Source: Saprospiraceae bacterium (GTDB lineage: Bacteria > Bacteroidota > Bacteroidia > Chitinophagales > Saprospiraceae). Taken from it: a stretch of 64,000 nt of DNA. Position 1 is the first letter of the stretch. Every line of letters begins with the position of its first letter. The position numbers and the translations under genes are program-made. The notes beneath the pieces are model-generated. The model saw only the letters and a program-made list of their open reading frames with translations, did not search any database and was not told the DNA's origin. The stretch is from positions 1-64,000 of the forward strand of contig JAHDFP010000003.1 in the NCBI GenBank assembly GCA_020628095.1, read 5' to 3'. Below, in pieces: positions 1 to 64,000 of the stretch.

Positions 1-46
1 AGTCGACTTATAGTCGAAATCAAATCTACCGGCTTATAGACGGTAG

Positions 47-73
47 TAGTTTAATAATATAGTTGCTAAACTA
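47..73. promoter_or_regulatory. Inverted repeat, possible HxlR operator
   Basis: TAGTTTA at 47-53 and TAAACTA at 67-73 form a perfect 7-bp inverted repeat with a 13-nt spacer, ending 34 nt before the HxlR start codon. A second inverted repeat, CTACCG/CGGTAG, lies at 26-46. HxlR proteins bind as dimers to such dyads near their own promoters, so autoregulation is plausible. The operator role is inferred from position only. Confidence 0.35.
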
Positions 74-107
74 ATGTTAGACTTTTTAAATTACAATAAC
101 GGTCAAA

Positions 108-461
108 ATGGATAGTAACAGTGATGATAAGTCTCTGATCACGTTTAATGGTAAAAGATATCCTTGCTGTACAAGCCTGACGATGGATATAATCGGTGGA
201 AAATGGAAAACAGTTATTCTTTATCATCTGAGAGCAGGGCGGCTCAGGTATAACGAATTAAGAAAGATGATGCCTATGGTAACGGAACGAACTTTAAGCC
301 TCCAACTTAAAAAGTTAGAGGAAGATAAAATTGTGAAAAGAGAGGTCTATTACGAGAAACCTCCACTCAAGGTCTTTTACTCATTGTCGGATATAGGCGT
401 AACTCTTATTCCTGTTGTGCAGTCTATTGCGGATTGGGGAGATAGCATCGCAGGGCATTGA
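108..461 (+). CDS. HxlR-family winged-helix transcriptional regulator
   Basis: The protein has 117 residues, normal for HxlR regulators, small cytoplasmic dimers of the MarR-like winged-helix type. Family marks are Cys20-Cys21 followed by the G-G-K-W-K segment at 30-34, an RYNEL-R recognition helix region, and LS-QLKKLEEDKIV leading into the wing. HypR-type members sense disulfide or aldehyde stress through an N-terminal Cys, and the Cys pair here fits, but the inducer cannot be read from sequence. The TSUP permease follows in the same direction after 119 nt, which may make it a target. Confidence 0.9.
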   Translation: MDSNSDDKSLITFNGKRYPCCTSLTMDIIGGKWKTVILYHLRAGRLRYNELRKMMPMVTERTLSLQLKKLEEDKIVKREVYYEKPPLKVFYSLSDIGVTLIPVVQSIADWGDSIAGH

Positions 462-580
462 TATTGAAGGGGTCTAAAATTGGATTATCTCGTTGTGAAT
501 GAAGCACAATTAGTACAAACCTCTTAGTCTAATCGGTTCTTTTCTCCTGAAGCACATTGTGCTTATAATATTATAGTTTT

Positions 581-1375
581 GTGGTCTTGGAAGTATTGGG
601 ATATATACTCGCTTGTACAATCGGAATTGTGATGGGTCTTCTGGGAGGTGGGGGATCTATATTGGCAGTACCCATACTGGTTTATCTATTCCAATTAGAC
701 GAAAAATTAGCCACTGGATATTCACTTTTTATTGTCGGGACGGCGGCCCTGATAGGTGGATTACAATGTCATAAAGACTGCAATGTCGACTGGAGACTAG
801 CTTTGGTATTTGGTATTCCTTCTTTAATAGGTGTATGGATAGTCCGACATTATGTTGTTCCCTCTTTACCAGATGTTCTATATACCTATAATGATATGGC
901 ACTGACGCGTCGATTTTTCATGATGGGACTTTTTGCAGTGATGATGCTTTTAGCCGCAATAAGCATGTTAAAGCCAAGAATAAGGCAAACACCAAAAAGT
1001 ACTTTTAGTTATCCTAAAGTGGTGAGTGAAGGATTATTAGTTGGTGCATTGACGGGATTAGTTGGAGCGGGAGGTGGATTTATAATTGTGCCTGTATTGG
1101 TCCTTCTGACTGACCTTCCTATGAAAAAAGCCATTGGCACTTCGCTGATAATTATAGCACTCAAATCGTTAACTGGATTCTTTTTAGGCGATGCTTTGGT
1201 CGCATCAATTGACTGGTGGTTTTTAGTAAGGTTTACCAGCCTCACCATTGTCGGCATAATTATCGGGTCTTATTTTTCAAAGAAAATTGATGAGGATAAG
1301 TTGAAAGTAGGATTTGGATATTTCATATTACTGATGAGTGTTTTTATTCTTATCATGGAGTTCTTAGGAAATTGA
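581..1375 (+). CDS. TSUP (TauE/SafE) family membrane permease
   Basis: This 264-residue polytopic inner-membrane protein has the two-fold repeat of the TSUP family: GLLGGGGSILAVPILVYL near residue 20 and GLVGAGGGFIIVPVLVLL near residue 160, each starting a bundle of hydrophobic helices. TSUP proteins move sulfite, sulfoacetate or other small anions; the substrate is unknown here. Translation starts at GTG 581, with no in-frame ATG that keeps the first glycine-rich repeat. It lies downstream of the HxlR gene. A second TSUP member occurs at 58583. Confidence 0.88.
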   Translation: MVLEVLGYILACTIGIVMGLLGGGGSILAVPILVYLFQLDEKLATGYSLFIVGTAALIGGLQCHKDCNVDWRLALVFGIPSLIGVWIVRHYVVPSLPDVLYTYNDMALTRRFFMMGLFAVMMLLAAISMLKPRIRQTPKSTFSYPKVVSEGLLVGALTGLVGAGGGFIIVPVLVLLTDLPMKKAIGTSLIIIALKSLTGFFLGDALVASIDWWFLVRFTSLTIVGIIIGSYFSKKIDEDKLKVGFGYFILLMSVFILIMEFLGN

Positions 1376-1434
1376 TAAAGAAGAGTCCATTTTTTGCATC
1401 ATATTTGCAGCCTTTACAAGAAAAGTAATATTCT

Positions 1435-2391
1435 ATGAAGGTCTGCGATCATATCGAAAAAGCTAATGGAGAGACGCTTATTTCATACGAGGTTTTACCT
1501 CCTCTGAAGGGCGGTCGCATGAAAGATATCTTCGATATGCTCGACCCCTTGATGGAGTATAAGCCACCATTTATAGATGTGACCTATCACAGGCAGGAGG
1601 TTGTATTCAACAGAAGAGAGAGCGGTTATTATGAGAAGGTATCCATAAGAAAAAGACCAGGAACCGTCGGAATCTGTGCTTCTATTATGCATAAGTATGG
1701 CGTGGATGCAGTTCCTCATCTTATCTGCGGAGGATTTACTATAGAGGAAACGGAAGATGCGCTCATTGATCTTGCTTTTTTGGGTATCAATAATGTCTTG
1801 GCTCTGAGGGGAGATGCTCGAAAATTTGAAGATAGGTTTGTACCTGAAAAAGGAGGCCATAAGTTTGCTGTTGACTTGGTCAAGCAAATGAATAGTATGA
1901 ATGCTGGACATTATCTTGATCCTAATCTTGATAATGCTGCGCCCACGGAATTTTGTATTGGTGTTGCTGGATATCCAGAAAAGCACTTCGAAGCGCCCAA
2001 TTTTGATACAGATCTTAAGTTTTTGAAAGATAAGGTGGACGCTGGTGCGCACTACATAGTGACCCAGATGTTTTTTGATAACTCTAAGTTCTTTGAGTTT
2101 CAAGATAAGTGTAGAGCAGCGGGAATAGATGTTCCGATTATTCCAGGCCTCAAGCCAGTCACAAGATTATCTCAACTGAGTGGTATACCTAGAAAGTTCT
2201 TCGTCAATTATCCTGAAGAATTTGTCAAAGCGATGCGCGGGGCAAAAGATAGAGCCGCAGTCAAGCAGGTGGGTATAGAATGGTGCATAGCACAGTCCAA
2301 AGAACTAAAAGCTAAAGGCGTCCCTGTTTTACATTATTATACAATGGGTGATACTAAGACGATGTTGAAGATTCTTAAGGAGGTGGCTTAG
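1435..2391 (+). CDS. metF: Methylenetetrahydrofolate reductase
   Basis: MetF is an FAD-dependent TIM-barrel enzyme that reduces 5,10-methylene-THF to 5-methyl-THF for methionine synthesis. The 318-residue length fits the bacterial family. Visible marks: ISYEVLPP near the N terminus, DVTYHRQ, LALRGDA in the middle of the barrel, GVAGYPEKH, and YIVTQMFFD followed by PIIPGLKPV near the C-terminal side. No methionine synthase gene is adjacent. CATATTTGC at 1400-1408 differs in one base from the phylum's -7 box and may belong to its promoter. The next gene converges on it. Confidence 0.97.
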   Translation: MKVCDHIEKANGETLISYEVLPPLKGGRMKDIFDMLDPLMEYKPPFIDVTYHRQEVVFNRRESGYYEKVSIRKRPGTVGICASIMHKYGVDAVPHLICGGFTIEETEDALIDLAFLGINNVLALRGDARKFEDRFVPEKGGHKFAVDLVKQMNSMNAGHYLDPNLDNAAPTEFCIGVAGYPEKHFEAPNFDTDLKFLKDKVDAGAHYIVTQMFFDNSKFFEFQDKCRAAGIDVPIIPGLKPVTRLSQLSGIPRKFFVNYPEEFVKAMRGAKDRAAVKQVGIEWCIAQSKELKAKGVPVLHYYTMGDTKTMLKILKEVA

Positions 2392-2420
2392 CACTTCTAT
2401 AGAAATCTTAAGAAAATATA

Positions 2421-4118
2421 TCATTGAGAGAATAATACCTCTCCACCTATAATTGTTTTCATAACCTTAGTATCCAATATTTCATAATCGTCACAAGTCA
2501 TTAGGTTGGTGTCAAGAATGATTATATCAGCTAATTTTCCCATTTCCAGAGAACCTTTTATATCTTCTTCGAAAGCGCCATAGGCGGCATCTATAGTATA
2601 TGATCTTAGTGCTTGATCTCTACTCATGCGCTGCTCTGTAAAGAATTCCATCCCGTTGTCTTTTCGCTTTCTTGTGACGGAGGCAAAATAGTTTTCGAAG
2701 GGATCTATATCTTCTACGGGTGTATCTGTACCGTTAACGATGGTTACACCTTGATTGATTAGTGCTTTCCAGGCGTAGGCACCTATTTTAGATCTTAGCT
2801 GTCCTAGTCTTTTTACCACAAAAGGTGCATCTGAGGTGCAGTGTATGCCTTGCATAGATGCAATAGCACCAGTCTGTTTGAATCTTTGGATATCTGATGG
2901 ATTAAGATGTTGAGCATGCTCTATACGCCATCTTAGCTCTTTATCGCTTTCGTTATTATATCTTTCTATTATGTCTAAAGTCTCTTTATTGGCCCGATCT
3001 CCTATGGCGTGTACGCATAGTTGCATCTCATTGTCAAAGGCCAATTTTGCAATAGAATCCACAGTCTCTACCAAGGTGGTATTTTGACCCACAAAGTCTG
3101 GTTTATCATCATAAGGTTCTAATAGCCACGCGCCATGCGCGCCAAGCGCACCGTCTAATTCGGTTTTTATTGCACGACATGTGAAATGATTATTCCCTAT
3201 TCCTATACTCCTGTATTCTTTCATTTTGTTTTTGATGGCCTCATAAGGTTGCCTTACCATCGCCCATAGTCTTATATCTAATTTTCCTTCCTGTGCCATA
3301 CTCTTATATCGCTCTAACTCTTCTAGCTTAGATCCAGCGTCTTGAAAACTTGTCACTCCATTTTCGATGCATTCTTTCTGTGCTATATTGATGGCATCAT
3401 ACCAGATCTGTATTTGTTCTTCCTGATTGAGGCTTTTTCTGTATTCGTCCAATTTTTTCAGAATCGGTTTCATCGCCCTTTCCTCGAATACACCAATGAT
3501 CTCATTGTTTTCATTTTTGACAATATGACCACCTTGAGGATTCGGACTTTCTATACTAATGCCCGCTTCTTGCATCGCCTTTTGATTGGCGAATAAAGAA
3601 TGCCCTGAGGCATGTACTAGCACAACGGGGTTTTCTTCTGATAATTCGCTTAGGCTTTTGTGGGTCGGGTAGGCTTCGTAGGATTCATCAGGTGCTATAT
3701 TCCACTTTTCTTGATGCCATCCTCTTCCGTAGATCCATTCTCCAGGCTTAGAGTCTTCTACTTTGTTCTTTACTTTCTCTACAATAGCTTGCCAACTGGT
3801 ATCCTTGAGAAAATTGAGATTCTGTAGAGAACTGCCCAGTCCAGAAAAATGCCCATGTCCTTCTATAAACCCAGGCATGACAAATAATCCATCAGCATCT
3901 ATAATCTTGGTCGTCGTTGTTATGCTCGATTCTATAGTCCCTAATTCTCCGATATAGTTGATAATTCCATCTTTTATTCCAATGGCTTCTATGGTCTGAT
4001 CATTTTGATCAGAGGCAGAGTAATATGTGCCATTTTTTATAATGAGGTCATAGGAATCTTTAGAAGCACAGCTAATGCACAAAGTGACAATGGATATAGC
4101 GATCAGTTTTTGTATCAT
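2421..4118 (-). CDS. YtcJ/AepA-type amidohydrolase, predicted lipoprotein
   Basis: A 565-residue member of the amidohydrolase superfamily, amidohydrolase-3 (YtcJ-like) branch. The N terminus is a hydrophobic signal with a possible lipid-acceptor Cys17, which would place the enzyme in the cell envelope. Motifs in order: DADGLFVMPGFIEGHGHFSG with the metal-binding HxH, a central CVHAIGDRAN, RIEHAQHL, and NGTDTPVED near the C terminus with the metal Asp. Related proteins hydrolyse N-substituted amides or cyclic compounds; the substrate here is unknown. It is transcribed alone, against metF. Confidence 0.85.
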   Translation of the reverse strand: MIQKLIAISIVTLCISCASKDSYDLIIKNGTYYSASDQNDQTIEAIGIKDGIINYIGELGTIESSITTTTKIIDADGLFVMPGFIEGHGHFSGLGSSLQNLNFLKDTSWQAIVEKVKNKVEDSKPGEWIYGRGWHQEKWNIAPDESYEAYPTHKSLSELSEENPVVLVHASGHSLFANQKAMQEAGISIESPNPQGGHIVKNENNEIIGVFEERAMKPILKKLDEYRKSLNQEEQIQIWYDAINIAQKECIENGVTSFQDAGSKLEELERYKSMAQEGKLDIRLWAMVRQPYEAIKNKMKEYRSIGIGNNHFTCRAIKTELDGALGAHGAWLLEPYDDKPDFVGQNTTLVETVDSIAKLAFDNEMQLCVHAIGDRANKETLDIIERYNNESDKELRWRIEHAQHLNPSDIQRFKQTGAIASMQGIHCTSDAPFVVKRLGQLRSKIGAYAWKALINQGVTIVNGTDTPVEDIDPFENYFASVTRKRKDNGMEFFTEQRMSRDQALRSYTIDAAYGAFEEDIKGSLEMGKLADIIILDTNLMTCDDYEILDTKVMKTIIGGEVLFSQ

Positions 4119-4214
4119 GTTATTTTTAATAGGCTTTAAAAATATTAAATCAGATTAATAGTAAACTAAGCAATACTTTCATATTATAGCCTTTTATTTA
4201 AGCCAAAAAATCAG

Positions 4215-4772
4215 ATGATCGATTATATATCGCAACCCTGGGCTTGGTATGTCTCAGGACCTGTTATTGCCTTGATTATGTTACTCTTATTGTGGGCTGG
4301 CGGAGAATTTGGTGTTTCTTCTACGTTGCGGACCTTTTGTTCTATGAGTGGTGCAGGACGTAAGATTAAGTTCTTTGATTTTGACTGGAGGTCTCAGTTA
4401 TGGAATGTCATCTTCGTAATCGGTGCGGTAATAGGAGGTTTCTTTTCTGTTAATTATCTGAATGATGCTCAGCCACTGGCATTATCACAAGCTACCATTG
4501 ATGATCTTAATCAGATGGGGATTCAGTTTGATGGACATCTTGCCCCTGAAGAGATATTCAACTGGGAAATTATGGGAACTCCTACCGGATGGATAATTAT
4601 CGTACTGGGAGGATTTTTAATAGGTTTCGGCACGCGTTGGGCGGGAGGTTGCACCTCGGGGCACGCCATAAGCGGTTTGTCTAATCTGCAGTTGCCATCA
4701 TTGATAGCAGTGATCGGTTTCTTTGCAGGGGGCTTACTTATGACTCATTTTTTATTTCCCTTAATTTTTTGA
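4215..4772 (+). CDS. YeeE/YedE-family transporter, first half
   Basis: A 185-residue membrane protein of the YeeE/YedE (sulfur transport, DUF395) family, with about four hydrophobic segments. The signature [20 protein letters not shown], with its conserved Cys and His, is near residue 145. YeeE/TsuA imports thiosulfate through conserved cysteines in a single larger protein; in many Bacteroidota and Proteobacteria the protein is split into two short halves, as here. The second half starts 1 nt after this gene ends. Thiosulfate or another sulfane-sulfur compound is the likely cargo (inferred from family). Confidence 0.88.
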
Positions 4773-4773
4773 T

Positions 4774-5187
4774 ATGAAGTTTCTTAGATATTTATTTATA
4801 GGGATATTATTTGGTGTGGTTATGACTAAGTCAGAGGCCATCTCTTGGTATCGCATACAAGAGATGTTCAGATTCCAGTCTTTTCACATGTATGGCATTA
4901 TAGGGTCCGCTTTGGCCTGCGGTGTATTAATCACTCAATGGATTAAACGCTACAAAATAAATAATGCTCAAGGAAGCCAAATTGTGATAAATGATAAGAC
5001 TAAGGGCTGGATGAGATACTTTTTTGGAGGCACACTTTTTGGATTAGGCTGGGCACTTACTGGGGCATGTCCTGGGCCGTTATATGTATTGGTCGGGAAC
5101 GGATTTTCTATTTTCTTATTAGTTATCGCCAGTGCCATAGTCGGTACCTTTGTGTATGGATTATTAAGAGATTATTTACCGCATTAA
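4774..5187 (+). CDS. YeeE/YedE-family transporter, second half
   Basis: This 137-residue membrane protein carries the second family signature, GLGWALTGACPGPLYVLVG near residue 90, with the conserved Cys in ACPGP. With the gene before it, 1 nt upstream, it should rebuild a full YeeE-like sulfur-compound transporter. Four hydrophobic stretches are visible. The polyprenyl synthase gene follows after 4 nt, so the three genes are probably one transcript, though no functional link is evident. Confidence 0.87.
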   Translation: MKFLRYLFIGILFGVVMTKSEAISWYRIQEMFRFQSFHMYGIIGSALACGVLITQWIKRYKINNAQGSQIVINDKTKGWMRYFFGGTLFGLGWALTGACPGPLYVLVGNGFSIFLLVIASAIVGTFVYGLLRDYLPH

Positions 5188-5191
5188 TAGT

Positions 5192-6187
5192 ATGAGCCAA
5201 AAAGGATCGACCATATTATCTTTAAAGGAATTAGGAAATATATTCGCTTCTAATTTGGAGGATTTTTCTTTTCCTACTGGAGTGCCTTCTCTGTATAATC
5301 CATTGGATTATATCATGTCTTTGTCAGGAAAGAGAATCAGACCATTATTATTAATGGGTGCTTATAATCTTTTCAAGGAAGATGTAGCTTATTCGTTCGA
5401 AGCAGGGCTGTGTGTGGAGTTCTTCCATAACTTTTCACTCCTACATGATGACATTATGGATGATGCGGATATACGCAGAGGACAACCGTCCGTACATGTT
5501 AAGTATGATACGAATTCTGCCATATTATCTGGTGACGTGATGCTCGTGTATGCCTATAAGCTACTGGAAAAGTATAAGGCTAGTGTTTTTCCATTACTAC
5601 AGGTATTCAATAAAACTTGTGTCGAAGTATGTGAAGGTCAGCGATGGGATATGGATTTCGAATGTCAGTCAGAGGTGGCCATAGAAGATTATCTCAAGAT
5701 GATAGAATACAAAACATCCGTGCTTATCGCTGCGGCACTAAAGATGGGAGCCATAATAGGCGAAGCTTCTATAGACGATCAAAATCATTTGTACGAATTC
5801 GGAAAAAATCTGGGTATCGCTTTTCAGATACAAGATGACTATTTAGATACCTTTGGCGAGAAAGCCAAAGTCGGAAAAAGGATAGGTGGAGATATTTTAC
5901 AAAAAAAGAAAACTTACCTATACCTAAAATCACTTCTCCTTCTCAACCAAGAACAAACGGATAGGTTGAAATATCTTTTTAGCGTTCAAGACGAAGTCAC
6001 AGAAGATAGTTTAATAGAAGAAGTCAAAGACCTTTATAATAAAGCACATGTCGGAATACATAGTGATGAATTGAAACTTGTATATCATCAGTTAGCACTT
6101 TCGCATCTCAAAGCTATTAGTGTATCAGAGGATAAGAAAAAGACATTGTATGATATTACAGATTATTTGCTCAATAGAAGTAAGTAG
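5192..6187 (+). CDS. Polyprenyl (trans-isoprenyl) diphosphate synthase
   Basis: A 331-residue all-helical prenyltransferase that condenses isopentenyl diphosphate with an allylic diphosphate. Both Asp-rich motifs are intact: HDDIMDDADIRRG with D86, D87 and D90, and QDDYLDTFG with D215, D216 and D219. KRIRP near residue 45 matches the diphosphate-binding region. Chain length (geranylgeranyl, or longer for quinones) cannot be set from sequence. It is tightly packed behind the YeeE pair. Confidence 0.92.
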   Translation: MSQKGSTILSLKELGNIFASNLEDFSFPTGVPSLYNPLDYIMSLSGKRIRPLLLMGAYNLFKEDVAYSFEAGLCVEFFHNFSLLHDDIMDDADIRRGQPSVHVKYDTNSAILSGDVMLVYAYKLLEKYKASVFPLLQVFNKTCVEVCEGQRWDMDFECQSEVAIEDYLKMIEYKTSVLIAAALKMGAIIGEASIDDQNHLYEFGKNLGIAFQIQDDYLDTFGEKAKVGKRIGGDILQKKKTYLYLKSLLLLNQEQTDRLKYLFSVQDEVTEDSLIEEVKDLYNKAHVGIHSDELKLVYHQLALSHLKAISVSEDKKKTLYDITDYLLNRSK

Positions 6188-6351
6188 TCGCCATATTATA
6201 TTCTGATTGTCAGGCTGCTCATAATTTTTGATTTCCCTAACAGAATTGGTTCATTACAAACAGACTTTAATAGTCTGATTGGATTTGTTTATGAAAGTCA
6301 TAACAGAAGTGTATGCACTTAAGTCAGACATTTGAATAAAAATTAAAACTT

Positions 6352-6903
6352 ATGAAACGATCAATTCTACTATTCTTACTTATGTCTTCTGCGACAATGT
6401 CTTTTGCACAATCTCCATCTTACGTCGACTTCGAATGGGATGTTCTGAGATTCGGTTATGTTATTCCAGTATCTTCTGATCAAGCGACTGGTGGTGCGAC
6501 GTTCGGTGGTGAGTTAAGGTATAATGCCACTGACAGATTTTCTATTGGTATAGGTGGCGCCTTCACGGCCTTCGGTAGCAACTTTGACGAACAAGAGTTC
6601 GGCATTAGCGGATCATCGTTGTTGTATGGTGATTACTATTTTGCTGATGATTCAGCAACGCGGCCTTTTGCAGGATTGGGTTTGGGGTTATTTAGTAGCG
6701 GAACAATTACGACTGATGTCAATGGTGTAGAGGAAGTTATTGACGGAGGTACAGGTTTCGGCTTCGCTCCACGTATAGGTTACGAGTTTGGACATATCAG
6801 ACTTCAGGGACAATATAATATCACTTTTGGAGAAGGTCAGTCTGACTATTTTGGTGTGACTGTTGCGCTTACTTTGTGGGGTGGGTATAAGGGAGAAGGA
6901 TAA
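6352..6903 (+). CDS. Outer-membrane beta-barrel protein
   Basis: A 183-residue protein with a Sec signal peptide (cleavage near SFAQ, residues 17-20) and alternating short amphipathic strands ending in a strand rich in aromatic and hydrophobic residues, as in small OmpA/OmpX-like barrels. Glycine-rich turns such as GLGLGLFSSG and GFGFAPRIGYEFG are typical. The specific role is unknown. It is monocistronic: 164 nt lie upstream and a clear terminator follows at 6949. Confidence 0.75.
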   Translation: MKRSILLFLLMSSATMSFAQSPSYVDFEWDVLRFGYVIPVSSDQATGGATFGGELRYNATDRFSIGIGGAFTAFGSNFDEQEFGISGSSLLYGDYYFADDSATRPFAGLGLGLFSSGTITTDVNGVEEVIDGGTGFGFAPRIGYEFGHIRLQGQYNITFGEGQSDYFGVTVALTLWGGYKGEG

Positions 6904-6948
6904 TAACCTTCTTAATGATTTTGATAAAGAAATTTTGTAATAATTTGA

Positions 6949-6977
6949 AAGGCTCTCATTGAGGGCCTTTTTTCTTT
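6949..6977 (+). terminator. Rho-independent terminator
   Basis: AAGGCTCTC at 6949-6957 pairs with GAGGGCCTT at 6961-6969 (one G-U pair) around a 3-nt loop, followed by a T-rich tract. It ends the beta-barrel transcript, just before the convergent Uma2 gene. Confidence 0.85.
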
Positions 6978-7013
6978 TGGTTATACACTACGATGCAGAA
7001 TGCTACTAAAATA

Positions 7014-7541
7014 TTAGAATCCCACAACTGCCTTCAGTTTTAAACTGAATTGACATCCACTGTTAAGTTCAAAGTCAAAGGATTCTTGAGAGACATACTG
7101 GTTGTCGGTTAAATGATGAAGTACTTTTCTTTTTTCCTCTGGATCGATAAGCAAATAATATTTGATTCCAAATTCTTTGTACAGGTTGTACTTAGTAATT
7201 GTGTCCTTTAGCCTTGAAGATGGAGATATGATTTCTACCACAAGCTCGGGCGGAAAATCTAAAAACTGCCCTTCGATTGGTTTGCATACGATAAGTAAAT
7301 CAGGATTGACGATTGTATTTTCTCTGATTTTTACGTCTATGGGTTGATAAACTTGACAAGCACATTGTCCTTTTTCTATTGCTTCAGAAAATGCCCGACC
7401 TATCTCATTAGCAATTCGTTGATGTTCTGGAGAGGCCATAGGACTCATGTCATAAGCAATACCATCTATCACCTCCCAACGCCCTTGCCATCGCTTGTAG
7501 TCTTCATAAGTGTAATTCGGTATGATTTTCGGCTCGCCCAT
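7014..7541 (-). CDS. Uma2 (DUF820) family PD-(D/E)XK nuclease-like protein
   Basis: A 175-residue Uma2-family protein with a restriction-endonuclease-like fold. Visible core: YEVIDG-like RWEVIDGIAYDMSP near residue 20, PDLLIVC with the metal Asp near residue 80, and ELVVEIISPSS near residue 100, where the family has its Glu and a following strand. Uma2 genes are numerous in cyanobacteria and present in Bacteroidota; their role is unsettled. No partner gene is beside it. It converges on the beta-barrel gene. Confidence 0.85.
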   Translation of the reverse strand: MGEPKIIPNYTYEDYKRWQGRWEVIDGIAYDMSPMASPEHQRIANEIGRAFSEAIEKGQCACQVYQPIDVKIRENTIVNPDLLIVCKPIEGQFLDFPPELVVEIISPSSRLKDTITKYNLYKEFGIKYYLLIDPEEKRKVLHHLTDNQYVSQESFDFELNSGCQFSLKLKAVVGF

Positions 7542-7598
7542 CTATATAAATATAAAGCATTTAGTACTGTAATTCTATTCTTAGACAGGGCTTCTGAT

Positions 7599-8051
7599 TT
7601 AAAAAATAATCTTCCCATTCCACCATTGCTTTTCTATTGTCGCACCTTTGTTCTCATAGAATTTAGTAGCTCCTGTATTCCAATCAAGCACTTGCCACTT
7701 CATCATGGTGCAGTTTCTGTCTTTTGCAACTTGTAGTGTGGCATCGAATAATTGGCTACCTATGTTTTGACTTCGATATTTTTCTGATACTACAAAATCT
7801 TCCAGATATAGCATCTTTCCTCGCCAGGTCGAGAAGGTGTCGTAAAACAAGGTCATACCCACAATGTCATCCTCTATTTCGGCAACTAACATGGAGATCA
7901 GACCATCCTCGTAAGCCCTTTGGTAGTCTGCGAATTGAGCCTTTACGGCGTCAGGTTCTTTTTCATATATTGCCAACTCTACGACGAGTTGTCTTATCGC
8001 CTGAAGATCTTCTTTTTGAGCAAATCTTATTTGGACATTCGGATTAGCCAT
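7599..8051 (-). CDS. GNAT-family N-acetyltransferase
   Basis: A 150-residue acetyltransferase. The acetyl-CoA site is seen in VSEKYRSQNIGSQLFDATLQVA (R/Q-x-x-G-x-A-type loop) near residue 95. LYLEDFVV before it and GATKFYENKGATIE near the C terminus complete the fold. It resembles diamine/thialysine acetyltransferases of the SpeG/SAT type, but the substrate is uncertain. The gene is divergent from rpsL, with 95 nt between the starts. Confidence 0.9.
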   Translation of the reverse strand: MANPNVQIRFAQKEDLQAIRQLVVELAIYEKEPDAVKAQFADYQRAYEDGLISMLVAEIEDDIVGMTLFYDTFSTWRGKMLYLEDFVVSEKYRSQNIGSQLFDATLQVAKDRNCTMMKWQVLDWNTGATKFYENKGATIEKQWWNGKIIF

Positions 8052-8081
8052 ATTTTACTTGATTTATGATGTAAATCTACC

Positions 8082-8112
8082 TTTGCAAACCCAAAAATAT
8101 ATCATACCTTTG
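8082..8112 (+). promoter_or_regulatory. Bacteroidota -33/-7 promoter of rpsL
   Basis: TTTG at 8082-8085 and TACCTTTG at 8105-8112 are separated by 19 nt, matching the phylum's TTTG-N19-TAnnTTTG consensus. The upstream box also reads TACCTTTG (8078-8085), so the segment is a 27-nt repeat that could hold two overlapping promoters. It should drive the whole rpsL-rpsG-fusA unit. Confidence 0.75.
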
Positions 8113-8146
8113 CACCTCATTTTTAAAAAGTAATATTTTCTAATAT

Positions 8147-8521
8147 ATGCCTACTATCAACCAGTTGGTGAGAAAGGGTCGAAAAAAGATAGTTACGGTC
8201 AGTAAGACCAGAGCTCTCGGTGGTAGTCCTCAGAAAAGAGGAGTTTGTACCAGAGTCTATACGACGACACCTAAAAAACCGAATTCAGCCCTACGTAAAG
8301 TTGCCAAAGTGCGTCTTACTAACGGTCAAGAAGTGATCTGTTATATTCCTGGAGAGGGACATAACTTACAGGAACACTCTATCGTACTGATCAGAGGAGG
8401 TCGTGTGAAAGATCTTCCAGGTGTAAGGTATACTATCGTCAGAGGTGCTCTCGATACGGCTGGTGTAGAGAAAAGATTACAATCTAGATCAAAATACGGA
8501 ACTAAAAGGCCTAAGAAATAA
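8147..8521 (+). CDS. rpsL: 30S ribosomal protein S12
   Basis: S12 sits at the decoding centre and its mutations cause streptomycin resistance. The 124-residue protein has the near-invariant [19 protein letters not shown] and the [12 protein letters not shown] loop, both with the lysines typical of a streptomycin-sensitive protein. First gene of the translation cluster, 35 nt after its promoter; rpsG follows after 6 nt. Confidence 0.99.
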
Positions 8522-8527
8522 TATAAC

Positions 8528-8992
8528 ATGAGAAAAAGAAAACCGAAAAAGAGGGTATTGCAACCAGATCCACGATTTGGAGATCCTATGGTGACACAAT
8601 TTGTTAACAATCTCATGTTGGATGGCAAGAAATCAGTGGCATATTCTTTGTTTTACAAAGCGATGGACATGATTCAGGAGAAAACGGGCGAAGATCCGCA
8701 CGAGGCCTGGAAAAAAGCAGTCCAAAATGTTACTCCAGGGGTAGAGGTGAGAAGTAAAAGAATAGGTGGTGCGACATTCCAAATACCTACCGAAATAAGA
8801 CCTGCACGTAAGCTTTCAGTTGGCATGAAATGGTTAATCAAATATTCGAGAGCTAGAAATGGCAAAGGAATATCTGAAAAACTAGCGGCAGAAATTATGG
8901 CTGCAAGTAAAGGCGAAGGAGCTGCTGTAAAGAAAAGAGAGGATACGCACAAAATGGCAGAAGCGAACAGAGCTTTCGCTCACTTTAGATAA
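8528..8992 (+). CDS. rpsG: 30S ribosomal protein S7
   Basis: S7 nucleates assembly of the 30S head and contacts the E site. The 154-residue sequence shows the basic N terminus [27 protein letters not shown], and the C-terminal [19 protein letters not shown]. It follows rpsL and precedes fusA by 64 nt, the classical str operon order without tuf. Confidence 0.99.
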
Positions 8993-9056
8993 TCCGACTG
9001 ACCGACTTACACTTTTTATAATTCAATTTTTTTTAAGATTTATTAATACGTAAATC

Positions 9057-11192
9057 ATGGCTAAAGATCTTAAGTATCTAAGAAACATTGGTATTGCTGC
9101 ACACATTGATGCAGGTAAGACTACCACGACTGAGCGTGTATTGTATTATACAGGTATGAGTCACAAGATAGGAGAAGTACACGATGGTGCCGCGACGATG
9201 GATTGGATGGAGCAGGAGCAAGAAAGAGGTATCACGATTACATCTGCTGCTACCAAAACAAAATGGAATTGGAAAGATCAGGAGTATCCGATGAATATCA
9301 TCGATACGCCGGGTCACGTGGATTTCACCGTCGAGGTGAATAGATCGCTACGTGTTTTGGATGGTCTTGTGTTTTTGTTTTGTGCTGTATCAGGAGTAGA
9401 GCCGCAGTCTGAGACTAACTGGAGATTAGCCGACAATTATAAAGTACCAAGAATTGGTTTCGTCAATAAGATGGATCGATCTGGTGCAGATTTCTTTTCT
9501 GTCGTAAAAGATGTAAAGGAAAAATTGGGATCAGATGCAATTCCATTGCAAGTCCCTATAGGAGCAGAGGAGAATTTCAAAGGTGTGGTGGACCTTATCA
9601 CAGGTAAGGCTATCGTATGGAATGAACATGACATGGGTATGACCTATGAGGAGGTTCCTATTCCAGATGATCTCAAAGATTCCGTCATGGAGTGGAGAGA
9701 GAAGTTGTTAGAGGCCGTAGCAGAATATGATGATACTTTGATGGAGAAGTTTTTTGACGATCCAGACAGTATTACGGAAGAAGAAATGATAGCTGCAGTA
9801 AGAGGAGCGGTTATAGATAACAAGTTTGTCCCTATGATGGCAGGTTCTGCCTTCAAAAATAAAGGTGTACAAGCAGTACTTGACGCAGTATGCGCATTTT
9901 TGCCATCACCTTTAGATGTTGATGCTGTCTCGGGAGTCAATCCTAAAACAGATGCAGAGGTAACGAGAGAGGCTTCTAATGATGAACCATTTACTGCTTT
10001 GGCTTTTAAAATTGCAACGGACCCTTATGTAGGACGTTTAGCATTCTTTAGAGTGTACTCGGGTACATTAGAAGCTGGATCATACATTTATAATTCTAGG
10101 TCAGATAACAAGGAAAGAATATCTCGTCTATACCAAATGCACTCTAATAAGCAAAATGCTATAGATAAAGTAGAGGCAGGTGATATTGCAGCGGGTGTAG
10201 GATTTAAAGATATCAGAACTGGGGATACCCTTTGCCAAGAAGGACATCCTATAGTTTTAGAAAGTATGGTTTTTCCAGACCCTGTTATCGGTGTGGCTAT
10301 TGAGCCTAAGACCCAAAAGGATATTGATAAGTTGGGTATGGCTTTAGCCAAGCTTTCTGAAGAAGATCCGACGTTCAGAGTGCGTTATGACGAAGATACT
10401 AATCAAACGGTTATCTCTGGTATGGGAGAGCTTCACCTGGAGATTATCATAGATCGATTAAAGAGAGAGTTTAAAGTGGAATGTAACCAAGGTGAGCCTC
10501 AGGTGAATTATAAAGAAGCCTTGACTCAGATGGTCGATCATACAGAGAGATTGAAAAAGCAGTCAGGTGGTTCTGGTCTTTTTGCTCAGATGGCATTTGA
10601 GTTAGGACCTGCAGACCAAGAATTCTTAGACTCTGATGAATTTAAGAGTGGAAAAGAAAAGCTGCAGTTTGAAAATAAAATTTTCGGTGGTAAGATACCT
10701 AAAGAGTTTTTTCCTTCTATCATAAAAGGATTCACCGCAATGATGGCTAACGGTGTCCTTGCTGGATACAGTATAGATAGTATGAAAGTGAAACTCTATG
10801 ATGGTGCGACACATGCCGTGGATTCTAAGCCTATAGCCTTTGAGCTATGTGCTAAAGAAGGATTCAAGGCGGCTGCTAAAACTGCCAAGCCAGTGCTACT
10901 GGAGCCGATAATGAGCCTCGAAGTAGTAACACCAGACGAGTATATGGGATCTGTAATAGGTGATCTTAACAGAAGAAGAGGATTACCTAAAGGTCAAGAA
11001 ACGAAAACTGGCGGAGCGATTGTGATCAGTGCTGATGTGCCATTATCTGAGATGTTTGGATATGTTACATCACTGAGAACGATTACTTCTGGTAGAGCCA
11101 GTAGTACGATGACATTCTCTCATTATGCGGCTGCACCACAAGGTGTAGCGAAAGAAGTAATAGAAAAAGCCAAAGGCGAAGTAAAAGTTTAA
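9057..11192 (+). CDS. fusA: Elongation factor G
   Basis: EF-G is the ribosomal translocase GTPase. At 711 residues it is full length. G1 is AHIDAGKT at 15-22, G2 is [10 protein letters not shown]3 is DTPGHVD, G4 is NKMD, and domains II-V follow, including the conserved [14 protein letters not shown] and the domain IV tip region. No tuf gene follows; a hairpin and a new promoter separate it from rpsJ. Confidence 0.99.
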
Positions 11193-11197
11193 TATAA

Positions 11198-11233
11198 AAT
11201 AAGCCCAATTATACTTGTATAGTTGGGCTTATT
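11198..11233. terminator. Hairpin after fusA
   Basis: AATAAGCCC and GGGCTTATT flank a long stem (11198-11233) of about 17 bp with one wobble pair and a 2-nt loop. There is no long T tract, so it may be a partial terminator or an mRNA 3'-end stabiliser. The rpsJ promoter overlaps its downstream arm. Confidence 0.6.
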
Positions 11234-11245
11234 AATATACTTTTG
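11215..11245 (+). promoter_or_regulatory. Promoter of the S10 operon
   Basis: TTG at 11215-11217 is followed after 20 nt by TACTTTTG at 11238-11245, a full TAnnTTTG match. The -33 element lies in the loop and downstream arm of the fusA hairpin. It gives the S10 operon its own start 29 nt before rpsJ. Confidence 0.6.
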
Positions 11246-11273
11246 CGCTCCTTTTGTAATATTTTAAAAGGTT

Positions 11274-11582
11274 ATGAATCAAAAAATTAGAATCAAGCTT
11301 CGTTCTTATGACTACAATTTAGTAGACAAATCAACGGAGAAAATAGTGAAAACGGTACGTAATAGTGGTGCTGTGATCTCTGGTCCGATTCCTCTGCCGA
11401 CTGAAAAAGAAATGCATACGGTGCTCAGATCGCCGCATGTTAATAAAAAGTCAAGAGAGCAGTTTTCGCTGCGGACCCACAAGAGACTCATAGAGATATT
11501 TACGCCGACGCAAAAAACAGTTGATGCGTTGTCTAAGCTGGAGTTACCTTCAGGTGTAGACATTCAGGTTAAGCTCACGTAG
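11274..11582 (+). CDS. rpsJ: 30S ribosomal protein S10
   Basis: S10 is part of the 30S head and, in many bacteria, of the NusB antitermination complex. The 102-residue protein has [16 protein letters not shown] at the N terminus and the conserved GPIPLPT loop followed by HKRLIEI. First gene of the S10 operon; an 80-nt spacer with a hairpin separates it from rplC. Confidence 0.99.
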
Positions 11583-11621
11583 TCGTTTTTCACAGTTTAT
11601 TGTTGTTTTATAAAAAGAATT

Positions 11622-11639
11622 AAGGACCTCACGGTCTTT
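11622..11639 (+). promoter_or_regulatory. Short hairpin in the rpsJ-rplC spacer
   Basis: AAGGACC (11622-11628) pairs with GGTCTTT (11633-11639) around a TCAC loop, 24 nt before rplC. The spacer is unusually long for this operon. An L4- or L3-type leader control, or an RNA processing site, is possible; nothing shows which. Confidence 0.35.
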
Positions 11640-11662
11640 ATCCATATATCAAATACATTAAG

Positions 11663-12280
11663 ATGAATGGATTAATTGGAAGAAAAATCGGTATGACCAG
11701 TATCTATGATGATGCAGGTAAGAATGTGCCATGTACGGTTATAGAGGCAACGCCCAATGTCGTAGCACAGGTGAAGACTGAGGATACCGATGGATATAAC
11801 GCCCTACAATTAGTTTATGGAGAGCGTAAAAAATCTCCTACAAATGCATTGGGTGGTCACCTCAAAAAAGCGGGTGTTAAGTCTGCGATGCGTATTGCGG
11901 AATTTAGAGATTGCAATTTGGAGAAAGCCTTAGGTGATAAAATCACTGTAGAGGAGGTTTTTGAGGAAGGTGATGTGGTCAATGCAATTGGCACCTCTAA
12001 GGGTAAGGGTTTTCAGGGGGTTGTGAAGAGACATGGTTTTGGTGGGGTAGGACAGAGTACGCACGGTCAGCACAACAGACAAAGAGCTCCCGGAGCAATT
12101 GGTGCCTGTGCAACGCCATCTAAAGTCTATAAAGGGACAAGAATGGCAGGTAGAACGGGCGGCAAAAGAATAAAAACTTCCAATCTGAAAGTGGTTAAGA
12201 TTCTTGCTGACAAGAACTTATTGTTAATCAAAGGATCTGTGCCAGGGCACAAGGGTTCTTTAGTAATCATTGAAAAGTAA
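11663..12280 (+). CDS. rplC: 50S ribosomal protein L3
   Basis: L3 is an early 50S assembly protein that reaches towards the peptidyl-transferase centre. The 205-residue protein begins [15 protein letters not shown] and contains [19 protein letters not shown] and the extended loop [20 protein letters not shown], with the Gln that is methylated in E. coli L3. rplD follows after 5 nt. Confidence 0.99.
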
Positions 12281-12285
12281 CTGTC

Positions 12286-12909
12286 ATGAAAGTAGATGTT
12301 TACGGCATAAATGGAAAGTCTACAGGTCGATCTGTCGATCTGCCTGATGATATATTCGGTATAGAGCCTAATGATCATGCGATTTACTTAGACGTAAAAG
12401 CGATACAGGCGCATCAGCGTCAAGGTACACACAAGGCGAAAGAGCGTGGTGAGATCAAAGGATCGACCAAGAAGATAAAGAAGCAGAAAGGAACTGGTAC
12501 AGCTCGTTTTGGTAATATCAAAAACCCATTGTTCAGAAGTGGGGGTAGAATATTCGGACCTAGACCACGTACTTATGATCTTAAGGTCAATAAAAAGGTC
12601 AAAAGATTGGCTAGAAAGTCAGCTCTATCTACGATGATTAAGAATGGTGCATTGAAGGTTGTTGAGGATTTTACTTATGATGCTCCAAAGACCAAGGAGT
12701 TTGCAAGTATGCTCAATAATTTAGAATGTAGCAAGGGATCATTGATGGTATTGGCAGAAGCAGATAACAATCTATATAAGTCTTGTCGTAATATTAAAAA
12801 GAGCGAGATTACGACGGCTAACAATTTGAATACGCTTAACATCCTTGGAGCAGGAACTTTGGTTTTGTCGGAAGGGTCAGTAAGTAAAATAATAGAAGCA
12901 TTTAAATAA
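12286..12909 (+). CDS. rplD: 50S ribosomal protein L4
   Basis: L4 lines the polypeptide exit tunnel and, in E. coli, represses its own operon. The 207-residue protein has the tunnel loop KKIKKQKGTGTARFGNIKNPLFRSGGRIFGP near residue 70 and the globular C-terminal domain. Spacing of 5 and 8 nt to its neighbours indicates tight coupling. Confidence 0.98.
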   Translation: MKVDVYGINGKSTGRSVDLPDDIFGIEPNDHAIYLDVKAIQAHQRQGTHKAKERGEIKGSTKKIKKQKGTGTARFGNIKNPLFRSGGRIFGPRPRTYDLKVNKKVKRLARKSALSTMIKNGALKVVEDFTYDAPKTKEFASMLNNLECSKGSLMVLAEADNNLYKSCRNIKKSEITTANNLNTLNILGAGTLVLSEGSVSKIIEAFK

Positions 12910-12917
12910 ATTTTATA

Positions 12918-13214
12918 ATGGCAAAGCAAGTTCTCATAAAGCCTATTATATCTGAAAAGTCAGAGTTGCTGTCTGGTGATGTCAATCACTACAGTTTCGT
13001 GGTCAATAAGAAGGCGAATAAAATAGAAATAAGAAAGGCAGTAGAGAAGATGTACAGTGTCAATGTAGATTCTGTCAACACGCTCATTATGCCTAAGAAA
13101 TCAAAATCCAGAAATACAAGATCTGGAGTTGTGCAAGGAAGTAAAAGCGCGTTTAAAAAAGCTATTGTCAAACTATCACCAGGCGAGGAAATTGATTTCT
13201 TCGGTGATATATAA
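12918..13214 (+). CDS. rplW: 50S ribosomal protein L23
   Basis: L23 sits at the tunnel exit and is the docking site for trigger factor and SRP. The 98-residue protein has KPIISEKS at the N terminus and the family's VVNKKANKIEIRKAVEKMYSV. It stands between rplD and rplB in the standard order. Confidence 0.97.
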   Translation: MAKQVLIKPIISEKSELLSGDVNHYSFVVNKKANKIEIRKAVEKMYSVNVDSVNTLIMPKKSKSRNTRSGVVQGSKSAFKKAIVKLSPGEEIDFFGDI

Positions 13215-13223
13215 TATATAATC

Positions 13224-14057
13224 ATGGCGGTAAAGAAGCATAAACCAGTATCACCAGGGCGTAGACATCTTGTTAGTAATACGCACGATGCTCTCACGAG
13301 TAAGTCAAGCAAGCCATTCAAGGCACTGACTGTTGGAATCAAGAAAAGTGGTGGTCGTAATCATGATGGTAAAATGACAGTCCGCAACATAGGTGGTGGA
13401 CATAAGAAGAAATATAGAATTATCGACTTTAAGAGAGATAACGAAGGTGCGAAAGGAGAGGTAATGACGATAGAGTATGATCCTAACAGGTCAGCATATA
13501 TCGCATTAGTCAAATATGATGATGGTCATAGATATATCATTGCCCCGGATAAGCTCAAAATCGGTATGACGGTTACATCGGGCAAGAATGCGACACCTGA
13601 TGTTGGTAATTGTATGTACTTGTCTGATATTCCATTGGGTGCTTCCATTCATGCGATAGAGATGTCTCCAGGGAGAGGTGCTCAACTGGCACGTAGTGCT
13701 GGTACTAATGGAGTACTTATGGGTAGAGAAGGAAAGTATGCCATTGTGAAAATGCCAAGTGGGGAGGTCAGAAAAGTGTTACTTACTTGTAAAGCCTCTA
13801 TCGGTGTGACCTCTAATCCAGATCATGGTCTTCAGGTCTTAGGTAAGGCAGGAAGAAATAGGTGGAAAGGTAAGAGACCAAGAGTAAGAGGTGTCGCGAT
13901 GAATCCAGTAGATCACCCGATGGGTGGTGGTGAAGGACGTGCATCAGGTGGTCACCCTAGATCAAGAACGGGTGTATTCGCTAAAGGTCAAAAGACACGT
14001 AATGTCAATAAGCCTTCTACCAAATTGATAATTTCTAAAAGAAAAAGTAAAAAATAA
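13224..14057 (+). CDS. rplB: 50S ribosomal protein L2
   Basis: L2 binds 23S rRNA beside the peptidyl-transferase centre. The 277-residue protein shows [26 protein letters not shown] and the C-terminal [28 protein letters not shown], which contains the His essential for activity. rpsS begins 2 nt after its stop codon. Confidence 0.99.
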
Positions 14058-14059
14058 TT

Positions 14060-14326
14060 ATGGCGAGATCCATAAAGAAAGGTCCTTATGTGTATCACAA
14101 GCTGCTTAAGAAAGTAGAGAATGCACAGGCGAGTGGCAAGAAATCTGTGATAAAAACTTGGTCAAGATCATCTATGGTTATACCTAATATGGTGGGGCTG
14201 AATATAGCAGTCCATAATGGTAAAACCTTCGTTCCAGTTTATATCACTGAGAATATGGTAGGGCATAAGTTAGGTGAATTTTCGCCAACTAGAACATACA
14301 AAGGACACTCAGGTAATAGAAAGTAA
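14060..14326 (+). CDS. rpsS: 30S ribosomal protein S19
   Basis: S19 forms part of the 30S head with S13. The 88-residue protein begins [11 protein letters not shown] and contains [16 protein letters not shown] and the C-terminal [18 protein letters not shown] motif, all typical of the family. Confidence 0.99.
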
Positions 14327-14345
14327 TTATCCAAAATAAGTTAAA

Positions 14346-14735
14346 ATGGAAGCAATTGCAAAAATGAAAAATGTCCCTCTTTCCGCTCGTAAGATGCGGT
14401 TCGTAGTGGATAGCATAAGAGGAAAGTCAGTAGATCGCGCACTCAACATACTTAAGTTCTCTAAGCGTGAGGCATCAGAGTGGGTGGAAAAGGCGCTACT
14501 CTCGGCAATAGCTAATTGGGAAGTAAAGTCAGATAATGCCTTAAGTGCAGACGACTATGATCTTGTGGTAAAGGAAGCATTTGTAGATCAGGCAGGTATG
14601 CTCAAAAGATTCAGACCAGCACCACATGGTAGAGCGCATAGAATCAGAAAGAGAATGAATCATCTGACACTTGTAGTTGCTAACAATTTAGAAATCGAAA
14701 ACGAAAATTCAGAAGAGGAATCTACTGAAGAATAA
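14346..14735 (+). CDS. rplV: 50S ribosomal protein L22
   Basis: L22 has a long loop in the exit tunnel where macrolide-resistance changes occur. The 129-residue protein has PLSARKMRFVVDSIRGK near the N terminus and the loop PAPHGRAHRIRKRMNHLTLVV. The last dozen residues form a Glu-rich tail (NSEEESTEE) beyond the usual family end. Confidence 0.98.
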   Translation: MEAIAKMKNVPLSARKMRFVVDSIRGKSVDRALNILKFSKREASEWVEKALLSAIANWEVKSDNALSADDYDLVVKEAFVDQAGMLKRFRPAPHGRAHRIRKRMNHLTLVVANNLEIENENSEEESTEE

Positions 14736-14744
14736 TAAACACGT

Positions 14745-15506
14745 ATGGGTCAAAAGACAAATCCAATAGGTAATAGATTAGGAATCATCCGCGGATGGGA
14801 GTCTAACTGGTTTGGTGGTAAAGATTTTGCTAAGAAAGTAGTGGAGGATGAGAAAATCAGAAACTACCTTAGAGCAAGGGTGCAGAAGGGAGGTATTGCG
14901 AGAATAATTATCGAAAGAACTCTTAAGAGAATCACGGTAACAGTGCACACTTCTAGACCAGGTATTATTATCGGTAAAGGTGGACAAGAGGTAGATAGAA
15001 TACGTGAGGAGCTCAAAAAATTATCGGGTCAGGATATTCAGATCAACATCGTAGAGATCAGAAAACCTGAACTAGATGCAGCAATTGTGGCTGAGTCTAT
15101 TGGAAAGCAACTCGAAGCAAGAGTTAATTTCCGTAGAGCTATCAAGATGGCGATACAGTCTACAATGAGAGCTGGAGCAGAAGGAATAAAAGTAAGAGTC
15201 AGCGGAAGATTGAATGGTGCGGAGATGGCAAGATCAGAAGAATTCAAAGATGGAAGAACGCCGTTGCATACCTTCAGAGCAGATATAGATTATGCTTTAT
15301 TTGAAGCATTGACGGTATATGGTAAGATCGGAGTCAAAGTATGGTTATGCAGAGGAGAGGTACTGGGTAAGCGCGATCTTTCACCTAACATAGGAGACGG
15401 AAAGAATTCTAAAGGCAAAGGCGGAAGAGGCCGTGGCGGAGATAATAGAAATAGAGGAGACAGAAATAGAGGCGGAAGAGGTCGAGGTGGTAACAGAAGA
15501 AACTAA
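14745..15506 (+). CDS. rpsC: 30S ribosomal protein S3 with Arg/Gly-rich tail
   Basis: S3 binds mRNA at the entry channel and has helicase activity with S4 and S5. The KH motif [14 protein letters not shown] lies near residue 75 and the C-terminal domain ends around residue 218. Residues 220-253 form a low-complexity tail of RGRGG, RNRG and RGG units, longer and more RGG-like than usual. The gene ends the first segment of the S10 operon; a promoter follows in the spacer. Confidence 0.99.
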
Positions 15507-15536
15507 TTTGCCATCAACCTAATTGTTTTACCTTTG
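15507..15536 (+). promoter_or_regulatory. Internal promoter before rplP
   Basis: TTTG at 15507-15510 is followed after 18 nt by TACCTTTG at 15529-15536, an exact match to the phylum promoter and the same -7 box as rpsL. The 69-nt spacer between rpsC and rplP is one of the longest in the cluster. It should start extra transcription of rplP onward. Confidence 0.7.
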
Positions 15537-15575
15537 CACAACTTTTTAAAAAAGTAGCTCAAAACATAGAATAAA

Positions 15576-15995
15576 ATGTTACAGCCGAAAAGAACAAAAT
15601 ATAGAAAACAGCAGAAGGGAAGGAATAGAGGTCTTGCTTATAAAGGCAGTCGAATTGACTTCGGATCATTTGGACTTAAGTCTATGGAGAATGGTCGTAT
15701 TACTAATAGGCAAATAGAAGCTGCCAGGATTGCGATGACCAGATATATGCAGAGACAAGGTAAGGTGTGGATCAGAATTTTTCCAGACAAGCCGATCACA
15801 TCTAAGCCACTAGAGGTAAGGATGGGTAAGGGTAAAGGTAATCTTGACCACTATGTAGCAAGTATCAAGGCTGGTAGAATCATGTTTGAGTTAGATGGTG
15901 TTCCGAGAGAAGTAGCGCATGAGGCATTAAGATTAGCTGCGCAGAAGTTGCCTGTATTAACTAGAACGGTAGAAAGACCAGATTACGTAGAATAA
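15576..15995 (+). CDS. rplP: 50S ribosomal protein L16
   Basis: L16 organises the A-site region of the 50S subunit. The 139-residue protein begins [19 protein letters not shown] and contains the invariant [20 protein letters not shown] and the C-terminal [13 protein letters not shown]. It is first after the internal promoter. Confidence 0.99.
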
Positions 15996-16012
15996 TATAT
16001 AGACATAATAAT

Positions 16013-16273
16013 ATGCCTACTAAGAAATATATCGAATTACAAGACTATACAGAGGAGCAATTACAGAGTGAATTGGTCCAGACTCAAAGCCAGTACCAGA
16101 AGCTCAGGTTTGACCATACGCTAAAGGGGTTAGAGAACCCTTTGGTACTCAGAGAAGTGAGAAAAGATATAGCTCGATTAAATTCGGAAATAAGAAGAAG
16201 AAAAATAGCAAATATGTCTCCTGAGGAATTACTGGGAAGATCTAAAATAAAAGCTAGGAGACGTAAAAAATAA
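16013..16273 (+). CDS. rpmC: 50S ribosomal protein L29
   Basis: L29 is a two-helix protein near the tunnel exit, next to L23. At 86 residues it is somewhat longer than the usual 60-70. The core [34 protein letters not shown] is recognisable, followed by a basic tail ending ARRRKK. rpsQ follows after 4 nt. Confidence 0.95.
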
Positions 16274-16277
16274 TCGT

Positions 16278-16553
16278 ATGACTGAGGAACAAACTGTAGT
16301 ACAGCGAAAATTTAAAAAACAAAGGGTAGGTATAGTTACCAGCAGTAAGATGGATAAAACCATTACTGTAGCTGTAAGAAGACGTCTTCAGCACCCGATC
16401 TATGGAAAATTTGTCAAGAAGACAAAGAAATTTCTTGCTCACGATGAGAACAATGAGTGCAACGAGGGAGATACAGTAAAGATCATCGAGTCAAGACCAT
16501 TAAGCGCCAGAAAGAGATGGCGATTAGTAGAAATAATCGAAAGAGCTAAATAG
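16278..16553 (+). CDS. rpsQ: 30S ribosomal protein S17
   Basis: S17 is a primary 16S rRNA-binding OB-fold protein. The 91-residue sequence has [27 protein letters not shown] and the signature [24 protein letters not shown]. It is in the expected place between rpmC and rplN. Confidence 0.98.
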
Positions 16554-16562
16554 AATAATAAA

Positions 16563-16928
16563 ATGATACAACAGGAAAGTAGATTGAAAGTGGCCGATAA
16601 CTCTGGAGCAAAAGAAGTGCTCTGCATAAGAGTTCTTGGTGGATCAAAAAGAAGATACGCTTCGGTCGGAGATCAGATCGTTGTGTCTGTCAAAGAAACC
16701 GCCCCAGGTGGTGTCAAAAAAGGAACAGTGTCTAAAGCCGTGGTGGTTAGAACAAAGAAGGAAATAAGAAGAAAAGATGGTTCTTACATCAGATTTGATG
16801 ATAATGCAGTCGTATTGCTCAATGCAGCTGATGAGCCAAGGGGTACAAGGATATTCGGGCCTGTTGCCAGAGAGCTTAGGGACAAAAGTTATATGAGAAT
16901 TATATCACTTGCACCAGAGGTGCTTTAA
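16563..16928 (+). CDS. rplN: 50S ribosomal protein L14
   Basis: L14 contacts the 30S subunit and is bound by the silencing factor RsfS. At 121 residues it is the normal length. It begins [18 protein letters not shown] and contains [28 protein letters not shown] and [13 protein letters not shown]. First gene of the spc segment. Confidence 0.99.
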
Positions 16929-16938
16929 TGATACAATT

Positions 16939-17274
16939 ATGAAAAGCGTAACATCACATAAGACGAGTAAGCTTCACATAAAGAAAGGTGATAAGGTCGT
17001 CGTTCTTTCAGGTTCTTATAAGGGAACTGAAGGTGAGGTCAAAGAAATATTTCCTAAGAAATATAGAGCGATCGTAGAAGGTGTAAATATGGTGAAGAAA
17101 CACACTAAGCCAACAGCTGATGCGCCAGGAAATATAAATGAGATAGAATCACCTATACATCTTTCTAATCTAGCACTTATAGATCCTAAGTCTGGCGGTG
17201 CGACAAGAGTGGGAAGGAAGAAAAGTGGTGATAAGACTGTGAGATATTCTAAAAAATCAGGAGAAATAATTTAA
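16939..17274 (+). CDS. rplX: 50S ribosomal protein L24
   Basis: L24 starts 50S assembly. The KOW motif [27 protein letters not shown] and the following [13 protein letters not shown] are clear. The chosen start at 16939 gives [18 protein letters not shown], 111 residues, 10 nt after rplN. A longer reading from 16909 would overlap rplN by 20 nt and add non-family residues. Confidence 0.96.
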
Positions 17275-17276
17275 TC

Positions 17277-17834
17277 ATGAGTGTATCACCAAGATTAAGA
17301 GCAAAATATAACGACGAGGTCGTTCCTAAACTTAAGGAACAGTTCGAATATAAGTCCGCTATGCAAATTCCAAGATTGGTAAAGATATGTATCAATCATG
17401 GAGTGGGAGGTGCGACGCAGGATAAGAAATTAGTGGATACAGCCGCCGAAGAGATGACGCTTATTACAGGACAAAAAGCTGTCGTTGTTAAAGCGAAAAA
17501 ATCTGTCTCTAATTTCAAACTCAGAGAAGGGATGCCTATCGGAGTAAAGACAACTTTGCGCAGAAATAGGATGTGGGAGTTTTTGGATAGGTTAGTGTCT
17601 GTTGCGCTACCAAGGGTAAGAGATTTCCGTGGCATCAATGACAAAGCGTTTGATGGTCGAGGTAATTATACACTTGGTATAAAAGAACAGATTATTTTTC
17701 CAGAAATCGATATTGATAAGGTGAAGAAGATTTCTGGTCTGGATATAAGTTTTATAACGACTGCGAAAACTGATGCAGAGGCGTTGGCATTACTTAAGCA
17801 TTTGGGTATGCCATTTAAAAATCAAAGAAATTAA
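17277..17834 (+). CDS. rplE: 50S ribosomal protein L5
   Basis: L5 binds 5S rRNA and contacts the P-site tRNA. The 185-residue protein has [35 protein letters not shown], and the C-terminal [25 protein letters not shown]. It starts 2 nt after rplX. Confidence 0.99.
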
Positions 17835-17840
17835 AATCTC

Positions 17841-18110
17841 ATGGCAAGAAAAGCACTAATCGCTAGAGAAGAAAAAAGAAGAAAGCTCGTAGAGAAGTAT
17901 GCTGACCTTCGTAAGCAGCTAAAGAAAGAAGGTCGCTGGGACGAGTTGGATAAACTTCCTAAGAACTCTTGTCCTGTAAGATTACATAACAGATGTAAGC
18001 TGACAGGAAGACCTAAAGGTTACATGAGAAAATTTGGAATCAATAGAGTAAAATTTAGAAAAATGGCCGTCGAAGGCAAAATTCCTGGCCTTACTAAATC
18101 GAGTTGGTAA
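17841..18110 (+). CDS. rpsN: 30S ribosomal protein S14, long zinc-free type
   Basis: S14 completes the 30S head. The 89-residue length and the absence of the paired CxxC motifs mark the zinc-independent form. The C-terminal [27 protein letters not shown] is characteristic. A single S14 copy of this type avoids zinc demand, as does the L36 of this cluster. Confidence 0.98.
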
Positions 18111-18129
18111 TATAAATTTATAAGAAGAC

Positions 18130-18534
18130 ATGGCAGTAACAGATCCAATTGCAGATTATTTGACTCGTATCAGGAACGCACAGCAAGCAGGTCATAGACT
18201 TGTAGAGATTCCTGCTTCTAAAATGAAAAAATCCATAACTGAGATTCTTTACGATCAAGGTTTTATTCTCAAATATAAATTTGATGATGAGGCTGGAAAG
18301 CATGGATTGATCAAAATAGCGATCAAATACGATAGCAAAACCAAAATACCTGTTATCAAAAAACTGGGTAGAATAAGTAAGCCTGGACTAAGGCAATACG
18401 TCAACGCTACAGAAATACCGAGAGCACTTAATGGTCTTGGAGTAAATATTATATCTACATCGAAAGGTGTAATGACAGGAAAGCAAGCCAAGCAACAGAA
18501 TGTAGGAGGCGAACTTATTTGTTACGTTCATTAA
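18130..18534 (+). CDS. rpsH: 30S ribosomal protein S8
   Basis: S8 binds the central domain of 16S rRNA and regulates the spc operon in E. coli. The 134-residue protein starts [19 protein letters not shown] and ends with the signature [26 protein letters not shown]. It precedes rplF by 13 nt. Confidence 0.99.
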
Positions 18535-18547
18535 ATTATTAGAAATT

Positions 18548-19099
18548 ATGTCACGAGTAGGAAAAGCACCAATATCTTTACCATCAGGCGTTACGCTAGA
18601 CGTGAGTGATGCTAATATGGTGACCGTCAAAGGTCCTAAAGGAGAGCTAAAACAGCAAATCGACGCCGATCTCAAACTGAGCGTCGAAGATGGTATCCTC
18701 AATATTGAAAGACCAACAGAACAAAAGAGACATAAAGCGATGCATGGTCTCTATAGATCATTGATTAATAATATGGTGGTCGGTGTATCTGAAGGTTATA
18801 AGAAAGAATTAGAATTGGTCGGTGTCGGTTACAGAGTAAATAATACAGGTAATCTGATAGAGTTTACTTTGGGTTATTCGCACCCTATATACTTTTATGT
18901 TCCTGATGAGGTTAAAGTGGAAACGGCGATGGAAAAAGGTAAGCCCCCATTGGTGACATTGGAATCAAATGACAAGCAATTACTCGGACAGGTAGCGGCT
19001 AAGATCAGAACTTTCAGAAAGGTAGAACCTTATAAAGGAAAGGGAATCAGATTTAAAGGCGAAGTTATACGTAGAAAAGCTGGTAAAACTGCTGGATAA
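18548..19099 (+). CDS. rplF: 50S ribosomal protein L6
   Basis: L6 lies at the GTPase-associated region. The 183-residue protein begins MSRVGKAPISLPSGV and ends with the family motif VEPYKGKGIRFKGEVIRRKAGKTAG. Both beta-rich L6 repeats are present. Confidence 0.99.
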   Translation: MSRVGKAPISLPSGVTLDVSDANMVTVKGPKGELKQQIDADLKLSVEDGILNIERPTEQKRHKAMHGLYRSLINNMVVGVSEGYKKELELVGVGYRVNNTGNLIEFTLGYSHPIYFYVPDEVKVETAMEKGKPPLVTLESNDKQLLGQVAAKIRTFRKVEPYKGKGIRFKGEVIRRKAGKTAG

Positions 19100-19111
19100 A
19101 ATTTATAGGAA

Positions 19112-19456
19112 ATGGCTAAAAAAATTAGCGGAAAGCAAAGAATTAAATTTAGAACTAGAAAGCGTATCAGTGGTACAGCGGATGTGCCAAGATTATCAGT
19201 TTTCAGATCTAATAAATACATATACTGTCAACTCATAGATGATGTCAGTGGTCAGACTTTGGCTTCTGCAGATTCTAAGTCAGTAGGAAATAATGATTCA
19301 AAGATTACTTCTGCGGCAGAGGTGGGAAAGGCAATTGCGGAAAAAGCAAAGTCTAAGAACGTATCTCAGGTTGTGTTTGACAGAGGTGGTAATTTATATC
19401 ATGGTAGAATCAAGGCTCTGGCAGATGCTGCGAGGGAGAGTGGTCTACAATTTTAA
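19112..19456 (+). CDS. rplR: 50S ribosomal protein L18
   Basis: L18 carries 5S rRNA into the 50S subunit. The 114-residue protein has [29 protein letters not shown] and the C-terminal [26 protein letters not shown]. The spacing to rpsE is 18 nt. Confidence 0.98.
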
Positions 19457-19474
19457 CTTCTTAAGTTATACTTA

Positions 19475-19996
19475 ATGGCAAAGCAAAAAGGTAAGAAAGT
19501 AAAAGCAGTAGAGACATCAGAATACAAAGAAAAACTGGTGAGTCTCAATCGTGTGGCAAAGGTGACTAAGGGGGGTAGAACATTTAGTTTTTCTGCATTG
19601 GTAGTGCTCGGCGATGGAAAAGGAAAAGTCGGTCATGGTCTTGGGAAAGCGAGAGACGTGCAAGAGTGTATAGCAAAAGCAGTAGATGATGCTAGAAAGA
19701 ACCTTGTGGATGTTCCATTGGTAAAAGGAACGATACCGCACGAGCAGAAAGGAAAATATGGTGCTGGAAAAGTCCTCATCAAGCCAGCTTCTGATGGTAC
19801 AGGTGTAATAGCTGGGGGTGCTATGAGAGCGGTACTGGAGATGGCGGGTGTACAGAATGTACTAGCGAAATCTCAAGGGTCTTCCAATCCTCATAACGTG
19901 GTCAAAGCAACAATTAATGCTTTGGAAAATCTAAGAAGCCCAGCTCAAGTCGCGGCAATTAGGGGTATCACATTACAAAAACTTTTTGAAGGATAG
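19475..19996 (+). CDS. rpsE: 30S ribosomal protein S5
   Basis: S5 acts in decoding fidelity and is a spectinomycin-resistance site. The 173-residue protein has [37 protein letters not shown] and [19 protein letters not shown], the two halves of the family. rpmD starts 4 nt downstream. Confidence 0.99.
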
Positions 19997-20000
19997 TATA

Positions 20001-20180
20001 ATGGCTAAAATCAAAATAACACAGGTAAGAAGTATCATAGACAGGCCACAAAAGCAAAAGGATACAATGTTTGCTCTGGGGCTGAGAAAGATGAATCAAT
20101 CTGTAGAAAAGGAAGTGTCTCCACAGGTACTAGGAATGGTCAATAAAGTGGCCCACTTATTAAAAGTAGAAGAAATATAA
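20001..20180 (+). CDS. rpmD: 50S ribosomal protein L30
   Basis: The 59-residue protein starts at ATG 20001 with AKIKITQVRSIIDRPQKQKDTMFALGLRKM, the family core. A longer reading from 19986 would overlap the rpsE stop and adds five unrelated residues, so it is rejected. Its position between rpsE and rplO is standard. Confidence 0.97.
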   Translation: MAKIKITQVRSIIDRPQKQKDTMFALGLRKMNQSVEKEVSPQVLGMVNKVAHLLKVEEI

Positions 20181-20202
20181 ATAATTATAAATTCTGTAGA
20201 TC

Positions 20203-20649
20203 ATGGGTTTGCATAACTTATCACCAGTAAAAGGATCTGTAAAAACTAAAAGGAGAAAAGCACGAGGACAAGGCTCTGGCAGAGGTGGTACCTCTACAAG
20301 AGGGCATAAAGGGGCAAAATCCAGATCTGGTTATAGTAGAAAGAGAAATTTTGAAGGTGGTCAGATGCCTTTACAGATGAGACTTCCTAAGAGAGGATTT
20401 AAAAGTCCTAATAGAGTGAGTTATGTCGCTCTCAATCTTGCAAGACTGCAAGAACTAAATGATAAATACGGAATGTCTTCCGTATCAGTAGAAGGTCTTT
20501 ATGAGAAAAGAATCATAAAGAAGAATGATAAAGTAAAGGTTTTAGGTAATGGAGAACTTTCATCTGCCGTCAACGTTACGGTACATGCAATCTCTGAGGC
20601 CGCTAAATCAGCCATCGAAGCAAAAGGTGGTACAGTTACATTACTTTAA
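20203..20649 (+). CDS. rplO: 50S ribosomal protein L15
   Basis: L15 is a late-assembly protein in the 50S core. The 148-residue sequence has the Gly/Arg-rich N terminus RRKARGQGSGRGGTSTRGHKGAKSRSG, GGQMPLQMRLPKRGF, and a C-terminal domain ending with a GGTVTLL strand. It lies 9 nt before secY. Confidence 0.98.
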   Translation: MGLHNLSPVKGSVKTKRRKARGQGSGRGGTSTRGHKGAKSRSGYSRKRNFEGGQMPLQMRLPKRGFKSPNRVSYVALNLARLQELNDKYGMSSVSVEGLYEKRIIKKNDKVKVLGNGELSSAVNVTVHAISEAAKSAIEAKGGTVTLL

Positions 20650-20658
20650 TCTTAGATA

Positions 20659-22023
20659 ATGAACAAGTTTATAGAAACCATAAAGAATATTTGGAGTATT
20701 AAAGAACTAAGAGAAAGAATTCTCTATACTCTATTGATGCTCTTGATATTTAGAATTGGATCTTTTATTCCTATAGCAGGTGTTAACTCTAAAGCTCTGG
20801 AAGCGGCGACTCAGACAGGAGATCAAAGTATCTTGGGTTTAATTAACATGTTTACAGGGGGTGCTTTTAACCAAGCAGCCATTTTTGCATTAGGAATCAT
20901 GCCTTATATTACGGCATCTATCATTATCCAATTATTGGGTTTCGCTGTTCCTTATTTTCAAAAGCTACAACAAAAAGAAGGAGAGTCTGGTCGTAAGAAG
21001 TTAACTCAGATTACCAGATTATTGACTGTGGCCATTACATTGGTACAGGGTGCTGGATATCTGACTTATCTTAAATCATTGCCAGGGGCTATTTACCCAT
21101 CATTATCACCGTCTATATTCTGGTTATCAGGTATTATACTCTTGTCGTCAGGTACGATGTTCGCGATGTGGATGGGTGAGAAGATTACCGATAAAGGAAT
21201 AGGTAATGGTGTATCTCTCTTAATCACTATCGGTATAATTGCTACGCTACCAAGAGAATTTGCAGCGGAGGTATTGGCAAGATTTGGTAGTGGTGGATTA
21301 TTCTTATTGATCGTAGAGTTGGCATTCTTTTTCTTCGTGGTCTTAGTGACAGTATTAGTTGTACAAGGCGTGCGTAGGATACCGATCCAATTCGCTAAGC
21401 GAATGGTCGGAAGATCAGGAGCGAATATGCCTTCTGCTGGAGCAAGAGATTATATTCCACTTAAGGTTAATGCTTCAGGGGTTATGCCTATAATTTTTGC
21501 TCAGGCGATTATGTTCTTACCACCTCAGCTATCTACTTGGTTGACGGCTGATGGAGAGACGCCGGGTAACTTTATGATGGCTATGTCTGATTGGACATCT
21601 TTGCCATATAATATTATATTTTTCCTGCTTGTAGTTGTATTTACTTACGTATATACCGCATTGTTAGTGAATCCTCAACAATATGCAGAATACCTTAAAA
21701 GACAGAATGCTTTTATTCCAGGTATTAAGCCAGGTAAGAATACGCAGGATTATATAGATAATCTTACGACAAGAATCACATTACCAGGATCTATATTCTT
21801 AGGTCTTATTTCTATATTACCAGCAATCATAGCAAGATTCGGTGTTAATCAGGGTTTCGCTATATTTTTTGGTGGTACTTCATTATTGATTTTGGTGGCT
21901 GTTGTGTTAGACACATTGCAGCAGGTGGAATCTTATCTACTTATGCGCAAGTACGATGGTCTTGTCAAATCGGGTAGAATAAAAGGTCGTAGTGGCATGC
22001 AGCCGATAGGTGCAGGTATGTAA
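20659..22023 (+). CDS. secY: Protein translocase subunit SecY
   Basis: SecY is the pore of the Sec translocon in the inner membrane. The 454-residue protein shows ten hydrophobic segments, the plug region GLINMFTGGAFNQAAIFALGIMPYITASIIIQLL, and the cytoplasmic loop KRQNAFIPGIKPGKNTQDYI. It ends the spc segment and is followed by map after 6 nt; no adk gene lies between them. Confidence 0.99.
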   Translation: MNKFIETIKNIWSIKELRERILYTLLMLLIFRIGSFIPIAGVNSKALEAATQTGDQSILGLINMFTGGAFNQAAIFALGIMPYITASIIIQLLGFAVPYFQKLQQKEGESGRKKLTQITRLLTVAITLVQGAGYLTYLKSLPGAIYPSLSPSIFWLSGIILLSSGTMFAMWMGEKITDKGIGNGVSLLITIGIIATLPREFAAEVLARFGSGGLFLLIVELAFFFFVVLVTVLVVQGVRRIPIQFAKRMVGRSGANMPSAGARDYIPLKVNASGVMPIIFAQAIMFLPPQLSTWLTADGETPGNFMMAMSDWTSLPYNIIFFLLVVVFTYVYTALLVNPQQYAEYLKRQNAFIPGIKPGKNTQDYIDNLTTRITLPGSIFLGLISILPAIIARFGVNQGFAIFFGGTSLLILVAVVLDTLQQVESYLLMRKYDGLVKSGRIKGRSGMQPIGAGM

Positions 22024-22029
22024 TAATCT

Positions 22030-22836
22030 ATGATTTTTTACAAAACAGATGAGGACATAGAAAAACTCCGTATTAGTTGTACGCTAGTGACAAAGACTCT
22101 GGCGCATGTGGCGTCCATACTCAAACCTGGAGTTACTGGTAAACAAATAGATAAGGAGGCAGAAACTTTTCTCAGGGATCATAATGCAAAACCAGGTTTC
22201 AAAGGATACCGAGGTTTTCCAGGAACACTATGTATTTCTCCTAACTCTGCTGTGGTGCATGGAATCCCTACGGATGAAGAGTTTAAGGAAGATGATATTA
22301 TCAGTATAGATTGCGGCTCTTATATCAACGAGTTTTTTGGAGATGCGGCTTTTACCTTTGCCATGCCAGCGGTGGATGACGAAGTGATGGATTTATTAGT
22401 CACGACATACGAATCATTATACAAGGGTATAGATGAGGCAGTCGTGGGAAATAGATTAGGAGATATAGGTCATGCTATCCAGCAATATACAGAATCAAAG
22501 AAGTACACGGTGGTCAGGGAGTTAGTGGGTCATGGGATAGGCAAAAATTTGCATGAGGCACCTGAGGTACCTAATTATGGTAAACGAGGAAGAGGACCCA
22601 AGATCAAAGATGGTCTGGTCATCGCCATAGAGCCGATGATCAATATGGGCAAGAAGGGGGTAAAGCAGGATAAAGACGGATGGACGATTAAGACAAAAGA
22701 CAATAAGCCAAGTGCTCACTATGAGCATACGGTGGCTATCACGGACGAAAAAACGGACATATTATCTGACCATAGTTACATCCTTGAGGCCATAAAAAAT
22801 AATTCTGAAATCAAGAATATTTCGTTAAAAAAATAG
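22030..22836 (+). CDS. map: Methionine aminopeptidase type I
   Basis: The enzyme removes the initiator Met. The 268-residue protein has the pita-bread metal ligands in SIDCGSYINEFFGDAAFTF (two Asp), GHGIGKNLHEAPEVPNYG (His), VIAIEPMIN (Glu) and HYEHTVAITD (Glu). The MGKKGVKQDKDGWTIKTKDNK loop before the last ligand is usual for this phylum. It links secY to infA. Confidence 0.98.
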   Translation: MIFYKTDEDIEKLRISCTLVTKTLAHVASILKPGVTGKQIDKEAETFLRDHNAKPGFKGYRGFPGTLCISPNSAVVHGIPTDEEFKEDDIISIDCGSYINEFFGDAAFTFAMPAVDDEVMDLLVTTYESLYKGIDEAVVGNRLGDIGHAIQQYTESKKYTVVRELVGHGIGKNLHEAPEVPNYGKRGRGPKIKDGLVIAIEPMINMGKKGVKQDKDGWTIKTKDNKPSAHYEHTVAITDEKTDILSDHSYILEAIKNNSEIKNISLKK

Positions 22837-22860
22837 ATATTTGCACTCCAAAAATTTTTA

Positions 22861-23079
22861 ATGGCAAAAAAGGACTTAATTCAACAAGATGGAACGATAG
22901 AAGAAGCACTTTCTAATGCCATGTTTAGGGTTAGGTTAGAGAACGACCACTTGATAGTCGCTACGATATCTGGAAAAATGAGAATGAATTACATTCGAAT
23001 ATTACCGGGGGATAAAGTGGCTGTCGAGATGTCGCCGTATGATCTAAGTAGAGGCCGTATCACATATAGATATAAGTAA
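22861..23079 (+). CDS. infA: Translation initiation factor IF-1
   Basis: IF-1 is an OB-fold protein that occupies the A site during initiation. The 72-residue sequence has [58 protein letters not shown], close to the family consensus. A GATATTTGC box at 22836-22844 differs in one base from the -7 consensus, so a local promoter is possible. rpmJ follows after 2 nt. Confidence 0.98.
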
Positions 23080-23081
23080 AA

Positions 23082-23198
23082 ATGAAAGTAAAAGCATCAA
23101 TAAAGAAGAGGTCTGCAGATTGTAAGATCGTAAGACGAAAAGGGAAGCTTTATATTATTAATAAAAAGAACCCTAGGTTCAAACAAAGACAAGGATAA
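23082..23198 (+). CDS. rpmJ: 50S ribosomal protein L36, zinc-less form
   Basis: A 38-residue basic protein starting [21 protein letters not shown] and ending NPRFKQRQG, clearly L36. Of the four zinc ligands of the canonical form only Cys14 remains: position 11 is Ser, 27 is Asn and the His position is not His. It is therefore the C-minus type common in Bacteroidota. It lies in a 122-nt gap between infA and rpsM, 2 nt and 3 nt from its neighbours. Confidence 0.97.
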
Positions 23199-23201
23199 GC
23201 T

Positions 23202-23579
23202 ATGGCGCGAATTGCAGGTATAGATTTACCAAAAAATAAGAGGGGCGTCATTGGCTTGACGTATATATATGGTATTGGAACATCTAAGGCTAAAGAAATA
23301 TTAACCAAAGTCGGTCTTGATGAGCATACCAAAGTTAATGAATGGAATGATGACAACATCAAGCAAATCTCTAAGCTTATTCAGGACGATTTTAAAGTAG
23401 AAGGTGAACTTAGGTCAGAAGTACAAATGAATATAAAGAGGCTTATGGATATAGCTTCTTACAGAGGTTTACGTCATAGAAAAGGTCTTCCGGTAAGAGG
23501 TCAAAGAACACAGACTAACGCGAGAACAAGAAAAGGAAAGAAGAAAACAGTAGCTAACAAGAAAAAAGCGACTAAATAA
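23202..23579 (+). CDS. rpsM: 30S ribosomal protein S13
   Basis: S13 forms inter-subunit bridges and touches the P-site tRNA. The 125-residue protein begins [25 protein letters not shown] and has the motif [30 protein letters not shown]. First gene of the alpha segment. Confidence 0.99.
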
Positions 23580-23591
23580 TAAATAATCAAG

Positions 23592-23978
23592 ATGGCTAAA
23601 GGCAAAAAGGTAAAGAAAAGGCGAATTAGTGTAGAACCAGAAGGTTACGCTTATATCAAGGCAAGCTTTAATAATATTATCATATCTATGACCAACAAAC
23701 AGGGTCAGGTAATATCATGGGGATCTGCAGGAAAAGCGGGATTTAGAGGGTCTAAGAAAAATACTCCCTTCGCTGCACAGATAGCTGCTAAAGATGCTGC
23801 TCAAGTCGCTTATGATGCTGGATTAAGATATGCCGAAGTATTTGTTAAGGGGCCTGGATCGGGTAGAGAATCTGCGATCAGAGCCATTGACGAAATCGGA
23901 ATAAAAGTGACGAAGATCAAAGATGTCACACCACTTCCACATAATGGTTGCAGACCTCCCAAAAGGAGAAGAGTTTAA
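23592..23978 (+). CDS. rpsK: 30S ribosomal protein S11
   Basis: S11 forms part of the platform. The 128-residue protein has [40 protein letters not shown] and ends [18 protein letters not shown]. The NG in PLPHNG is the site that forms isoaspartate in E. coli. 46 nt separate it from rpsD. Confidence 0.99.
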
Positions 23979-24024
23979 TATAATTAAGATACCGATCAAA
24001 TAACTGACAAACACTAAAAGATAA

Positions 24025-24630
24025 ATGGCTCGATATACAGGACCTAAAACGAAAATGGCGAGAAAGTTTGGTGAAGCCATCTTTGGACCAGATAAGAGTT
24101 TTGAGAAGAAGAAATATCCGCCAGGGCAACATGGTCCAGGTAGAAGACGTAAGCAAAAGTCTAACTATGCCATCCAGTTATTAGAAAAGCAAAAGGCTAA
24201 ATATACTTATGGCGTACTTGAGAGACAGTTTAGGAATCTTTTCGAGTCGGCTTCTCGTAAGAAGGGTGTAACTGGTGAGATTCTTTTACAGTTTTTGGAA
24301 TCAAGGCTGGATAATACAGTATTCCGTTTTGGATTGGCACCATCTCGAAGAGCAGCGAGACAAATGGTATCTCACAAGCACATCTTAGTTAACGGAGTAC
24401 TTACTAATATTCCATCTTATCAATTAAGACCAGGAGATGTCGTATCAGTCAGGAATAAATCTAAAAACCTAGAGATGATCTCTGGAGCGACTGGAGCAAG
24501 CACAAGAAAATCGACTTGGTTAGAGTGGAATCCTGAAAGAAAGGAAGGCACATTCTTGGCTTATCCTGAGAGAGATGCAATACCAGAAAATATCAACGAG
24601 CAGTTGATCGTCGAATTGTACTCTAAGTAA
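24025..24630 (+). CDS. rpsD: 30S ribosomal protein S4
   Basis: S4 nucleates 30S assembly. The 201-residue protein has the N-terminal [18 protein letters not shown], an S4 RNA-binding domain [34 protein letters not shown], and a C-terminal [19 protein letters not shown]. In E. coli S4 represses the alpha operon; the 87-nt spacer after it holds a small hairpin. Confidence 0.99.
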
Positions 24631-24653
24631 TCACTTTCAGCAATGTCACATGC

Positions 24654-24671
24654 TCCGAAGAAAGTTTCGGA
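24654..24671 (+). promoter_or_regulatory. Hairpin between rpsD and rpoA
   Basis: TCCGAA at 24654-24659 pairs perfectly with TTCGGA at 24666-24671 around a 6-nt loop. It stands in the 87-nt spacer before rpoA. There is no T tract, so it is more likely a processing or control element than a terminator. Confidence 0.3.
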
Positions 24672-24717
24672 CTTCATTTAATTTATAAGATAATACAAGA
24701 GTATTTTAAAATAAAGT

Positions 24718-25716
24718 ATGAGCATATTAAACTTTCAACGTCCTAATAAAATATTACTTACCAAAGCTGATGATTTTGATGGTTCTTTCGAGTTCAAGCC
24801 TTTAGAGCCGGGTTTTGGTCAGACGATAGGTAATTCACTAAGGAGAGTTCTTTTATCTTCATTGGAGGGATATGCTATATCTGCGATTCGTGTTGCAGGT
24901 GTTGATCATGAGTTTTCCACTATCAAAGGAGTTGTAGAAGATGTTGTAGATATCATACTCAACATGAAGCAGGTCAGGTTAAAGCCAGAAATAGAAATGC
25001 CTGACATGGAGTCAGAAAAGATCTATCTTACCGTAAGTGGTAAGGAGGTGCTACTGGCTTCTGATATCGAGGCACATACTAATATATTTAAGGTCATGAA
25101 TCCTGATCTTGTGATATGTCACATGGACAGCAGTGTCAACCTTGAAATAGAGCTCACCGTAACTAAGGGAAGAGGTTACGTAGCAGCAACAGAAAATCTG
25201 GGTAAAGATGCTACGATAGGCATGATACCAGTAGATGCTATCTATACTCCGATAAAGAATGTCGCTTACAAAATAGAGAACACGAGGGTAGGACAGAGAA
25301 CGGATTACGAAAAGCTCACAATAGATATCAAAACGGATGGTACTATACATCCTGAGGAGGCGGTAAAAGAGGCATCAAGAATATTGATACAGCATCTTAT
25401 GCTTATAACTGATGAAAATATCACATTCGAGACAGAGAAGAGTAGAGAAGATGACATCGTAGATGAGCATATCTTACACATGCGTAAGTTGCTCAAGACA
25501 CCATTGGAGGATTTGGATTTATCAGTCAGAGCATATAATTGCCTCAAAGCGGCTAAGATCAATTCATTAGGAGAAATGGTCAAGTATGACACTAATGAAT
25601 TATTGAAATTCAGAAACTTCGGTAAAAAGTCCCTTGTAGAAATCGAAGAATTGCTTCAGAATAAAGGTCTGACATTTGGTATGGATCTTTCTAAGTATAA
25701 GTTAGACGAGGAATAA
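24718..25716 (+). CDS. rpoA: RNA polymerase subunit alpha
   Basis: RpoA dimerises to start polymerase assembly. At 332 residues it has the N-terminal domain (about 1-230; PLEPGFGQTIGNSLRRVLLSSLEGYAI) and, after a linker, the C-terminal domain (about 255-332; LSVRAYNCLKAAKINSLGEMV) that contacts activators and UP elements. A stem with a T tract lies between it and rplQ. Confidence 0.99.
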   Translation: MSILNFQRPNKILLTKADDFDGSFEFKPLEPGFGQTIGNSLRRVLLSSLEGYAISAIRVAGVDHEFSTIKGVVEDVVDIILNMKQVRLKPEIEMPDMESEKIYLTVSGKEVLLASDIEAHTNIFKVMNPDLVICHMDSSVNLEIELTVTKGRGYVAATENLGKDATIGMIPVDAIYTPIKNVAYKIENTRVGQRTDYEKLTIDIKTDGTIHPEEAVKEASRILIQHLMLITDENITFETEKSREDDIVDEHILHMRKLLKTPLEDLDLSVRAYNCLKAAKINSLGEMVKYDTNELLKFRNFGKKSLVEIEELLQNKGLTFGMDLSKYKLDEE

Positions 25717-25725
25717 TTTGATATA

Positions 25726-25760
25726 AGGATCGCATCGACTCTTAGGGTCCTATTTTTTTT
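25726..25760 (+). terminator. Weak terminator or attenuator after rpoA
   Basis: AGGATC (25726-25731) pairs with GGTCCT (25746-25751), 6 bp with one wobble, and is followed by eight T within 25752-25760. It lies in a 128-nt spacer before rplQ, so it may reduce rather than stop transcription of rplQ. No clear promoter for rplQ was seen. Confidence 0.45.
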
Positions 25761-25844
25761 AATATTGTATTAACTCAGTGTTCGACATTTTAGAAAAGTC
25801 GATTACAAAAATTAGAACACAGGTGATACCAAATTATAAGTCTT

Positions 25845-26360
25845 ATGAGACACGGAAAAAAATTCAACCATTTAGGTAGACAAAAAGGGCATAGAAAGGC
25901 CTTGTTCAAAAACCTTTCTCAAGCACTGATCAAGCACAAAAGAATTAATACAACTTTAGCTAAGGCTAAGGCTCTAAGAATGTTTATAGAGCCTTTAGTG
26001 ACTAAGGCCAGAACTAATTCATTACATTCTAGGAGGGTGGTGTTCGGTTATCTACAGAGCAAAGAAGCGATCAAAGAACTTTTTGGTCCTATAGCAGATA
26101 AGATCGGAGACAGACCAGGTGGTTACACAAGAGTAATCAAAACTGGTTTTAGAAAGGGTGATGGCGCGGAGATGGCAATGATAGAGTTTGTGGACTTCAA
26201 CGAAGTCTACACGAACACTAAAGAAGCGAAGAAAGGTGGACGTAGAAGAAGACGTAAAAAAGGTAGCGGCGCAGCGGAGGCAGCGACAGCAATAGCGTCC
26301 ACAGAAACACAACAGGCAGTAGACCAACAAATGGGTGGAGCTGGCTCAGAAGAGGAATAA
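25845..26360 (+). CDS. rplQ: 50S ribosomal protein L17 with C-terminal tail
   Basis: L17 lies at the tunnel exit side. The first ~120 residues ([42 protein letters not shown]) match the family. At 171 residues it has an additional tail of about 45 residues, first an Arg/Lys stretch ([10 protein letters not shown]), then Ala/Thr/Glu-rich and ending SEEE. Such tails are frequent on Bacteroidota L17. Confidence 0.98.
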
Positions 26361-26385
26361 TAAACCAAAGTGAAATATTTAGTAG

Positions 26386-26417
26386 AGGGTAATCGATTTT
26401 CGATTACCCTTTTTTTG
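26386..26417 (+). terminator. Rho-independent terminator after rplQ
   Basis: AGGGTAATCG (26386-26395) pairs perfectly with CGATTACCCT (26401-26410) around a 5-nt loop, followed by seven T. It ends the ribosomal super-cluster. Confidence 0.93.
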
Positions 26418-26448
26418 TTCTAACACATATCATATTATATATATGATT

Positions 26449-26456
26449 TATATTTG
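26449..26456 (+). promoter_or_regulatory. -7 box before carA
   Basis: TATATTTG matches TAnnTTTG, 26 nt before the carA start and after the rplQ terminator. No TTTG element was found at the usual distance upstream, so only the -7 half is supported. Confidence 0.45.
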
Positions 26457-26482
26457 AGCATCATTTATTTTTTCTTCAACCT

Positions 26483-28878
<2,396 letters not shown>

Positions 28879-28936
28879 GACCTAACTTTCTCGATAGATT
28901 ATATACGGTGTTTCTCGCATTTATCTGTTTGAGAAA

Positions 28937-29314
28937 TTATAATTCTTCAGAATAGTTGAGAGTCGCCGACTCCTTACTCCGTGATCTCATAAGGAATAAT
29001 ACGAAGAGGTTAAAAAAGTGCATCAGGCCAAGAATGATAATGATTAATCCGATTTTAATACTTAGCATTTCAATGGAATCTACGATGGAGACAATACCTT
29101 TTTTGACGATCAGATTCTTGAGTACATAGCCAAAGTTAATCAGGTAAAATCCTACCAATAGTAATTTGTTGACACTGTCTACGAGCACCTCATCAGCTTT
29201 GAATATTTCCATCAAGAAGATCTTCCCATTAGTAAATAAAGTACGACCAACCCATATTGTCAATGCGACAGAAATGGTAATGTAAGAGAGATATGTTATT
29301 ACTAAATAGTCCAT
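28937..29314 (-). CDS. Small membrane protein beside a GbsR-type regulator
   Basis: A 125-residue protein with three to four hydrophobic segments (about residues 5-25, 50-65, 85-110), the last followed by a charged tail. I do not recognise the family. It is transcribed from its own start after the regulator gene, with 67 nt between them. A 27-bp element closely matching that before the regulator lies 22 nt upstream of its ATG, so it is probably a target of that regulator. Confidence 0.65.
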   Translation of the reverse strand: MDYLVITYLSYITISVALTIWVGRTLFTNGKIFLMEIFKADEVLVDSVNKLLLVGFYLINFGYVLKNLIVKKGIVSIVDSIEMLSIKIGLIIIILGLMHFFNLFVLFLMRSRSKESATLNYSEEL

Positions 29315-29336
29315 AATAAGTTGTGTTTATTTAATT

Positions 29337-29363
29337 ATCGAAATTTCAGAAATAATTGAAAAT
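29337..29363. promoter_or_regulatory. Putative GbsR-type operator, copy 1
   Basis: This 27-bp element contains GAAATTTCAGA and ends TTGAAAAT. It aligns without gaps to copy 2 at 29911-29937, matching at about 20 of 27 positions, and lies exactly 22 nt upstream of the membrane-protein ATG. Confidence 0.6.
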
Positions 29364-29381
29364 ATGCTATAAAATTTTTTT

Positions 29382-29888
29382 TTACCGAAATAGCTTAATA
29401 GCCTGACTAAAAAACCAATTAGATCCCATAGCCGTAAATTTTTCTACAAAACTGTCACTCTGCTTGGCATACTTGTGTAAGTCCTTTGTGACTTTTTTGA
29501 ATTCTTTTTCTGCACCAATATTGAGATTCAATTCGGCGCCCTGTATTTCTTCCAGCATTCTTATTGCTGGCTCCAGTTCTCTTCTTTTTCTTTCTTTGGC
29601 TACTTGTATGATTAGTTTCCAGGTGTCTTTTTCGGAATAGAAATAGTCTTTGCGATCACCTGTTACATAGTCTTTATACACAATGCCCCATTCCATAAGC
29701 GCTTTTAAGTTCATGCTCACATTACCTCTTGATATCCCTAGCTCTTCTATGATTTCATCAGCTGTCACTGGTTTAGGGTTTACCATCAGCAGTGCATGTA
29801 TCTGGGCCATTGTCTTATTGATTCCCCACGAGCTTCCCAGAACACCCCACGAATGAATAAATTTTTTCTTGGCCTCTTCGTAATTCAT
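29382..29888 (-). CDS. GbsR/MarR-family transcriptional regulator
   Basis: A 168-residue winged-helix regulator of the GbsR branch of the MarR superfamily. The helix-turn-helix reads PVTADEIIEELGISRGNVSMNLKALMEWGIV near residues 38-70, followed by a wing with DRKDYFY. The N-terminal SWGVLGSSWGINKTMAQIHALL is the family dimer helix. GbsR proteins sense choline and osmolytes in some bacteria, but the effector here is unknown. Copy 2 of the putative operator lies upstream, so autorepression is likely. Confidence 0.85.
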   Translation of the reverse strand: MNYEEAKKKFIHSWGVLGSSWGINKTMAQIHALLMVNPKPVTADEIIEELGISRGNVSMNLKALMEWGIVYKDYVTGDRKDYFYSEKDTWKLIIQVAKERKRRELEPAIRMLEEIQGAELNLNIGAEKEFKKVTKDLHKYAKQSDSFVEKFTAMGSNWFFSQAIKLFR

Positions 29889-29910
29889 AATGCGAAGTTA
29901 TAATTTGTTT

Positions 29911-29937
29911 TCTGAAATTTCAGATATTTCTGAAAAT
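29911..29937. promoter_or_regulatory. Putative GbsR-type operator, copy 2
   Basis: The site begins with the perfect palindrome TCTGAAATTTCAGA (29911-29924) and continues TATTTCTGAAAAT. It lies 22 nt upstream of the regulator ATG, the same distance as copy 1 from its gene. Confidence 0.65.
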
Positions 29938-30009
29938 AAAAACATGTTACTTTGTAAATCAATGATAATCAATTCGTTATAATGATATGGTCACTGAGTA
30001 AATAGAAAT

Positions 30010-30141
30010 ATGGCTTATTATGAGTTTTATAAATATCTCTACCCAATACCTTTTGTGGCACTTAAACCCTATATTTGGACTATCAAAACGGATGTTATAC
30101 AATCCAATTCTTACCTGAGAGTTTTATTTAACAGAAAATAG
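30010..30141 (+). CDS. Small hypothetical ORF before ftsB-like gene
   Basis: A 43-codon reading frame, beginning MAYYEFYKYLYPIPFVALKP and ending FNRK, occupies the 259-nt gap before the DivIC gene and stops 6 nt before its ATG. The composition (many Tyr, Pro, Phe) looks protein-like, but no family is recognised. It may be coupled to the gene behind it or be chance. Confidence 0.3.
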   Translation: MAYYEFYKYLYPIPFVALKPYIWTIKTDVIQSNSYLRVLFNRK

Positions 30142-30147
30142 TCTTAG

Positions 30148-30471
30148 ATGAGAATTTTGAGCGAAATAATTGAAAAGTTGGGCTTATCAGAAGTGCAATT
30201 AATCAACAAATACACCCTGACGGTAGTTGCATTTGTTGTTTGGGTTTCGTTTTTCGATAATTATAGTTTGCTGACTCAACACAAGTTATCTTCAGCTATA
30301 GAAGAGTTGGAGATACAAAAATCTGAGTATGAGAGTCAGTTGCAAGATGCTATAGTCAGAAGACGAAACATTGAGAACAACAGAGAAAAGTATGCAAGGG
30401 AGCAGTATAGAATGATAAAGAAGGGAGAAGAGGTGATCGTATTGGATAAAAAATCTTTAAAAAAGGAATAG
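30148..30471 (+). CDS. Septum formation initiator (DivIC/FtsB) family protein
   Basis: A 107-residue bitopic membrane protein: a short cytoplasmic start, one transmembrane helix about residues 28-45 ([13 protein letters not shown]), then a periplasmic coiled coil ([39 protein letters not shown]) with the family ending [10 protein letters not shown]. FtsB/DivIC works with FtsL and FtsQ in the divisome. It is 4 nt upstream of sucD. Confidence 0.88.
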
Positions 30472-30475
30472 GCTA

Positions 30476-31348
30476 ATGAGTGTATTAGTTAATAAGGATT
30501 CTAAAATAATAGTACAAGGTATTACAGGTACAGAAGGCAGTTTTCATACTTCACAAATGATAGAGTATGGAACGCCTATCATAGGTGGTGTCACACCTGG
30601 CAAAGGTGGACAAGAGCATTTGGGCAAGCCTGTTTTTAATACAGTATCTGAGGCCGTCTCCAAGACAGGAGCAGACACCAGTATTATTTTTGTACCGCCG
30701 AGATTTGCAGGTGATGCAATAATGGAAGCGGCGAGTGCTGGAATAAAAGTTATTATATGTATAACGGAGGGCATTCCAGTGCAGGATATGGTCAAAGTCC
30801 GAGCTTATATAAATGATTACGATTGTAGACTCATAGGACCTAACTGTCCAGGTATCATTACACCGGATGAAGCCAAGGTGGGTATTATGCCAGGCTTTAT
30901 ACATCGCAAAGGAAAAATCGGAATCGTCTCCAGGTCAGGTACATTGACTTACGAGGCGGTCGATCAGGTTACCAAAGCAGGTATGGGTCAGTCGACTTGT
31001 ATAGGTATAGGTGGTGATCCCATTCCGGGTACGACAACTAAGGAAGCCGTAGAACTACTGATGAATGACCCTGATACTGAGGGTATTGTGATGATAGGAG
31101 AGATAGGTGGTAGCATGGAGGCTAATGCGGCATATTGGATTAAGGAAAACGGTACTAAGCCAGTTGTAGGATTTATAGCTGGACAGACAGCACCTAAAGG
31201 TCGCACCATGGGACATGCTGGAGCTATTGTCGGAGGTGAAGCCGATACGGCGGAGGCAAAGATGGAAATTATGAGAGCATGCGGTATCGCGGTCGTCGAA
31301 TCACCTGCAGAAATAGGGGAGACTATGGCCAAACTATTAAACAAATAA
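30476..31348 (+). CDS. sucD: Succinyl-CoA synthetase subunit alpha
   Basis: SucD binds CoA and carries the phosphohistidine in the TCA-cycle step from succinyl-CoA to succinate. The 290-residue protein has the CoA-binding [49 protein letters not shown], and the active-site His in [10 protein letters not shown] near residue 245. The beta subunit sucC is not adjacent. Confidence 0.98.
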
Positions 31349-31400
31349 AGTATCAAGAATAATACTGATCCATAAGGATCAGGAAAACCGACTTTTTACA

Positions 31401-31430
31401 AAGCTCTCTTCGGAGGGCTTTTCTTTTTTA
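31401..31430 (+). terminator. Rho-independent terminator after sucD
   Basis: AAGCTCTC (31401-31408) pairs with GAGGGCTT (31413-31420), one wobble, TTCG-type loop, followed by a T-rich tract. Because the convergent DUF1080 gene ends at 31440, it may serve both strands. Confidence 0.85.
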
Positions 31431-31439
31431 GTATTAATT

Positions 31440-32288
31440 CTACTCCAGTTCTCTTAGCCAAATATTACGGAATCTAACTAAGTCACCATGATCCTGTAAT
31501 AATAACGGTAGCTTATCTGGATGTGGAAAATAATCAGCTTGACCTATGTAAAGTGTAGGTCCTTCTAACTCAAAATTGTTTTGTATCAGTATCCCATTAT
31601 GAAAAGCTGTCAAGTAAGCTGGACTGAGTAATTGTCCATCATCACTAAACTTGGGTGCTATAAATATGATATCGTAAGACTGCCATTCTCCTGGTGGACG
31701 TGAAGTATTGACTAAGGGAGGGTTTTGTTTATATATCGCACCAGCCTGACCGTTAGGATATGTCTTGTTATTATAGGAATTGAGTATCTGTAACTCATAG
31801 AGTCCCATGAGGAAGACACCGCTATTGCTATAGGCTTGACCTTCTTTATCCTTATCTACCGGAGATAACCATTCTAGATGCAACTGTATACTTCCGAATG
31901 ATTTTTTAGTCTGTATGTTGCCACCACCAGGTTTGACGACAAGTGCATCAGATACTATATTCCATTCTGCTTCCGTTCCTGGATGGTTTTCGTATACTGC
32001 ATTTTTGGTGATGGCTTCTGTCGTTGCCATATCTGCTCCTATACCATATTTTGGTTTTTGCCAAGCTGATAGATCATGACCATCAAATAGGATGATCGCA
32101 TCGGATGGTGCTAACGTATTGGTCATGGCTGGGGATACTTTACTCGGTGTACTATTCCAGTCTTCTGTAGCTTCCCAAGGCCTTGTTTCCTGCAACGCCT
32201 CCCAGTCTATTACGGGGATTTCATATTTCTGGGCGTAAGAGCATCCAGCTTGTAGAAGGAGAATTATAAGTGTTGTATAAATTTTCAT
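31440..32288 (-). CDS. DUF1080 (3-keto-disaccharide hydrolase family) secreted protein
   Basis: A 282-residue secreted protein. The N-terminal signal runs to about residue 20; Cys16 could be lipidated or the chain cleaved after SYA. The DUF1080 domain, a concanavalin-like beta sandwich, shows LFDGHDLSAWQKP, EWNIVSDALVVKPGGGNIQTKKSFG, SNSGVFLMGLYELQILNSYNNKTYPNGQAGAIY and the C-terminal LLLQDHGDLVRFRNIWLREL. Members are periplasmic or surface glycosidase-like proteins. The gene stands alone. Confidence 0.9.
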   Translation of the reverse strand: MKIYTTLIILLLQAGCSYAQKYEIPVIDWEALQETRPWEATEDWNSTPSKVSPAMTNTLAPSDAIILFDGHDLSAWQKPKYGIGADMATTEAITKNAVYENHPGTEAEWNIVSDALVVKPGGGNIQTKKSFGSIQLHLEWLSPVDKDKEGQAYSNSGVFLMGLYELQILNSYNNKTYPNGQAGAIYKQNPPLVNTSRPPGEWQSYDIIFIAPKFSDDGQLLSPAYLTAFHNGILIQNNFELEGPTLYIGQADYFPHPDKLPLLLQDHGDLVRFRNIWLRELE

Positions 32289-32388
32289 CTTGGAATAGTT
32301 TTTAGAAGAGATGTATTGTAATCTCGCGTGAGTCCTTAAGATAGTCTTGAATTTGTTTTTATAAAAATAGAATTATAAAAAAACCATC

Positions 32389-32802
32389 TTAGTCCCATTC
32401 CTTGCTTTTTCTGTATACCGTTCCTCTGAAAAGGGCGATTTCTTCTTCTTTTTCATTAGTCACTGCGATATAGTAAATGGCTAGCTTGTGACTCAGTTGT
32501 TTTTCTATGGCCTCAGCGTACAATATATCACCTGGGCGCACGCTTTGCGTATGTGAGATACTGGACTCTATAGATACGGCATGACGTCCTCTGGAATTGG
32601 ACGCGAAAGCAAAGGCGCTATCAGCAAAGGAATAAGTAACGCCGCCATGTAATATTTTGAATCCATTGGTCATTTCTTCTCGTACAGACATCGTAATACG
32701 ACAATAACCTTCTTTTACATCTATTATTTTTATCCCCATCCACTGACTAAAGAGGTCATGGTCATACATTTCTTGGACGATTTCGGCAGCAGATTTCGGC
32801 AT
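32389..32802 (-). CDS. PaaI-type acyl-CoA thioesterase
   Basis: A 137-residue hotdog-fold thioesterase. HGGVTYSFADSAFAFASNSRG contains the HGG and the downstream acidic residue of the PaaI active site; ISHTQSVRPGDILYAEA follows. PaaI releases stalled hydroxyphenylacetyl-CoA in phenylacetate degradation. Its stop region is 3 nt from the ribB start on the same strand, so the two are co-transcribed. Thiolase and enoyl-CoA hydratase genes elsewhere in the window could belong to the same pathway, but other paa genes are not seen. Confidence 0.88.
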   Translation of the reverse strand: MPKSAAEIVQEMYDHDLFSQWMGIKIIDVKEGYCRITMSVREEMTNGFKILHGGVTYSFADSAFAFASNSRGRHAVSIESSISHTQSVRPGDILYAEAIEKQLSHKLAIYYIAVTNEKEEEIALFRGTVYRKSKEWD

Positions 32803-32805
32803 CGA

Positions 32806-33933
32806 TTAGTAAGATATATTTTCTACTATTTCTAAGCCATAACCGATGAGTCCCACTCGTCTTCTGGGGTTGTTGGTCAGTAGTTTGATTTTGCTTACGC
32901 CTAACGCATTGAGTATCTGTGCACCTATGCCAAGGTCTCTTTGCTGGTTGGGTACGGCATTGCTATTCTGTGGTGTGTTGCTAGTGCTTCCTTTCTTTAG
33001 CTCTATCAATTTCTCTAATAATCGATCTTGGTCATTTTCGTTTCTTAAGAAAAGGAAGATGCCTTTTCCTTCTTTAGAGATAAGAGAAAATATATGCTGT
33101 AGTTTTTGTCCATATCCCTGTAAAAGTGATCCGATAAGATCATCCGTGGCTGATGCAGAATGTACTCTGGTCAAGACAGGTTCGTCGTTGTCCCAAGTGC
33201 CTTTCTTTATGGCTATATGGGTTAGGTCAGAATTGGTTTCTTGATAGGCTATCAGTTGAAATTCGCCATATTCGTTTTCGAAGTCCAGAGATAACTTTTC
33301 TTCCACAAGCCTTTCCGTTTCCATTCTGAAAGCGATAAGGTCTTTGATGGAAATTAGTTTTAAGTCCAGTTTCTTAGATAGCTTGTATAGCTCAGGTAGC
33401 CTGGCCATCGAGCCATCTTCATTCAAGATTTCTACCAGAGTGCCTGCGGGGTACAATCCAGCCAGCGAGGCGAGATCTACAGCCGCCTCTGTATGTCCAG
33501 TTCTTCGTAGCACTCCTCCATCTTCAGCGATCAGAGGAAAGATATGTCCTGGCCTGGCGAAATCTTCTGCTTTTGTTTTGCTGTCTATAATGGCCTGTAT
33601 ACCTGTCGATCTATCATACGCTGAGATACCCGTGGTGCAGCCTTGACCTATGAGATCTATAGATACTGTAAATGCGGTCTCATGCAAGGCCGTATTACTA
33701 TTGACCATTTTGGCAAGCTCTAGTTCTTGCGCTCTCTGTGCCGTAATTGGTGTGCAAATAAGTCCTCTTCCATGAGTTGCCATAAAGTTGATAATCTCAG
33801 GAGTGACCTTCTCCGCTGCACAGATGAAATCCCCCTCATTTTCTCGTTCTTCATCATCGACGACGATAATGACCTTGCCATCAGCGATGTCCTTAATGGC
33901 GTCCGGTATACTGTCAAATATGATCTCTTCCAC
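32806..33933 (-). CDS. ribB: DHBP synthase (RibB) with degenerate GTP cyclohydrolase II-like domain
   Basis: The N-terminal half (about 1-205) is 3,4-dihydroxy-2-butanone-4-phosphate synthase for riboflavin: [26 protein letters not shown] and [18 protein letters not shown] contain its catalytic Glu, Asp and His residues. The C-terminal half is built like RibA but lacks the three zinc Cys: the segment that should read HSECLTGD...CDCG reads [18 protein letters not shown]. The end ([36 protein letters not shown]) is conserved. So only the RibB activity is expected. 375 residues; first gene before the thioesterase. Confidence 0.9.
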
Positions 33934-34091
33934 TCAGATAAGATTTATGTTGCCAAATTAACGGTTATATTATAATAAACTAATAACCTCCAATCCTAGT
34001 TTAAGTTGATCTCAATATTGGCTTAATTAGGGCTTGGAAACTTCTCAAAACCATATATTTATCAGTAATATTGAAATAAAAAGAGACTAAT

Positions 34092-34712
34092 ATGTTAAAA
34101 AGAGAATTAAGCCTTAGATCGATTCTGTTCTTCTCATTGATTTGCACAAGTATTTTGCTATTCCAAGCCTGTGGTGATGATGATGTAGTCGGGTGTACGG
34201 ACCCAGCCGCTGATAATTATGATGCAAATGCTAACGTCAGCGGAGACTGCAACTATACTGGATGTACAGACCCTAATGCAGAGAACTATAATGCTCAAGC
34301 CAATATAGAAGGAGACTGTGTCTATGCAAGAGATAAATTCTTAGGTAATTACCTTGGTAGCTTAACTTGTCCTGGTGGATTATCCTTTATAAGTGATGAC
34401 ACCTTAGAGTTTTCTATTGCAGAATTTATAGATCCTGATAGTACGCATCTTATCATATTATCATTGACAGTAGAAGGTAATACACTGGATCTAGCTGGTA
34501 GTGTGGATGGCGATGAGTTGTCTATTATGCACATGTTATCAGGCGTCCTCATCCCGACTCCTTTAGGTGATGTGGCGGCTGATATTACAGCGACGGGTCT
34601 AGCCATGATGACTAATGACAACACTAGTCTAGAAGGTACATTGGGTCTTTTGGCTGATGCCGGACTTCTAACATTAGAAGATAACTGTAGCATCATAGGC
34701 GTGAAGCAATAA
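34092..34712 (+). CDS. Lipoprotein with two GCTDPxAxNY repeats
   Basis: A 206-residue protein with a lipoprotein signal ending FQAC (lipidated Cys27). Two copies of the repeat GCTDP-A-NY-A-A-GDC-Y follow: residues 35-54 begin GCTDPAADNYDANANV, and 56-77 begin GCTDPNAENYNAQANI. Such Cys-containing repeats are widespread in marine Bacteroidota surface proteins. The remaining ~125 residues, with many Thr, Leu and Asp, form a globular domain of unknown function ending with another Cys. A terminator follows. Confidence 0.8.
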   Translation: MLKRELSLRSILFFSLICTSILLFQACGDDDVVGCTDPAADNYDANANVSGDCNYTGCTDPNAENYNAQANIEGDCVYARDKFLGNYLGSLTCPGGLSFISDDTLEFSIAEFIDPDSTHLIILSLTVEGNTLDLAGSVDGDELSIMHMLSGVLIPTPLGDVAADITATGLAMMTNDNTSLEGTLGLLADAGLLTLEDNCSIIGVKQ

Positions 34713-34738
34713 GAGCTAGTTAGAATAAAATAATACTG

Positions 34739-34769
34739 GCCTCTGCATTAATTTGTGGAGGCTTTTTTT
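34739..34769 (+). terminator. Rho-independent terminator
   Basis: GCCTCTGCA (34739-34747) pairs with TGTGGAGGC (34754-34762), nine pairs with two wobbles, then seven T. It ends the repeat lipoprotein transcript. Confidence 0.88.
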
Positions 34770-34963
34770 GTCAGGTCTTTTATTATTGAGTCGAGGTTGC
34801 TATCAAAAAAAATGGATGGGTAGACCAGGAGACAAATCTTGTTATCGGATGCCATAAATGTGGCTTACCCGAAAGGTTATACCCCCTTATTAAAAATATT
34901 GTATGAATTATTTCAAGGTAGAGTTATTAGAAGTACAGGTATAAGAGTTTACCCGGAAAGTAC

Positions 34964-35114
34964 TTTAGTTATCGGTCTAAAAAATTTGAATCGATAGTTA
35001 TGCAGTGTGCATATAAAGCTTTGGAGGCTGTAAAAAAGTATGGTTTGCTCAAAAGAAATCCGGTGGATTAAACATGGATTAATTCCATTAAAGATTGGAT
35101 AAAAGAAAATGATG
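34964..35114 (+). pseudogene. Decayed partial copy of the neighbouring orphan gene
   Basis: The DNA closely matches about 150 nt of the 3' part of the gene at 35130-35663 (its segment near 35450-35600). Reading frames show KFESIVMQCAYKALEAVKKY, LLKRN, then D-stop (an AAA codon became TAA), then INSIKDWIKEND. A one-base loss after GTCTAAAA puts the beginning out of frame. The match ends where the intact gene begins, so this is a tandem duplication remnant. The 34770-34963 stretch before it shows no convincing gene. Confidence 0.75.
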
Positions 35115-35129
35115 GATAGAATATGTAAA

Positions 35130-35663
35130 ATGAAAAACATGAGATTTGAAGTTCATTTAGCAATAGAGAATGCAGAAGAGTATGAAAGAAAAAATACGAG
35201 CAGTCTTTTCGTAATAAAATCTAATAATCATTGTCTAACAGAAAAGGAATTTTTAAGTCTGAATCTTTTTTTTGTCTTAATATATCTGCATGATGTTCCA
35301 AGGTTCTTAGTAGATTCAAAAAAAAGAATCGCATTTAACACAAGCGACCAGGCTTTCTATAAAGGTCCAAGTTATCCAGATGACGACGACGAAGATCCAA
35401 TTATTCTAACGGAGAATCAAGTGATCGTTGGTGGTACATCGGATGTTTTCCCTGTTATCAGTCTAAAAGAATTTGAATCGCTAGTTATGCAGTGCGCATA
35501 TAAAGCCTTGGAGGCCGTAAAAAAGTATGAACTGTTAAAAAGAAATCGCGTTGATAAAAAATGGATAAATTCCATTGAAGAATGGATAAAAGAAAATGAT
35601 AATTTTCGAATACAATGTTTGTGGAGACTTTTTTTGTTAAAGTTCAACTTAAGAATCTTCTAA
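35130..35663 (+). CDS. Orphan protein of unknown function
   Basis: About 177 residues, starting MKNMRFEVHLAIENAEEYER. An in-frame ATG at 35109 exists, but its first codons belong to the duplicated remnant upstream, so 35130 is preferred. It has an acidic DDDDEDP patch near the middle, then IVGGTSDVFPVISLKEFESLVMQCAYKALEAVKKYELL, an amphipathic helix pair. No family is recognised; immunity-type or other accessory proteins are possible. The last ~18 residues are unusually hydrophobic and basic and may be a changed end. A decayed copy lies directly upstream. Confidence 0.55.
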   Translation: MKNMRFEVHLAIENAEEYERKNTSSLFVIKSNNHCLTEKEFLSLNLFFVLIYLHDVPRFLVDSKKRIAFNTSDQAFYKGPSYPDDDDEDPIILTENQVIVGGTSDVFPVISLKEFESLVMQCAYKALEAVKKYELLKRNRVDKKWINSIEEWIKENDNFRIQCLWRLFLLKFNLRIF

Positions 35664-35799
35664 TTTGGGGTTGGTAATTCGAAATTAGATAATTTATAAC
35701 GAGATTCCTTTAAAGGTATTTAGGCAGCAATTTACATATCATCACAATCCCACATATAAATAATAAAAGAAAATCAAATGTAAATATCCTATATAGATA

Positions 35800-35807
35800 T
35801 TATATTT
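35800..35807 (+). promoter_or_regulatory. -7 box before tRNA-Arg
   Basis: TATATTTG matches TAnnTTTG, 19 nt before the tRNA 5' end. No good -33 element was found. Confidence 0.45.
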
Positions 35808-35826
35808 GCAGTCCTTTAAAAAAGGA

Positions 35827-35900
35827 GGCCCCGTAGCTCAGTTGGATAGAGCAACTGACTTCTAATCAGTAGGTCTCAGGTTCGAATCCTGACGGGGTCA
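35827..35900 (+). tRNA. tRNA-Arg(TCT)
   Basis: The 74-nt cloverleaf has acceptor arms GGCCCCG / CGGGGTC with discriminator A, D arm GCTC/GAGC, anticodon arm ACTGA-CTTCTAA-TCAGT with anticodon TCT (reads AGA/AGG), and T arm TCAGG-TTCGAAT-CCTGA. CCA is not encoded. It is a single gene, followed by a terminator. Confidence 0.96.
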
Positions 35901-35907
35901 CATAGAT

Positions 35908-35947
35908 AGCTCTTCGTAATTGATTTTGCGAGGAGCTTCTTTTTTTA
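35908..35947 (+). terminator. Terminator after tRNA-Arg
   Basis: AGCTCTTCG (35908-35916) pairs with CGAGGAGCT (35929-35937), one wobble, followed by a run of T. Confidence 0.88.
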
Positions 35948-36004
35948 GACAATCGCTATTCTCAGTAAGAGTTTTTAACTTTCCACCTTACAAAAAAGGT
36001 GATT

Positions 36005-36520
36005 ATGGAATATAATCTTCGGCCATGGAGAGATGATGATGTAGACTCGCTGGTTCGCTATGCCAATAATATTAAGATAGCCAGTCGTCTGACAGATAAA
36101 TTTCCCCATCCTTATCTTAGGTCGCATGGGGAGTCATTTATACAATTTGCACAGGATGAAAGCGATGGCAAAAAGATATTTGCTATCGATGTAGAAGGGT
36201 AAGCCGTGGGTGGTATAGGTCTGCATCCGCAGAGTGATATATTCCGTAAGAATGCAGAACTAGGCTATTGGTTAGGAGAGCCATATTGGGGCAAGGGAAT
36301 TATGACAAGAGCGATCAAGAAGATCACAACGTATGGATTCCATAACATGGAGATAGACAGGATATTCGCCAGACCTTTTGGCTCTAACTTAGGCTCGCAG
36401 AAATGCCTGGAGAAAGTGGGTTATGTTCTGGAGGGGTCTTTTAGCAAGACAATCTGGAAAAACGACCAATGGGAAGACGAACTGGTTTACGCCTATAGAA
36501 GGTCGCAGTATGAAAGTTAA
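36005..36520 (+). pseudogene. GNAT acetyltransferase split by an in-frame TAA
   Basis: Two same-frame pieces make one RimJ/RimL-type GNAT of about 172 codons. The first (MEYNLRPWRDDDVDSLVRYANN to FAIDVEG) ends in TAA at 36200-36202; the second continues AVGGIGLHPQSDIFRKNAELGYWLGEPYWGKGIMTRA with the acetyl-CoA loop and ends YRRSQYES. Only one codon, probably GAA in origin, is changed, and no frameshift is seen. It is either a recent pseudogene, a sequencing error, or less likely read through. Confidence 0.85.
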
Positions 36521-37184
36521 TCTAATAAAAGAATATCAGCATAAGTTCCATAATTACTTATCGCGCGGCGATACCTCTGAGCAAAGATACAAGTATGAGA
36601 ATCTCCAAAATTTCAGGCAAAGCTGGGATATAGAAGAGTTAGACTTCCATACTATGTATGATAATAGTTTCCGATCAAAAATATCCAATAGACTCTGGGG
36701 AGGGACACATAATTCTGGTCGAGAAATGATGCTTAGGTTTATTGAGCAGGATAAAGAATTTGTAAGGTCGATGTACCGAGATCTACTTGATGAGAATAAG
36801 ACGCTTAACCTGAGAGTGGATAGATTCAAATTTCATTGCGATGAGTTATTATCGATCATGCAGCGCAAAGACAAAAAGTTAGATCGACATTTTCATAGTA
36901 GCCCACAACTGCCATTTCTCTACCTCTGTTTTCATGATCCCTCTACTTACCCATTATATGATCTTCAAAGCTTTAATAAAGCACTAAAATTATTCGAAGC
37001 CCGATCAGAGATTCAACCCTTTGAAATAGAACGATATCAAAAACTTTCAAAATCAATATATACCATTATCTCCAAGGATGATTCGCTTATTTCTTTGCAT
37101 GGTGATGTGCTGAGAAAGGACTTTGGTATAGAATGGAACATGCTAGGAGTCCATGATTTTATCCAGTTTTGTTCTTCTTCATAA
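36510..37184 (+). CDS. Protein resembling the N-terminal region of McrB-like proteins
   Basis: The 224-residue protein starts at ATG 36510, overlapping the GNAT end by 11 nt. An alternative reading from 36423 lies inside the GNAT gene and is not used. The pattern YKYENLQNFRQSWDIEELDF, REMMLRFIEQDKEFVRSMYRDLLDENKTLNLRVDRFKFHCDEL, FLYLCFHDPSTYPLYDLQSFNKALKLF resembles, from memory, the domain ahead of the AAA+ motor in many McrB-type GTPases of this phylum. No AAA+ domain or McrC follows, so it is a stand-alone or remnant version. Family assignment is tentative. Confidence 0.55.
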   Translation: MKVNLIKEYQHKFHNYLSRGDTSEQRYKYENLQNFRQSWDIEELDFHTMYDNSFRSKISNRLWGGTHNSGREMMLRFIEQDKEFVRSMYRDLLDENKTLNLRVDRFKFHCDELLSIMQRKDKKLDRHFHSSPQLPFLYLCFHDPSTYPLYDLQSFNKALKLFEARSEIQPFEIERYQKLSKSIYTIISKDDSLISLHGDVLRKDFGIEWNMLGVHDFIQFCSSS

Positions 37185-37280
37185 GCGTGATCCAGCTAGG
37201 TTCGGAAAATTTAGATAGGGCCTGTAATTAAATTAGTAAAATTTATAATGTATAATTAACATAAAGTGTATATATTACAC

Positions 37281-37583
37281 ATGTTAATAATGAGTAATAT
37301 GTATTCTTTCGACAATTACCTTCCCATTGCCACTTTCAATGATTCCACGATTTTTTTTAAGGCTCTAGAAGTCTTTAGGTATGGATTTTTGATAGATAGT
37401 ATCGAGGAAGTAGGGGAGTATAGACAGTTGTACTCATATCATAACTACTACGTGGAGATTATCTACAAAGAGAACTACGAAGAAATCAAGGACATAATGG
37501 CTATGCCTATCAGTGTCGCTCTCAACAAATATGTAGATGAGGTCGAATTCGACATTGCATTTCGTGATCTAATCGCTGCCTAG
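37281..37583 (+). CDS. Hypothetical small protein
   Basis: About 100 residues from ATG 37281 (other in-frame ATGs at 37290 and 37299; GTG at 37266). The sequence FNDSTIFFKALEVFRYGFLIDSIEEVGEYRQLYSYHNYYVEIIYKENYEEIKDI is rich in Tyr, Phe, Ile and Glu. No family is recognised. The stop codon is directly adjacent to that of the convergent WYL gene. Confidence 0.5.
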   Translation: MLIMSNMYSFDNYLPIATFNDSTIFFKALEVFRYGFLIDSIEEVGEYRQLYSYHNYYVEIIYKENYEEIKDIMAMPISVALNKYVDEVEFDIAFRDLIAA

Positions 37584-38591
37584 TTAGTATATCATCTTCA
37601 TCTTTTCTATCCTTCTGGATATTTTCTGTCTCAGTGCTTTCGGGGTAAGTATCTCTATTGATTCACCATAAGATAATATCGTTGATTCCAGCTCATAGTT
37701 ACTGACAACCTTTATTGTGAAGGTAGAGGCATCTTTTTCTTCTTGGACTTCGATCTGACTGGGATGTAAGGGTTTAGTTCTGATATAGTTGGTGGTATTA
37801 CCGTAGACCTTAAAGGTGATTTTGATAGGTTTGTTCTTTTGGTCTTTGGTTATGCCGATTACATCGCTGAAATAGTTCTCTGGATCAAAGGTTTCGTTAG
37901 GGATATAGTCTTGTAGAGATGGTTTGAGCTCAGTTATTCTCTCAAGGCCGTAAGTTCTTAGCTGATCTTTACTATGCAGCCAAGCATAGAGGTACCACCT
38001 GTTTTCATATTCTTTGAGCATATATGGGCTTATAATGTAGTTAGTCGCTTTTTTGCCGAAACCCTTATAGGACATAGAGAGCGCTTTTTCTTCTTTGATG
38101 GCATTATATAATTCGTCCAGCCATATTTGTCCAGGTATGACATTAGGTTGTGCTAGGTGTACTATTTTCTTGGATTCTGTAGCGGACTCATAAGCGAGGA
38201 GTTCCAGTTTTTTGATCACATTTTCTATACCATTAAGATGTGCAAATCCCGTGAACTGGCGCAGTAAGGATATAGCTCCTCTTAACTCTGTACTGTCAGA
38301 TTTGTTAAGCGGTGCCTCTGTAATGGAGTAATCCCTTCTAGAATAATAGTAAGACTTTTCTTTGCGGTCATACTCTATTGGGGCGAAATAACCGAGAGCT
38401 TCGTCATGTCTCATATTGCTGAGATCACTTTTGATTGTTCTTTCTGACAAGGTAATATGGTGTCCTACCACCTTTTCTAGCTCTTTAGAGCAGGCTTCGG
38501 CGAGAGATTTCCAGTTCCACGCCATATCGACCTGCCTGAGACACTTGTCTATGACTCTATATCTGATGAGCGCATGTTTATTAGATGCCAT
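37584..38591 (-). CDS. WYL-domain (YafY-type) transcriptional regulator
   Basis: A 335-residue regulator. An N-terminal winged-helix region (RYRVIDKCLR, LSERTIKSDLSNMRHDEALGY) covers about residues 8-75. The WYL domain (about 160-240) contains ALSMSYKGFGKKATNYIISPYMLKEYENRWYLYAWLHSKDQLRTYGLERI with the W-Y-L core, and a WCX-type C-terminal extension follows. WYL domains bind nucleic acid or small ligands and often regulate defence or DNA-damage genes. No defence operon is attached; 128 nt separate it from the divergent gene. Confidence 0.88.
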   Translation of the reverse strand: MASNKHALIRYRVIDKCLRQVDMAWNWKSLAEACSKELEKVVGHHITLSERTIKSDLSNMRHDEALGYFAPIEYDRKEKSYYYSRRDYSITEAPLNKSDSTELRGAISLLRQFTGFAHLNGIENVIKKLELLAYESATESKKIVHLAQPNVIPGQIWLDELYNAIKEEKALSMSYKGFGKKATNYIISPYMLKEYENRWYLYAWLHSKDQLRTYGLERITELKPSLQDYIPNETFDPENYFSDVIGITKDQKNKPIKITFKVYGNTTNYIRTKPLHPSQIEVQEEKDASTFTIKVVSNYELESTILSYGESIEILTPKALRQKISRRIEKMKMIY

Positions 38592-38719
38592 ATCTCTTTT
38601 TTTCTTGTAAAAAGTACGAATTCTAAATCGTGCAAATACAGTGCACGGTAAGATAGATACTTGTATTGTATTTAATAAATATCAATTAGTTGTTTTCTAA
38701 AAAATAAAAATTCAAAGGC

Positions 38720-39031
38720 ATGAAAAACAATTGGAAAGTTCAGATCAATCATGAAGGAGACCTTCTTATAGCAGGAAGAAATAATAATGGGCAAGTACAA
38801 AATCTATTTGGTGCCCAAAGGTTTGAGTCGGGAGTATGCGTACACGCACATTATCTAAAGCCAGTCAGAAAATTATTGACCAGATTATTTCCAGATTCTT
38901 CTATCAGGAATATAGAAACTATGGAAGAAGTTATCAGAGACGAATTCTGTGTCAATAGATCCATTAGTATATTCAAAAGATACCTCGAGAAAGCCCAAAT
39001 ACCATATATAGCTTATAGTCATGTAGCATAG
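38720..39031 (+). CDS. Hypothetical protein
   Basis: A 103-residue protein starting MKNNWKVQINHEGDLLIAGRNNNG, with a predicted beta start and a helical C-terminal half (VRKLLTRLFPDSSIRNIETMEEVIRDEF). No family is recognised. It is divergent from the WYL gene, so it could be its target, and it ends with a strong hairpin terminator. Confidence 0.55.
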   Translation: MKNNWKVQINHEGDLLIAGRNNNGQVQNLFGAQRFESGVCVHAHYLKPVRKLLTRLFPDSSIRNIETMEEVIRDEFCVNRSISIFKRYLEKAQIPYIAYSHVA

Positions 39032-39069
39032 CCTTTTGTCTTTCTTCTTTAGTCTTTTATTTTAATCAG

Positions 39070-39131
39070 AGCAGGCTCATCTCGTATCATCTTACCTTCC
39101 ACTTAGTGATTATGAGAGAGCCTGCTTTTTT
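39070..39131 (+). terminator. Long hairpin terminator
   Basis: AGCAGGCTC (39070-39078) pairs perfectly with GAGCCTGCT (39118-39126); further pairing through TCTC/GAGA extends the stem, and a T run follows. Confidence 0.82.
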
Positions 39132-39181
39132 ATACATTACATATTTTTATAATATATAAAATACTTTATACAAGGTTGTTG

Positions 39182-39189
39182 TATCTTTG
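39182..39189 (+). promoter_or_regulatory. -7 box directly before the patatin gene
   Basis: TATCTTTG matches TAnnTTTG and lies 5 nt before the GTG start at 39194, so transcription would begin at or just before the start codon. Confidence 0.5.
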
Positions 39190-39193
39190 TAAT

Positions 39194-41413
39194 GTGAAGT
39201 CGAACATATTTTTATTAGTCCTTATTATATTCCCCTTTTTTGGGTTTTCGCAGGATACAGGAAGTAAGCCAAAGGTAGGATTAGTCCTATCAGGCGGTGC
39301 GGCACATGGTTTTGCCCATATAGGTGTCATACAATATCTAGAAGAAATAGGTATAGAGATAGATCATATCACAGGTACTAGTATGGGTAGCGTCATAGGT
39401 GGATTATATGCGATGGGTTATACTGGAGAGCAGATCGAGCACATAGCCCGTCGACAAGACTGGGACTTGCTGATGAGTAATCATTCGCCCTTATGGGAGG
39501 TGGCTCCTATAGAGAAAGAATTCCATGAGAAGATTCCATTATCCATTTTTTGGAATAATGATGCTTTTAGATTTCCATCGGGTATCATACAGGGCCAAAA
39601 GCTAGATCTTATCATTTCCAAAATCTACAGCCCTGCTTATTTTATAGATCATTTCGATGATTTGCATATCCCTTTCCGCTGTGTGGCAGTGGATATAGAA
39701 GATGGGTCCATAGATGTTTTGGAGTCTGGATTTTTGGGCGAAGCGATCAGGGCCAGTATGGCTATACCGAGTGTGTTTCCTCCTAAGAGATTGGATTCCA
39801 TTCTGTATGTAGATGGAGGCCTGAGGCGAAATTTTCCAGTACAAGAGAATATTGATATGGGTTCGGACATATTGATAGGTGTCTACGTAGGCGGTGTCCG
39901 ATCCAAGAAAGACGAGCTCAACTCTGTGTTTGACATATTTAAGCAAGCTGCATGGATGAGTAGCATTCTCGACTCCGAAGATCAGCGAAAGATGCTAGAT
40001 GTATACATAGAGCCAGCAGTAAAGGATATGGGTAGTTTCGCCTTTGATAAGTATAAGGAGTTTATTGCTTTGGGTTATCGAGCGGCAAGAGATCAACATG
40101 ATCTTTTGGTGAAGATAAAAGATCGCCTATCGGCACATCCCAAAAGCCAACGCGGAAAGAAACTCAACAATCTAGGCTACCTGAAATTCTCAGATATTAC
40201 CACTACCGAAAGTGATCCGACCTTAAGGAAAATGATTCTCAATAAGTTGAAGTTCAAGAAGAATCAGAAGGTTAGTTTCAATCAACTGGAGAGTAGTCTG
40301 GCTCTGATTTTCGGTACTAAAAATTTTTCCAAAACAAACTACGATTTTAATATAGAGAACGATGGCATCGAGCTATTAGTGGATACAGAAGAGGTATTGC
40401 CCTACAATCTAGGAGTCAGTCTTAATAGATTTAAGAATACGAATGCAGCTCTTATATTTACTGGGGAGGCCCGTAATGTATTTGGCAAACCCTCTAGCCT
40501 AAGAGCTGACCTAAGAGTATCTGAGACTCCTGGGGCTCAGTTTCATTATTATCATCGTCTACCCCTGAAACCATCCTATCTGGTCAAAATCTCTGGTAAC
40601 GTGGAACAATATGACCTACCCTTTTATCAAGGCACTGATATAGATCGGTTATATAAATATGACGCCAGAAGATTACGATTTGGGATAAACAAAGAATGGA
40701 AAAACAAGTTTCTGTTTGATCTTCATTATCAGTATAGATATGACAGATTATCGCCGAGAGTATTGAATACACGGGACATAAATAGGTACCTGACAGAAAA
40801 GCATGGATTACAAGCTTCTATAGAATACAATACTCTAGATAGAAGAGTCTTCCCTCATGAGGGGCAAAAATCTTCCATTATTATAGGTTACATCAGTAGT
40901 AACACTTTTAGCAAATCCCTTCAGGACCCCAATCGCAACTTTATCAACTTTGAAGAGGACAATACCTATATGTATGCAGAATTAGATCATCAGAATTTTA
41001 TACATACAGGTCGAGTATGTGGGGAAATATATCTGAGAGGTCGATACAGCAATGGGGGATCTTTTTTGGATCATTATCGCGTAGGAGGACCTATCCAAGA
41101 AAGAAGGCAACAGTTTGGATTCGTAGGTGTCGATGATAGTGAGTTGGTTATAGGAAATCATCTCGCAGCTAAAGTGTCTTTAAGGATTCACTTCAAAAAA
41201 GAAATATATCTGACACCCACCATCCAATACTTATATGGAGAAGATTTATTGTCTTACGCATTTGATACAGAAAGAGATATATCAGTCACGGGCTATGGCA
41301 TCATTGTCGGCATCAATACGCCTATAGGACCAGTCACGATGGATATAGGCTATAGTGATCTTAAGGATAGATTAGTCACTAACCTTGGATTTGGATTCAG
41401 GCACATCTTGTAG
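39194..41413 (+). CDS. Patatin-like phospholipase with C-terminal beta-barrel
   Basis: From the GTG at 39194 the protein has 739 residues and a clean signal peptide (KSNIFLLVLIIFPFFGFSQ). The patatin domain has the oxyanion loop LSGGAAHGFAHIGV, nucleophile Ser63 in GTSMG and catalytic Asp207 in VDGG. A linker with POTRA-like segment and then a 16-stranded-type Omp85/surface-antigen barrel follow (about 350-739, ending TNLGFGFRHIL). It resembles type Vd secretion and is common in Bacteroidota. TTG at 39176 would put the promoter inside the gene and is rejected. Confidence 0.9.
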   Translation: MKSNIFLLVLIIFPFFGFSQDTGSKPKVGLVLSGGAAHGFAHIGVIQYLEEIGIEIDHITGTSMGSVIGGLYAMGYTGEQIEHIARRQDWDLLMSNHSPLWEVAPIEKEFHEKIPLSIFWNNDAFRFPSGIIQGQKLDLIISKIYSPAYFIDHFDDLHIPFRCVAVDIEDGSIDVLESGFLGEAIRASMAIPSVFPPKRLDSILYVDGGLRRNFPVQENIDMGSDILIGVYVGGVRSKKDELNSVFDIFKQAAWMSSILDSEDQRKMLDVYIEPAVKDMGSFAFDKYKEFIALGYRAARDQHDLLVKIKDRLSAHPKSQRGKKLNNLGYLKFSDITTTESDPTLRKMILNKLKFKKNQKVSFNQLESSLALIFGTKNFSKTNYDFNIENDGIELLVDTEEVLPYNLGVSLNRFKNTNAALIFTGEARNVFGKPSSLRADLRVSETPGAQFHYYHRLPLKPSYLVKISGNVEQYDLPFYQGTDIDRLYKYDARRLRFGINKEWKNKFLFDLHYQYRYDRLSPRVLNTRDINRYLTEKHGLQASIEYNTLDRRVFPHEGQKSSIIIGYISSNTFSKSLQDPNRNFINFEEDNTYMYAELDHQNFIHTGRVCGEIYLRGRYSNGGSFLDHYRVGGPIQERRQQFGFVGVDDSELVIGNHLAAKVSLRIHFKKEIYLTPTIQYLYGEDLLSYAFDTERDISVTGYGIIVGINTPIGPVTMDIGYSDLKDRLVTNLGFGFRHIL

Positions 41414-41465
41414 TCGTTTATTTTTATATCTTTCTGTTTTTTATTTGATTATAACTTTCCGTTCT

Positions 41466-42068
41466 ATGCACTTAAGAATAGTTGTCTTGGCCTTAATGAG
41501 TATTGTATTTGGTTGTAGTACAGATGGCCAATCTATATTATCACAAAAGCAATCTTATGTGAAATATACCGAATCCATACTAGTCCCGACTAAGCAATTG
41601 GCAGGAGGTATGCTCAGATTCGAATATTCCATAAATGGGAAAAAGGTAGAGCGCAGTGATTTTTATAAGAATCTGGACGACAAGAAATTCTTATTCGGAA
41701 GAAATGACATGAAGCTCCTTCAAGAAAATAAAGAAGGAAAGCAAATGATCAGAAAACACTTTATAAAAGGATACACAGCGGATTATATAGAATCTAATCT
41801 ATACGAGCCATCCGCATTCGACGTACTTGTGGATGAAGATAAAATTACGCTTGTGCTACAGTCCCAAGAAACAGGTCCCATGATGACCTTTTTATATGAT
41901 GCTAATAATGCTAAGAGCATCACAGCTTCCCCTTTCTATATGCCGAATTATGCGGGAGAGTATGAGATGACACAGTTTATCAAAAACAAAGAAGAAACTA
42001 ATTACCGATTCATCTCTATGGTCGGTGAGAAGTTTTTTATCAAAGAAGTCGATAAAAAGGATCTTTAG
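41466..42068 (+). CDS. Hypothetical lipoprotein
   Basis: A 200-residue protein starting at ATG 41466 with a lipoprotein signal (VVLALMSIVFGC, lipidated Cys17). A reading from 41385 overlaps the patatin gene and lacks a signal, so it is rejected. The body (SYVKYTESILVPTKQLAGGMLRFEYSINGKKVERSDFY) has no recognised family. It is 52 nt after the patatin gene and converges, with overlapping stop codons, on the next. Confidence 0.65.
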   Translation: MHLRIVVLALMSIVFGCSTDGQSILSQKQSYVKYTESILVPTKQLAGGMLRFEYSINGKKVERSDFYKNLDDKKFLFGRNDMKLLQENKEGKQMIRKHFIKGYTADYIESNLYEPSAFDVLVDEDKITLVLQSQETGPMMTFLYDANNAKSITASPFYMPNYAGEYEMTQFIKNKEETNYRFISMVGEKFFIKEVDKKDL

Positions 42069-43030
42069 TAGGCATCAATAACTTGGTACAAATCGAGTAC
42101 CAATCTGTCAAAAGCGTTTTTGGTTTTTTTCATAAAAGAGGACTTGGACATTCTTTCATTATAAGGCGATAGCCTATATTGATTTAGCATCTTTGAGAAT
42201 TCAGTCTCTTTAATGTCATCATAGACATTGATGAATTTATATAGTTTCGTGTGCAGAGAATAAAAAAGGGAGTCAGCATAACTTTGTTGCAGTTTTTGTG
42301 CGCAATAACGACTAAAGTCTTTGTCATAAGGATCATAGATGCAGCTCAGCCAGCTAGAAGATAGATAACGTGCATCTTCGCAGAGTATATAACTTCTAAG
42401 TTGTGCTAGCTGAGTTGTATTGAAATCCTCAATCTCGAGATTATTTAGAGGGTGTCTTTTACGCTTTCCGTTGAACTCAAATGTACCTTCTGCGCATTCG
42501 CCAAGAGAGCGATTAATATTTAGCTCCGCATCTCGTTGTAACGAAGAAATACATAGGTTATGGATGTTCCAATCTATAAGTGCCGTTGTGAGCCTTTCTC
42601 CCGATAATTTTTTTCTCAATTCAATATTGGTTTTCATTCTGTCGATAAAAATGTCTTTGTCGGATTTCTTTTTAAAATACTTTGTACCATAAGAAAGACC
42701 TACTGTCCAGTATTGATTTTTGTACAATTTGACAAAGGCAATAACTTCTTTGTCTTTGGTATACCTCGCGGGAGATGGGCAAATCATGAAAGGCTCATAT
42801 CGAATAGATAATATTCCGTTGGGATTTTCCCCTAGGTATATTTCTTCTATTGACACAATGGCTTCGACCAGACGGTTGTTATCTTTTATAACATGATGAT
42901 CGTCTATTACTAAACCCCTAATTATCAAATCTGATTCTTGAATCAATTCGTCAAGAGTGTAAGGAGGTATCGGATACGTAAACGCATTAGTAGAAAACAG
43001 AATGGATGATATTAATAGAAGCCATTTCAT
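42065..43030 (-). CDS. Secreted protein of unknown function
   Basis: A 321-residue protein with a signal peptide (LLLISSILFSTNAFTYP). The part about residues 25-130 (LIQESDLIIRGLVIDD, EAIVSIEEIYLGENPNGILSIRYEPFMICPSPARYTKDKEVIAFVKL) resembles OB-like envelope domains often seen in secreted Bacteroidota proteins. The rest is helical and unrecognised, with several Cys. It is transcribed alone. Confidence 0.6.
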   Translation of the reverse strand: MKWLLLISSILFSTNAFTYPIPPYTLDELIQESDLIIRGLVIDDHHVIKDNNRLVEAIVSIEEIYLGENPNGILSIRYEPFMICPSPARYTKDKEVIAFVKLYKNQYWTVGLSYGTKYFKKKSDKDIFIDRMKTNIELRKKLSGERLTTALIDWNIHNLCISSLQRDAELNINRSLGECAEGTFEFNGKRKRHPLNNLEIEDFNTTQLAQLRSYILCEDARYLSSSWLSCIYDPYDKDFSRYCAQKLQQSYADSLFYSLHTKLYKFINVYDDIKETEFSKMLNQYRLSPYNERMSKSSFMKKTKNAFDRLVLDLYQVIDAY

Positions 43031-43197
43031 AGATTGATCTTTTATGTAAATAACCGTCAGATAAAATAATTATTATCTCAAAAGATGCAATCTTCCTTAG
43101 GAGCGGTGTATTGCCACCATTAATGGGGTCAAATTCTATTATGAATTGTTCTATTTAGGATGCAGAAAATTGAAGAAAGTTTTGTGATAGCCAAATA

Positions 43198-43215
43198 TTT
43201 AGTTGTATAACTAAA
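43198..43215. promoter_or_regulatory. Putative BlaI operator, first cassette
   Basis: TTTAGTT (43198-43204) and AACTAAA (43209-43215) form a perfect 7-bp inverted repeat with a 4-nt spacer, 43 nt before the blaI-like start. The same half-sites recur before the second cassette. Confidence 0.6.
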
Positions 43216-43258
43216 AAATACGTTATACATTTATATCATTATATTAAGTATCTGATAT

Positions 43259-43627
43259 ATGAAAAGATTGACTAAAGCTGAAGAAGAAGTGATGCAAATG
43301 ATCTGGGAAAATGGACCATGTACAGTCTCGCAGATGATAGCTAAGATGGAAGAACCTCATCCACCCCATAGCACCATATCATCTATTGTACGCATCTTAG
43401 AAAAGAAGGGATTCGTGGATCATAATACTTATGGTCGGACTCATGAGTACTTCCACCTAGTAGAGAAAGAGGCGTACTCCAAGTTTTCTTTATCTAGTTT
43501 GGTCAGTGGATACTTTGAAGGATCGATGAATAACTTGGTTTCTTTTTTGGTCAAGGAAAATGATATGAATCTCAAAGAACTGACTAAACTCATCCAAGAT
43601 TTAGAAAAGAAAGATAAATCCAAATAA
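43259..43627 (+). CDS. BlaI/MecI/CopY-family repressor, first cassette
   Basis: A 122-residue winged-helix repressor with LTKAEEEVMQMIWENGPCTVSQMIAKM, HSTISSIVRILEKKGFVDH (recognition helix and wing) and a C-terminal dimer helix that partner proteases cut in BlaI. It binds as a dimer to dyads. Its stop is 8 nt before the M56 gene, the normal sensor-repressor pair. No beta-lactamase gene is nearby, so the system senses something else. Confidence 0.92.
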   Translation: MKRLTKAEEEVMQMIWENGPCTVSQMIAKMEEPHPPHSTISSIVRILEKKGFVDHNTYGRTHEYFHLVEKEAYSKFSLSSLVSGYFEGSMNNLVSFLVKENDMNLKELTKLIQDLEKKDKSK

Positions 43628-43635
43628 GACCAACG

Positions 43636-46600
43636 ATGATACAATATTTCCTAGAAGTCACTATTGCATGGACACTATTCTATAGTATCTACTTTTTCTT
43701 TCTTAAGAAAGAGACTTTTTTCAATGTTAATAGATGGTATTTGATTCATACCTTATGGATTGGTGCGCTCATACCCTTATTGAAAAAACTACCTATATAT
43801 TTTGAATCGACGCAGCCGATCATTACCGAGCCAGTCGCTTTTATACAATATAGCACACAGTACATTACTAATACGGTAGAGGCACCATTGACCACTCATG
43901 CGTTTGACTATTTGGCTTGGGTTGTGGTTGCATATTTTATTGGGGTGCTCTTTAGTTCCTTCAGGATGGTATTGGGATTATATAGGATTTATGGATATTA
44001 CCAGTTAGGTGAAAAGCAAAAGCTTGGTCAGATTACATTGGTGGTATCAGATAGCTTTCATTTACCTTTTTCTTTTTTGGATAAGGTCTTTGTGCATCGT
44101 ACACTTATGGAGAGTCCGAGTTTCCGCGAGATCTTAGATCACGAAATCACACATGTCAAAAGTCGCCATACTTATGATGTCTTGTTTATGGAAGCCATGT
44201 CGATATTCTATTGGTGGAATCCCATAATCTATTTATATAAAAAGTCATTACGACAAACCCACGAATATGTTGCTGATGCTTATGCCTCTCAGCATTCTCA
44301 AAAAAAGAATTATGGCCACATTCTTTTAGGGCAAAGCTCATCCGGGATTGAGCTTGCCCTTACTAATCAATTTTTTAATACTCATCTAAAAAAACGTATT
44401 ACTATGTTGTACAAAGAAAAGTCGGCCCGACACAAACTAGGCAAGTATCTGTTAGTTATTCCATTGTTTTTGTTTTTATGTGCATTGTATTCTTTTGATT
44501 CCGATACTATTCCAAAGCATGTTCAGCAAAGGATAAATGAAATTCCAGTAGACCAGATTATTGATTGTTATAAGACTGAGCAAGAGTCTTGTGATAAGGA
44601 AATTTTGAAAACTACTTTCTCATTAGTCAATGATTTTCCTGAGCATTTAGAAGAGATTATTGTGCAAGTCGAGAAGAGGTTCAAGGATAAAGGACATGAG
44701 ATTAATATTGTACATGATGGTCCTCAGTTCTTGGAGTTGGATAAGCCCGAATCTCTCAAAGCAGAACTGGACGCGAAATTGGATAAGGAGTTTTTTACTC
44801 AGACAAAAGAAGAAGCTTTTATGAAAGGCGAAAGCATTCTGTCTTCCTATAAAAGATTAATTAAGAAATACGCCTTTTACGAAGAGTATATACAGGGTGA
44901 ATTTGAAAGAAGAGCAATGTTTTATGGAAGTGAGATTAAAATAATAAAGGACGAGGACTCTAATTACAGTATCGTCAAATCACCAGTTAGTAATTTGAGG
45001 TTAATGATTTCTCATGATTCAGATATTCTGAAAGCTGGAGAAACTTATACATTCACCGCTATTCATCCCAATGTCAAAGAAGCTGATATTAAAATCAATT
45101 TTAGTCCAAGTATAGGTCATAGTGTGATACAATCAAGCAAGGATGTGAGGGCTTCTAGTGACAATAGTCATTCCTTTAGCTATTCTCCAGAAAGAGCGAC
45201 TGGACCTCATGAAGATTTTACTGTATCCGTGAGTTCAGGTGATGAAGTAGCGATAATGAAATTTAAAATAATAGGAAGTGATAAAGCTGAGGAGAAGAAA
45301 GAAAATGAAATCCAGAAAAAAGAGATAATCACGCTGCATAATGGTGAAAAAATAGATCTGGACCAAAGTGATTCGCTAACAGTAGATGGACATATAGAGC
45401 ATATTGATGATAAGAAAATTATAAAAAAACGTTTCGGGTTAGATATAGATGAGAATACATCGGTTATTAATTTGGTAGGAGAGGTAAGGGAAATCAAAAG
45501 TTCCAAAAAGCAGGCGGGAAGTGCTATAAAACGAATAGTGAGTCCAGAGACCTATGTTTCCGAAAGAGAATACTATACGGAAGGCATGACGGATCCTTTG
45601 ATCGTCATCAATGGTAAAATCTCAGAATCGGATGATGAGCATTATTTTACAGAAAGTAAAATACAAACCATAGATGTGCTAAAAGGAGAAGCCGCAATAG
45701 CCAAGTATGGATATCAGGCTAAGCGTGGAGTAATAGAGTTCAATATACTGGATAAACCAGTACAATCAGATAATGAAGAGGTATTTAAAGTGGTTCAGGA
45801 AATGCCAAGATTCCCTGGCTGCGAAGATATCGACGATGATAAAGAAGCAAGGTCTAAGTGCTCCTTAGAAAAACTGAGCTCTTGGATTCAGTCTAATATT
45901 GTTGTGCCACCACATGTCATCAAGGAAAGGCTTGATGGTAAGGTATACATACAATTCATTGTGGAGAAAGATGGATCACTAAGTAATATAAAAGTTGTCA
46001 GAGAAATACATGACTGTGGATCATCAGCGATTGAATTGTTAAAGAAAATGAATCACGAAATTAGATGGATTCCAGGAAAGCAAAGAGGTAAAAAAGTAAG
46101 AGTGTTATTCACTCTCCCGATCAAGTATGCTTATCAGAATCAAGACGAAAAACATTCTGACCAAAGTGCACTAAACATGCCGCCACATCCACCTTTACCA
46201 CCAGAAGTCGCTATCCAAAAATTATTGGATGAATGTGAAGAACCTGTGATATTGGTTAATGATCAGCGGATTACTAAAGAGGCATTTCATGATTTGGATC
46301 AGTCCCAATGGTTAACCCTGAAGGTGTCTGATAAGTGTAACCTGATGGAAGAATATAAAGATAATGAGGATGATTGTGGTGTTATACTATTGACTACTAA
46401 GGAGGAGGTAGAAAACAGCACTGATGTTACCGTCAAGTCAAATGTAGATTGCGATGATCCGATATTTATAGTAGACGGAGAAAGAATGAATGCTCCAGAG
46501 GATATTGATCCAGACGATATCGAGAAAATATATGTCTATAAAGATGAGGTGCCTGATAGATATATGGAGTATAAGAATACGTGTGGCATTGTGGAGATAA

Positions 46601-46995
46601 TAACGAAGAGAGGAAAAAGAAAAGATAAGAAGAAAGTTAAAGAAGAACGGGATAGAATAGAACCCGATGCAGACAAGAAGGTGTTAGTGGAAGAGGAGAA
46701 TCATTCTGACATGGGGCAAGAGGATTATAGACTAAATCAAAATGTGCCTAATCCATTTAGGGATAGAACTACCATAGAATTTTATTTGCCAGCTGAGCAG
46801 GAAGCCACATTACATATACTGAATGTAGAAGGTAAAGTGGTCAAAGAAATATCTGAGATTTACACGAAAGGGAAAAACAGTATTGAAATAAGGAAGGAAG
46901 ATCTGAGTAGCCCAGGGGTGTACTATTACCAGTTACAAAGTGGTAAGTTTAGCAAAACAAGAAAATTCATTCTTGTAGAAGGAAAACAGGAGTAA
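43636..46995 (+). CDS. M56 (BlaR1-like) protease with TonB-like, plug-like repeat and T9SS sorting regions
   Basis: An 1119-residue sensor. Residues 1-290 hold transmembrane segments and the cytoplasmic M56 protease: zinc site HEITH at 169-173, third ligand near E210 in HEYVAD, and the last membrane helix about 271-288. The long outer part has a helical and beta region (300-560), three related plug-like modules (653-704, 869-922, 941-991; each begins with P-[IV]-x-[IV]-[NDG] and ends G[IV]-x-[IL]), a TonB C-terminal-like domain (about 715-835), and a type IX sorting domain (1031-1119, NVPNPF...GVYYYQL). It pairs with the repressor before it. Confidence 0.85.
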   Translation: MIQYFLEVTIAWTLFYSIYFFFLKKETFFNVNRWYLIHTLWIGALIPLLKKLPIYFESTQPIITEPVAFIQYSTQYITNTVEAPLTTHAFDYLAWVVVAYFIGVLFSSFRMVLGLYRIYGYYQLGEKQKLGQITLVVSDSFHLPFSFLDKVFVHRTLMESPSFREILDHEITHVKSRHTYDVLFMEAMSIFYWWNPIIYLYKKSLRQTHEYVADAYASQHSQKKNYGHILLGQSSSGIELALTNQFFNTHLKKRITMLYKEKSARHKLGKYLLVIPLFLFLCALYSFDSDTIPKHVQQRINEIPVDQIIDCYKTEQESCDKEILKTTFSLVNDFPEHLEEIIVQVEKRFKDKGHEINIVHDGPQFLELDKPESLKAELDAKLDKEFFTQTKEEAFMKGESILSSYKRLIKKYAFYEEYIQGEFERRAMFYGSEIKIIKDEDSNYSIVKSPVSNLRLMISHDSDILKAGETYTFTAIHPNVKEADIKINFSPSIGHSVIQSSKDVRASSDNSHSFSYSPERATGPHEDFTVSVSSGDEVAIMKFKIIGSDKAEEKKENEIQKKEIITLHNGEKIDLDQSDSLTVDGHIEHIDDKKIIKKRFGLDIDENTSVINLVGEVREIKSSKKQAGSAIKRIVSPETYVSEREYYTEGMTDPLIVINGKISESDDEHYFTESKIQTIDVLKGEAAIAKYGYQAKRGVIEFNILDKPVQSDNEEVFKVVQEMPRFPGCEDIDDDKEARSKCSLEKLSSWIQSNIVVPPHVIKERLDGKVYIQFIVEKDGSLSNIKVVREIHDCGSSAIELLKKMNHEIRWIPGKQRGKKVRVLFTLPIKYAYQNQDEKHSDQSALNMPPHPPLPPEVAIQKLLDECEEPVILVNDQRITKEAFHDLDQSQWLTLKVSDKCNLMEEYKDNEDDCGVILLTTKEEVENSTDVTVKSNVDCDDPIFIVDGERMNAPEDIDPDDIEKIYVYKDEVPDRYMEYKNTCGIVEIITKRGKRKDKKKVKEERDRIEPDADKKVLVEEENHSDMGQEDYRLNQNVPNPFRDRTTIEFYLPAEQEATLHILNVEGKVVKEISEIYTKGKNSIEIRKEDLSSPGVYYYQLQSGKFSKTRKFILVEGKQE

Positions 46996-47020
46996 GTACA
47001 TCAAGTGGAAATATATTAAT

Positions 47021-47048
47021 AGGGGTGGTTGTCCACCTCTATTTTTTT
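47021..47048 (+). terminator. Rho-independent terminator
   Basis: AGGGGTGG (47021-47028) pairs with CCACCTCT (47033-47040), one wobble, and is followed by a T run. It ends the first M56 cassette. Confidence 0.85.
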
Positions 47049-47102
47049 GATGGTCTTCTATGGGTATTCACGCTTCATTAACAATTATTACAGTGTTTAT
47101 TA

Positions 47103-47136
47103 ACTAAACGGTAGTTTAACAACTAAAATTTAGTTA
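47103..47136. promoter_or_regulatory. Putative BlaI operator, second cassette
   Basis: Half-sites AACTAAA at 47103-47109 and 47122-47128 and TTTAGTT at 47130-47136, the last two forming a perfect dyad around one base. The same half-site occurs before the first cassette, but in opposite arrangement. Confidence 0.55.
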
Positions 47137-47162
47137 TATATTGGGGCTTAAACCTTTGTTAC

Positions 47163-47522
47163 GTGAAGTATAACCTGACTGCTAAAGAGGAGCAGATAAT
47201 GCAAATCTTATGGAAACTCAATAAAGCATTCGTCAAAGAAATAATCGAACAATTACCTAATCCCAAGCCACCCTATAATACGGTATCCTCTATCGTAAGA
47301 AAGCTAGAGAGCGAAGGTTATATAGGATATGAGGCTTTTGGCAAGACTCACAGATATTACCCTATACTAAAACAGAAACAGTTTAAAAAGCAAGCCTTTA
47401 GATCACTGCTGAGTAACTATTTTGAGAATTCTCATACAGAGTTGCTTTCGTACTTTGTGAAAGAAGAAAAGCTCACCAAAGAAGAAATAAATCAACTACT
47501 GTCAAATCTTAAAAAAGATTAA
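47163..47522 (+). CDS. BlaI/MecI/CopY-family repressor, second cassette
   Basis: A 119-residue homologue of the repressor at 43259, with LTAKEEQIMQILWKLNKAFVKEIIEQLPNPKPPYNTVSSIVRKLESEGYIGYEAFG. Translation starts at GTG 47163, only about 8 nt after an AACCTTTG box that resembles the -7 element, so the mRNA may have almost no leader. It precedes the second M56 gene by 1 nt. Confidence 0.92.
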   Translation: MKYNLTAKEEQIMQILWKLNKAFVKEIIEQLPNPKPPYNTVSSIVRKLESEGYIGYEAFGKTHRYYPILKQKQFKKQAFRSLLSNYFENSHTELLSYFVKEEKLTKEEINQLLSNLKKD

Positions 47523-47523
47523 G

Positions 47524-50091
47524 ATGAATACATTGACCCTTCCACAATACCTTATAGAATCTAGTATTTGTTTGATTTGTTTTTACGCTTTCTATGAGTT
47601 AATACTTAAGAAAGAAACTCACTTCCAATTCAATAGATTTTATCTTTTATTGTCTGCACTATTTTCTATTAGTATCCCTTTTCTCAATTTTCAATTATCC
47701 GTAGACGGATCTTCTAATACATTCAATGATTTTGTATTGCCAGTCATTACAGGGGCTCAGAATTCTCATCAGACCTTTGTCACATCTGTCGAAGAACCTT
47801 CTCCTTTTATAATTTCGGTAGGTGATGTGATTCGGATTATTTATCTGTTAGGCGTTTTCATGATGAGTATTAAGTTTTTGGAGGCTTTGCTTAATGTTAT
47901 ACGGATGATTCAGGTGGGACATAAGAAAAGAGAAGGAAAAGAAATCATTATAGATACGGCTGGAAATACACCGGCATCTTCATTTTTTAGTTACATTTTT
48001 TGGAATGGTGATAATCGGGAATCTCATGTCGGAAAGACTATTATGGAGCACGAGCTTGTGCATGTACGCCAGTGGCACAGTCTTGATGTCATTCTTATGG
48101 AACTTATGGTGATACTGAAGTGGTTCAATCCATTGATATATTTATTCAGAAGAAGTCTAAGACTTACTCATGAGTATATAGCGGACAGATATGTATCTGG
48201 TCTTACAGATAGGTTGACTTATGCTAACGTCCTACTGACACATGTTCCTCAAGAATCTCGATCAGGACTTCAACATACTTTTTATTCGGATATAAGAAAG
48301 CGCGTGGAGATGCTAAGTCGAGGTGAATCCAATGGATGGAGATGTCTGAGGATTTTAGGATTTGTGCCTCTGCTTTTGTGTCTGATGACGTTATTCTCAT
48401 TTGATTTCACGGACAGAATAGAGTTTGTGTCAGAAGGAATGGATAGTATCAATGAGAAGTATGAGGATGTACAATCCACCGCTCTATTGCGAGTCAATTA
48501 CGAAGAAAAGTCCGACGTCTATTCAGCAGACTCCGTCATTATATCGGATCGTATACATCCTGTCTATAAGTCTATGCAAATGGATATAGATCAGATGACG
48601 ATATTCAGATGGGGTAATTTGTTGCAGGTCATGCCGTCGAAATCACAGGATTTGGAGAATGATATCTCTATGTATTCTTTTACCAGTCGGATTAGCGAAA
48701 GACCTATTTTATTTACGGCTAATAAGTATTGGGATTCTTTCGAATTTGATCTTGTTCTATATTTTGAAGAAGTCAAGGTCTACAGCGAACGAATCATTGT
48801 AGATGAAAACTATGATTTTGACAATGAAAAATTATCATCTCATCAGTTTGACAAAGTTTGGATTGATAATTTAGTTGTAAGTGATTTTAATGGAAAGTCT
48901 AATATTTCTTTCTATAAAAGAATAGATGACGATACGTATCCTCGAGGTCTGCGTTTTCCATATTTTTCTAAAAATATCGTGATAGGAGATAAAAGAATGC
49001 TTGTCATGCCACATAAGCTAGAAGGTGGGTCACCTTTTGGTCAAATGGTCAATGCGTCTGAGCTAGTCGAAACAATTATGTCGACTAAGGATTGGAAAAT
49101 TGAAGAAATAGAGGAGTCCAAAGATTTTTTGCTCGAAGATTATAATATAAGAATAGATGTCATAAGAGATATTGTCGTAGACGAATCGTATAATCTTGCT
49201 CAGCACGAATTACCACAATTGATTAAATCTGAAGTATTACAGAAAGACCCACTTAGAGGTAAACTGGTACAAGAGTCTATTGCCATATTCGACTTTGATA
49301 GTGAGTATCACGTTCAAAGTTTGAAAAAGTGGGTTAGTTCGATGACAAGTGGTGACTTATTGTATTTAACTATAGAAAGTAAAGATGGTGATGAGGCTCA
49401 AGGAGGTGTACTTTCTTTTGAAATTGCGCACGAACACTCCGCTTTTGATCCTGCTGAGTCTTATTACGAGAATAGAAAATATTTGGGTGCCAAAATGCCG
49501 AGTAAATATCAAATAGTATATAGGCGAAATCAGAGGAGTCTTGTAAAAGTAGATACCGAGAATCCGGATAACGAAAAGATAGTTAGAGCTTTTTCTGATA
49601 CGCTGAAGTATGAGTTAATGCACATTCCTAATTTTAGCACAGATTATCGGATTATAGAATATAAAGATGATTTCGGTTCTTCCAATGTGAAGCAGGTGAA
49701 ATCAAGTCCTATTATTGACGAATTAGATGTACATGCTTTGCCAGAATTTGTATATGATGAGGATAAGATGGCTATATTTCATTGGGGGCGCATGATATCG
49801 TTGCCTAAGGTTGGAAATTTTTCTATTAAGGAATTTCATAGATCACGAAAGCAACAACCTTATCTCAAAATTGGTGACGAGGAGTATAAAGTACTAAGGT
49901 TTTCGCTGCATATAAAAGAACGTGATAAAGAGGCTGTCGCTTATCAGGCCTGCTCTGTTAAGTCATTTTCTCTTAATAATTATCTGAGCAAACTAGACCA
50001 AGAGTTATCCATCTATTTTGATGATGTGATAATCGAAAAAGATGGGATATGGTATCATTTGATGGAGCGGTATTCGTTTGTTTTTGAGTGA
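47524..50091 (+). CDS. M56 (BlaR1-like) protease, second cassette
   Basis: An 855-residue sensor. The M56 domain (about 1-300) has zinc site HELVH at 176-180 and E217 in HEYIAD, with membrane segments around 10-55, 98-120 and 280-300. The ~550-residue outer region is not a penicillin-binding domain as in BlaR1. It contains an internal repeat, IFRWG near residue 360 and IFHWG near 751, and a segment (IAIFDFDSEYHVQSLKKWV, SGDLLYLTIESKDGDEAQGG) that recalls the C-terminal part of GldM; this likeness is tentative. It is paired with the repressor 1 nt upstream. Confidence 0.88.
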   Translation: MNTLTLPQYLIESSICLICFYAFYELILKKETHFQFNRFYLLLSALFSISIPFLNFQLSVDGSSNTFNDFVLPVITGAQNSHQTFVTSVEEPSPFIISVGDVIRIIYLLGVFMMSIKFLEALLNVIRMIQVGHKKREGKEIIIDTAGNTPASSFFSYIFWNGDNRESHVGKTIMEHELVHVRQWHSLDVILMELMVILKWFNPLIYLFRRSLRLTHEYIADRYVSGLTDRLTYANVLLTHVPQESRSGLQHTFYSDIRKRVEMLSRGESNGWRCLRILGFVPLLLCLMTLFSFDFTDRIEFVSEGMDSINEKYEDVQSTALLRVNYEEKSDVYSADSVIISDRIHPVYKSMQMDIDQMTIFRWGNLLQVMPSKSQDLENDISMYSFTSRISERPILFTANKYWDSFEFDLVLYFEEVKVYSERIIVDENYDFDNEKLSSHQFDKVWIDNLVVSDFNGKSNISFYKRIDDDTYPRGLRFPYFSKNIVIGDKRMLVMPHKLEGGSPFGQMVNASELVETIMSTKDWKIEEIEESKDFLLEDYNIRIDVIRDIVVDESYNLAQHELPQLIKSEVLQKDPLRGKLVQESIAIFDFDSEYHVQSLKKWVSSMTSGDLLYLTIESKDGDEAQGGVLSFEIAHEHSAFDPAESYYENRKYLGAKMPSKYQIVYRRNQRSLVKVDTENPDNEKIVRAFSDTLKYELMHIPNFSTDYRIIEYKDDFGSSNVKQVKSSPIIDELDVHALPEFVYDEDKMAIFHWGRMISLPKVGNFSIKEFHRSRKQQPYLKIGDEEYKVLRFSLHIKERDKEAVAYQACSVKSFSLNNYLSKLDQELSIYFDDVIIEKDGIWYHLMERYSFVFE

Positions 50092-50123
50092 AACAATTAG
50101 GTAATTAGAATCGTTATGTAGTG

Positions 50124-51131
50124 ATGCTACATAGATTTTATTGTTTGGTTGTATTGAGTTTATTCGCCTCAGAATCTGTTTTTGCACAGGATCTATTTGA
50201 TCAAAATATTCAATACAATATTATAGTAGATACAGAGGATGACAGCACCATCCAAGTATCCTATGAGGTGCTTTTTACGGATAAAAAGAATAGGGATAAA
50301 AAGTTTTTTGAGACAACGGCTCAGGACTCCTTTCTTATGATTCTGATGCAGGATATAGCACAACAGGATCAGAAGAAGAATAAGATTCTTTTTTATATAC
50401 ATGGGATGTGGGGAGGACGCAGAATGAATTTTAACCATGCCTATGATCTGATGTCCGAGGCATATTTGGATCATAGAGAATCCGATCTAGCACGCATCTT
50501 ATCTCTCAAATGGCCTGGCAATAAGATGGATTACAAAAAGAATAAGAGGACATTATATCAAACGTCGTCTCAGATTTCTGATTTGATGTTTTCTCTTCTC
50601 AGGAAGATACAGGCCATCGACTTTTTAGACGATAGTTATTCTACGGGAATAGATATGATAGCGCATTCTTTAGGTAATGAATTATTTTCTGAGATGCTAT
50701 TGGACTTAGAATATGAGAATACTTATTATCCGTTTTTTGATCAGATAATTATGGCGGCCTCTGATAATGAGGTGGATATTTTTGAGTCAGCGTCGTTCGC
50801 TAAAAAACTGTTGAGAATAGGGCAGGCGACTCATGTTTATTTTAGTACGCGTGATCTAACTCTCGGCGTATCCAAAAACCTAAATAAGAGAAGTCGAATT
50901 GGTCTGAGTGGTCCGCAGAATTATGATAGCATTCCTGAGGCTATCACCTTTATAGAAGTTACAGAAATAATGGACGACAATAATTTTAGTGATAAAATGA
51001 CGGGACATTCTTACTATAGATCATCACCATCAGTTACTGAGGATATGTTATTCACGATGATAAATAAGTCTAAGAAGAATAGAAAAGTCTCAGAGGATTA
51101 TCCTAATCTATATTACATCATTACTAACTGA
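50124..51131 (+). CDS. Secreted alpha/beta hydrolase of the DUF900 type
   Basis: A protein of about 335 residues with a signal peptide (FYCLVVLSLFASESVFAQ). The hydrolase part has ILFYIHGMWGGRRMNF (oxyanion region) and the nucleophile elbow IAHSLGNELF, with the Ser in S-L-G. Members of this group act on unknown esters or serve as envelope proteins. The start is ATG 50124; GTG 50121 lies next to it. It follows the second M56 gene by 32 nt and could be part of that unit. Confidence 0.78.
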   Translation: MLHRFYCLVVLSLFASESVFAQDLFDQNIQYNIIVDTEDDSTIQVSYEVLFTDKKNRDKKFFETTAQDSFLMILMQDIAQQDQKKNKILFYIHGMWGGRRMNFNHAYDLMSEAYLDHRESDLARILSLKWPGNKMDYKKNKRTLYQTSSQISDLMFSLLRKIQAIDFLDDSYSTGIDMIAHSLGNELFSEMLLDLEYENTYYPFFDQIIMAASDNEVDIFESASFAKKLLRIGQATHVYFSTRDLTLGVSKNLNKRSRIGLSGPQNYDSIPEAITFIEVTEIMDDNNFSDKMTGHSYYRSSPSVTEDMLFTMINKSKKNRKVSEDYPNLYYIITN

Positions 51132-51135
51132 TAAC

Positions 51136-51810
51136 TTACTTTTTGATGTATTTCTCGAATAGATGTCTTAGCTGCTTTTTGTCCACTCGGTGATCACCTT
51201 CATATTTTTCAAAAGTAAAGTCTAATTCATTTTTGTTGATGACGCCTTCTATTTTTGAGATGGTTTCTTCATTGATGAATTGATCTTGAAGGCCGTAGGT
51301 GAATATCTTTGGTAAGGTGCTTAAATCTGTTTTGCTTTCTCTAAGATCAATTTCCTCCGGAACCCATCCAGAGTACATTATGCTGTAATCAAAATTAACG
51401 GGCGTATGATGTAGCCATCTGAACATCATTGTCCCACCTTGCGAAAACCCTAAGACTGTTTTCGCACATTCCTCAGGTAACTGAGGTGCAAATTGATTAT
51501 ATAAAAGAGATAGGTAAGAGGCAATATCTTCGATTTCGTAAAGTCTGTCACGCTTGGTCATCCATGATGCCACCACATCTCCACCAAATCCCTTCAGATA
51601 ATGGCGATGTAATGCCTCTGGAGCGATTATAAAATGTTCTAATGGATCAAATTCTGCAAACTTATATATCATCTGCTCGCATCTCATTCTGGAACCATGT
51701 ATAACAAACCAGAAGTATTTAGTACGTTCGCTCAGTTGACCAAAGGTGACATATCTTGCCGTCTTTTTTGTTTCTATGTATTGCGGTAGGATTTCTAGGT
51801 TATCGCTCAT
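51136..51810 (-). CDS. Carboxylesterase/phospholipase-family alpha/beta hydrolase
   Basis: A 224-residue cytoplasmic hydrolase. Marks are FWFVIHGSRMRCEQM (HG oxyanion), the elbow VLGFSQGGTMMFRWL with the catalytic Ser, and GLQDQFI and GDHRVD carrying the Asp and His. It resembles the short-chain esterase/YpfH group. It is convergent with the DUF900-type gene. Confidence 0.87.
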   Translation of the reverse strand: MSDNLEILPQYIETKKTARYVTFGQLSERTKYFWFVIHGSRMRCEQMIYKFAEFDPLEHFIIAPEALHRHYLKGFGGDVVASWMTKRDRLYEIEDIASYLSLLYNQFAPQLPEECAKTVLGFSQGGTMMFRWLHHTPVNFDYSIMYSGWVPEEIDLRESKTDLSTLPKIFTYGLQDQFINEETISKIEGVINKNELDFTFEKYEGDHRVDKKQLRHLFEKYIKK

Positions 51811-51937
51811 TAGAACAAATGTCTATAATTATGGGTTTTTAAGGCATTAATCATAAGGAAATAATTGATTCTAATCCTTACGCTGTAAAATCACGAATCA
51901 TCTTATTTTTGAATCATTTAATAAAAGAAATTATAAA

Positions 51938-53143
51938 ATGCGGGAGGCATACATCGTAGACGGGATTCGTACGGCATTTGGAAAGTTTAGGGGTGCGCTA
52001 TCTTCCATAAGGACAGATGATCTATTGGCGCATGTTATAAAAGAGTTAGTTGCCAGACATCCCAATATACCGCTAGAGTCCTATGATGATGTGATGATAG
52101 GTTGCGCTAACCAGGCTGGAGAAGATAATCGCAACATAGCGCGTATGGGGCTATTGCTGGCAGGTTTACCCTGGTCAGTGCCAGGCGAAACGATCAATAG
52201 ATTATGCTCTTCTGGTATGTCAGCCATTGTACATGCTAATAGAGCGATAAAAGCAAATGATGGAGATTTATTCATAAGTGGAGGAATAGAACACATGACT
52301 CGTGGACCTCTAGCGATGAGTAAATCAGCAAGGGCTTTTGGTGGAGATATGAAAGTCTATGATACCAGTTTCGGATGGAGATTCGTCAATTCGAAAATGG
52401 AAAAATTATACGGCACTGAAGCGATGGGTAACACAGCTGAGAACCTAGCAGAGAAATATAATATATCCAGAGAAGATCAGGACCAATTTGCCTATTGGTC
52501 TCAGATGAAGGCTTCTGAAGCGCAAAAAAGTGGTCGCTTGACTAAAGAAATTGTGTCAATAGAAATTCCAAGAAGAAAACAAGATCCATTGATCTTTGAT
52601 CAAGATGAATTTATCAGACATGATACGTCTATAGAAGCTTTGTCCAAATTAAGGACAGTATTCAAAACGGATGGTAGCGTGACAGCAGGTAATGCCAGTG
52701 GACTCAATGATGGCTCTGCCGCAGTCATAGTAGCATCTGAGACAACCGTAGAAAAATACAACCTGCAACCCCTTGCGCGCATTGTGGGGTCTGCGGTGGT
52801 GGGCGTAGAGCCTCGTATCATGGGTATCGGTCCGGTCTATGCTACTCAAAAACTTCTGAACAAATCTGGCTTAGAATTGAAAGACATCGGTGTCATAGAG
52901 CTCAACGAAGCCTTCTCTGCACAAAGTCTGGCGTGCACAAGATTGTTAGGTATACAAGACGACGATCCACGAGTTAATCCTAATGGGGGAGCCATTGCGA
53001 TAGGGCATCCTCTCGGTGTATCAGGTACACGTATTACGCATAGTCTTGCTATAGAATTGCATGAGAGAAATGAACGCTATGGATTGGCTACCATGTGTAT
53101 TGGTGTGGGGCAAGGGTATGCGATACTTTTAGAAAAGGTGTAG
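51938..53143 (+). CDS. Acetyl-CoA acyltransferase (thiolase)
   Basis: A 401-residue thiolase of the FadA/PcaF type. It has the nucleophilic Cys in INRLCSSGMSAI near residue 90, the His in GGAIAIGHPLGVSGTRI and the acid Cys in MCIGVGQG near the C terminus. The enzyme cleaves 3-ketoacyl-CoA to acetyl-CoA, or the reverse. Enoyl-CoA hydratase lies 2.2 kb on in the same direction. Its stop codon touches that of the next, convergent gene. Confidence 0.95.
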   Translation: MREAYIVDGIRTAFGKFRGALSSIRTDDLLAHVIKELVARHPNIPLESYDDVMIGCANQAGEDNRNIARMGLLLAGLPWSVPGETINRLCSSGMSAIVHANRAIKANDGDLFISGGIEHMTRGPLAMSKSARAFGGDMKVYDTSFGWRFVNSKMEKLYGTEAMGNTAENLAEKYNISREDQDQFAYWSQMKASEAQKSGRLTKEIVSIEIPRRKQDPLIFDQDEFIRHDTSIEALSKLRTVFKTDGSVTAGNASGLNDGSAAVIVASETTVEKYNLQPLARIVGSAVVGVEPRIMGIGPVYATQKLLNKSGLELKDIGVIELNEAFSAQSLACTRLLGIQDDDPRVNPNGGAIAIGHPLGVSGTRITHSLAIELHERNERYGLATMCIGVGQGYAILLEKV

Positions 53144-53713
53144 TTATATTTTGTGGCCTATACGAAATGATGGCCAGGGTAGGTAGAAATCTTCATCAAA
53201 AAATATTTGTACACCAACGCCAAAATCTGCATTGATATTTTTCTTTAGGACTTTGACCCAAGCCAATTGGAGAAAGGGCAGATTGTCAGTAAATGTGGAA
53301 CTAAAATGGAAGAAATCTCTATCTCTTTCTATGAATATGGACTGACCATAACCTAAGTCAAACCTATGTTGATTGTATATCAACGAAAAACCCATTCTTA
53401 AGGCTATGAAATAAAACTCTTCTCTTCTAAAATCATCAATAAAGAGAGAAAATGAATTCGTGGTAGAGACACCCGGAGAAATATAAAAACCAAGATTGTT
53501 CTGATCGGGAGAAAATGGAATACGGTGCTCATAATTCAATGAATACATGATTCCTGCACCACCAAACTCAAAGTAGAGGGCATTATTTTTATTAGGTTGA
53601 TAGGCTCGTTCTAATCCAAAATCTACTTTGTAATGGTTTTTCTGGGCGAATGAAGGGATTGATGCCACAATGGAGAGAAAAAATAGACTTATAATTTTCT
53701 GTGTATAACTCAT
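53144..53713 (-). CDS. Predicted outer-membrane protein
   Basis: A 189-residue protein with a signal peptide (IISLFFLSIVASIPSFAQ) followed by alternating amphipathic strands (YFEFGGAGIMYSLNYEHRI, FYISPGVSTTNSF, FALRMGFSLIY) and a final strand FRIGHKI. It is a probable small beta-barrel. No function is known. It lies between the thiolase and the divergent nitroreductase. Confidence 0.65.
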   Translation of the reverse strand: MSYTQKIISLFFLSIVASIPSFAQKNHYKVDFGLERAYQPNKNNALYFEFGGAGIMYSLNYEHRIPFSPDQNNLGFYISPGVSTTNSFSLFIDDFRREEFYFIALRMGFSLIYNQHRFDLGYGQSIFIERDRDFFHFSSTFTDNLPFLQLAWVKVLKKNINADFGVGVQIFFDEDFYLPWPSFRIGHKI

Positions 53714-53817
53714 AATGATCTTATAATCGAAGATAGAAAATTTATATAAGTGCTAACTTGTCCATTAATCCAAAGAAGAACTCAAAATATTGATAATAAT
53801 AAAATGTAAAGGTAGAA

Positions 53818-54483
53818 ATGACAGTAACCGAAGCTATAATGGAAAGAAGAACCATAAGAGGATTTACAGATAAAGAAGTCCCAGAGGATTTAATCAGAGA
53901 AATAATCGACATCGCTAGGCATTCTCCATCTAACTGTAATACGCAACCTTGGCATATTGCCATTGTAAGTGGAGAGGCAAAGGAGCAACTCAAAGAAGAT
54001 TTGGTCTCGTTGATATTGTCAGGTGCTAAAAGTAACGCGGATTGGAATAGAGGAGATAATGGGTTTACAGACATATATAAGGAGAGACAGTACGATTGTG
54101 CATTTCGATATTATGATTCTATGAATGTCTCACGTGAGGATAAGATGGCAAGGAAAGAGTTGTTTTTGGAGAATTGGAAATTCTTCGGCGCGCCACATGC
54201 CGCCTTCATTTCATTACCCAAAACGATGAACGAGATCAACTCTATAGACATAGGTATATTCTTGCAATCCATCATCATGCTTTTTACAGAGAGAGGCATA
54301 GCTTGCTGCCCTCAGGGGGCTTTGGCTAATTTCCCAGACCCTGTCAGACGGATAGCTGATATTCCAGAGGAGAATGGTATCATCGTTGGTATCTCTTTTG
54401 GTTATGAAGATGTCGGTGCACAAATAAATTCTGCTAAGATGCCGCGAGCGACTTTAGATGAGATTGCTTCTTTTACGAGATAG
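53818..54483 (+). CDS. Nitroreductase-family flavoprotein
   Basis: A 221-residue FMN protein of the NfnB/NfsB-like group. The N-terminal MERRTIRGFTDKEVPEDLIREIIDIARHSPSNCNTQPWHIAIV is the FMN-binding core, and IACCPQGALANFPDPV and GIIVGISFGYEDVGAQIN near the C terminus complete it. These enzymes reduce nitroaromatics, quinones or flavins with NAD(P)H. The following gene begins 20 nt later. Confidence 0.92.
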   Translation: MTVTEAIMERRTIRGFTDKEVPEDLIREIIDIARHSPSNCNTQPWHIAIVSGEAKEQLKEDLVSLILSGAKSNADWNRGDNGFTDIYKERQYDCAFRYYDSMNVSREDKMARKELFLENWKFFGAPHAAFISLPKTMNEINSIDIGIFLQSIIMLFTERGIACCPQGALANFPDPVRRIADIPEENGIIVGISFGYEDVGAQINSAKMPRATLDEIASFTR

Positions 54484-54503
54484 TTGACTATAGAAAATAA
54501 AAA

Positions 54504-55286
54504 ATGAACAATCCAATAATTATTGAAGAACCAAAATTTTATTCGCAAAAGGGAATCGGAATAGCTACTATGTTCGGAGCACCTCTCGCAGCAAGTATTT
54601 TAATAAGAAAAAATTACAATTCGCTAAATGAAGAGAAAAAAGGAAATATAGCATTGGGATTAGGAATTACATCTACCATTCTTCTCTTTTTGGTTTTAAT
54701 TAATCTACCAGAGTCAATTGTAAATAAGATCCCTAATCCAGTCATTCCTTTAATCTATACGGGAATCATTCACTTAATTGTTAATAAGCTTCAAGGAAAT
54801 GACCTGAAGTCATATGAGGAAGAAGGGAATAAATTTATATCAAACTGGAATGCACTAGGTATTGGTTTATTGTGCGCTCTAACCATTTTTATTCCTCTTG
54901 TAGCCTATAATTATTTAGAAATAAATAATCCCGTGTATGAAACCTATAACATAGAATTAGAAAAATTTTCACGAAATGAAGAGGCATCGTTCAAATTTTA
55001 TGACCACTTAGAGACAAATTCTCAATATCAATTAGTTCAAGAGCTAAATAACATAACTATTCCATACTGGGTACGAAACAAAAAAATCATAATGAAATTA
55101 GATACTCTTGAAGGGGTAACTGAGGAAATGCTCAATCAAAACAAGATTCTAAAAGATTACTGTGATCTCAGAATTAAAGAGTTTAGGACCTTTAAAAAAG
55201 CAATTGAGGAAGATACAGATAAGTATTCAGACGAAATAGACAAAATACTCTTGCAAATAGAAAAGAAATTGGCTGAACTAAATTAA
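54504..55286 (+). CDS. Membrane protein of unknown function
   Basis: A 260-residue protein with a hydrophobic region in the first half (GIATMFGAPLAASILI, ALGLGITSTILLFLVLINL, PVIPLIYTGIIHLIV, ALGIGLLCALTIFIPLVAY; four segments), then a soluble helical half of about 110 residues rich in Lys, Glu and Asn. No family is recognised. The DNA is visibly richer in A and T than that of its neighbours, which hints at transfer. It could be an envelope anchor. Confidence 0.55.
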   Translation: MNNPIIIEEPKFYSQKGIGIATMFGAPLAASILIRKNYNSLNEEKKGNIALGLGITSTILLFLVLINLPESIVNKIPNPVIPLIYTGIIHLIVNKLQGNDLKSYEEEGNKFISNWNALGIGLLCALTIFIPLVAYNYLEINNPVYETYNIELEKFSRNEEASFKFYDHLETNSQYQLVQELNNITIPYWVRNKKIIMKLDTLEGVTEEMLNQNKILKDYCDLRIKEFRTFKKAIEEDTDKYSDEIDKILLQIEKKLAELN

Positions 55287-55377
55287 AATCTATAGATCAA
55301 ACAGAGTGGACTACAACAAGATCAAAATATTACGCCTATCATCATTACGTTGGTACTATCAATAAAAATTAAAAATT

Positions 55378-56172
55378 TTGGAAAGAGTCAAAATAGATAT
55401 ACAAGACCACATAGCCACTGTCAGTTTTAATCGCCCTGACAAAATGAATGCTTTGGATGTCGAACAATTTAAAGCCATCATCAAGGCGGGAGAAGAGGTC
55501 AATGCAAACCCTAACGTTCGTGCAGTCGTCTTGCGAGGAGAGGGTAGAGCGTTCTGCGCAGGTCTGGATGTGAGTGCCATGGGGGGGAGTAACGAGCTGA
55601 TGGATAATTCCCTACTTACCAGAACTCATGGTCTTGCCAATACTTGGCAGCAGGCGGTATGGGTATGGCGTGATCTACAGGTGCCTGTTATTGCCGCTGT
55701 GCAAGGGTATGCTTATGGCGGTGGTCTACAAATTATGTTGGCCGCCGATATAAAGTATATCACCCCAGATACCAAGTTGTCGATTATGGAGATGAAGTGG
55801 GGTATCATACCTGATATGTCAGGTACTCAACTGATGTATCACAGTGTGCGTCAGGATATCATCAAAGAACTAACGTATACCAATAGAATTTTTTCGGGAG
55901 AAGAAGCAGTTAAGTATGGCTTTGCGACGCACCTATCCGATGATCCGCACGTAGATGCTCTTTCTCTTGCCAAAGAAATATCAGAAAAAAGCCCGAGCGC
56001 CATAGTCAAGGCCAAAAAACTGCTTAATGCCGCACCTTACCTAAGTCCTGAGGATGGACTGATGCAGGAGTCTATCGAGCAACAGCATATACTCAAGAAA
56101 AAGAATCAACTGGAGGCGGTCTATGCGAGCCTACAAAAAAGGAAAGGGGAATTTGATGATTATCGGGATTAG
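55378..56172 (+). CDS. Crotonase/enoyl-CoA hydratase-family protein
   Basis: A 264-residue crotonase-fold enzyme. VVLRGEGRAFCAGLDVSAM and VIAAVQGYAYGGGLQIMLAADI carry the two oxyanion-hole segments, and LSIMEMKWGIIPDMSG is in the usual position. It may hydrate enoyl-CoA or belong to the EchA branch. Translation starts at TTG 55378; no ATG nearby keeps the first strand. It stands between two AT-rich orphan genes. Confidence 0.9.
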   Translation: MERVKIDIQDHIATVSFNRPDKMNALDVEQFKAIIKAGEEVNANPNVRAVVLRGEGRAFCAGLDVSAMGGSNELMDNSLLTRTHGLANTWQQAVWVWRDLQVPVIAAVQGYAYGGGLQIMLAADIKYITPDTKLSIMEMKWGIIPDMSGTQLMYHSVRQDIIKELTYTNRIFSGEEAVKYGFATHLSDDPHVDALSLAKEISEKSPSAIVKAKKLLNAAPYLSPEDGLMQESIEQQHILKKKNQLEAVYASLQKRKGEFDDYRD

Positions 56173-56230
56173 AGGTCTTGGGAAGATGGATAACTGTAGT
56201 TAGTGTCAATGTAATCAGAAACCATAATGA

Positions 56231-58555
56231 ATGATTGAAGAATCGGCAGGGGTAATGATATTAGAGAAAAAGGTACTTCTTACAAAAAAAGTAATTGAAG
56301 ATTCTGACAACTTTTTTTGGAGATTCCCAGGTGGTAAAATTGAGAGTAAAGAAACGACTCAAGAATCATTAAAAAGAGAACTTAGTAAAAATTTTAACAT
56401 ACAAATAGAAGTTCTTTCAAAATTTCATGAGAACGTCTACCACTATGAAGATAAACCTGTAAAACTTCATTCTTACTTTGTTAAATATGTTGATGGTGCA
56501 AACGAACTTAACGGTAACTCGGAAATAAGTTGGACGAAAATCGAAAACATACTTGATTACAACTTAGCACCTTCGGATATTCCTATAGCAATTAAACTAA
56601 TGCAAAGGCATGTTATCAAGAGGGCTTATTACTCAAATACTATCGAGAGCTTTCTTGCGGAGTCTGAAAATGAGATTCGTGGAGAACTAATGGAAAACCA
56701 CACAAATAGAACATTAGATGAACAACAAAGAAACGCTTGGAGAGAACAAATTAGAATCCTAAAAGATCAACTGCAGAATATAGATGGTCACATATTTTTC
56801 GAATTTGCAATTCCTCGTATGGGTAAACGCGTTGACAACATTATAATTACCAACGATCAAGTGTTTGTTGTTGAATTTAAGATCGGAGCTACCGAATATC
56901 ACAATCATGATAAAGATCAAGTAGAAGACTATGTACTAGATTTACGAAATTTTCATGAGGGAAGTCATAAAATTAAATTGATACCAGTTCTTGTCTGCAC
57001 CGAAGCGGCTTCAAGAAGTTCCGATTCTATAATATTGACCAACAAATCGAATTTGGGAAATTCAATAAGGCAACTTATAAATTTTGATTGCGAGAAGATT
57101 AATGTTGAAGAATGGTCAGAATCAATTTACAAACCAACACCTACCATTATTGAGGCTGCTCAAGCACTGTATAAAGGCCATAGTGTAAAGGAAATTTCGA
57201 GATCAGATTCTGGAGCGATAAATCTGACCAAAACTGCGAGTTGTATTAACAAAATCATTGAAAAATCTAAGAAAAGTAATTTAAAAACGATATGCTTTGT
57301 GACTGGTGTTCCAGGAGCAGGAAAGACACTTGCTGGCTTAAATATAGCAAATGAAAGAATGCAAGCGGATGAATCGGAACATGCTGTTTTTTTATCTGGA
57401 AACGGTCCGTTGGTTGATGTTCTGAGAGAAGCATTAGCAAGGGACTTAGTTTCCACCAAAAAAAAACAGGGAATAAAGTTTGCAAAAAAAGAAGCCCAAA
57501 GAAATACTCACTCGTTCATTCAAAATATTCATCATTTCAGAGATGAATATTTATCTGATCTTAACCCACCAATTGAAAAAGTAGTTGTTTTTGATGAGGC
57601 TCAAAGAGCATGGAATAAACACCAAGCGAGTTCATTTATGAAAAGAAAGAAAGGTTATCAAGATTTTAACAAGTCTGAACCAGAATTTCTTATTGAAGTA
57701 ATGAATAGGCATATGGATTGGTGTACTATAATATGCCTCATTGGTGGAGGACAAGAGATAAATACAGGAGAAGCGGGTTTAGAAGAATGGATAATAGCTC
57801 TAAAAAATAAGTTCAACAATTGGAATTTTTACTTTTCAGATCAAATTGTAAGTAACGAGAACTATCTTAAAAAGGATGAAATAACTAAATGGGTAGTTCA
57901 AAATGGCATTAAAAAAAACGAATTGCATCTTGCTGTTTCTGTTAGATCATTCAGGTCAGAAAGGCTATCACATTTCGTCAGGCAATTACTTGATTTGGAA
58001 TTAGCAAATGCTCATTCCACTTATTTAACGCTCATGTCAGATTATCCAATTTATCTCACACGTGAGCTGTCAATAGCAAAAAAATGGTTAAAGAGTAAAG
58101 CAAAAGGAACTGAAAGAATAGGATTAATCGCAAGCTCTGGAGCGAGAAGACTTAGGCCGTTGGGGATAGATGTCAAGAATGAAATAGATGCTCCAAATTG
58201 GTTTTTAAATAGGAAAGAGGATATTAGATCATCTTACTACTTAGAAGATGTTGCAACTGAATTTGATATCCAAGGATTGGAAATAGATTGGGCATGCGTC
58301 GCTTGGGGAGCCAATTTCTATCTTCAAAATAATAACTGGAGTTATCAAAAATTTAGAGGGAGTAAATGGATGAATATCAATCAAGAAGCAACAAAAGAGT
58401 ATTTAAAGAATACTTATAGAGTATTACTAACAAGGGCCAGACAAGGAATTGTAATTTATATTCCAAAAGGAAGTCAAGAGGATATAACGAGACCAAGTAA
58501 ATACTATGATGAAACATATCAATACTTCATTAATATTGGAATAAAAGAAGTCTAA
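56231..58555 (+). CDS. Nudix-like + PD-(D/E)XK nuclease + DUF2075 helicase fusion
   Basis: A 774-residue cytoplasmic protein. Residues 1-125 look like a Nudix domain: the box starts G35-x5-E41-x7-R49-E50-L51, but the catalytic Glu pair is K53-N54. From about 130 the usual DUF2075-type protein begins: a PD-(D/E)XK-like core (E191, D202, E215-F-K217; D-x12-ExK spacing), then Walker A GVPGAGKT (359-366), Walker B VVVFDEAQRAW (451-461), a motif V-like region FDIQGLEIDWACV and motif VI VLLTRARQG near 731-739. The DUF2075 motor is related to the Schlafen group 3 helicase domain. The DNA is AT-rich and monocistronic. A defence role is suggested by the family. Confidence 0.82.
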   Translation: MIEESAGVMILEKKVLLTKKVIEDSDNFFWRFPGGKIESKETTQESLKRELSKNFNIQIEVLSKFHENVYHYEDKPVKLHSYFVKYVDGANELNGNSEISWTKIENILDYNLAPSDIPIAIKLMQRHVIKRAYYSNTIESFLAESENEIRGELMENHTNRTLDEQQRNAWREQIRILKDQLQNIDGHIFFEFAIPRMGKRVDNIIITNDQVFVVEFKIGATEYHNHDKDQVEDYVLDLRNFHEGSHKIKLIPVLVCTEAASRSSDSIILTNKSNLGNSIRQLINFDCEKINVEEWSESIYKPTPTIIEAAQALYKGHSVKEISRSDSGAINLTKTASCINKIIEKSKKSNLKTICFVTGVPGAGKTLAGLNIANERMQADESEHAVFLSGNGPLVDVLREALARDLVSTKKKQGIKFAKKEAQRNTHSFIQNIHHFRDEYLSDLNPPIEKVVVFDEAQRAWNKHQASSFMKRKKGYQDFNKSEPEFLIEVMNRHMDWCTIICLIGGGQEINTGEAGLEEWIIALKNKFNNWNFYFSDQIVSNENYLKKDEITKWVVQNGIKKNELHLAVSVRSFRSERLSHFVRQLLDLELANAHSTYLTLMSDYPIYLTRELSIAKKWLKSKAKGTERIGLIASSGARRLRPLGIDVKNEIDAPNWFLNRKEDIRSSYYLEDVATEFDIQGLEIDWACVAWGANFYLQNNNWSYQKFRGSKWMNINQEATKEYLKNTYRVLLTRARQGIVIYIPKGSQEDITRPSKYYDETYQYFINIGIKEV

Positions 58556-58582
58556 GGCTCACTTAATTGGAAAGGTGAAATA

Positions 58583-59320
58583 ATGGAGCATATTATAATA
58601 CTCTCATTACTCTTTTTTGTAATTGCTTTAGTTTACTCCTCTGCGGGTTTTGGAGGGGGTTCCAGTTATTTGGCTGTACTTAGTTTATTTCCGCTTAGTT
58701 TTTCTGATATACGTATGATTGCACTTGTATGCAATATTGCTGTCGTCGTATCTTCAGTATGGTTATTTCATCAAAATGATAAAGTGAAGTGGCGTGCTAT
58801 CTTTCCTATCATACTCGTAAGTATTCCCTTAGCTTACCTTGGAGGTCAGTACAGGATAGAAGAAGATTTGTTTTTTACCCTTCTTGGTGTAACACTTTTA
58901 TTGGCATCTGTTATTATGCTGATGGATAATAAGAATCACCTGGTCAAACTTCCTAGGTTCTTTAATGGGATCATTGGTGGAGGCATCGGTTTTTTGTCTG
59001 GACTAGTAGGAATAGGCGGTGGCATTTTTCTTTCACCACTTTTGCATTTGACAAGATGGGATACGCCAAAGATTATTGCCAGCACATCAGCCGTTTTTAT
59101 TCTGGTCAACTCGATAGCAGGCTTGTTAGGACAGATGAGTTTGTATGGATTGCATGTGGAGATTATTCCTCTGGCTTTTTTAGTGTTGGCAGTTGTTGTA
59201 GGTGGTCAGATCGGTGTGCGATTGACCATTTTTAGATTTAACGCGCTTTTAGTCAGACGCATCACAGGAGTTGTTATTTTATTTGTATCCTTGAGAATAA
59301 TTATGAGACATTTTCTATGA
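58583..59320 (+). CDS. TSUP family permease, first gene of the molybdenum cofactor operon
   Basis: A 245-residue polytopic protein with paired repeats SSAGFGGGSSYLAVLSLFPL near residue 20 and SGLVGIGGGIFLSPLLHL near residue 145. The stop overlaps the moaD start by 4 nt (ATGA), so the two are translationally coupled. TSUP relatives export sulfite or related anions. Here an export or supply task for molybdoenzyme substrates is possible. Confidence 0.87.
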   Translation: MEHIIILSLLFFVIALVYSSAGFGGGSSYLAVLSLFPLSFSDIRMIALVCNIAVVVSSVWLFHQNDKVKWRAIFPIILVSIPLAYLGGQYRIEEDLFFTLLGVTLLLASVIMLMDNKNHLVKLPRFFNGIIGGGIGFLSGLVGIGGGIFLSPLLHLTRWDTPKIIASTSAVFILVNSIAGLLGQMSLYGLHVEIIPLAFLVLAVVVGGQIGVRLTIFRFNALLVRRITGVVILFVSLRIIMRHFL

Positions 59321-59553
59321 AGGTTTTCTGTTTTGGTATGGCCAAAGACATAACTGGTCTGTCCACATTAGATTTGGATAATGAGTCAGTTAGTACTGTG
59401 GAAGAATTGAAAAATTATTTGATCGCAGCTTATCCAGAGTTTGAAAAATACAAGTCCTTTATGATTGCTGTTAACCAATCCTATGCAAATAATGACCTAG
59501 TCCTTAATGGGACAGAGGAAATTGCCATAATCCCTCCTGTCAGCGGTGGATAG
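59317..59553 (+). CDS. moaD: Molybdopterin synthase small subunit MoaD
   Basis: The 78-residue ubiquitin-fold protein ends in PPVSGG, the Gly-Gly that is adenylated by MoeB and thiocarboxylated to carry sulfur. The start overlaps the permease gene and the stop overlaps moaE by 8 nt. Confidence 0.93.
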   Translation: MKVFCFGMAKDITGLSTLDLDNESVSTVEELKNYLIAAYPEFEKYKSFMIAVNQSYANNDLVLNGTEEIAIIPPVSGG

Positions 59554-59971
59554 AAAATTAGACATACAGATCAAAAGTGATCCACTGAGTGTTACGAATA
59601 ATTACAATTTTGTGCTAGACGAAAATTGTGGTGGGATAGATATGTTTATCGGAACTGTGAGGAAATGGAACAAGGGGCAAGAGATTACACATTTGGAGTT
59701 TGAGGCTTATGAGCCGATGGCTATCAAAGAACTCAATAAAATTGCTACCGCGGCTTTTGAAAAGTTCAGCGTCCAAAATATAAGCATTCACCATAGAGTC
59801 GGTAAAGTGGAACTAAAAGAAGAAGCTGTTATCATTGCCGTATCTTCTATTCATCGCAAGGCCAGCTTTGAGGCATGTCATTACATTATAGACGAGCTCA
59901 AAAAGCATGTTCCCATCTGGAAGAAGGAATTTTTACTTGATGGTAGTTATTGGGTTAATTCTAGGCCCTAA
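59546..59971 (+). CDS. moaE: Molybdopterin synthase large subunit MoaE
   Basis: The 141-residue catalytic subunit transfers two sulfurs from MoaD to cyclic pyranopterin monophosphate. It has GGIDMFIGTVRKWNKGQEITHLEFEAYEPMA, IHHRVGKVELKEEAVIIAVSSIHRKASFEACHYIIDELKKHVPIWKKE with the catalytic Lys residues, and a C-terminal WVNS. Translation starts at GTG 59546. Its stop codon overlaps that of the convergent moeB gene. Confidence 0.95.
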   Translation: MDRKLDIQIKSDPLSVTNNYNFVLDENCGGIDMFIGTVRKWNKGQEITHLEFEAYEPMAIKELNKIATAAFEKFSVQNISIHHRVGKVELKEEAVIIAVSSIHRKASFEACHYIIDELKKHVPIWKKEFLLDGSYWVNSRP

Positions 59972-61038
59972 TCTGCAGATTTTGATTGATACTTTTGCAG
60001 TGCCTTATATCCACCCTCCAGACTGAAAATTTTTCTCCGAGCATTTGACTTGATAAGATCAGAGACCACAGATTTTGAGACTCTGCCACGTCTACAGTAT
60101 ATAACTATGGGCTTTGGTTCTGAGGATTTTATTGAGTTTTCTATATCGGATATTTCTGACCACTTTGTCTTTTCGTCGTAGGCCTGATGCTCGCCTTTAG
60201 GCATGACGGAAATTAGTAAGTAATCACTTCTATTATTTATTAGTTGGCTCGCCATAATCTCTGGTGCGCTGGCACAGGATGCACTGGTGTAAAGTGTTTT
60301 CTCATACAAATCTTCGAGGTCCACGTTCCAATTTTTTTTAAGATTTAATACTATTTGTTTAGAGCTAAGACATTCGTAAGTAAGAAGTTTGTTTGCTAAT
60401 CCTTCGCCTACTCTTAATAAGTATTTGAGAGCTTCGTTGGCTTGCATGAGACCTATAAGTCCAGCGATTATATTATAAACGCCGACCTCTGAACAGGTCG
60501 GTATCTCGGGATTGGGTTCGGGGAATATGTCTCTTAGGTGTACATCATTTTCTTCTTGATTTCTGAATAAAGAAACATAACCCTCATATTTATAAATGGC
60601 ACCATAGACTAAGGGAATGTTCTCTATGGCGCAAAAGTCATTCACGAGGTATTTTGACATAATATCATCGGTGCATTCTAAGACGATATCCACACCCGTG
60701 AGTAGATCATCTATGTTGTTTTTATCCAGAAAATTAGATTCAATGACAACATTTACCTCTGGATTTAGCGTATTTATTTTTTGACCAAGAATCTGAGATT
60801 TGGAATGTGTTTCATTGCCATTATAGAAGACTTGACGATGAATATTAGTAATATCAGGTGTATCGCCATCGATCAAAATAATAGACCCGATACCCGCTCC
60901 AGCGAGATACATGGCGGCAATTGCGCCAAGGCCACCACAACCGACTATGGCCACCTGAGACTTGTTGATCTTGGTCTGACCAGTTTCTCCGATTTCGTTG
61001 AGTAAGATTTGTCTGGAATATCTTGAGTCGATAATCAA
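59968..61038 (-). CDS. moeB: MoeB/ThiF-type adenylyltransferase with rhodanese domain
   Basis: A 356-residue protein: an E1-like adenylating domain (about 1-240) with the nucleotide loop VAIVGCGGLGAIAAMYLAGAGIGSIILIDGD, VNR-type contacts and a Cys in IPTCSEVGV, followed by a rhodanese-like domain (about 255-350) with the loop YCRRGRVS holding its Cys. The enzyme adenylates MoaD and, through the rhodanese part, may add sulfur. Paired CxxC zinc motifs of E. coli MoeB are not evident. It is transcribed opposite to the other Moco genes. Confidence 0.88.
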   Translation of the reverse strand: MIIDSRYSRQILLNEIGETGQTKINKSQVAIVGCGGLGAIAAMYLAGAGIGSIILIDGDTPDITNIHRQVFYNGNETHSKSQILGQKINTLNPEVNVVIESNFLDKNNIDDLLTGVDIVLECTDDIMSKYLVNDFCAIENIPLVYGAIYKYEGYVSLFRNQEENDVHLRDIFPEPNPEIPTCSEVGVYNIIAGLIGLMQANEALKYLLRVGEGLANKLLTYECLSSKQIVLNLKKNWNVDLEDLYEKTLYTSASCASAPEIMASQLINNRSDYLLISVMPKGEHQAYDEKTKWSEISDIENSIKSSEPKPIVIYCRRGRVSKSVVSDLIKSNARRKIFSLEGGYKALQKYQSKSAD

Positions 61039-61098
61039 AAAACTTTTACTTATTAATATAGATTTATCTATTTTCCTGTACTCAATAAAGATAAGTTA

Positions 61099-62079
61099 AT
61101 GCTCATAGATCGGCATAATAGAGAGGTGAATTACTTGCGACTGTCCGTGACAGACAAGTGCAATTTGCGCTGCTCATACTGTATGCCCGAAAATATGAAG
61201 TTTGTCCCTCGCAAAGAGTTATTGACTTACGAAGAGATGATAAGGATAAGCAGGCTATTAGTCAATGAAGGCGTGACGAAGATTAGAATTACGGGAGGAG
61301 AACCCTATATCAGAAAAGACTTTATGTCTTTTCTTTCTGCTTTATCAGAGTTACCGAAACTGGAGAAAATTGCCATAACGACTAATGGTGTGAGCACTTT
61401 ACCCCACTTAGAGGAGACAATTTCTTTGGGTGTAAATAGTTTTAATCTGAGCTTGGATAGTTTAGATAGAGAGCGATTTTTGCAGATTACAAGAAGGGAT
61501 GCTCTGGACCAAGTGATGGCATGCCTCCATGAGATGCTACGATATAATCTAGACATCAGACTAAACTGTGTCGTCATGCAGGATCGTAACATAGATGATA
61601 TTATCCCTATGGTAGAATTGGCTAAGGATCAGAACATCTCTGTGCGCTTTATAGAGGAAATGCCTTTCAACGGTCACGGCGAATATTACCCAAATCTAGT
61701 ATGGAATCACCAAAAAATATTAGATCATATCACTGAAAAGTATCCCGATATAGAAAAACTAAATGACCCACCATATTCTACATCCAAGAACTATCGTATC
61801 AATGGGTTTGCAGGGAGTTTTGGGATTATCGCAGCTTATACACGGACTTTTTGTGGCTCCTGCAATCGGATAAGAATCACTCCAGAGGGCACTTTCAAAA
61901 CTTGCCTTTATGACCAAGGAATATTCAATCTCAAAACCTTTATGAGACAAGGTGCAACCGATGAGCAAATTATTACTGCTATAAAAGAAGCCTTAGCACA
62001 TAAAGCCGTCAATGGAAAAATGGCAGAATCTAATAGGTCCAAAAATGTATTCGAGTCCATGTCAACAATAGGCGGATGA
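61099..62079 (+). CDS. moaA: GTP 3',8-cyclase MoaA
   Basis: This radical SAM enzyme opens the Moco pathway with MoaC. The 326-residue protein has Cys21, Cys25 and Cys28 in DKCNLRCSYC, ITGGEPYIRKDF, the C-terminal cluster CGSCNRIRITPEGTFKTCL, and the terminal Gly-Gly needed for activity. moaC is not in the window. The stop overlaps the moeA start by 4 nt. Confidence 0.97.
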   Translation: MLIDRHNREVNYLRLSVTDKCNLRCSYCMPENMKFVPRKELLTYEEMIRISRLLVNEGVTKIRITGGEPYIRKDFMSFLSALSELPKLEKIAITTNGVSTLPHLEETISLGVNSFNLSLDSLDRERFLQITRRDALDQVMACLHEMLRYNLDIRLNCVVMQDRNIDDIIPMVELAKDQNISVRFIEEMPFNGHGEYYPNLVWNHQKILDHITEKYPDIEKLNDPPYSTSKNYRINGFAGSFGIIAAYTRTFCGSCNRIRITPEGTFKTCLYDQGIFNLKTFMRQGATDEQIITAIKEALAHKAVNGKMAESNRSKNVFESMSTIGG

Positions 62080-63272
62080 TTACCACAGAGGAAGCTTTAA
62101 ATCTTATAAGTGAGAATTGTCTGCACTTGGGTAAGGAGAAGGTTTTATTAGAAGATGCCCTAGGACGTACATTGGCCGAGGAGGTCTTGGCTGATCGCCC
62201 ATTTCCACCTTATGATAGAGTCACAATGGATGGGATTGCCATTGCTTATAGTCAGTTAGGGAAGGAGGTAAGGACGTTTATCATAGAAAGTACTTCGGCA
62301 GCAGGATCACCTCAGACCTCTTTGATAGACAAGTGTAAATGTATAGAAGTAATGACGGGTAGTGTCTTGCCAAAGGGGACGGATACAGTTATGCGTTATG
62401 AGGATGTCTCTATAGAGAATGGAGTTGCAACTATAACAGAGACTAATGTTAGAAAGGGACAAAATGTACATGCTCAGGGATCCGATGTAGCCAAGGGTGC
62501 AATCTTAATCCATAAAGGGATACCACTTTCTCCAGCCGAAATCTCTATAGCCGCGAGTGTGGGAAAGAGGAAAATCTTATGTGCCTCTCTTCCGAGAACC
62601 ATAATAGTTACCACTGGCGACGAATTAATAGATATAGATAAAATACCCTTACCACATCAGATACGAAAGTCTAATGGTCAGACCATAGCGGCTTTGTTAG
62701 ATAAGTTTGGAATAGCTCCTTCGCATCATCATCTTACTGATGATAAGCTACTAATGAAAGAGGAGCTAGAAGCATTATTAACCAATAACGAACTTATCAT
62801 ATTAAGTGGTGGCGTGTCCAAGGGCAAATTTGATTTTGTTCCTGAGGTAATGGAAGAATTAGGTGTAAAGAAAATCTTTCATCGAGTTAAGCAAAAGCCT
62901 GGGAAGCCATTATGGTTTGGTCGTAAGGGTGATTGTGTCCTTTTTGGCTTGCCAGGTAATCCTGTGTCTAGTTTTGTGAGTACACGGAAGTATATATTTT
63001 GGTGGTTATTTAAGTCCTTACAGCAGAAAGAAAAACCAATAAGACATGCGGAGTTAAAATCCGATTTCGAGTTCAAAGCGGACTTGCACTTATTCTTACC
63101 TGTAAAGCTAGAGTATTCTGAAGATGGTAAAGTATTAGCTCTGCCATGTTTTGGAAATGGCTCTGGTGATTTTGTTAACTTAAAGAATACAGATGCCTTT
63201 ATGGAGTTACCCAGAGGTCAGTCTGATTATGAGAAGGGAGAGACTTATCCTATATTGACTTACCGAGATTAG
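62076..63272 (+). CDS. moeA: Molybdopterin molybdenumtransferase MoeA
   Basis: MoeA inserts molybdate into adenylated molybdopterin. The 398-residue protein has PFPPYDRVTMDGIAIAY, EVMTGSVLPKGTDTVMRYEDV, TTGDELIDID, ILSGGVSKGKFDFVPEVM with the catalytic Asp region, and the C-terminal domain IV. MoaA and MoeA are coupled; the gene ends inside the last 23 nt of the convergent mobA gene. Confidence 0.97.
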   Translation: MITTEEALNLISENCLHLGKEKVLLEDALGRTLAEEVLADRPFPPYDRVTMDGIAIAYSQLGKEVRTFIIESTSAAGSPQTSLIDKCKCIEVMTGSVLPKGTDTVMRYEDVSIENGVATITETNVRKGQNVHAQGSDVAKGAILIHKGIPLSPAEISIAASVGKRKILCASLPRTIIVTTGDELIDIDKIPLPHQIRKSNGQTIAALLDKFGIAPSHHHLTDDKLLMKEELEALLTNNELIILSGGVSKGKFDFVPEVMEELGVKKIFHRVKQKPGKPLWFGRKGDCVLFGLPGNPVSSFVSTRKYIFWWLFKSLQQKEKPIRHAELKSDFEFKADLHLFLPVKLEYSEDGKVLALPCFGNGSGDFVNLKNTDAFMELPRGQSDYEKGETYPILTYRD

Positions 63273-64000
63273 ATATATAGCTTTTTGCTTCGGCTTGTTC
63301 TATTGGTGTATTGGAGTTTTTTAATTTTTCATTGTTAGTTATTTTGATCATCTCAATATCTGAGTTGATCAGGACTTTGCGAGGGCAAGAATATCCTTGA
63401 CTAAGAAAATCTAATAATATGGCATAAGCTCTTGGCTCCCAGATCGTAATGAGAGGTTCTGGAAAATCAGTTTCTGGATTGTAGAAGCAGGTTGCTAATT
63501 TTTGAGGATTTCTAGAAGATACAAGTTGACTTAACGTTTCTTTATTTAGATAGGGTAGGTCGCAAGCCAGAGTAAGCCAAGCCACATTGGGATCGTATCG
63601 AAAAGCAGAAAGTATGCCACCATAAGGACCTAGACCTAGGAAGGTATCCTTGATCTTAGGATATTCTAGATGTTCTGATTCGTCTGTACTAGATATGAAA
63701 ACTTTGTCACAATATTCAGAGAGTAAGTCAGCTTCATATTCACTTTGAGGTTTTCCGTGGTAGTTTATTTGAGCTTTATTTTCGCCCATTCTCAAGCTTT
63801 TTCCGCCAGCCAAGACAAGGCCGTGTATAGGCGGAACGTTTTTCTTATAATGATTGATTATTATGTTTGCTATTTGAGCGATATCTATTTTCTTTAATAC
63901 AGTAGAATCATTACTAATTCTTTCTTTTATAAAATCAAAGGTCTCGGTATCATTTTCTGCGACTATCTTCACATTGTTCAATCTATCTATTTTTCTGCTG
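63250..64000 (-). CDS. mobA: Molybdenum cofactor guanylyltransferase MobA, N terminus cut by window edge
   Basis: The NTP-transferase domain starts at IHGLVLAGGKSLRMGENKAQI, the guanylyltransferase signature, and runs to the end, with LTLACDLPYL in the middle. It attaches GMP to molybdopterin. About 48 residues before it do not belong to MobA. The frame stays open to base 64000, so the true start lies outside the window; the TTG at 63981 is not convincing. The upstream part, as far as seen, resembles the C-terminal end of a MobB-like region fused to MobA in this phylum (from memory). Confidence 0.85.
   Translation of the reverse strand, partial: SRKIDRLNNVKIVAENDTETFDFIKERISNDSTVLKKIDIAQIANIIINHYKKNVPPIHGLVLAGGKSLRMGENKAQINYHGKPQSEYEADLLSEYCDKVFISSTDESEHLEYPKIKDTFLGLGPYGGILSAFRYDPNVAWLTLACDLPYLNKETLSQLVSSRNPQKLATCFYNPETDFPEPLITIWEPRAYAILLDFLSQGYSCPRKVLINSDIEMIKITNNEKLKNSNTPIEQAEAKSYISNLGKSI

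Follow-up and report, generated by a model that had tools for sequence, protein, structure and literature searches.

The window (the whole stretch of DNA analysed, 64,000 nt) contains on its forward strand a single open frame of 774 codons, running from an ATG at 56231 to a stop at 58555, whose product joins a Nudix domain, a PD-(D/E)XK nuclease domain and a Schlafen-group-3 helicase domain (Table 1). A Pfam scan of the protein found NUDIX above its cutoff at residues 5–118 (E = 8e-9) and, at residues 352–745, SLFN-g3_helicase PF09848 (E = 2e-81), which we take to be the family formerly named DUF2075. With PADLOC, residues 130–773 gave a full-length match to PDC-S41 (PDLC05014; 950 bits, profile positions 2–652 of 657) and residues 2–126 a match to PDC-S07 (105 bits), while the best PDB sequence match was 2rrk (E = 4e-11). 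The 657-position PDC-S41 model begins where the Nudix domain ends, and PDC-S41 is itself a candidate; the initial annotation had placed the protein in a defence-type family, and the identity of its nuclease-helicase part (hereafter, the body) with this candidate agrees with that placement. A full-length AlphaFold2 model built from 9 rows was of moderate quality (mean pLDDT 61.5, pTM 0.50), its Nudix part being unreliable (pLDDT <50) and therefore modelled separately. The Pfam and PADLOC matches, the models and residue conservation agree on the three-part architecture originally proposed.

Table 1. Features of the Nudix–nuclease–helicase gene and its product (coordinates are those of the window).
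Feature	Position	Strand	Basis
Nudix / PD-(D/E)XK nuclease / Schlafen-group-3 (DUF2075) helicase fusion, 774 aa	56231..58555	+	Frame, Pfam, PADLOC
Nudix domain, NudG-like, residues 1–126	56231..56608	+	Pfam NUDIX; AlphaFold2 pLDDT 88.8; Foldseek 2rrk, TM 0.82
Nudix box, residues 35–57 (GKIESKETTQESLKRELSKNFNI)	56333..56401	+	Alignment
K53 N54 replacing the catalytic Nudix-box glutamates	56387..56392	+	EE present in 48/50 compared Nudix domains
Fusion junction, residues 127–129	56609..56617	+	Nudix-less homologues show Met here (M[KNS]R[AS]YY)
PD-(D/E)XK nuclease domain, residues ca. 130–300	56618..57130	+	Model topology; conservation; PADLOC PDC-S41
Catalytic motif E191 ... D202 ... E215-F-K217	56801..56881	+	E191, D202, E215 and K217 in 61/61 homologues with letters there
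Schlafen-group-3 / DUF2075 helicase domain, residues 352–745	57284..58465	+	PF09848, E 2e-81; Foldseek SLFN11 7zep, E 9e-6
Walker A with K365, residues 359–366	57305..57328	+	Tested positions identical in 63/63
Walker B (DEAQ), residues 455–458	57593..57604	+	63/63
Motif VI-like helicase TRAR, residues 734–737	58430..58441	+	T734, R735 and R737 in 63/63

The gene has close neighbours on the same strand: one of the enoyl-CoA hydratase family 58 bp upstream and, 27 bp downstream, one that is presumably TauE-like and had no NCBIfam match. No terminator-like site was found in 55300–59400, against 1.7 expected, and the original description of the gene as standing alone was therefore too strong. It had also been called AT-rich, which holds to a moderate degree: its GC content is 0.337, the second lowest among the 38 ORFs of at least 200 aa in the window (mean 0.395, sd 0.032). 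The body found no match in 13 congeners, several with incomplete assemblies (53–98 %), and the gene was therefore likely acquired, as first suggested. The exact empty site was not found in the congeners, where the enoyl-CoA hydratase gene fell outside the 1.5 kb flanks; the congener loci reaching far enough contain genes that we take, from reading the sequences, to be tauE and moaD, as well as moaE, and lack the fusion. Inspection revealed no evident DNA methyltransferase gene among the ORFs of 50–64 kb, which makes a restriction-modification pair unlikely, and no evident defence genes around this gene or around one of its fused homologs described below (L046).

Residues E191, D202, E215 and K217, initially pointed out as nuclease-like, were identical, as was R200, in all 61 homologues with letters at these positions (two of the 63 rows are gapped). 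The AlphaFold2 model places a helix at 164–180, strands at 187–192, 201–207 and 210–217, a helix at 225–241 and a strand at 249–256, which is the order of elements expected of an alpha-beta-beta-beta-alpha-beta PD-(D/E)XK core and thus supports, in silico, a nuclease of this type. The middle part showed no significant Pfam nuclease match, NERD appearing at E = 0.11, and matched Cas4_II at E = 0.002 in the PADLOC scan. The Walker A positions tested, with K365 among the Walker A residues, and those of Walker B were identical in 63 of 63 homologues, and the TRAR tetrapeptide near the C-terminus presumably corresponds to helicase motif VI. The protein is thus predicted to combine a nuclease with an NTPase motor, as type IV restriction enzymes do, and the Pfam scan detected in it no modified-base reader of the DUF3427, MrcB_N or SRA kinds.

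In a Foldseek search with the whole model, the nearest structures were those of human SLFN11 (7zep, E = 9e-6) and SLFN14 (E = 8e-5), with low TM-scores (0.21–0.24; 0.24 for SLFN11). These top matches and the group 3 helicase itself would fit an RNA-targeting Schlafen-like effector, a reading that we consider very improbable: no Schlafen core (SLFN/AlbA_2-type) domain is among the 12 Pfam families listed at E ≤1 for the protein, and its nuclease part is PD-(D/E)XK-like. Where such a core would be expected, the protein has PD-(D/E)XK and Nudix domains. A cited preprint deals with bacterial Schlafens in anti-phage defence.

Stand-alone Nudix proteins became misaligned against full-length rows, and the Nudix part was accordingly handled separately. 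Its model, built with AlphaFold2 together with five partner Nudix proteins (pLDDT 88.8), was closest to E. coli NudG (ORF135, 2rrk), the best among 499 solved chains at E ≤0.001 (residues 1–128, E = 1.4e-10, TM 0.82), and also near M. smegmatis MutT2 with 5-methyl-dCTP (5zro, TM 0.82). The Nudix fold anticipated for the N-terminus is therefore borne out by Pfam, by the model and by Foldseek. The two glutamates (EE) of the Nudix box serve catalysis. The box named in the initial annotation is present in degenerate form (GKIESKETTQESLKRELSKNFNI, with RELSKNFNI), and in the alignment the EE of REUXEEXGU is replaced by K53 N54, whereas residues G35, E41, R49, E50 and also D116 are retained. The EE pair was found in 48 of the 50 Nudix domains compared (49 of them different), the second exception being L017, with EA. 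The box consequently departs from the consensus of active hydrolases, GX5EX7REUXEEXGU, as quoted in the accessible text of PMC5389931, and the domain is, judging from its residues, likely inactive; this is likely rather than proven, because natural Nudix enzymes with an altered box, e.g. NudD, are mentioned there. E. coli NudG, which differs from the domain under study in having both catalytic glutamates and in not being fused to a nuclease-helicase, is a hydrolase of CTP, dCTP and 5-methyl-dCTP, a kcat/Km for the latter being quoted in PMC3744803.

A scan of genome contigs identified nine relatives, from Flavobacteriaceae or genera of that kind, with 63–66 % identity. Their matches start only at residue 125–129, and all nine show a Met at or beside the position of residue 129; the body is therefore a free-standing protein elsewhere. 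PDC-S41 matches, including weak or partial ones, were found across overlapping genome sets: the phylum (34 of 395 genomes), the class (38 of 395) and, again with weak ones, the order (22 of 198), one family (19 of 299) and a second family (1 of 10). Flanks were fetched for high-scoring matches only, and the comparison drew on 63 long loci free of redundancy, each with a body match >500 bits and no shorter than 450 aa; tree rows L069 and L092, re-fetches of L025, are excluded from this count. In three of them the Nudix domain is fused (the window gene, L025 and L046), in seven a Nudix gene of its own lies no more than 500 bp away (L008, L010–L013, L018 and L056), and 53, some near contig ends, show neither arrangement, so the body does not require a Nudix domain. 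L025 can be aligned with the window protein over the full length of both (785 columns, 57 % identity), the fusion junctions of the window protein, L025 and L046 (KLMQRHVIKRAYY, KLINQNRQSTRSYY and KLQAQTSIKRAYY) coincide in position, and L025 and L046 retain EE in the box. The recurrence of this fusion, with an identical junction position, in two other genomes led us to reject an artefact of assembly or frameshift that joined two neighbouring genes. The architecture, at first presented as unfamiliar, is hence not unique. Searches of openly accessible papers gave no description of a link of Nudix to DUF2075, SLFN helicases, DUF3427 or type IV restriction. One paper that mentions anti-phage defence islands names Nudix in a list of genes flanking a hotspot.

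For the body tree, duplicates (L060 and L062), broken copies (L014, L050, L053 and L064) and a partial one (L065) were dropped. One supported clade (99/98) contained the fused rows together with six of the seven rows that have an adjacent Nudix gene, alongside many Nudix-less rows; in the tree of Nudix domains, those of the three fusions clustered with that of L063 and with L071, a lone Nudix (88/95). The trees are compatible with one or two origins of the fusion. Five of the seven adjacent loci form one flavobacterial clade and may represent one event. The window Nudix has a long end branch (1.48) in its tree which, with the EE to KN substitution and the 53 of 63 loci managing without a nearby Nudix, is what could be expected if the body were an anti-phage restriction-like nuclease-helicase and the domain a decayed passenger that no longer has a role and is what remains of a fused hydrolase. 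We find this unlikely, given that the domain is still in frame, is predicted to fold well and keeps other box residues (G35, E41, R49 and E50) and D116.

The protein might also be a RecB/RecD-like nuclease-helicase of DNA repair or recombination, with the Nudix part dealing with damaged nucleotides. RecD is indeed among the Foldseek matches of the whole model (E = 4e-3, ranks 9 and 11), and MutY carries a Nudix-fold reader. Nevertheless, the patchy distribution of PDC-S41, the lack of a body match in the 13 congeners, the four broken copies and the presence of DarTG, McrBC and other restriction genes beside the body at some loci speak against a repair function, to which we give little credence.

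As a sign of defence, the PDC-S07 match was rejected because the model is not specific: it also scores 110–139 bits on proteins of ca. 350–410 aa that are probably MutY, and has matches in E. coli. Gene position and trees were therefore used instead. L063, L017 and L019 were added to the 63 loci, and the flanks of these 66 (up to 6 kb per side) were searched with an HMM built from seven Nudix sequences (that of the window and six partners). All nine separate matches above 25 bits were situated within 500 bp of the body gene, a zone that makes up 10 % of the flanks searched. The corresponding nominal probability of 1e-9 is overstated and partly circular, and the loci are not independent, because five of the nine matches come from one clade and the HMM derives partly from these same genes. 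More weight lies in the variety of arrangements: the Nudix gene is convergent to the body gene and overlaps it in L008 and L010–L013, is downstream on the same strand in L018, is downstream with one small gene between in L056, and is upstream and overlapping a body-like gene in L063, while in L017 the gene for an HNH-Nudix protein lies upstream of the helicase gene and overlaps it. Some of the flavobacterial loci also contain a gene that, from reading its sequence, we take to be polA. The possibility that the adjacent Nudix is a housekeeping gene beside polA was rejected, since the Nudix of L012 was matched (E 1e-10 or better) in only 8 of 60 genomes of that flavobacterial family and L008 has the Nudix-body pair without polA; for L010–L013 it is still conceivable given L066, where a similar Nudix gene adjoins polA and the body gene is absent from the 1.5 kb flanks.

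The informative clue, which the initial annotation could not have seen, is that similar Nudix genes recur beside both PDC-S41 and type IV-like restriction genes. The order in L063 is McrB-like (AAA_5), McrC (PF10117, E = 3e-57), PLD, Nudix and PD-(D/E)XK-SLFN helicase, the last with its frame broken near the end; in L017, on a Niallia plasmid, it is McrB-like, McrC (E = 7e-71), HNH-Nudix and SLFN helicase, and in L019 the helicase gene adjoins McrC. The McrBC operons L063 and L017 thus combine, in overlapping genes, the same Nudix and nuclease-helicase parts as the window protein, but as separate genes, with a divergent helicase (28–31 % identity) and with McrB-like and McrC proteins present.

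Several lone Nudix genes have as large neighbours genes with the PLDc-ResIII-DUF3427 architecture of SauUSI (three were scanned), and PADLOC mREase_IV matched both of the neighbours scanned with it, at 788 and 815 bits. A SauUSI-like gene lay within 1.5 kb at 11 of the 43 Nudix loci fetched, three of which are body-linked loci fetched again (L069, L070 and L092), and was absent at 32. The reverse search started from mREase_IV models PDLC03658 and PDLC03659 and covered 203 genomes of the phylum; at E 1e-100 or better it gave 22 SauUSI-like loci, seven of them already found from the Nudix side. In 13 of the 22, a Nudix gene with EE is situated directly upstream on the same strand, with a gap of -54 to +2 bp (6/6 loci for PDLC03658 and 7/16 for PDLC03659, some of the 16 being cut or broken); the other nine, some cut or broken, have none. 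Outside Bacteroidota, nine of 30 plasmid and phage matches, chosen non-randomly and leaving out the annotated nudG/mutT matches in E. coli, Sinorhizobium and Rhizobium, were examined for the Nudix neighbourhood, and four more for the body. Eight of the nine, several on Bacillota plasmids, have a restriction-type or HNH gene nearby or an HNH fusion. In L157, an unverified Staphylococcus record, the gene immediately after Nudix is SauUSI-like (971 columns, 42 % identity), and L158 encodes an HNH-Nudix protein. The order is Nudix, MrcB_N-HNH, MazG-like and DUF2075 in L159, and Nudix, SauUSI-like (mREase_IV, 871 bits), MazG-like and DUF2075 in L160. GmrSD_N adjoins Nudix in L164 and lies three genes beyond it on the opposite strand in L161; L162 and L165 have an HNH gene near Nudix, and in L163 the queries used recognised no restriction-type neighbour. 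MazG-like enzymes have another fold than Nudix, and a human relative, DCTPP1, is reported to concern 5-methyl-dCTP.

SauUSI and McrBC cut DNA containing m5C and hm5C, SauUSI with ATP, according to the accessible text of PMC3874153. The window protein resembles SauUSI-type enzymes in being a single-chain nuclease with an NTP-driven motor, and both SauUSI-type and PDC-S41 genes have NudG-like Nudix genes as neighbours; it differs in having PD-(D/E)XK instead of PLD, a Schlafen-type instead of a ResIII-type helicase and no DUF3427. By association, it might depend on modified DNA. We favour, with a probability of about 45 %, the interpretation that the protein is a restriction-like nuclease-helicase in one chain, driven by ATP, and that its Nudix part was once a modified-dCTP hydrolase and now serves for binding or sensing. 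The domain's ancestor would be a (modified-)dCTP pyrophosphohydrolase of NudG-like type, formerly a separate partner encoded next to the body, to which it became fused through loss of the gene boundary. The sequences show the architecture, the conserved motifs, the missing glutamates, the three fusions and the recurrent gene neighbours, from which cleavage of nucleic acid, a role against phages, dependence on modification, the ligand and the gating are inferred. Partners with an intact box in relatives would probably destroy modified dCTP in the nucleotide pool, either starving phages that build modified DNA or shielding the host by keeping modified bases out of its own DNA. Because the fold is kept and two catalytic glutamates are lost, the window Nudix would most likely be a non-hydrolysing binder of a nucleotide or modified base, and so gate or target the nuclease-helicase; the same two observations strengthen the original proposal that it senses a nucleotide signal.

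The fusion of a dead Nudix with an effector, the controller-like XRE gene that some relatives have directly upstream and the naming of Nudix among the domains of NAD-linked conflict systems (PMC7159879) might instead indicate an abortive sensor that responds to an infection-caused nucleotide change other than modified dCTP and sets off a toxic nuclease. However, the NudG-like fold points to modified cytosine and not to NAD or alarmones, as does the recurrent pairing with SauUSI-like and McrBC genes, and we consider such an alarm distinctly unlikely. Returning to the binding or sensing role for modified nucleotides, its widest form is speculative, and rather unlikely to hold in full: modified-dCTP pyrophosphohydrolases, NudG-like Nudix or in some operons MazG-like, would be general partners of modification-dependent restriction, clearing modified nucleotides against self-cutting or against phage modification. 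The window partner would then be a fused, dead sensor that switches the nuclease-helicase on at modified dCTP, so that a modifying phage is detected from the nucleotide pool before, or beside, its DNA.

The finding is that a PDC-S41 nuclease-helicase carries, fused to it, a degenerate Nudix domain of NudG-like type, and of stronger interest is the wider pairing of such Nudix genes with those of type IV-like restriction enzymes. Phages evade restriction through modified nucleotides in their DNA, and type IV enzymes cut modified DNA; if a dNTP hydrolase is indeed coupled to these enzymes, the contest extends to the nucleotide pool. Such a coupling would also provide a testable function for the uncharacterised candidate PDC-S41, and for SauUSI-type enzymes it raises the question of whether the upstream Nudix gene is for self-protection or a second weapon.

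The name PDC-S41 is absent from the one survey checked for it, and PDC-S07 is listed in a survey of S. thermophilus and named in an archaeal one. Viral_contigs gave no match in a scan limited to close relatives, and spread of the body by viruses was rejected on this basis; yet one faecal 'phage' record (L018) carries both the body and a Nudix gene.

Among the 22 loci with SauUSI-like type IV restriction genes (PLDc-ResIII-DUF3427) found in 203 genomes of the phylum, 13 carry a NudG-like Nudix gene directly upstream of the restriction gene, and the two genes overlap in 12 of these 13 pairs. A second kind of Nudix-nuclease fusion is represented by two HNH-Nudix proteins, the first ca. 300 residues of which had no Pfam match. 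Near the fused gene of L025, one of two other loci where Nudix is fused to PDC-S41 (the PADLOC candidate covering the nuclease-helicase body of the window protein), there are DarT/DarG-like genes and a PDC-S68 helicase gene (positions 1-5583 of the locus).

The PADLOC model that matches the Nudix part of the window protein, PDC-S07 (PDLC04899), also gives scores of 110-139 bits with many frames of ca. 350-410 aa in the phylum, which from their length are probably MutY, as well as matches in E. coli; because of these additional matches, calls based on PDC-S07 may over-report defence.

Features in the window and in loci from other genomes, plasmids or phage records
Feature	Locus	Coordinates
NudG-like Nudix gene directly 5′ of SauUSI-like gene	L135-L140, L143-L145, L149-L151, L154	
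HNH-Nudix protein	L017	4906-6390
HNH-Nudix protein	L158	3418-4881
260-aa ORF	window	54504-55286
PDC-S41 protein with C-terminal extension	L054	5260-7998
PDC-S41 protein with C-terminal extension	L061	6001-8406
Separate gene, counterpart of the extension	L056	5552-5851
MazG-like nucleotide pyrophosphohydrolase gene adjoining DUF2075 helicase gene	L159	6168-6497
MazG-like gene, as above	L160	7768-8088
MazG-like gene, ca. 3 kb from PDC-S41 gene	L044	2740-3066
XRE gene directly 5′ of PDC-S41 gene	L008	5731-6000

The 260-aa ORF, without a Pfam match, is the most AT-rich (GC 0.307) of the 38 ORFs of at least 200 aa in the window.

In eight PDC-S41 loci lacking a Nudix gene (L029, L031, L032, L033, L036, L037, L059 and L064), a small uncharacterised gene directly adjoins PDC-S41. 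Its product has 108-154 aa, except in L036, where the frame encodes 280 aa; the two members scanned had no Pfam match. A gene of 78-91 aa recurs near PDC-S41 in L010, L011, L013, L043 and L058, adjoining polA in some loci, and the one member scanned did not match Pfam.

The C-terminal extensions in L054 and L061 and the separate gene in L056 share, as judged by eye, a similar stretch of ca. 90 aa, to which the L054 protein adds a GreA/GreB C-terminal domain.

The XRE gene of L008 resembles restriction-modification control proteins (74 bits), and is matched, using a local HMM, by the XRE genes also situated directly 5′ of PDC-S41 in L010-L014 and L058.
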